Positions 1-10,511 of a stretch of 10,511 bases of DNA are shown here, one piece after another. Positions within the stretch are counted from its first letter, which is position 1; each line of letters begins with the position of its first letter. The position numbers and the translations under genes are program-made. The stretch spans positions 1-10,511 of the forward strand of contig CATPBM010000327.1 in assembly GCA_955652625.1 (NCBI GenBank), given 5' to 3'. The notes below the pieces were generated by a model. It was not told where the DNA came from, did not search any database, and saw nothing but the letters and a program-made list of their open reading frames with translations. The stretch comes from an uncultured Steroidobacteraceae bacterium. GTDB taxonomy: Bacteria > Pseudomonadota > Gammaproteobacteria > Steroidobacterales > Steroidobacteraceae.

Positions 1-210
1 GGAGGGCCGGGATTGGGCCTGGCGGCCGCGGGTAATGAGGCCGGCTCGCTCGAGCACCTTCAGATGCTTGGAGATTGCTGGCTGGCTCATGTCGAAGGGC
101 CGCGCCAGCTCCATCACGCCGGCTTCCCCGGCAGCGAGCCGCGCGAGGATCGCGCGGCGCGTGGGATCGGCCAGCGCGGCAAAGGTCTCGTTCAGTCGTT
201 GTGTTCTCAC
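1..210 (-). CDS. ArsR/SmtB-family winged-helix repressor (3' end beyond window)
   Basis: The first 70 codons of a minus-strand gene are visible; the rest lies left of the window. The translation starts (V)RTQRLNETFAALADPTRR, the classic N-terminus of small ArsR repressors. It continues through the winged-helix domain: DMSQPAISKHLKVLERAGLI (residues 40-59) is the recognition-helix block. No metal-binding cysteine motif is visible in this part. The 'ALADPTRRAIL' type often sits upstream of SRPBCC/AHSA1 genes, so it may answer to something other than metals; that is family knowledge, not shown here. The GTG at 210 is chosen because the reading frame upstream of it has no start codon and lies in AT-rich non-coding DNA. 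No Shine-Dalgarno sequence precedes it, so translation may be nearly leaderless. The family call is firm; the ligand is unknown. Confidence 0.9.
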   Translation of the reverse strand, partial: MRTQRLNETFAALADPTRRAILARLAAGEAGVMELARPFDMSQPAISKHLKVLERAGLITRGRQAQSRPS

Positions 211-214
211 TGTA

Positions 215-232
215 TTAAACCATAAGGTTATA
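215..232 (-). promoter_or_regulatory. Candidate ArsR operator/promoter (imperfect dyad in an AT-rich island)
   Basis: TTAAACC-ATAA-GGTTATA is an imperfect inverted repeat (five of seven arm positions pair) just upstream of the GTG start of the ArsR gene. It sits in an AT-rich patch of about 50 bp in otherwise GC-rich DNA. On the minus strand a TATAAC hexamer (231-236) could be the -10 element, which would put the transcript start only a few bases before the GTG. ArsR repressors commonly autoregulate through such dyads, so an operator is the natural reading. No convincing -35 was found. Confidence 0.45.
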
Positions 233-239
233 TAACTAT

Positions 240-564
240 TTAGTGTTCTATAGAATTCACCATTGCCTGTCAAGTTGAAAGGTACGCGCCGCGTGCCGCC
301 TCACCGGCGAGCGGCCCCGAGGCCATTCTTGGGAAACCTGTCCGTCAGGTACAGCGCGATCGCCGGCGACTCGAAGACCACGACGCCGTCGTCGGAAATC
401 GCGGGTAGCTTGCCGTGCGGGTGAGGATTGGCCGGATCCACCGCACCGCCGCCATCGCGGCTGCGCGTCGTGACGATCTGTATGGTATAGGGCGCCTCCA
501 ACTCCTCGAGAAGGAAGATAAAGCGCGTGGAACGTGAGTTCGGACGGTGATAGAGCGTGATCAT
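240..564 (-). pseudogene. Glutathione S-transferase remnant (frameshifted, truncated)
   Basis: The ATG at 564 opens a frame reading MITLYHRPNSRSTRFIFLLE, the thioredoxin-fold N-terminal domain of a bacterial GST. NPHPHGKLPAI carries the cis-proline and FESPAIALYLTDRFP the glutathione gamma-Glu-binding E-S pair. The frame stops at 301 after 87 residues; GSTs are usually about 200 or more. Removing one G from the GGGG run (complement of 315-318) restores the expected GLGPLAGEAARGAYLS continuation, which then meets a TGA (272-270) where the family often has Trp. A further QAMVNSIEH reads on to a TAA (242-240). The whole helical C-terminal domain is missing; the remnant runs straight into the ArsR promoter. 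I read this as a pseudogene with an insertion, a nonsense change and a 3' deletion. A sequencing error could explain the frameshift but not the lost domain. Confidence 0.85.
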
Positions 565-593
565 GGTGACGCGTCCCCGGTGAACAGCGCTCG

Positions 594-621
594 ATAGTAC
601 GCAATAATCGTTACATGTCTG
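594..621 (-). promoter_or_regulatory. Candidate sigma-70 promoter for the GST remnant
   Basis: On the minus strand CAGACA (complement of 616-621) lies 16 bp from TACTAT (complement of 594-599). Each matches the consensus at four or more positions, and the pair sits about 30 bp upstream of the GST ATG. This is the divergent gap between the GST remnant and the GNAT gene. It is a pattern match only. Confidence 0.3.
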
Positions 622-698
622 CCGGTCGTGACACACACCTCTGCGCGGGAGGTACCGCTGTATAAGCGCAGTAGCGCCGGCGCGTCCCCGGGTCGGAC

Positions 699-1223
699 GT
701 GAGTGTCCTCGACACGGCGCGCCTGCGTCTGCGTTGCCTTGAGAACGGCGACGCAGCGTTCATTGTCGAGTTGCTGACCGATCCTGATTTCCTGAGGAAT
801 GTGGGCGACCGCGGCGTACACAATGAGGAAGACGCGCGCCGCTACATCGCGAGCGGGCCGGTTGCCAGCTACGCGCGCTACCGCTTTGGCTTGTACCTTG
901 TCGAGCTTCGCGAGCCTGCGGTGGCGATCGGCATGTGCGGACTCTTGCGCCGCGACACGCACCCCGATGTGGAAATCGGGTTTGCTCTCCTGCCGCGCTT
1001 CCGCGGCCGCGGTTACGCGCTCGAGGCGGCACGGGCCACGCTGCGCCTGGGCGTCGAAACGCTCGGGCTGCAGCGTGTGGTGGCCATTACCGCCCCTGAC
1101 AACACGGCGTCCATCGACATCCTCGAAGCGCTCGGACTCAGGTTTGAACGCCTGGTGCGCTTCACGGACGACGCCAGCGAGTCACGCCTGTTCGTGTTCC
1201 AGCCGGCACACGCCGGCAACTGA
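699..1223 (+). CDS. GNAT-family N-acetyltransferase (RimJ/RimL type)
   Basis: A 174-residue protein that would transfer an acetyl group from acetyl-CoA to an amine, probably in the cytoplasm. The N-terminus 'LDTARLRLRCLENGDAAFI' is the usual opening of the RimJ/RimL/Acetyltransf_3 group ('TERLxLRxLxxxDa'). 'VEIGFALLPRFRGRGYALEA' (from about residue 90) contains the acetyl-CoA pyrophosphate-binding R-x-x-G-x-G signature (Arg100 to Gly105). 'ITAPDNTASIDILEALGLRFE' is the C-terminal motif with Asn and Ser typical of the fold. The length is normal for the family. The GTG at 699 is chosen because the conserved opening follows directly; the ribosome binding site is weak. The gene stands alone, divergent from the GST remnant and convergent with the next gene. 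Its substrate cannot be read from sequence: ribosomal protein, drug or small metabolite are all possible. Confidence 0.9.
   Translation: MSVLDTARLRLRCLENGDAAFIVELLTDPDFLRNVGDRGVHNEEDARRYIASGPVASYARYRFGLYLVELREPAVAIGMCGLLRRDTHPDVEIGFALLPRFRGRGYALEAARATLRLGVETLGLQRVVAITAPDNTASIDILEALGLRFERLVRFTDDASESRLFVFQPAHAGN
1202..1217. terminator. Short GC hairpin at a convergent gene junction
   Basis: GCCGGC-ACAC-GCCGGC forms a 6-bp stem with a 4-nt loop over the last codons of the acetyltransferase gene, 24 bp before the stop of the convergent gene. There is no T-run, so any terminator role is uncertain. Confidence 0.3.
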
Positions 1224-1240
1224 GCGCGGCGCGCTGCGCG

Positions 1241-1678
1241 TCAGCGCAATGACCTGATGGTCGCGAGCGCTGCCTCGCGCAACCGGGCGATGGCGTCATC
1301 GATGCGGTTGACGCTGGCCTCATCGTCCTTGCCGAGACCTTCCCAGCCCTCGCCCCAGGCTTTTTGCAACTCAGCCGCGCGCGCCGGCACCGCGCCCGGA
1401 ACCACCGTCGAGAGGTCGCGAATCACGAGTACGTAGGTCCAGCCGGTACGCGGATTGCCGCCATTGACGTCCCGGTCGTATTGCGCCAGGAACACCACGC
1501 GCTCGAGCTCGGCGAGTTTGGTCAGCAGCTCGAAAGTGGCCGTGCGGATGTTGCGGTTGTGCTCGGTGCGTTCATTGCGCCAGGTGTTGTACCCAAGACT
1601 CCCCAGCGCCACGAGCAGGCTGATGAGAGCCACAGCGTTGTTGCGCAGCTGCTGGCGGAACGTGCTCATGGTGCGCAC
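1241..1678 (-). CDS. Hypothetical single-pass membrane-anchored protein
   Basis: A 145-residue protein of no family I recognise. Residues about 14-31 (AVALISLLVALGSLGYNT) form one hydrophobic helix near the N-terminus, preceded by FRQQLRNN and followed by WRNERTEHNRN. The charge pattern could place the remaining ~110 residues on either side of the inner membrane. That part is charged and looks helical (for example 'TATFELLTKLAELERVVFLAQYDRD' and the C-terminal 'RIDDAIARLREAALATIRSLR'), with a central 'GWTYVLVIRDLSTVV' segment. GTG at 1678 is favoured because GAGGG lies about 10 bases upstream; the ATG at 1669 (MSTFRQQ) is the alternative. It is convergent with the acetyltransferase gene and divergent from the DUF488 remnant. 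Coding character is good, but the function is unknown. Confidence 0.7.
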   Translation of the reverse strand: MRTMSTFRQQLRNNAVALISLLVALGSLGYNTWRNERTEHNRNIRTATFELLTKLAELERVVFLAQYDRDVNGGNPRTGWTYVLVIRDLSTVVPGAVPARAAELQKAWGEGWEGLGKDDEASVNRIDDAIARLREAALATIRSLR

Positions 1679-1682
1679 GCAT

Positions 1683-1999
1683 GATACGCCCTCGGGCGCG
1701 CGGCTGGATCGGGCGAGATATCAGCAAGGAACCCGCCGCGCTCGATGAGTGGCTGATCGATCTGGCTCCGAGCACGCTCTGCGCAAGTGGTTCCACCGTG
1801 AGCTGGCGCGCTGGCCGGAGTTCGGCACGCGCTATCGAGCCGAGCTGCGCGCCCCGCGGTGCAGTTGCAGGCGCTGCGCAAGCGCGCCGCCGGGCAGCGT
1901 GTCACTCTTCTTTATGCTGCGCGCGACGCCCACATCAACCACGCCCTCGTGCAGCAGGACGTGCTGGGCGAGTTCCGCACCGCAGCTCCTGCCGCTTAA
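1683..1999 (+). pseudogene. YeaO/DUF488-family remnant with two internal frameshifts
   Basis: Three consecutive frames together spell a DUF488 protein. Frame one gives ISKEPAALDEWLIDLAPST (1720-1776). Frame two gives LRKWFHRELARWPEFGTRY and then RAELRA (from about 1779 to 1853). Frame three gives AVQLQALRKRAAGQRVTLLY, then AARDAHINHALVQQDVLGEF and a TAA at 1997-1999. This follows, from memory, the E. coli YeaO order (LALDEWDKEITPSTELRK..., LTLLYSAKN...NHALVLADWL). One-base deletions near 1777 and 1853 explain both shifts. The conserved beginning (RVYDP...RILVDRLWPRG) is reduced to a scrambled LDR or GWIGRD. Each single frame gives only a meaningless ORF. The family's role is unknown, and the copy here is dead unless sequencing errors explain two separate indels. 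Confidence 0.85.
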
Positions 2000-2101
2000 C
2001 GGCGCTGGACCGCCCGGCGGCGCTGCCGCACAGCGGGCACGAGGGTTTGTCATCCGCGGGCCGGCACGCGCGTTTCTATCTTTGGGTGAGCCTAATCCAA
2101 T

Positions 2102-2107
2102 AAGGAG
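2102..2107 (+). promoter_or_regulatory. Strong Shine-Dalgarno site for the small lipoprotein gene
   Basis: AAGGAG lies 6 bases upstream of the ATG at 2114. It is the clearest plus-strand ribosome binding site in the window and supports the short reading frame that follows as a real gene. Confidence 0.8.
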
Positions 2108-2113
2108 CGGAAC

Positions 2114-2275
2114 ATGCGAGGCATCGTCAAATTGCTGATTGCCCTGGGATTCGGCGCGGCGCTGGGGGGCTGCGTGGTGACTCCGGTCGGACCTGGGCGC
2201 GCTTATGTCGGAGTGGGCATCGTCGTGCCGGCTCCGGTGTTCGTCGTGCACGACGGTTACTACTACCGGCACTGA
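2114..2275 (+). CDS. Small secreted lipoprotein, 53 aa
   Basis: A short gene with an ideal ribosome binding site, ending in tandem stops (TGA then TAA read through 'tgataa'). The product begins MRGIVKLLIALGFGAALGGC: one Arg and one Lys, a hydrophobic core, and a lipobox (L-G-G-C) with Cys20 as the lipidated residue. The mature peptide is only 34 residues (VVTPVGPGRAYVGVGIVVPA, then PVFVVHDGYYYRH), rich in Val, Gly, Pro and Tyr and ending in a basic aromatic tail. Small proteobacterial lipoproteins of this general look (a short VP/Y-rich chain after the lipobox) are common and mostly uncharacterised. No Asp follows the Cys, so outer-membrane sorting is likely by the +2 rule (Val at +2); that is inference. 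No clear promoter was found upstream. Confidence 0.8.
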   Translation: MRGIVKLLIALGFGAALGGCVVTPVGPGRAYVGVGIVVPAPVFVVHDGYYYRH

Positions 2276-2305
2276 TAAGCAAGCCCCCGCACCCGACAGA
2301 CGCCG

Positions 2306-2328
2306 CCTGCGCACCGTATGTGCGCGGG
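2306..2328 (+). terminator. Hairpin after the lipoprotein gene
   Basis: CCTGCGCAC-CGTAT-GTGCGCGGG folds into a 9-bp stem (one G-T pair) with a 5-nt loop, 31 bp after the lipoprotein stop. A second small GCGC-TTC-GCGC hairpin follows at once. There is no clear T-run, so this is a probable but unproven terminator separating the lipoprotein from the operon downstream. Confidence 0.45.
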
Positions 2329-2355
2329 CGCTTCGCGCGCCGTGCTTTCGCCCCC

Positions 2356-2398
2356 CTCTCCTTGCCTGCTCTCCTTGCCTGCTCTCCTTGCCTGCTCT
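2356..2398 (+). repeat. 13-bp tandem repeat, 3.3 copies
   Basis: The unit CTCTCCTTGCCTG occurs three times without mismatch (2356-2368, 2369-2381, 2382-2394), followed by a partial CTCT. It lies in the non-coding gap between the lipoprotein gene and the five-gene operon, about 95 bp before the first ATG. It is a pyrimidine-rich tract on the coding strand. The rest of the gap (2276-2492) holds only the hairpin above and no promoter I can support. Confidence 0.9.
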
Positions 2399-2492
2399 CG
2401 CGTGATCCGCAGAGCGTCGGTTAGTATCCGTCGCGGGCGGGTGAATCGCAGAAGCGCCGCCGCGCGAGGTTCGGGCGGGCTCGCGAGGGACC

Positions 2493-4805
2493 ATGATCAC
2501 AGCGAAGATTGCGGCCCTTGCGGCGCTATTGGGCGCGGTGAACGCGCTGACATGCGCCACGGCTGCCGTGCAGGTAGTCACCGGTCCCACACCCATACCC
2601 TCAGGCAACGCCCGCGCGGCGGGCGACATCACCGTCGTCAACGAGAAACTGGCCTTCGCGCTGGCAGTGCAATCGCCGGCACCGTACGGCGTGCCGCATG
2701 GCGCTCTCGTGGACATCGCGCCCGTGAGTCACGGCCGGATCGGTCGCGACCGCGTGGTATTCGCCGATTTCATTCCCAACAACTGGTCCGCCTGGCCCAA
2801 CACGTATCAGCACGTCGATATCCTGGAGCGCGGCCCGCGGCAGGCGCGTATCCGCGCCGTGCGCGACTGGGGCAAGGTGACCATCACGACGCTCTACACG
2901 CTCGCGGCGGAGTCCGATGAGATCGCCATCAGCACCACCATGACCAACGAGGGGGATAGCGCCCTGCCCGGCCTGCTCTCGGGCCTGACCCTGTGGCCGA
3001 GCAGCGGCTTTCTGTTCCCGGTTCCGGGGCTTGCCGGGGTCACGGAGGGCAAGGCCGAGGGCGCGCTGTCCGCGCGGGTGGTCGCTTACGATGCCGACTG
3101 GACCGTGACGCTGCACGCGCCCTATCTCGATCATGTGGGCTCCAACTCCAGGGACCTGTTCCTGCTGCACACGCTCGAGCCGCACGCGAGCCGCACCTTC
3201 AGCGGCTGGCTGCAGGTCGGCTCGAGCGGTGACCTCGCGCCCGTCGTCAGCGCGGAAATCCAACGCCGCCATTTACCCTTTGGCACCGTGCACGGCGTTG
3301 CCAGCACCCGCGAGGGTCAGCCGATCGGGCAACCCGTCGTGGTCGTGGAAAAGGATGGCAAGCCCTACGCCTGGGCTCTGGGACACGATGGCGGCTATAC
3401 GCTCACTCTCCCGGCGGGCGACTATGCCCTCTACGCCACCGGCCGCAACTACGCGCGCAGCGATACGACCCCGGTGAGCATTTCAGCAGGCACTAACCAG
3501 GTGCGCGACTTCCGCAATCTGGGAGGTCCGGGCCGCATCGAGTTCGCCGTGACCGATGCAGCGCGCGGCATGCCGCTGGATGCGCGCATCGTGATCAGCG
3601 AGGGCGAGAAGCCGCTGGTGGAATTTCTCGGCCGCAAGACCTTCTTCACCGAGCTCGAGCGTCGCGGGCACACGGCCATGCCGATCGCGCCAGGCCACTA
3701 CCGGTTCAGCGTCTCCTCCGGCGGCGGTTTCCTCGCGCAGGACGCCGACGTGGCGCTCAGCGTCGAGCCGGGCAGGCTCACGCAGGCCGGCGCGAAGATC
3801 AATCGGGTTTTCGCGCCGCCGGCAAGCGGCTGGTATTCCGCCGACCTGCATCATCACGCCGACCAGGCAGAAGCCGTGACGCCGCCTGCCGACCTCGCCC
3901 GCTCGCAGCTGGCCGCGGGGCTCGACGTGCTTTTCGTGAGCGATCACGACTCGACCGTCAACCATGCGCCCCTGCGTCAGATCGCGGCGCGCCGCGGCGT
4001 GCCCTTCATCCCCGGCATCGAGATGTCGCCCTCCTGGGGTCATTTCAACGCTTATCCGCTCACTCCCGGCGCGAAGCTGGCGATCGACACCAGCACGGCC
4101 AGTATCGATGTCCTCCTCGGGGAAGCGCGGCGTGAAGGCGCCACGGTGGTGCAGGTCAATCACCCCTATATTCCCTACGGCTACTTCGCCAGCCTCGATG
4201 CGGGCGTCGCACCGGGGGGTTTCAATCCGGGCTTCGACCTGATCGAAATCAATTCGTCTCAGCCGAACGACGACCCGAAAGTCCTCACGAAGCTGTGGGC
4301 CTTCTGGAATGAGGGCAAGCACTACTATCTTGCCGCGGGCAGTGATACCCACGATGTGTGGAACGAGCAATCCGGTCGCGTTCGCACCTTCGCGCACGTG
4401 CAGGGCCGGCTGACCTCCCAGGCCTTCGTGAATGCGCTTAAGGCCGGTTGCGCCTACGTCACTTACGGTCCGCTCGTATTCCCCGCCAGGCCCTTCGGGA
4501 AGATGAGAGTACGGCCGGAACAGCCGGTCACGCTCAGTTTTGAGCTTGCGTCCGTCGCCGGCCTGAAGAAGGCAGAGCTCATCGGCGGCGGCAGGGTCCT
4601 CGACACCCGCACCTTCCCCGCGAGGCCACTGCAGGCACACGCCGAGTTTGTACTTGGGGATGACGCGTACACGCCCCGGAGCGGGCCGCGCTGGTACGCC
4701 CTGATAGTGGAGGATCAGCGGGGCCACAAGGCGTACACGGACCCTTACTGGCTCATGGCGGACGCCTCCGACATGCCGCCGCCTTCGCCGGCCCGAAAGA
4801 AATAG
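2493..4805 (+). CDS. Secreted CehA/McbA-type PHP-domain metallohydrolase
   Basis: A 770-residue exported hydrolase and first gene of the operon. Residues 1-24 are a signal peptide (Lys5, hydrophobic core, cleavage near ATA-AVQ). An N-terminal beta-rich part follows. A carboxypeptidase-regulatory-like beta-sandwich lies at about 285-345 (LPFGTVHGVASTREGQP... DGGYTLTLPAGDYALYA). The PHP metal-dependent hydrolase domain starts at about 448. Its metal-binding signatures are visible: H453-x-H455, SDHD (483-486), Glu510 in GIEMS, VNHP with His557, and GSDTHD with Asp618 and His620. The family includes carbaryl hydrolase CehA and other ester, carbamate or phosphoester hydrolases. I infer release of a small phosphonate from a larger ester or amide in the periplasm; the true substrate is unknown. 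The start has GAGGGA only 2 bases away, an unusually short spacing, but the signal peptide fixes it. The stop shares one base with the next start (TAGTG). Confidence 0.88.
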   Translation: MITAKIAALAALLGAVNALTCATAAVQVVTGPTPIPSGNARAAGDITVVNEKLAFALAVQSPAPYGVPHGALVDIAPVSHGRIGRDRVVFADFIPNNWSAWPNTYQHVDILERGPRQARIRAVRDWGKVTITTLYTLAAESDEIAISTTMTNEGDSALPGLLSGLTLWPSSGFLFPVPGLAGVTEGKAEGALSARVVAYDADWTVTLHAPYLDHVGSNSRDLFLLHTLEPHASRTFSGWLQVGSSGDLAPVVSAEIQRRHLPFGTVHGVASTREGQPIGQPVVVVEKDGKPYAWALGHDGGYTLTLPAGDYALYATGRNYARSDTTPVSISAGTNQVRDFRNLGGPGRIEFAVTDAARGMPLDARIVISEGEKPLVEFLGRKTFFTELERRGHTAMPIAPGHYRFSVSSGGGFLAQDADVALSVEPGRLTQAGAKINRVFAPPASGWYSADLHHHADQAEAVTPPADLARSQLAAGLDVLFVSDHDSTVNHAPLRQIAARRGVPFIPGIEMSPSWGHFNAYPLTPGAKLAIDTSTASIDVLLGEARREGATVVQVNHPYIPYGYFASLDAGVAPGGFNPGFDLIEINSSQPNDDPKVLTKLWAFWNEGKHYYLAAGSDTHDVWNEQSGRVRTFAHVQGRLTSQAFVNALKAGCAYVTYGPLVFPARPFGKMRVRPEQPVTLSFELASVAGLKKAELIGGGRVLDTRTFPARPLQAHAEFVLGDDAYTPRSGPRWYALIVEDQRGHKAYTDPYWLMADASDMPPPSPARKK

Positions 4806-6109
4806 TGGCCGCCGCGCGGGACAGGTCGCTGCGTTATGGACAGGCCCGGACCATCCTGGTGCTGTTTGGCGGCTACGCCGCCTGTTACTACTGTCGCACA
4901 GACCTCTCGGTCGCCACGCCGCTGTTGGTCGAGGAGCTGGGAACGCACGGTATCAGCCACAGCGAGGCGCTCGTCCGCATCGGCACGCTCAGCTCGCTCG
5001 GGGTCCTCGCCTACGCGCTGGGGAAGTTGTTTCTCACCGGCCTCGGGGATTACTGGGGCGGCCGGCGCAACTTCCTCATCGGTGTCGGAGGCGCCATGGT
5101 GTTCACGCTCATATTCGCCGCCGGCGGCGCGCTCCCGGTGTTCACTCTCGCCTGGATCGGAAACCGGCTCACGCAGTCGATCGGCTGGGCGGGCCTCATC
5201 AAGGTCTCCTCCAGGTGGTTCGACTATTCATCGTATGGATCGATCATCGGCATTCTGAGCATCAGCTATCTGGTCGGCGACGCTCTCGCACGTCAACAGA
5301 TGGGGATGCTGATCGAGCACGGCTACGGCTGGCGGGGACTGTTCGGGTTCGCGGCAATCGTCGCCGGCGCCATGCTGCTCGCCAATCTGCTGTGGCTGCG
5401 CGAGTCGCGCGTCGCGGAAGGCCACGCCGCGGCCATGCCGAACCCGCTCAATCTCTTTGCCGATGCAGACTCCCGGCCCGCCAGCGTCGGCGCGCTGCTC
5501 CTGCCCCTGCTGCGCAGCCGCGCGTTTGTGCTGGTTTGCGTGCTATCGTTCGCGTGCACAATCGTCCGCGAGACCTTCAATACCTGGACGCCCGAGTACC
5601 TGCATCATCTGGGCTACAGCATGAGCCACTCCGCGACCCTGAGTGCGATCTTCCCGGCGGTGGGAGTCGTGTCCGTGCTGGTGGCCGGCTGGCTGAGCGA
5701 CCGGCTCGGGCTGAACGGCCGCTCGCTGCTGATGTTCCTCGGCCTGGGCGCTGCCGCGGCGGCGCTGCTGGCGCTCATGGTCCTGCGCTCCACTTCATCC
5801 CCCTTACTCCTTCCCGTGGCGCTGATCGGCGTCGTCGCCTTTTGCCTGCTCGGCCCCTACTCCTACCTGGGGGGCGCTTTTGCGCTCGACTTCGGCGGCA
5901 AGCAGGCGAGCGCGGCCTCCTCGGGCATCATCGATGGCATCGGCTACCTCGGCGGTGTACTTGCCGGATACGGCGTGGCGCGCCTCTCCGTTGCAGTGGG
6001 CTGGGACGGGGTGTTCCTGGCGCTGGCCGCGGTGAGCGCGTTGGCTGCCGTGTGCGCCGGAGCCCTGCACGTGTTGAATACCCGCGCCGCGAGAAGCGCC
6101 CATGCCTAG
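4805..6109 (+). CDS. MFS transporter, organophosphate:phosphate antiporter (OPA/GlpT-like) family
   Basis: A 434-residue inner-membrane carrier with about 12 hydrophobic helices and a polar central loop near 200-225. TM1 reads GGYAACYYCRTDLSVATP, matching the GlpT block 'YYLVRKNFALAMP', so Arg31 corresponds to phosphate-binding Arg45 of GlpT. TM7 reads TIVRETFNTWTPEYLHHLGY, matching 'YVLRYGILDWSPTYLKE', so Arg255 corresponds to Arg269. 'NRLTQSIGWAGL' matches the QGMGWPP segment. The residue aligned with GlpT His165 appears to be Tyr or Ser (SISYLVGDA), which suggests a different ligand. These alignments are from memory. OPA carriers swap organophosphates for inorganic phosphate; here I infer uptake of the phosphonate used by the downstream oxygenases, perhaps against the phosphate they release. 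Start is GTG, overlapping the previous stop by one base; its own stop overlaps the next gene by 8 bases. Confidence 0.88.
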   Translation: MAAARDRSLRYGQARTILVLFGGYAACYYCRTDLSVATPLLVEELGTHGISHSEALVRIGTLSSLGVLAYALGKLFLTGLGDYWGGRRNFLIGVGGAMVFTLIFAAGGALPVFTLAWIGNRLTQSIGWAGLIKVSSRWFDYSSYGSIIGILSISYLVGDALARQQMGMLIEHGYGWRGLFGFAAIVAGAMLLANLLWLRESRVAEGHAAAMPNPLNLFADADSRPASVGALLLPLLRSRAFVLVCVLSFACTIVRETFNTWTPEYLHHLGYSMSHSATLSAIFPAVGVVSVLVAGWLSDRLGLNGRSLLMFLGLGAAAAALLALMVLRSTSSPLLLPVALIGVVAFCLLGPYSYLGGAFALDFGGKQASAASSGIIDGIGYLGGVLAGYGVARLSVAVGWDGVFLALAAVSALAAVCAGALHVLNTRAARSAHA

Positions 6110-7253
6110 CCCCGCCAACGTGCGCGTGCGCGCAACGCCCGAGTCTCTCACCATCGAGTGGGGTGGCGGGGAGGTGAGTGAGTTTCCGAGCCTGTGGCTG
6201 CGCGACAACCTCTCAACGGATCGCGACGCGCACAGCGGGCAGCGGCTCATCGACATTACCGACGTGCCGGAGGGACCACGCATCCGCTCCGCGGTCGCGG
6301 AAAACTCCAGCGTGCGTATCGAGTGGGAGCGCGAATCGCGGCCGGCATCCTTCGAGCTCGCGTGGCTCGCGGCTCAGGCCGCGGGTCGCGCCCGGCAAAG
6401 ACCCGAGCTGACGGTGCGGACCTGGCTCGAGGGAGCGCGGCTTGAGCCCGCGCGTGACTTCGCCTGGATCGGGCTCGCCGAGGCCCGCGCGGACGCGCGC
6501 CTGCGTCTCGCCTGGCTGACCCGGATGTTGCAGGACGGCCTTGGATTCGTGAGCGGCGTGCCCGGCACGGAAGCGGCGATCCTCGAGACGATGCCCCTTA
6601 TCGGGCGCGTGCTCGAGACCAACTACGGGCTCACCTTCGATGTTCGCTCGCTTCCCCAGCCGGAGAATCTCGCCTATTCCGATCTGGGCCTCGGCCTGCA
6701 CACCGACAACCCCTATCGCGACCCGGTGCCGGGTTTTCAGGCGCTGCACGCGTTGATTCCTTCCAGCGAAGGCGGCGAGAGCCTGTTCGCGGATGGCTTC
6801 GCACTCGCCGGCCACCTGCGGCTGACCTCCCCCGATGACTTCGCGCAACTCACCGCCACTGCGGCGCCCTTCCACTATCGATCCGCGGACACGGATCTGT
6901 ACGCGGAACGCCCGCTGATTCAACTGACCGCGCACGGCGCGATCACGGCCGTGCACTACAACAGCCGCTCCATCGCGCCCCTGGCGTTGCCCGCGCAGCA
7001 GCTGTCCTCCTTCTATCGCGCCTACCGGCGCTTCGCCGCGCTGCTGCGCGATCCCCGTTTCCAGCTGAAAATGCGTCTCGGCAGCGAAACGCTCGTCGTC
7101 TTCGACAACCAGCGGATCCTGCACGGGCGCACCGCCTTCTCGTCCGCGAAGCTCCCACGCCACCTGCGCGGCTGTTACCTGAGCCGCGATAGCGTCTACA
7201 GCGAAACGGCCGTGCTGCGACGCCATCTCGCTGCAGAACGGGCGCGCGCATGA
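6102..7253 (+). CDS. tmpA: Fe(II)/2-oxoglutarate oxygenase, TmpA-like (GBBH/TauD family)
   Basis: A 383-residue non-heme iron oxygenase of the gamma-butyrobetaine hydroxylase type. The N-terminal DUF971-like domain (about 5-100) contains LWLRDNLSTDRDAHSGQRLIDI; the zinc-binding cysteines of classical GBBH (WLRDNCPCSDC) are absent. The catalytic jelly roll follows, with the iron triad His200-x-Asp202 in LGLHTDNPYRDPVPGFQALH and His341 in FDNQRILHGRTAF. Arg353 (LPRHLRGCY) is the expected 2-oxoglutarate anchor. GBBH-like proteins are usually called carnitine-biosynthesis enzymes. TmpA of this family instead hydroxylates C1 of 2-(trimethylammonio)ethylphosphonate, and its partner TmpB finishes the job. 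The next gene encodes just such a partner, so I assign TmpA by fold plus context; the exact phosphonate is not proven. GAGAAG lies 5 bases before the ATG, inside the transporter gene. Confidence 0.8.
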   Translation: MPSPANVRVRATPESLTIEWGGGEVSEFPSLWLRDNLSTDRDAHSGQRLIDITDVPEGPRIRSAVAENSSVRIEWERESRPASFELAWLAAQAAGRARQRPELTVRTWLEGARLEPARDFAWIGLAEARADARLRLAWLTRMLQDGLGFVSGVPGTEAAILETMPLIGRVLETNYGLTFDVRSLPQPENLAYSDLGLGLHTDNPYRDPVPGFQALHALIPSSEGGESLFADGFALAGHLRLTSPDDFAQLTATAAPFHYRSADTDLYAERPLIQLTAHGAITAVHYNSRSIAPLALPAQQLSSFYRAYRRFAALLRDPRFQLKMRLGSETLVVFDNQRILHGRTAFSSAKLPRHLRGCYLSRDSVYSETAVLRRHLAAERARA

Positions 7254-7807
7254 GCGTGGCGCAGGACATCCTCGCGCTCTACCAGGCGCGCGGCGCAGCC
7301 GCCTACTTCGGCGAGCGCGTGTCCATGACCGAGCATGGCCTGCAGGCGGCTTACTTCGCACAGGCGGAAGGCGCGCCGCAGCGGCTCGTCGTGGCAGCGC
7401 TGCTGCACGACATCGGGCATCTGCTCGAGCAGGTCCCTGACGCCATCGAGGACTGGACCATTGACGCCCGCCACGAGCAAGGCGGCGCCCGCTGGCTGGC
7501 GAAGCGTTTCAATGCGGAAATCTCCGAGCCCGTGCGCCTGCATGTCCCCGCCAAGCGTTATCTGTGCGCGGTCGATGCGCAGTACTTCGCCAGGCTCAGT
7601 CCCGCCTCGGTACACACCCTGAAACTGCAGGGCGGGCCGATGTCGGAGCGCGAGGTGGCGCAGTTCGAGGGCGAGCGTTTTTGCCAGGACGCCGTGCGGG
7701 TACGGCGCTGGGACGATCAGGGGAAAGTGGCGGGCCTCAAGACGCCGCAGTTGAGCGACTACGTCCCGTTAATCGCGGGCATGTCGCGCGGCGCGCGCAG
7801 GGCATGA
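7250..7807 (+). CDS. tmpB: HD-domain mixed-valence di-iron oxygenase, TmpB/PhnZ-like
   Basis: A 185-residue protein that looks like an HD phosphohydrolase but carries the fingerprint of PhnZ-type oxygenases, which cleave the C-P bond of a 1-hydroxyphosphonate with O2 to give a carboxylate and phosphate. Predicted iron ligands are His29, His53-Asp54, His75, His98 and Asp155. The lid pair Tyr19 and Glu22 (AYFGERVSMTEH) has the spacing of PhnZ Tyr24/Glu27 relative to the first His. His57 and Lys102 match PhnZ His62 and Lys108. From memory, PhnZ ligands are His34, His58, Asp59, His80, His104 and Asp161; spacings agree within one residue. The Tyr/Glu lid separates this group from ordinary HD hydrolases. 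The ATGA overlap with the tmpA-like gene implies translational coupling. Its likely product is glycine betaine plus phosphate if the substrate is the trimethylammonio compound. Confidence 0.87.
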   Translation: MSVAQDILALYQARGAAAYFGERVSMTEHGLQAAYFAQAEGAPQRLVVAALLHDIGHLLEQVPDAIEDWTIDARHEQGGARWLAKRFNAEISEPVRLHVPAKRYLCAVDAQYFARLSPASVHTLKLQGGPMSEREVAQFEGERFCQDAVRVRRWDDQGKVAGLKTPQLSDYVPLIAGMSRGARRA

Positions 7808-8475
7808 TTGCCAGCATGGACATCGATCCGCACGGGATTGCTCACCAGCCTTCCACTGGCGTGCGGCGCGTCCATGACACGCCGCTCGTCGCCGCCAGCG
7901 CCGCGAGCCTCGCGGGCTACGGCCATCTGGTCGACAACCCCAGGACCTTCCCCATACAGATCGTGCCGTGGCCGGCCCAGGGATGGCGCCCGATCGACAA
8001 GGACACCGGCGATCAGGGTGGCGTGACCGAGGGCCTGTTCGAGTTCACCTGGAAGGGCGAAACCCTGTACGCCAGGAACAACGCCGTGGGCGACAGTTAC
8101 CTCTTCGGCTGGAGCAACTGGCCCGAGGACGCCGCCGCGAGCAGTCCGGGAAAGAAGCGCGAGCGCGCGCTCATCTGGCGGGCGAACTATCACCCGGACG
8201 GCGGCCAGCTGTTCCATCCGCTCAACGGTGAGAGCTTTGTAGTGCCGCTGGCGCTGCCGGGCGACGACGTGACGCCTGAGAAGTTCGTCACCTTCTGGTG
8301 CGACGGCCGCAGCGGCCTGTATCTGCATCCTAACGTCTGGCACGGCGCGATCGTGCCACTCGATGACGAAGCGCAGTTTCTCGACCGCCAGGGACGCGTG
8401 CACGCGCGCGTCTCGGTCAACTTCGTCGAGGAGTTTGGCTGCTACCTGGGCGCGCCCTTGCCGGCACGGCTCTGA
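7804..8475 (+). CDS. Ureidoglycolate-lyase-fold (AllA-like) protein, enlarged
   Basis: A 223-residue protein related to E. coli AllA (160 residues), a cupin-like lyase of ureidoglycolate breakdown. The AllA opening 'LSQEAFSAYGDVIE' is echoed by ASAASLAGYGHLVDNP (32-46). The core '[25 protein letters not shown]...NYHRNVWHHPL' is echoed by HPDGGQLFHPLNGESFVVPL (130-149) and YLHPNVWHGAIVPL (173-186). Between these lies an insertion of about 40 residues (GDQGGVTEGLFEFTWKGETL and on through about 118). A purine role is unlikely, since no allantoin gene is near and the gene overlaps the tmpB-like stop (ATGA). I infer an accessory step in the phosphonate pathway, or a metal-binding cupin of unknown chemistry. 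ATG 7804 is chosen for the coupled overlap and AGGG just upstream; ATG 7816 is possible. Confidence 0.75.
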   Translation: MIASMDIDPHGIAHQPSTGVRRVHDTPLVAASAASLAGYGHLVDNPRTFPIQIVPWPAQGWRPIDKDTGDQGGVTEGLFEFTWKGETLYARNNAVGDSYLFGWSNWPEDAAASSPGKKRERALIWRANYHPDGGQLFHPLNGESFVVPLALPGDDVTPEKFVTFWCDGRSGLYLHPNVWHGAIVPLDDEAQFLDRQGRVHARVSVNFVEEFGCYLGAPLPARL

Positions 8476-8496
8476 GTCAGGCCCCTCGCCGGCTTG

Positions 8497-8538
8497 CCCC
8501 GAAGGAGCAGCGCGCTCGGCCGCGCCGGTCCTTCGGGG
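8497..8538. terminator. Bidirectional hairpin between convergent genes
   Basis: CCCCGAAGGA (8497-8506) and TCCTTCGGGG (8529-8538) are a perfect 10-bp inverted repeat, with further GC pairing possible inside the 22-nt loop. It lies between the end of the AllA-like gene (8475) and the stop of the amidase gene (8557), so it can end transcription from both sides. There is no long T-run on either side. Confidence 0.75.
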
Positions 8539-8556
8539 TCATCGCTGTTGCTGTCC

Positions 8557-10344
8557 TTACATGTGATGCGGGTGCCATTCGGCCGGCCGCGCGTCGTCGT
8601 GGGGCGGGTGCTTGACGTTCAGCGGCTCGCCCGCGATATGGTCGTCCGGAATCGTGGGAGTGAACTTCGGCAGATTCTTGGCGCGCTCGTGGGTGACGGC
8701 CTCAAAACCTGACGCCAGCGTTATCAGCTTCGGCTCACTGAAGGCCGTGCCGAAGAAAGTGATGCCGAGCGGAATGCCAAACACGTTCGCCGCCGGCACC
8801 TGGATGTAGGGATAGCCTCCCGGAGCGCCGAGACTGGAGCTGCCGAAAATGAAGTGATCCCCGTAGAGCAGATCCGTCGACCACGCCGGGTTGTCCGTCG
8901 GCGCCACGACCGCATCGAGGTGGAACGTGCTGAGCGCCAAATCGACGCCGTTGACCGTGGCTGCCTTGTCGATCGCCAGCGCCTGGTTGTAGGTCGTGCC
9001 GACAGGAACGCCGAGATTTGGGTCGGTTTGCGGAGTGTTGGCACCCGGCCGCAGCGCCTGCGCCTCCAGGAAGATCTCCTGCCCCCAGAAGGGCATTTCC
9101 GCATCGGCATTCGCATTGTTGAACGCGATCGCGTCCGCCAGCGTCTCGCCGGCCATCGGAACGCCAACACGCGTCGCGAAATAGGCCTGCAGGTCGCTCT
9201 TGAAGTCAAACTCCAGGACGAGTGTCTCGCCAGTTGCCACCGGGAAGGTGAATGCCGGGGAGATGCTCGCGTGCGGGCCGTCGAGCTCGATGACGGTCGC
9301 GCCCGCATCGCTCAGGGCGTCCAGCACGGCCTCGAACGCCGCGATCACACGCGCCGGCGCGCTATCGATACCCTGGCGCGTCACACCCAGGCGCGCACCG
9401 TGCAAGCCGTTTGCGTTGAGGAACTGCGTGTAGTCGGTCGGAATGTTTGTGGGACGGGTGAAGCGTCCCTGCCAGCCCAGGGGTACGCCCCCGGTGGCGG
9501 AATCGCGGCCGTCAAAGGTCCGGCTTTGCATCACGCCCAGGGTGACGGCTGCATCGGCGACGGTGCGCGCGTGCGGGCCGATCGTGTCCTGCGTATGCGA
9601 AATGGGCACGACGCCTGCGCGGCTGGTGAGGCCGACCGTCGGCTTGATCCCGACCACACCATTGGCGTTCCCGGGGCATACGATGCTGCCATCGGTCTCA
9701 GTCCCCAGAGATACGGTCGCGAAGTTCGCGGATGCAGCGGCTCCGGAACCGGAGCTCGAGCCGCACGGGTTGCGATCCAGGCCGTAGGGGTTGTGAGTCT
9801 GGCCGCCCACCGCCGACCAGCCGCTGACAGAGAAGAACGAGCGGAAATTCGCCCACTCCGACAGGTTGGTCTTGCCGAGGATCACCGCGCCTCCCTTGCG
9901 CAGGTTGGCGGCGACCGTCGAATCGTGCAGCGCCGGAGTGCCCTGCAGCGCGAGGGAGCCTGCCGTGGTCTGCATCTTGTCGCCGGTGTCGATGTTGGCT
10001 TTCAGCAGCACCGGAATCCCGTGCAGGGGCCCGAGCACCTTGCCCTTGCGCCGCATCGCGTCCGCGTGGCGCGCGAGCGTCAGTGCATCGGGATTCAACT
10101 CGATGAGCGCGTTCACTCCGAGTGAGTCACGATCGCCCTGGTCGAGCTTCTCGATGCGCCGGATGTACGCACTCGTGAGGCGTTCCGAGGTCAGCCGCCC
10201 CGCGGTCATCTCAGCCTGTAGCTGAGCCACCGTGGCTTCCAGAAACGGGAAATCGTCATCTTTGTCCTTGGGAGCGGCCTTCGCTGCCAGCGGCGAAAGC
10301 AACAGTGCAATGACCAGAATCCTGGCTGCCATGCGCGATGTCAT
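8557..10344 (-). CDS. Exported amidase-signature family hydrolase
   Basis: A 595-residue enzyme of the amidase signature family, which hydrolyses amide bonds through a Ser-cisSer-Lys triad. Residues 1-24 are a signal peptide (MTSRMAARILVIALLLSPLA, cleavage near AKAA), so it acts in the envelope. Catalytic Lys115 lies in LHGIPVLLKANIDTGDK. The Gly/Ser-rich segment NPCGSSSGSGAAAS (192-205) supplies the cis-Ser (Ser197 or Ser198). Ser220 in GTETDGSIVCP is the nucleophile; most relatives have GGSIRxP here. The C-terminal tail (about 570-595) is rich in His, Pro and Asp. Length is on the long side for the family, as seen in exported members with extra C-terminal segments. The ATG at 10344 is chosen because GGAGG lies 7 bases upstream; an ATG at 10371 lacks such a site and would spoil the signal peptide. 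Substrate unknown. It is convergent with the operon, so co-regulation is not expected. Confidence 0.92.
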   Translation of the reverse strand: MTSRMAARILVIALLLSPLAAKAAPKDKDDDFPFLEATVAQLQAEMTAGRLTSERLTSAYIRRIEKLDQGDRDSLGVNALIELNPDALTLARHADAMRRKGKVLGPLHGIPVLLKANIDTGDKMQTTAGSLALQGTPALHDSTVAANLRKGGAVILGKTNLSEWANFRSFFSVSGWSAVGGQTHNPYGLDRNPCGSSSGSGAAASANFATVSLGTETDGSIVCPGNANGVVGIKPTVGLTSRAGVVPISHTQDTIGPHARTVADAAVTLGVMQSRTFDGRDSATGGVPLGWQGRFTRPTNIPTDYTQFLNANGLHGARLGVTRQGIDSAPARVIAAFEAVLDALSDAGATVIELDGPHASISPAFTFPVATGETLVLEFDFKSDLQAYFATRVGVPMAGETLADAIAFNNANADAEMPFWGQEIFLEAQALRPGANTPQTDPNLGVPVGTTYNQALAIDKAATVNGVDLALSTFHLDAVVAPTDNPAWSTDLLYGDHFIFGSSSLGAPGGYPYIQVPAANVFGIPLGITFFGTAFSEPKLITLASGFEAVTHERAKNLPKFTPTIPDDHIAGEPLNVKHPPHDDARPAEWHPHHM

Positions 10345-10462
10345 GTTATTCCTCCGGGGGGCCGGGAGCATGAGCCGGGCAGGAAACGCCAGTCATTGGA
10401 TCGCTCCCTGCGCCGGCTTTTGTTGTTGCTCGAGACCAGTTGGTTAGTCGTTAGTTGGGCGC

Positions 10463-10491
10463 ATGCTACGCGCGTGAAAATCCAACTTCAA
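10463..10491 (-). promoter_or_regulatory. Candidate sigma-70 promoter of the amidase gene
   Basis: On the minus strand TTGAAG (complement of 10486-10491) is followed after exactly 17 bp by TAGCAT (complement of 10463-10468); each matches the consensus at four of six positions. It lies about 120 bp upstream of the amidase start. The leader between (10345-10462) shows no other gene. The call is a pattern match. Confidence 0.45.
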
Positions 10492-10511
10492 TCGCCTGCA
10501 GTGCTACAACC

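Follow-up and report, generated by a model that had tools for sequence, protein, structure and literature searches.

Gene content and layout of the cluster

The window analysed here (the whole stretch of 10,511 nt) carries five co-directional open reading frames on the forward strand, encoding a PHP metallohydrolase of the CehA/McbA kind (2493..4805), an OPA-kind MFS carrier (4805..6109), a TmpA-like Fe(II)/2-oxoglutarate dioxygenase (6102..7253), a TmpB/PhnZ-like HD-domain di-iron oxygenase (7250..7807), and an AllA-like protein with a ureidoglycolate lyase fold (7804..8475, start possibly 7816). Successive genes overlap by 1, 8, 4, and 4 nt. The initial annotation had described five families chained in this way; the families, their order, and the overlaps of 1, 8, and 4 nt hold, and the last 4-nt overlap hangs on the start codon of the AllA-like gene. 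Among 36 aligned relatives, 30 have a methionine aligned with residue 5, and 21 begin at that position, according to starts from our own gene-calling script; a start at 7816 instead of 7804 would leave an 8-nt gap after the TmpB-like gene. The corresponding gap is 5–64 nt in five family loci with this pair adjacent. A scan of positions 1600–8700 gave no sigma-70-like promoter site and six terminator-like sites against 3.8 expected; neither a tRNA nor an RNA family reaching its gathering score was found in the window.

The same five families occur in the same order in four other genomes (L014/L114, L016/L107, L020/L120, and L004, the last with its PHP gene truncated by a contig end), so the arrangement is not a product of chance. 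A TmpB-like protein is encoded in 65 of 200 genomes of the family, and we compared gene neighborhoods across 59 fetched TmpB loci, a set that excludes eight TmpB places (G027, G072, G130, G134, G154, two of G050, and G194:C202). Genes in these relatives were called by home-made hexamer scoring, and their start positions are therefore approximate. The carrier lies 5′ of TmpB in 41 loci, 35 of which also have TmpA and together span several genera; six have carrier and TmpB without TmpA, 12 have TmpA–TmpB without an upstream carrier (two truncated by contig ends), and six have neither partner. The PHP hydrolase accompanies the carrier–TmpA–TmpB core in 8 of 59 loci and the AllA-like gene in 6 of 59, and both are also found away from it. 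The family core is thus the OPA-type carrier with the TmpA-like and TmpB-like enzymes, and the PHP and AllA-like genes are partial additions. Because these two genes accompany the core only in part and occur without it, the families do, to that extent, occur apart elsewhere, an outcome that the initial annotation had listed as counting against its reading, and we rejected the idea of five genes as one fixed unit in favor of a layered locus whose composition varies across the family.

The oxygenase pair

TmpA is the closest relative of the dioxygenase among solved proteins (6npb, E 1.7e-69). The protein scores 343.6 bits against the TmpA model NF049936, below the cut-off of 400, and 63 bits less against the GBBH model (280.6 bits). 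The Fe(II)-binding HxD...H triad is kept, and the aromatic cage for the trimethylammonium group reads Y, F, Y, Y, as in 6npb, so that all four positions are aromatic; we take them to correspond to Y177/W181/Y194/Y366 of hBBOX. The phosphonate ligands of TmpA are given as N187, N287, and R288 in PMC9296572. These positions are N, N, R in 6npb and N, S, R in the TmpA-like protein, which thus keeps R288, where human GBBH has alanine. In a tree, the protein falls in a clade of 50 rows that stands apart from characterised TmpA on a long stem (1.41). It is predicted to be a C1 hydroxylase of an N-methylated aminoethylphosphonate.

The second enzyme exceeds the cut-off of TIGR03276, the phosphonate HD-domain oxygenase model (216.7 bits; cut-off 214.6), and falls short of that of the TmpB model NF049941 (201.2 bits; cut-off 300). 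Its match to TmpB (6npa, E 5.7e-42) is stronger than that to PhnZ (4mlm, E 2e-30). Hallmarks of the HD-domain oxygenases, as listed in PMC8177086, are the H..HD..H..H..D di-iron ligands and a YxxE loop; both are kept in 87 of 88 aligned rows, the cluster's protein included, with the remaining row gapped at the YxxE columns. Lys108 is kept as well. These features predict a C–P cleaving enzyme. As both proteins fall below the NCBI TmpA and TmpB cut-offs and the first lies in a separate clade, we call them TmpA-like and TmpB-like.

The TmpA/TmpB pathway of Leisingera caerulea was reportedly worked out by Rajakovich et al. in 2019. PMC10574752 describes it too, within four versions of oxidative phosphonate breakdown (for aminoethyl-, methyl-, and trimethylaminoethylphosphonate, and the fungal PhoF). 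The present pair shares with it the succession of an Fe(II)/2-oxoglutarate dioxygenase and an HD di-iron oxygenase, the same catalytic residues, and most substrate residues. It differs in the curated cut-offs, which the cluster's enzymes miss, in the separate clade of the TmpA-like protein, and in gene content: Leisingera caerulea has a two-gene operon, whereas here the common core includes an OPA carrier, and PHP and AllA-like genes come in addition. PhnY*/PhnZ, the aminoethylphosphonate pathway described in PMC10574752 and PMC8177086, follows the same two-step logic, and PhnZ is related to the TmpB-like protein; however, the cluster's second enzyme is closer to TmpB, and no solved protein is nearer to its first than TmpA.

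Carrier and PHP hydrolase

The carrier has its best NCBIfam matches in the PgtP, UhpC, and GlpT models, every one under its cut-off (TIGR00881, 142.7 bits against 407.75; other GlpT/UhpT/PgtP models lower), and its best PDB match in SLC37A4 (E 4e-18). A first-helix arginine in the motif GY..YY..R aligns with an arginine of SLC37A4 that we presume to be functionally important in OPA-family antiporters. We regard the protein as an OPA-kind MFS carrier and a candidate phosphonate importer. By description it resembles AepP of Pseudomonas putida BIRD-1, a GlpT-related OPA carrier required for growth on aminoethylphosphonate as nitrogen source, both being OPA-family MFS proteins tied to phosphonate catabolism; in PMC8316502, however, AepP appears alongside PhnWAY, PhnWX, or putative catabolic genes, unlike the TmpA-like and TmpB-like partners of the cluster's carrier.

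The PHP protein exceeds the cut-off of the CehA/McbA metallohydrolase model NF038032 (209.2 bits; cut-off 80) and lies under that of PF13620 (29.1 bits; cut-off 32.3). It combines an N-terminal stretch that looks like a signal by eye, a beta-rich middle, and a C-terminal PHP domain at about residues 446–754, and is probably secreted. Residues H453, H455, D484, H485, E510, H557, D618, and H620, presumably the PHP metal motifs, are invariant in eight of eight aligned sequences. Its structure model is weak (pLDDT 70.8), and we discarded the fold matches (rhamnogalacturonan lyase, mutarotase, and others), whose TM-score on the query does not exceed 0.18 among the 50 matches listed. CehA and McbA are carbamate hydrolases according to PMC8292978; the cluster's protein belongs to the same PHP-type metallohydrolase family (NF038032) but is encoded in an operon with phosphonate genes. 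Within the genus, PHP is present in 9 of 19 TmpB-bearing genomes compared with 0 of 20 TmpB-lacking genomes from a capped listing, a comparison that ignores shared descent. It adjoins the AllA-like gene without TmpAB in L012, L025, and L026.

Phosphonate and N-demethylation-type genes in relatives

Known phosphonate genes adjoin related loci. In L137, a TIGR03364 FAD oxidoreductase (429.8 bits; cut-off 285.1) and PhnX (309.7 bits; cut-off 220) are encoded 3′ of the TmpB-like gene; an oxidoreductase of the same type and PhnX follow TmpA–TmpB in L153 (assigned by clustering) and lie near TmpB in L162 (by similarity). Some other relatives, beside the operon, and the cluster's own genome, on other contigs, carry trimethylamine-dehydrogenase-like genes and CntA/GbcA-like Rieske genes, the own Rieske gene being on G000:C228 after a trimethylamine-dehydrogenase-like gene split over C170 and C228. 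A Rieske gene is present in 11 of 19 TmpB-bearing genomes of the genus, with no Rieske match in the other 8, compared with 2 of 20 TmpB-lacking genomes from the capped listing (one of the two genes is broken; shared descent ignored), and it lies within the fetched stretch of 7 of 56 TmpB loci. An LldD-like FMN alpha-hydroxyacid dehydrogenase gene (profile-scanned in L136 only) precedes TmpA–TmpB in four g7 loci.

The AllA-like protein

The AllA-like protein exceeds the gathering score of PF04115 (43.6 bits; 23) and misses the cut-offs of the NCBIfam AllA models (best 40.1 bits; cut-offs 160–315). Its AlphaFold model (pLDDT 90.6) best matches, by Foldseek, the ureidoglycolate hydrolase 2bdr (E 2e-9), and it shares its predicted fold and core motif with AllA ureidoglycolate lyases (1xsq, 2bdr). 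It is longer, however (223 aa against 168–175 aa), and 16% identical to them when aligned by structure.

We flagged phosphonate genes through their similarity to a set of reference proteins, among which PhnM, PhnC, PhnD, PhnE, TIGR03223, PhnW, PhnX, and TIGR03364 have NCBIfam or Pfam names, dropping PhnC/K/L-type matches below 45% identity; the loci fetched exclude G176:C425, two places of G086, and G122. Such genes flank the AllA-like gene in 14 of 45 genome loci from about six lineages. The flanks of the other 31 hold no flagged gene (several contigs are short, and L038 was compared with the five cluster proteins only), nor do those of 20 further places, 18 of them picked as not adjacent to TmpB. 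Besides the cluster's genus, the gene lies near C–P lyase/PhnCDE (L013, L032), PhnDCE (L033), PhnW (L047), TmpAB (L035), and TmpA (L028). In L013 and L032, PhnI, J, K, L, and N carry names that we assume from gene position, PhnI and PhnJ having no NCBIfam match. TmpB is present in 24 of 25 family genomes with the AllA-like protein compared with 41 of 175 without it (Fisher tests; shared descent ignored). In L003, the protein adjoining the AllA-like gene (with relatives in L031 and L034) has the look of the alkaline phosphatase superfamily by eye and no match in NCBIfam, Pfam, or PDB.

Interpretation

The catalytic and substrate-binding residues give good support to oxidative organophosphonate use by genes 3 and 4, as initially annotated, and so do the phosphonate genes adjoining related loci. 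In favor of an N-methylated substrate are the conserved aromatic cage and the N-demethylation-type genes that relatives and the cluster's own genome encode. With a probability of roughly 0.68, we read the cluster as a putative operon for scavenging phosphorus from an N-methylated 2-aminoethylphosphonate; 2-(trimethylammonio)ethylphosphonate, or a compound much like it, is the likeliest substrate. The carrier would import the phosphonate, probably against phosphate; the TmpA-like enzyme would hydroxylate its C1, and the TmpB-like enzyme would cleave the C–P bond to give phosphate and glycine betaine or an analogue, a methylated product that the Rieske and trimethylamine-dehydrogenase-like enzymes would consume.

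The same oxidative cleavage could instead serve another phosphonate (e.g. an unmethylated, dimethylated, or 2-hydroxy-substituted one) had the clade drifted from TmpA specificity. We think this unlikely: the separate, long-stemmed clade, the serine in place of N287, and the sub-cut-off TmpB score speak for it, and the LldD-like gene of the g7 loci would suit a hydroxyacid product, but aromatic residues at four of four cage positions and the N-demethylation-type genes that go with the operon in some members of the genus argue against it. That the dioxygenase is misnamed and the pathway is of the carnitine/gamma-butyrobetaine type is highly improbable. The enzyme does belong to the same superfamily and scores against the GBBH model, and relatives carry a carnitine-monooxygenase-like Rieske gene; yet the TmpA model scores higher, R288 is kept, the dioxygenase is paired with a PhnZ-type oxygenase, and PhnX adjoins in relatives, and a GBBH/carnitine identity was rejected on active-site residues and model scores.

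Compatible with the N-methylated phosphonate reading of the core, the PHP and AllA-like genes could be passengers, or part of another pathway, set beside the core by chance in one lineage. Many AllA-like loci and all further places without flagged phosphonate genes, the PHP–AllA-like pairs without TmpAB, and the commoner core lacking either gene would be expected of passengers, and we give this a modest chance; against it stand the AllA-like genes near phosphonate genes in six loci outside the cluster's genus, the excess of TmpB in AllA-like-bearing family genomes, and the restriction of PHP to TmpB-bearing genomes in the genus comparison. Taken as functional members of the N-methylated phosphonate operon, the two proteins point to an undescribed extension of the known enzyme-pair pathway. 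The secreted hydrolase might work outside the cytoplasm to release the phosphonate from a conjugate (an ester, amide, or carbamate), and some small product or by-product might be the substrate of the AllA-like protein; a route that begins from a conjugated phosphonate is plausible. More speculatively, and in our view quite unlikely, the AllA-like protein would be a new phosphonate-pathway enzyme, a lyase acting on a hydroxylated N-carbamoyl aminophosphonate intermediate or its C–P cleaved product, since an N-carbamoyl aminophosphonate hydroxylated at C1 can be isosteric with ureidoglycolate. If true, AllA-like protein, secreted hydrolase, and carrier would together make up a route for N-substituted phosphonates in conjugated form. 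The recurrence of the AllA-like gene near C–P lyase, PhnDCE, PhnW, and TmpAB genes would agree with a broad part in phosphonate use.

Among the papers listed in literature searches, judged by title and opening of the abstract, none concerns the cluster or an AllA-like protein in phosphonate use; in text term searches, 'ureidoglycolate', 'MFS', and 'DUF5690' were absent from PMC12366243 and PMC10590968, and 'ureidoglycolate' and 'MFS' from PMC8154272. The cluster brings to light a TmpA/TmpB-like clade that is divergent, belongs to one bacterial family, and comes with a candidate carrier of its own and, in some members of one genus, with N-demethylation-type genes. Two questions can now be put directly to the test: what phosphonate sustains these bacteria, and whether the pathway reaches conjugated phosphonates by means of the PHP and AllA-like proteins.

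Gene layout of the probable operon

The window is an entire contig (C327) from an incomplete genome of 1.77 Mb, which is spread over 373 contigs and 63.9% complete. Five co-directional open reading frames on the + strand encode a PHP hydrolase (2493–4805), an OPA-type carrier (4805–6109), a TmpA-like (6102–7253) and a TmpB-like oxygenase (7250–7807) and an AllA-like protein (7804–8475), with overlaps of 1, 8, 4 and 4 nt. The first three overlaps proposed in the initial annotation are firm, whereas the last depends on the start assigned to the AllA-like gene. Because the residue-5 column holds Met in 30 of 36 aligned relatives and is the called start in 21 of the 36, translation may really begin at 7816, in which case 8 nt would separate it from the TmpB-like gene; this spacing is 5–64 nt in five Steroidobacteraceae loci where the pair is adjacent. 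An amidase gene (8557–10371, − strand; NF006006, 543.8 bits, cut-off 534) converges with the operon and has a relative at the same position in locus L004.

Oxygenase pair

The TmpA-like protein scored 343.6 bits against NF049936 (below the cut-off of 400) and 280.6 against the GBBH model; the TmpB-like protein scored 216.7 bits against TIGR03276 (above the cut-off of 214.6) and 201.2 against NF049941 (below the cut-off of 300). In TmpA, N187, N287 and R288 are described as hydrogen-bonding the phosphonate, and aromatic residues could stabilise the trimethyl group (PMC9296572). In our alignment (64 rows, 58 different), the window protein retains the Fe triad and has N, S and R at these three columns; the R288 column is Ala in human GBBH. 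The four columns that we take to form the aromatic cage (Y177, W181, Y194 and Y366 in human GBBH) read Y, F, Y and Y in the window, identical to TmpA 6npb. All 11 columns of the 6npb pattern are matched in 30 rows, Ser at N287 is the sole difference in 17 rows (two being the window itself), and the remaining rows carry other changes.

The TmpB-type signature, as given in PMC8177086, is H..HD..H..H..D plus a YxxE loop. Both elements and Lys108 are kept in 87 of 88 rows of the alignment, the window among them, the remaining row being gapped at YxxE.

In a tree, TmpA 6npb belongs to a 9-row clade (support 100/99), apart from the 50-row clade that holds the window (98/100, stem 1.41); the placement of the long-branched human GBBH and DfmD is unsure. 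Given the kept residues and the separate clade, we name the proteins TmpA-like and TmpB-like and expect from sequence the same chemistry as TmpA/TmpB, with a specificity that may differ. On contig C285 (L166:3643–5354), the same genome encodes a second Fe/2OG dioxygenase (357.2 bits against NF049936) whose gene overlaps one of HD/MIOX-like type; the two are possibly another oxygenase pair with different ligand residues.

Conservation of the core across the family

A TmpB-like gene occurs in 65 of 200 family genomes, at 68 places, of which 59 were examined, the window is one further and eight were left out. An OPA-like carrier and TmpA lie upstream of TmpB in 35 of the 59 loci, the carrier without TmpA in six, TmpA without an upstream carrier in 12 (five with an MFS match downstream; L110 and L129 cut by contig ends) and neither in six. 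TmpB directly follows TmpA in 47 gene calls (L107–L161 and the window), and 36 of these pairs overlap by exactly 4 nt.

At the six carrier–TmpB loci (L109, L112, L127, L135, L137 and L148), TmpB lies directly behind the carrier; no TmpA-like match above 41% identity was found anywhere in these genomes, and none at E 1e-20 in one of them (G191). Such loci may serve to import phosphonates that were hydroxylated beforehand, or may rely on a distant paralog of TmpA.

Other arrangements include a fusion in which a HAD hydrolase domain sits C-terminal to the TmpB-like one (L139:7164–8405, − strand, by domain scan; L146, L156 and L157 by length and clustering), preceded by a gene for a DctA-like carrier and by TmpA, and followed by an MFS gene. 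An LldD-like FMN alpha-hydroxyacid dehydrogenase gene lies directly 5′ of TmpA–TmpB in L136 (scanned) and in L131, L141 and L145 (by clustering), and a methyltransferase-like gene, assigned by scanning L147, directly 3′ of TmpB (L147:8436–9239; same cluster in L144 and L152).

Phosphonate genes, flagged by similarity to reference proteins, accompany several TmpB loci. Downstream of carrier–TmpB, L137 encodes an enolase-superfamily protein, an FAD oxidoreductase matching TIGR03364 (429.8 bits, cut-off 285.1) and PhnX (309.7 bits, cut-off 220); the FAD gene and PhnX also lie behind TmpA–TmpB in L153 (by clustering) and near TmpB in L162. Beyond the family, a scan of 397 genomes gave a TmpB/PhnZ-like match in 36. 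TmpA-like lies directly upstream in eight of the 20 places examined, and six (L196, L201, L202, L208, L209 and L211) have PhnW, PhnX, TIGR03364 or PhnC/D/E/M-like genes nearby. A DUF5690 membrane-type protein, a candidate phosphonate carrier, is encoded beside TmpA (L028:4865–6229) and near TmpB and PhnX (L162:9241–10485).

N-methyl context

Genus relatives carry an opposite-strand M14 peptidase gene, then TMADH/histamine-dehydrogenase-like, Rieske oxygenase and MFS genes, as identified on L112, where the TMADH-like protein matches trimethylamine dehydrogenase (E 1e-154) and the Rieske protein matches carnitine monooxygenase 6y8j (E 1e-45), scoring 196 bits against the GbcA model (cut-off 670). 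TMADH lies within the examined stretch of eight of 56 TmpB loci (L046, L107, L109, L112, L114, L120, L122 and L135), seven of which also include the Rieske gene. Within the genus, the Rieske gene occurs in 11 of 19 TmpB-bearing genomes versus two of the 20 TmpB-lacking genomes listed, one copy being broken (Fisher p 0.002, ignoring shared descent). In the window's genome the TMADH–Rieske set is on contigs C170 and C228, and the amidase gene takes its place after the operon.

Accessory genes and proposed pathway

The PHP protein scores 209.2 bits (cut-off 80) for a metallohydrolase domain of the CehA/McbA type, and its N-terminus looks signal-like by eye. PHP occurs in nine of 19 TmpB-bearing genus genomes and in none of the 20 TmpB-lacking ones listed; it is upstream of the carrier in eight of the nine (exception G054), and L134, from a different genus, shows the same arrangement. 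PHP adjoins AllA-like without TmpAB in L012, L025 and L026, and in L028 it lies beside MFS and AllA-like genes, divergent from DUF5690 and TmpA-like genes.

The AllA-like protein matches PF04115 (43.6 bits, cut-off 23; NCBIfam AllA models ≤40.1), and its predicted structure (pLDDT 90.6) is nearest to ureidoglycolate hydrolases (2bdr, E 2e-9, 16% identity). Its association with phosphonate genes is the most surprising part of the cluster. Scanning species genomes with the window's protein yielded 45 loci, of which 14, from about six lineages, have a flagged phosphonate gene in the examined flanks: TmpA and TmpB in nine (L004, L006, L008, L009, L014, L016, L020, L046 and L035), TmpA in L028, PhnCDE, PhnM and probable C–P lyase genes in L013 and L032, PhnD–PhnC–PhnE directly upstream in L033, and PhnW directly upstream in L047 (TIGR02326, 497.8 bits, cut-off 400.8). 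None was flagged in the flanks of the other 31, several on short contigs and one (L038) checked with the five window proteins only, nor at 20 further places (18 of the 22 family places where TmpB is not a neighbour, plus two in other families; judging by length, 11 lie on contigs already counted). Across the family, TmpB is present in 24 of 25 genomes with AllA-like versus 41 of 175 without it (p 1e-12, ignoring shared descent). All seven AllA-like genes found in the genus are downstream of TmpB-like, one past a 2.3-kb insertion. Among 397 other phylum genomes, two have AllA-like, and both hold a TmpB/PhnZ-like gene elsewhere in the genome.

The carrier belongs to the MFS; its top models (PgtP/UhpC/GlpT) all score below their cut-offs, and its best solved relative is SLC37A4, a glucose-6-phosphate exchanger. 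Gene order, conservation, residues and associations are direct observations, whereas the following pathway is inferred. The carrier would import the phosphonate; in support of this step, P. putida requires AepP, a GlpT-related MFS protein, to use aminoethylphosphonate (PMC8316502). The oxygenase pair would then hydroxylate C1 and cleave the C–P bond, and the product would be N-demethylated. Because CehA/McbA enzymes hydrolyse carbamate pesticides (PMC8292978), our guess is that PHP might free the phosphonate from a conjugate; we likewise guess that the AllA-like protein might act on an intermediate. PHP and AllA-like are real accessory genes with a putative part in phosphonate use. The operon for oxidative organophosphonate use suggested by the initial annotation is probable, given the kept oxygenase residues and the phosphonate genes beside related loci. 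The cluster is probably a coherent phosphonate operon and would represent a novel version of the TmpA/TmpB route.
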